From the NCBI GenBank assembly GCA_030622125.1, contig JAUXGM010000122.1, forward strand, positions 1-6,753: DNA of 6,753 nucleotides, given 5' to 3'. Position numbers and translations under genes: made by a program. Each line of letters opens with the position of its first letter. Position 1 is the stretch's first letter. This document shows, one piece after another, positions 1 to 6,753 of this stretch. The notes beneath the pieces were generated by a model. It ran no database searches. It was not told the DNA's origin and saw only the letters and a list, made by a program, of their open reading frames with translations. Source of the DNA: a bacterium. GTDB taxonomy: Bacteria; AUK180.

Positions 1-137
1 TGTCCCGGACTCTTCCTTAGATAACGATAGACCACCCGAAAACAGTATAGACAAGGGAAATAGAATTACTGTGTCCCGGACTCTTCCTTAGATAACGATA
101 GACCACCCGAGAACAGTATTGCCAAAGGAAATAGATT
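1..137. repeat. Two tandem copies of a ~66-bp direct repeat, 71-bp period
   Basis: Copy 1 covers 1-66 and copy 2 covers 72-137. The first 39 bases of each (1-39 and 72-110) are identical. Over the 66 aligned positions I count 5 mismatches (copy 1 positions 40, 49, 51, 55 and 65), about 92% identity, and similarity fades after 66/137. The window opens exactly on the first base of a copy, so the array may continue to the left. The part after the 39-base core is also conserved between copies, so this is a tandem repeat rather than a repeat-spacer array. A minus-strand reading frame of 85 codons runs across the repeat and the hairpins beside it, but it looks like translated repeat DNA and is not called as a gene. 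Confidence 0.85.
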
Positions 138-192
138 CAAAGGTTCAGAAGAAAATACGCCGAAAACAGAAAAACAATAGCATCGACGGCAA

Positions 193-233
193 GTGGGGCA
201 TCCCTTTTCGCAAAGCGAAAAAGAGTGTCCCAT
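193..233. repeat. Stem-loop 1 of intergenic hairpin cluster
   Basis: Arms 193-211 and 215-233 face each other across an AAA loop (212-214). Nineteen opposed positions give 14 Watson-Crick pairs. Read as plus-strand RNA there are also three G-U wobbles, leaving two C-A mismatches. The inner seven pairs, TTTTCGC against GCGAAAA, are perfect. Read on the minus strand the two C-A positions become G-U and the three wobbles become A-C mismatches, so the plus-sense fold is slightly better. Neither side has a T-tract, so it is not a conventional terminator. Confidence 0.8.
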
Positions 234-237
234 GTTA

Positions 238-297
238 CCAAGGAAATCCAGTTGCCTGTCTGCGTGCAACGCACAGGCAGGTAATCTCGTTCCTTGG
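238..297. repeat. Stem-loop 2 of intergenic hairpin cluster (long, two-part stem)
   Basis: The outer stem is a perfect 8 bp: CCAAGGAA (238-245) with TTCCTTGG (290-297). After an asymmetric internal loop (246-251 against 285-289) comes an inner stem of 252-262 with 274-284, eleven consecutive pairs including two G-U wobbles. Three more pairs (263-265 with 269-271) follow past a two-base bulge at 272-273, closing on a three-base loop at 266-268. This is the longest fold in the window and is very unlikely to be chance in DNA this AT-rich. Confidence 0.85.
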
Positions 298-303
298 AGT
301 TTC

Positions 304-319
304 CCCCGTTGATACGGGG
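304..319. repeat. Stem-loop 3 of intergenic hairpin cluster
   Basis: A perfect 6-bp GC-rich stem, CCCCGT (304-309) with ACGGGG (314-319), closes a four-base loop TGAT (310-313). It begins 6 bases after stem-loop 2 ends. No T-run follows in either direction, so it is not scored as a terminator. Confidence 0.8.
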
Positions 320-324
320 TCATT

Positions 325-360
325 ATGAGTTTTCACGAAGTGAAAGCGTGATAATCTCAT
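325..360. repeat. Stem-loop 4 of intergenic hairpin cluster, two alternative folds
   Basis: The outer arms ATGAG (325-329) and CTCAT (356-360) pair perfectly. Inside them two mutually exclusive stems are possible. One is TTTCAC (331-336) with GTGAAA (340-345) over a GAA loop. The other is TCACG (333-337) with CGTGA (347-351), which stacks better on the outer stem but has a nine-base loop. The inner short hairpin resembles the core of stem-loop 1 in layout (TTTTCRC, a three-base A-rich loop, GYGAAA). Confidence 0.75.
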
Positions 361-390
361 TTTCCATTTGTCTTTACTTCTTCATTTCTC

Positions 391-419
391 GCCCCGCACC
401 ATAAAATTGGTGCGTGGGC
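391..419. repeat. Stem-loop 5, isolated GC-rich hairpin
   Basis: Arms GCCC plus CGCACCA (391-401) pair with TGGTGCG plus GGGC (408-419), with a single bulged T at 415 and an AT-only six-base loop (402-407). That is 11 Watson-Crick pairs. It lies about 100 bases beyond the stop codon of the guanylyltransferase gene in its direction of transcription. No U-tract follows on either strand, so it could stabilise a 3' end but is not a standard intrinsic terminator. Confidence 0.75.
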
Positions 420-520
420 AAATTCAGTATGACGAGATGTAATGTAGCCCAAAATTCTAAACCTCAAACTATAAATATAATATAATTTATCCACACAAAT
501 CGAGCTTGAACCTTTTAAAA

Positions 521-1684
521 TTACATTTTTGATTGTTTTATAAAAATAGTGTCAACCTGGCACTTAATTTCCATATTATTTAGTCCAACTACAAGATACT
601 CGGTATTCATTCCCTCCACTTTCACATTTTCACTTTTATAATTTTTTTTACCTCTGAAATCTTTTAATGCTTCTTTTATGTATTTTAAGCCGTCAATCGA
701 GGAAAATAGGCATTTCCCATCCTTTTCAACAAAGATGAAATTATTAAGGTTTTTTGCTTTTATCTCGTAATTATCAGTAATTATTATGGAATTTTTGATA
801 TTTTTACAATCAATATTTCCTTCTATTACATTCCCGTTTTTATTCGCTTTCAAACGAAAAAGTGCCTCCCAATTTCCGACATCATCCCATATAAAATCAC
901 TTTTCAGCATAACAATATTTTTTGATTTTTCCATAATAATATAATCAATAGAATTAGCGGTTAAATTTTCAAAAAAGTTCTTTAATTTAATTTTCCTTTT
1001 TATATATTTTGATATAAGCTCATAATCGCCGGCAACAATATTCTTTATCTCACTTAGCAAATTATCAATATCAAAAGTGAAAATTCCTGAATTCCAAAAA
1101 TATCCGCCCTCTTTGTAAAATATTTTTGCTTTTTCATAATTCGGCTTTTCCACAAAGTTGACATTACCGTAATAGTTTATATCATTAAAATTATATGCGG
1201 TTTCCGGGTGCAAATATCCGTAATTGGTTTCAATTCTTGTTGGAACTATACCGAAGGTGATGATCTTCCCTTTGTTTTCTGCAATTTCAAACGCCTTTCG
1301 GCAAATATTAAGAAAATGTTCTTCATCCCCGATAATATGATCCGCAGCCACCATTATTACCGTGCCGCTTATCCCTCTTTGTTTTAAAGTTGCCAGAAAA
1401 AGTGCCATTGCAGGAAATGTATTTCTTTTAATGGGCTCTGTAATAATATTTCCAGGGGATAATTTAGGGAGATATTTATGTGTCAAGTTAAAAAATCGTT
1501 TATTGGTGGAAACAAAAATGTTCTCTTGCGGTACTAATTTATTCATCCTGTCAAAGGTTTTCTCCATCATGGTATTGTTTCCAAAAAGAGACAAGAATTG
1601 CTTCGGAAAATCAGAAGTGGAGTAGGGCCAGAACCTCGCACCTTCACCGCCTGCCATGATCAAAACAAATCTTTCATTTTTCAT
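521..1684 (-). CDS. manC: Mannose-1-phosphate guanylyltransferase (GDP-mannose synthesis)
   Basis: This cytoplasmic enzyme should form GDP-mannose from mannose 1-phosphate and GTP for polysaccharide or glycan synthesis. The 387-residue product starts with the nucleotidyltransferase signature: GGEGARFWPYS at 12-22 and the catalytic-type lysine K28 in PKQF. Other family blocks follow: EPIKRNTFPA (83-92), AADH with the metal-ligand-type aspartate D115, PTRIETNYGY (148-157), VEKP (178-181), WNSGIF (197-202), SIDYIIMEKS (245-254) and WDDVGNW (266-272). It matches the short one-domain enzymes. The C-terminal phosphomannose isomerase domain of long ManC proteins is absent. N154 stands where glycine is common. 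The ATG at 1684 gives the expected short lead to the signature and overlaps the kinase gene by 11 bases. A GGGG stretch 12 bases upstream is a poor ribosome site, so translational coupling is likely. Use of another sugar phosphate cannot be excluded. Confidence 0.9.
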   Translation of the reverse strand: MKNERFVLIMAGGEGARFWPYSTSDFPKQFLSLFGNNTMMEKTFDRMNKLVPQENIFVSTNKRFFNLTHKYLPKLSPGNIITEPIKRNTFPAMALFLATLKQRGISGTVIMVAADHIIGDEEHFLNICRKAFEIAENKGKIITFGIVPTRIETNYGYLHPETAYNFNDINYYGNVNFVEKPNYEKAKIFYKEGGYFWNSGIFTFDIDNLLSEIKNIVAGDYELISKYIKRKIKLKNFFENLTANSIDYIIMEKSKNIVMLKSDFIWDDVGNWEALFRLKANKNGNVIEGNIDCKNIKNSIIITDNYEIKAKNLNNFIFVEKDGKCLFSSIDGLKYIKEALKDFRGKKNYKSENVKVEGMNTEYLVVGLNNMEIKCQVDTIFIKQSKM

Positions 1685-3254
1685 ATATTTTTATTGCCCC
1701 TTTGGGACAGATATTTTCACATAGTTTATCTTTTATACAGGATTTTTCATTATAGATATTGATCTCACCTTTTTCCCTTTTAAAAATATCAAATGGGCAA
1801 ATACTTACACATTTATTACAAAGAATACATTTTGACATGTCCAATGAAACAGGATATTTCTCTATAATTTTTTGCTTCTCTTTTTTTAAATAGTAAACGG
1901 CAAAAGAATTGGTAACCTTTCCCTTATTAATGGGTTGGTCGCGAGAGATGATTACAATATTATTAGGTTTCAATTTGAACTTATTTTTTAATATGGGTAA
2001 TATTTTTGAATCGGGGATCATCTGTATTTTGCTGACAAAAAGTGGAAATGTGTTCCAATAAAGTCTTACCCTTCTGAATGTTTTTTTATTGTCCGTCAGG
2101 GTTACTATTTTTGCCCTGGGTCTGTATTTTGAAACCAATAAAGAAGTAAGTCCGCTTCGGGAAATGTTTGCAATGATCTTTGAATCGTTTTCTTCACTGT
2201 TAAGATACATAGATTTTGCAATAACCGCTGTCTGGGGAAAAATATTGTTGCAAATGGAAATATTTTTATCCTTTTTGATCTTTGTATAGTATTTTTCATT
2301 CTCAATAATTGCTCTTTCCAAATATTTTAAGGTTCTTAAAGGATATTTTCCGATTGAAGTTTCAGAGGTTAACATTATTACATCAACCTTTTCTTCAATC
2401 ATCATTGTAATATCGGACATTTCGGCGCGCAATGGTGTGGGATTTTCAATCATGGAATCCAAGACCTGAGTGGCAACAATGGAAATTTTTCCGTGTTCAT
2501 TAGCGAATTCAACGAGTTTTTTCTGAATAATAGGGACTTTAACAAGAGACATTTCAATACCGAGATCACCTCGTGCTACAAGCATACCGTCACTGTTTAG
2601 AATTATCTTTTTATAATTTTTTACACCGCCAACGGTTTCAATCTTTGCAATAACGGGAATGTTCACTTTTAAAGAATGAAGAAAACTTTTTAACTCTTTT
2701 AAACCCTTTACATCATTTACAAAAGAGAGAAAAAAGTAATCAATTCCTGTTTTAACTGCTATTTTGATTTTTTCTTTGTCTATTTCACTGAGAGGAGAAA
2801 GTTTAATATGAGTGTGCGGAAATGATATTGCTTTTCTTTCCAAAAGAATATGTTTGTTAAGAAATTTTATGATAGATTCATCTTTATTCTTTTTTATGAT
2901 CTTTGCTTTTAACTTTGCATCATCAAAGAGCAAGTCGTGATTGAGCTTCAATGAATCAAAAACCTCGGGAAAATTGAGATTTGTTCTTTTTAATGTGAAA
3001 ATATCGCCTTTCTTTATCTCTAATTTACCTCCGGATAGATTAATAATTCTTATTTTAGGTCCGGAAATATCACCTATAATGGGAATATTGACATCGATTT
3101 TTCTGATAAGTTCAATATTTTTTTGAACATCTTTTGATAGTATATGTGAGAAATTCAATCTGACGGCATCACTCTCCGCAATAGCCCGTTTCAACAATTT
3201 TTTTGTTCGTGTTAAAGCGGGACCCAAAGTTATTATTATTTTTGTTCTTTTCAT
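1674..3254 (-). CDS. pyk: Pyruvate kinase fused to a C-terminal two-cluster ferredoxin domain
   Basis: The kinase part should convert phosphoenolpyruvate and ADP to pyruvate and ATP in the cytoplasm. In the 526-residue product the A domain (about 1-70 and 150-335) has RLNFSH (32-37), D62 of DISGPKIR, K204 and E206 of the KIE motif, ARGDLG with D230, and T262 of ATQ. The B domain spans about 70-150 and the C domain about 336-460, including a SGLTSLLVSKYRPR segment. All active-site blocks look intact. K67 replaces the glutamate of potassium-dependent enzymes. Residues 471-526 are an added ferredoxin module: C476, C479, C482, C486, then C506, D509, C512, C516, where D509 takes the place of a cysteine. 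Usual kinases of this type have about 470-480 residues without this tail. The ATG start aligns with E. coli PykF. The promoter lies immediately upstream with no ribosome site. The 3' end overlaps manC. Confidence 0.93.
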   Translation of the reverse strand: MKRTKIIITLGPALTRTKKLLKRAIAESDAVRLNFSHILSKDVQKNIELIRKIDVNIPIIGDISGPKIRIINLSGGKLEIKKGDIFTLKRTNLNFPEVFDSLKLNHDLLFDDAKLKAKIIKKNKDESIIKFLNKHILLERKAISFPHTHIKLSPLSEIDKEKIKIAVKTGIDYFFLSFVNDVKGLKELKSFLHSLKVNIPVIAKIETVGGVKNYKKIILNSDGMLVARGDLGIEMSLVKVPIIQKKLVEFANEHGKISIVATQVLDSMIENPTPLRAEMSDITMMIEEKVDVIMLTSETSIGKYPLRTLKYLERAIIENEKYYTKIKKDKNISICNNIFPQTAVIAKSMYLNSEENDSKIIANISRSGLTSLLVSKYRPRAKIVTLTDNKKTFRRVRLYWNTFPLFVSKIQMIPDSKILPILKNKFKLKPNNIVIISRDQPINKGKVTNSFAVYYLKKEKQKIIEKYPVSLDMSKCILCNKCVSICPFDIFKREKGEINIYNEKSCIKDKLCENICPKGAIKIYEK

Positions 3255-3259
3255 ATTTT

Positions 3260-3287
3260 ATTTTAACATATAAATAATTTAAGTCAA
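3260..3287 (-). promoter_or_regulatory. Sigma-70-type promoter of the pyruvate kinase gene, probably leaderless
   Basis: On the minus strand a -35 box TTGACT (3287-3282) is separated by 16 bases from a -10 box TAAAAT (3265-3260). An extended -10 TG sits at 3268-3267. The start codon ATG begins at 3254, only five bases beyond the -10 box. Transcription starting the usual 6-7 bases downstream would begin at or next to the A of the ATG, leaving no room for a ribosome binding site. The start codon itself is secure from alignment with known pyruvate kinases. This promoter would drive the kinase and manC together. Confidence 0.7.
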
Positions 3288-3321
3288 GACCCTGAACGTT
3301 TTTTTTTAATTATTGAAATAG

Positions 3322-4950
3322 TCAAAGTTTTTTACGAATTTTTTGTAAAAGTTCATCAATATCTGTTTCTTTGTTTTTTATATTGTTCTTTTCATAAATC
3401 CCTTTGGATCTTATTGCATTATCATAAGCTTTTTGATAATCATTATTGTTATAATGGATATTCGCCAGTTCAAAAAAAGAAAGTCCCAACTTATCATTCA
3501 TATTATTTTTATTTGCAACACTAATTGCTTTATTAAGATAATCTATGCTTTTATCAACGGATTTTTTCATATCAAAGTTTATTTGTGCCAATAAATGTAA
3601 TATGGAAATATTTTCTTTATCAAAACCTGATCTTTCTGCAAAAATCAATGCCTTTTTTGCGTAGTAAAATGCTTTTTTCAAATCTTCTTTTGCAATATAT
3701 AATCGGGCAAATTGAGAATAAATTTCAAAAAGATTCATGTTATCTTCCACTTTTAAAAAAATCTTTTCCGCATTTAATAAATATTCTTTTGCTTTATTAA
3801 ATTTATTTATTAATCTATATATTCTTCCTGTGTTTAAATAGTTTTCACCGTTCCACAAATTATCTTCAATCTTTATCGAAATATTAAGAGCTCTTTTATA
3901 AAAATCCAATGCCTTTTTAAAATCACCTTTGCTTTCATAGATAATACCAATATTCTCAAGTGACTCTCCTATACTGCGTTTATAATCGATTTGTTTAGAT
4001 ATTTGTAAATTCTTTTTATAATATTTTAACGCCTTATCCAGATCACCTTTTATTCCGTATATCATACCGATGTTTCCAAGTGCAATGCCAATTCCTTTTA
4101 AATATCCAATTTTTTGTGAAATATTAAGATATTTTTTATAGTAGTATAGGGCATTATCATAATCGTTTTTATCGTAGTAAACATTTCCGATATTACAGGC
4201 GGATACTGCATTTCCCTCCTCATTCCCTATTTCTTGAGATATTTTCATATATTTTTTTAAACAAGGAAGTGCTTTATCCAATTCTTTCTTAGAGCGATAT
4301 ACTAAACCAATGTTTCCTGATGCTATTGCAATACCCTGCTTATCACCAATTTTTTTTGAAGAATTTAGATATTTATTAAAATAAAATAAGGCTCTATCAT
4401 AATCACTTTTGTTCCAATAAATTCCGCCTATGCTGTTATAAGATTCATTTATACTTTTTAGATCATCAAGTTCTTCGCTGATTTTTAATGATTTTTTAAA
4501 ATATTCCAATGCTTTTCTGATATTTCCCCTCTGTTGGTGAATAAAAGCAATATTATTGTCCGCCTTACTTATTCCTTTTTTGTAATTTATTCTTTTAGAC
4601 ATAGCTAAAAATCTTTCAAATAATTCCAATGCTTCACTATATTTGCTTTTTATTAATAGTACACTACCTATTTGATTAAGGGTATCCGCATATATTTCAG
4701 AATCCTTTAACTTGTTAATTTTTCGTAAAACCTTTTTCGCAATCTCTAACGATCTATCATAATTGCTTTTTCGTTGAGAATATAAGAATGACAAAGCAAG
4801 TTTTATTTTAAGAATCATTTTTTCATTCACATATTTTTCCGCATTTATATAATCTTTTATGGCAGCATCATATTCACCTGTAAGTTCGTATACATCCGCC
4901 CTGCCGATAAAAGCTCGAATCAATAAATTGTTATAATCTTTCTTTTTCAC
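3322..4950 (-). CDS. Tetratricopeptide-repeat (TPR) protein, about 13 units
   Basis: The 542-residue product is almost wholly TPR helices, so it probably acts as a cytoplasmic protein-binding scaffold. Its partner is unknown. There is no signal peptide, membrane segment or catalytic motif. The small or hydrophobic anchor of helix A falls at residues 18, 55, 95, 135, 175, 215, 255, 295, 335, 375, 415, 455 and 496. The spacing is exactly 40 residues from 55 to 455, longer than the 34 of classical TPRs and typical of TPR_12/LGN-type units. A consensus unit reads NIGxxYxxKxDxDKALxYYKK. It starts at GTG (4950). No in-frame start exists between it and the upstream in-frame stop at 4995-4993. An extended -10 box lies nine bases before it and there is no ribosome site. 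Similar arrays often sit behind a kinase, cyclase or ATPase domain. Here none is attached. Confidence 0.88.
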   Translation of the reverse strand: MKKKDYNNLLIRAFIGRADVYELTGEYDAAIKDYINAEKYVNEKMILKIKLALSFLYSQRKSNYDRSLEIAKKVLRKINKLKDSEIYADTLNQIGSVLLIKSKYSEALELFERFLAMSKRINYKKGISKADNNIAFIHQQRGNIRKALEYFKKSLKISEELDDLKSINESYNSIGGIYWNKSDYDRALFYFNKYLNSSKKIGDKQGIAIASGNIGLVYRSKKELDKALPCLKKYMKISQEIGNEEGNAVSACNIGNVYYDKNDYDNALYYYKKYLNISQKIGYLKGIGIALGNIGMIYGIKGDLDKALKYYKKNLQISKQIDYKRSIGESLENIGIIYESKGDFKKALDFYKRALNISIKIEDNLWNGENYLNTGRIYRLINKFNKAKEYLLNAEKIFLKVEDNMNLFEIYSQFARLYIAKEDLKKAFYYAKKALIFAERSGFDKENISILHLLAQINFDMKKSVDKSIDYLNKAISVANKNNMNDKLGLSFFELANIHYNNNDYQKAYDNAIRSKGIYEKNNIKNKETDIDELLQKIRKKL

Positions 4951-4959
4951 TTTTTTATA

Positions 4960-4968
4960 ATTATACCA
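4960..4968 (-). promoter_or_regulatory. Extended -10 promoter of the TPR gene, near-leaderless
   Basis: On the minus strand a consensus TATAAT (4965-4960) is preceded by TGG, giving the extended form TGnTATAAT (4968-4960). A matching -35 box is poor: the hexamer at the 17-base spacing is TTTTAT (4988-4983), which the extended -10 may compensate for. The GTG start codon is at 4950, nine bases beyond the box, so a start point near 4953 would leave a leader of about three bases. The short leader is all A and contains no Shine-Dalgarno sequence. Confidence 0.65.
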
Positions 4969-5010
4969 AAAAAAGCAGAAATATAAAAATTTTTATGTGT
5001 TATTTTATTC

Positions 5011-6753
5011 TTATATTTTCTTTTCAAGTGAATTTTTTAATCTTAATTTTTTCTTGAACTCATCCTCAATTTTGTTTATCTTTCCTTTTAACCTATTTCG
5101 TTTTTCTTTCATTTTCTCATTTTCTAACCGAAGTTCAAGTTCAAAATGCTTCTTTTCAAGTGATTTAAGCCCTTCATTTATTTTTTTTATCTTCTGTTTA
5201 TAGGAAATCTTTTTCCGTCTGATTTCCCTTCTTGTTGTTGTTTTTTTCTTTACGGCAAGAGTTTGAGAAGATGCCAAATATTTTTCTTTTACATATTTAT
5301 AATCCCCGAGATATTCTATTAGGGTTTTATTCTTAATCATCAGGACTTTATTTATGAGCCCTTGAAATAGATCTTCATTGTGCGAAACGAGAAGAACTGA
5401 GCCGGGGAATTCCTTTAGAACCTTTTTGAAAACCGCAACCGTTTCCGTATCAAGATGATGAGTAGGTTCATCCAATATAAGAAAATTTGAAGGTGTCATT
5501 GCCAATTTCATTAGAATTATTCTTGCTTTTTCACCACCGGAGAGGATTTTGATCTTTCTTTCAAGATCATTATTAAATAAGAATTTTGAAAGCACCGCCC
5601 TTCCATTAATTCCAAATAGATAGTTACCGTATTCAAGCAAGGTATTATCTTCAATTTCACTAAGATCACTTTCCTGTGAAAATGTATTTATGATCGTCAT
5701 AGTATTTTTATTTATGATCGTATCGCCGGTATTTACAACATTTTCTTCTAATATTGCATTTATAAGTGTCGTTTTGCCTGTTCCATTGGGGGCAATAAAA
5801 CCGATCTTATCATTTCTTTCTACAAGTAGGTTTCCAGCCTTTATAACCGGTGCGGAATCATAAGAAAGATGAATATTTTTCATCTCCAAAAGAATTCGCG
5901 GCTGTTTTGGAACGGAACTGAAATTTAAAGAAACATCCGATATCGGCTTTTTTATCTCAATAATATCCATCTTTTTTAATTCTTTTACCCTTGCCTGTGC
6001 TCTTTTAGATGTTTTTGCTCTTGCAATATTTTTATCCACAAATTCCTGTAATTTTTTTATCTTTTCCTGTTGTTTTTTATAATCCTTTTCCTCTCTTTTG
6101 ATCATTTCACTTTTTAAACCTAAATACTTGTCGTAATTGCCCTGAAATAATTGTATATTAGAATCCTCTATCTCAATAATTTGGGTCGCAACTTGATTTA
6201 TAAATACCTTATTGTGGGCTACGAAAAGTAATATCCCTTTGTATCCTTTTAATTTTTGCATAAGATCAGTAAGTGTTTTATTATCAATATGATTTTCCGG
6301 TTCATCCATAAGCAGAATATCCGGAGCACCGGCTAAAATTCCGGCAAGGACGGCACGCATCTTAAATCCACAGGAAAATGTTAAGATTCTTTTTTCAAGA
6401 TCATCTGAATTAAAACCGAGTATAAAAAGATTCTCATAGAGGGCATCCTCATAATTTTTCCAGCCCGTTAGTGCTTTTTTTAGATAACTCAATGCAAGTT
6501 CCCAAATAGTGGGGTTACCTTCAATTTCTATTGCCTGTTGCGGAAGATACCCGATAGTATGCCGAGAAATGCCGCTTATATTTCCCGAATAATCACTGAT
6601 CTTATTTGTTAATATTTTTAAAAATGTGGTCTTACCAACACCATTTCTACCGATTAGTGCATATTTATTTCCACTTCCAAGTGAAATATTGATCTTATTC
6701 AATATCTTTCTATCGGCAATTTCGTAACTGAGATCACTGCAAACAATTGAAAA
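5011..6753 (-). CDS. ABC-F family ATPase (ribosome-associated type), 5' end outside window
   Basis: ABC-F proteins are soluble twin-ATPase factors that bind the ribosomal E site and act on translation or antibiotic tolerance. The frame is open to the window edge. The visible 580 residues begin 34 residues before Walker A, so only a few are missing. A TTG at 6702 is internal, not the start. Numbered from the edge, domain 1 has GRNGVGKTT (35-43), Q72, a degenerate signature FSCG (126-129), Walker B D150-E151 and H180. The inter-domain linker (about 224-270) resembles the P-site tRNA interaction motif (FVDKNIARAKTSKRAQARVK). Domain 2 has APNGTGKTT (321-329), Q360, canonical LSGGE (404-408), D428-E429 and H458. 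A lysine-rich coiled-coil tail (about 500-580) recalls Uup and YdiF-like members. No membrane segments are present, so it is not a transporter. The subfamily is not assigned. Confidence 0.92.
   Translation of the reverse strand, partial: FSIVCSDLSYEIADRKILNKINISLGSGNKYALIGRNGVGKTTFLKILTNKISDYSGNISGISRHTIGYLPQQAIEIEGNPTIWELALSYLKKALTGWKNYEDALYENLFILGFNSDDLEKRILTFSCGFKMRAVLAGILAGAPDILLMDEPENHIDNKTLTDLMQKLKGYKGILLFVAHNKVFINQVATQIIEIEDSNIQLFQGNYDKYLGLKSEMIKREEKDYKKQQEKIKKLQEFVDKNIARAKTSKRAQARVKELKKMDIIEIKKPISDVSLNFSSVPKQPRILLEMKNIHLSYDSAPVIKAGNLLVERNDKIGFIAPNGTGKTTLINAILEENVVNTGDTIINKNTMTIINTFSQESDLSEIEDNTLLEYGNYLFGINGRAVLSKFLFNNDLERKIKILSGGEKARIILMKLAMTPSNFLILDEPTHHLDTETVAVFKKVLKEFPGSVLLVSHNEDLFQGLINKVLMIKNKTLIEYLGDYKYVKEKYLASSQTLAVKKKTTTRREIRRKKISYKQKIKKINEGLKSLEKKHFELELRLENEKMKEKRNRLKGKINKIEDEFKKKLRLKNSLEKKI

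What the first reader, a model, noticed from the sequence alone, without database searches (positions are those of the whole stretch)
1674..3254. Pyruvate kinase carrying a C-terminal ferredoxin module
Seen: a full three-domain pyruvate kinase with intact active-site blocks runs without a stop into a 56-residue module with two CxxCxxCxxxCP-like iron-sulphur motifs (C476-C486 and C506-C516). Known: ordinary pyruvate kinases end with the C domain, or in Bacillus carry a phosphohistidine-type extra domain. I do not know a described ferredoxin fusion. Inferred: the tail may sense redox state and tune glycolytic flux. Alternatively it may dock the enzyme to pyruvate:ferredoxin oxidoreductase, coupling pyruvate production to its ferredoxin-dependent oxidation.
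Basis: partly seen in the sequence, partly recalled or inferred. Interest (0 to 1): 0.82.

Follow-up and report, generated by a model that had tools for sequence, protein, structure and literature searches.

The report
Pyruvate kinase fused to a ferredoxin
The only pyruvate kinase found in this uncultured bacterium (the enzyme of the last step of glycolysis) carries a built-in iron-sulphur ferredoxin tail; all seven related genomes examined share it and one distant lineage has a similar fusion, so glycolysis there may be wired directly to the cell's redox state.

Summary
The fusion is real. A 526-residue minus-strand gene (window 3254-1674) encodes a complete pyruvate kinase (PK) that runs without a stop into a two-motif ferredoxin module. 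It is the only PK found in its genome. The same fusion is present in all seven genomes held from its class (candidate phylum AUK180 / Ca. Uvuciota, by inference), at 38-77% identity, so it is not an assembly or frameshift artefact. In a sample of 386 bacterial genomes, 274 with a PK hit, only one other genome (G110) showed a PK-ferredoxin fusion. The PK tree favours a separate origin for it, though one origin is not formally excluded (p-AU 0.093).

One correction matters. The second motif is not CxxCxxCxxxCP: its second cysteine is Asp or Glu in all eight fusions. This resembles Pyrococcus-type ferredoxins, whose cluster converts between [3Fe-4S] and [4Fe-4S].

Docking to pyruvate:ferredoxin oxidoreductase gets no genomic support: that enzyme is encoded elsewhere with its own complete delta-ferredoxin subunit. 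Best guess: the tail is a redox- or iron-responsive regulatory domain on PK, analogous in position to the extra C-terminal domain of Bacillus PK. That function is inferred, not shown. I found no published description.

The parts
1674..3254 (-). Whole gene: pyruvate kinase-ferredoxin fusion, 526 aa plus stop
   Evidence: ORF; families
2331..3254 (-). PK barrel with inserted B domain (residues 1-308)
   Evidence: PF00224, 229.8 bits; catalytic residues intact
1896..2222 (-). PK C (alpha/beta, allosteric) domain, residues 345-453
   Evidence: PF02887, 55.3 bits, cut-off 28
1845..1889 (-). Short variable linker, residues 456-470
   Evidence: Alignment A1, poorly conserved, with insertions in the second family
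1689..1844 (-). Ferredoxin module, residues 471-522
   Evidence: Fer4 and Fer4_7 above cut-off, both match 8 of 8 fusions; ferredoxin fold in a tail-only AF2 model
1797..1829 (-). Motif 1, C476-x2-C479-x2-C482-x3-C486-P
   Evidence: Cys invariant in all 8 fusions
1707..1739 (-). Motif 2, C506-x2-D509-x2-C512-x3-C516-P (Asp/Glu in place of the second Cys)
   Evidence: D in 7, E in 1 of 8 fusions
521..1684 (-). Downstream neighbour: mannose-1-phosphate guanylyltransferase-like gene overlapping the fusion's 3' end by 11 bp (context, not part of the fusion)
   Evidence: same neighbour in G001-G004 by position and start of sequence

Best explanation
This is a genuine, conserved pyruvate kinase with a covalently attached two-motif ferredoxin domain. 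Shown: the fusion, an intact kinase active site, invariant cluster ligands, and conservation across the class. Inferred from known ferredoxin anatomy: cluster I bound by C476/C479/C482 plus C516, and cluster II by C506/D509/C512 plus C486, the latter an Asp-ligated cluster that could interconvert between [3Fe-4S] and [4Fe-4S]. Inferred function: the tail sits where Bacillus PK carries its extra C-terminal domain and acts as a redox- or iron-responsive regulatory domain. It would adjust kinase activity to the ferredoxin pool, so that PEP-to-pyruvate flux slows when reduced ferredoxin (or loss of the labile iron) signals that PFOR and pyruvate phosphate dikinase should run towards PEP.
For: Fusion in 7 of 7 genomes of the class, full length, as a clade with 99% support. 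Only PK in the window's genome. All seven Cys and the D/E invariant across 8 fusions in two lineages. Tail under purifying selection in the close pair L004/L005 (dN/dS 0.13). Tail-only AF2 model (best of five, pLDDT 81) matches ferredoxins, with 1xer, 2vkr and Pyrococcus ferredoxin among the top hits. Asp-ligated P. furiosus ferredoxin has an altered reduction potential and is isolated as [3Fe-4S] in air and [4Fe-4S] without oxygen (PMC6237146). PK and a PPDK gene (TIGR01828, 1378 bits) coexist with PFOR in the window's genome, so the PEP/pyruvate node needs directional control. Precedent: the extra C-terminal domain of B. subtilis PK is autoinhibitory during gluconeogenesis (PMC11834443).
Against: No experiment shows cluster binding, redox sensitivity or any effect on kinase activity. 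The full-length AF2 model leaves the tail at low confidence, so no docking surface on the kinase is predicted. The linker is short and variable, which fits a tethered carrier as well as a regulator. Asp-type motifs also occur in free-standing ferredoxins.
Confidence: 0.4

Rival explanations
1. Tethered electron carrier or docking module: the tail exchanges electrons with PFOR or another ferredoxin-dependent enzyme and keeps the kinase next to it, so pyruvate is made where it is oxidised.
For: PFOR-type alpha subunits are in all seven genomes; ferredoxin modules commonly serve as docking or relay parts (established knowledge); short tether.
Against: PFOR has its own complete PorD delta subunit; PK is not beside PFOR in any locus examined; PK itself has no redox chemistry to supply.
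Confidence: 0.22
2. Structural iron-sulphur domain: the clusters only stabilise the enzyme or its oligomer, with no signalling.
For: Fixed position and invariant ligands would also follow from a structural role; the source is plausibly hydrothermal sediment (PMC11382960).
Against: The other PKs examined do without it; an Asp ligand makes the cluster more labile in P. furiosus ferredoxin, an odd choice for a staple (PMC6237146).
Confidence: 0.2
3. Iron or oxidant sensor specifically: cluster II loses its Asp-bound iron ([4Fe-4S] to [3Fe-4S]) under oxidant or iron limitation, which switches the kinase; electron potential as such is not sensed.
For: D/E in place of the second Cys in 8 of 8 fusions, against Cys in the other Fer4 motifs of the AUK180 loci scanned.
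Against: No functional data; a free-standing ferredoxin with the same substitution occurs (L153).
Confidence: 0.13
4. Assembly or frameshift artefact joining two genes.
For: The window is a whole 6.7-kb contig of a fragmented assembly.
Against: Uninterrupted fusion in seven genomes of the class, plus G110.
Confidence: 0.01

Closest known systems
Pyruvate kinase with extra C-terminal (PEP-utiliser-like) domain, Bacillus/Geobacillus/Staphylococcus type
   Same: Three-domain PK with an extra domain attached directly after the C domain; in B. subtilis that domain is regulatory (PMC11834443).
   Different: Here the extra domain is a ferredoxin module with cluster ligands, not the PEP-utiliser-like domain; regulation not shown.
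K+-independent (Lys117) pyruvate kinases
   Same: K67 aligns with rabbit position 117 and is Lys in all eight fusions; Lys117 enzymes are K+-independent (PMC5501398 abstract).
   Different: Position 113 is Ile in the seven AUK180 sequences rather than the usual Leu.
Asp-ligated ferredoxins (Pyrococcus furiosus Fd; also Sulfolobus/Acidianus 3Fe-4S/4Fe-4S ferredoxins)
   Same: C-x2-D-x2-C-x3-C-P motif; the tail model's best PDB matches include these.
   Different: Fused to a kinase; the Asp is in the second motif of a two-motif module, with a full Cys set in the first.
PorD, the delta subunit of four-subunit PFOR
   Same: Small two-motif ferredoxin module.
   Different: PorD has all eight Cys and is a separate gene in the PFOR operon of the same genome.

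Membership tests
Pyruvate kinase | Curated family score and intact catalytic residues | tested here: met
   TIGR01064 352 bits against cut-off 306; PF00224 and PF02887 above cut-off; residues; PK fold
Pyruvate kinase | Kinase activity | not testable with these tools
   Needs purified protein
4Fe-4S ferredoxin domain (Fer4/Fer4_7) | Curated domain score | tested here: met
   Fer4 43.0 bits (cut-off 21.1), Fer4_7 31.2 (cut-off 27); both match all 8 fusions at E <= 0.001
Canonical 2[4Fe-4S] clostridial-type ferredoxin | Eight Cys in two CxxCxxCxxxCP motifs | tested here: not met
   Seven Cys; second motif has D509 in place of Cys
Asp-ligated (P. furiosus-type) ferredoxin | CxxDxxC...CP motif | tested here: met
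   D in 7, E in 1 of 8 fusions
Asp-ligated (P. furiosus-type) ferredoxin | Convertible [3Fe-4S]/[4Fe-4S] cluster with altered potential | not testable with these tools
   Needs EPR and electrochemistry
PK with PEP-utiliser-like extra C-terminal domain | PEP-utiliser-like domain after the C domain | tested here: not met
   No such domain in Pfam/NCBIfam scans; the tail is Fer4
PFOR delta subunit (replacement for a missing PorD) | Genome lacks a separate PorD | tested here: not met
   PorD present in the PFOR operon, L090:929-1216

The most novel reading that the evidence does not exclude
A pyruvate kinase whose activity is gated directly by the state of an attached Asp-ligated iron-sulphur module, linking glycolytic exit to ferredoxin potential or iron status without a separate regulator, invented at least twice in bacteria.
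Probability: 0.35. Interest if true: 0.82.

Novelty: new variant of a known kind. Interest (0 to 1): 0.62.

Why it matters
Pyruvate kinase is one of the best-studied enzymes, and its regulation is thought of in terms of small-molecule effectors and, in some bacteria, an extra C-terminal domain. A ferredoxin welded to the sole pyruvate kinase, and kept across a whole candidate class, would make the redox-glycolysis link a property of one protein, directly testable with a truncation and a single Asp-to-Cys change. It also gives a natural case for asking how electron-carrier status controls the PEP/pyruvate node in bacteria that hold both PK and pyruvate phosphate dikinase.

Tried and rejected
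Artefact: rejected by conservation in seven genomes. Missing PFOR delta subunit replaced by the PK tail: rejected, PorD is present. Single origin with G110: not favoured (two changes on the tree, 0% of bootstrap trees with one), but the AU test does not reject it (p 0.093). An early sign that the G110 tail was the closest relative of the AUK180 tail (44 against 35 bits) did not hold once more free-standing ferredoxins were scored: L155 (56.8) and L154 (50.6) beat it. Uniqueness of the Asp ligand: not so, L153 has the same second-motif Asp and L156 a first-motif Asp. Two viral-contig searches found no PK-ferredoxin fusion (the second, with the tail alone, found no relatives at all), and none was seen among the ten best plasmid records. 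Phyla of G193, G144, G033 and G030 gave no further fusion among listed matches. Literature searches found no description of the fusion. Full-length AF2 gave no usable position for the tail.

Full report
Observation. The gene lies on the minus strand, 3254 down to 1674; the plus-strand frame is full of stops. The 526-residue product has a PK barrel (1-308), a PK C domain (345-453) and a Fer4 module (471-522), each above Pfam's cut-off, and passes NCBI's pyruvate kinase equivalog. Its closest solved relatives by sequence are pyruvate kinases, and the AF2 model of the kinase part matches PK structures. The second motif, however, is C506-x2-D509-x2-C512-x3-C516-P: the second cysteine is replaced.

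Conservation. The window's genome (2.08 Mb in 192 contigs, 96% complete) holds one PK. The full-length fusion is in all six other genomes held from its class, at 77, 47, 47, 45, 39 and 38% identity. One of these contigs is JAGGYO010000140.1, 'bacterium isolate AUK180' (8,161 bases in both listings). A review lists GTDB phylum AUK180 as Candidatus Uvuciota, from deep-sea and marine hydrothermal sediments (PMC11382960). That the window belongs to this phylum is therefore an inference from same-family kinship. All seven Cys are invariant and the D509 column is D or E in every sequence. In the close pair L004/L005 the tail evolves under constraint (dN/dS 0.13, kinase part 0.12); the window/L003 pair is saturated at silent sites and gives no ratio for the tail.

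Rarity. A profile of the seven fusions was run over 386 genomes spread over about 260 families. 274 had a PK hit at E <= 1e-20, and only one further match covered the ferredoxin part, in G110 (L038, 549 aa), the only genome held from its phylum. The output lists only the stronger matches, so a weakly scoring fusion could have been missed. Four other phyla, all small in this collection (27 genomes in all), added none among listed matches.

Origin. On an 81-row PK tree the seven AUK180 proteins form one clade (99% SH-aLRT) and G110 sits elsewhere, so the label needs two changes (this is the quick tree, the careful one did not finish). A 40-row careful tree agrees (0% of bootstrap trees with one origin), but the AU test does not reject one clade (p 0.093). 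Two origins are therefore likely, not proven. Tail similarity does not help: some free-standing ferredoxins from other phyla match the AUK180 tail profile as well as or better than G110's tail.

Anatomy of the tail. Under the established ligand scheme of two-motif ferredoxins (established knowledge), cluster I uses C476, C479, C482 and C516, and cluster II uses C506, D509, C512 and C486. P. furiosus ferredoxin has the same Asp substitution, an altered potential, and is isolated as [3Fe-4S] in air but [4Fe-4S] without oxygen (PMC6237146). A tail-only AF2 model (only the best of five is good, pLDDT 81) gives a ferredoxin-like fold; its first two PDB matches are the ferredoxin 1xer (Sulfolobus, from memory) and the [3Fe-4S]/[4Fe-4S] Acidianus ferredoxin 2vkr, with Foldseek E-values near 0.002 and probability 1.00. 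In the full-length model the tail is at low confidence, so its position on the kinase is unknown.

Kinase part. The catalytic residues checked are conserved (the rabbit numbering used to name them is from established knowledge). K67 corresponds to rabbit position 117, where Lys marks K+-independent enzymes (PMC5501398), so K+-independence is predicted. In the window's family the SGE triplet reads TSE; the Glu is kept.

Context. In the window, PK-Fer is followed, with an 11-bp overlap, by a mannose-1-phosphate guanylyltransferase-like gene, as in G001-G004; in G005 and G006 a different gene follows. PFOR-type genes occur in all seven genomes. In the window's genome the PFOR operon (gamma, delta, alpha, beta) is on another contig with its own eight-Cys PorD. 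A pyruvate phosphate dikinase gene follows the indolepyruvate oxidoreductase genes in the window's genome, and PPDK_N hits occur in six of seven genomes. Phosphofructokinase is present in all seven. The cell can thus in principle move carbon both ways between PEP and pyruvate.

Mechanism. Shown: fusion, conserved active site, conserved ligands, conservation across the class. Inferred: two clusters, one Asp-ligated. Inferred further, with lower confidence: regulation of the kinase by cluster state. The precedent for an extra C-terminal domain controlling PK is B. subtilis, where it is autoinhibitory during gluconeogenesis (PMC11834443), though that domain is unrelated. The carrier/docking and structural readings remain open.

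Novelty. No paper found describes a PK-ferredoxin fusion, within the limits of an open-access library and without a protein-architecture database. Both parts are known kinds; the combination, its fixation across a class and the Asp/Glu ligand make it a new variant of a known kind.

Noticed in passing
L098:1-3144: IMG/VR contig whose first ORF runs in frame from a pyruvate kinase (about 404 aa) into a phage portal-like protein (by eye, not scanned); the contig begins inside the kinase, so a chimeric assembly join is likely.
   Followed up: partly
window 521-1684: Mannose-1-phosphate guanylyltransferase-like gene starts inside the fusion's last codons (11-bp overlap); a gene of the same kind follows the fusion in four other genomes.
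   Followed up: partly
L092:3-7111: Pyruvate phosphate dikinase lies behind indolepyruvate:ferredoxin oxidoreductase genes; in five other AUK180 genomes the PPDK_N and POR_N hits also fall close together on one contig.
   Followed up: partly
window 66-323 and L091:2202-2480: Both minus-strand ORFs contain the peptide SGGLSLSKEESGT, suggesting a dispersed repeat in this genome.
   Followed up: no
L153 (G016:C1:824450-824950): Free-standing ferredoxin-like ORF with the same Asp substitution in its second motif (CIGDGICKIICP), a possible type of source for such tails.
   Followed up: partly
window 3322-4950: 542-aa protein made largely of TPR repeats between the fusion and an ABC-F gene.
   Followed up: no
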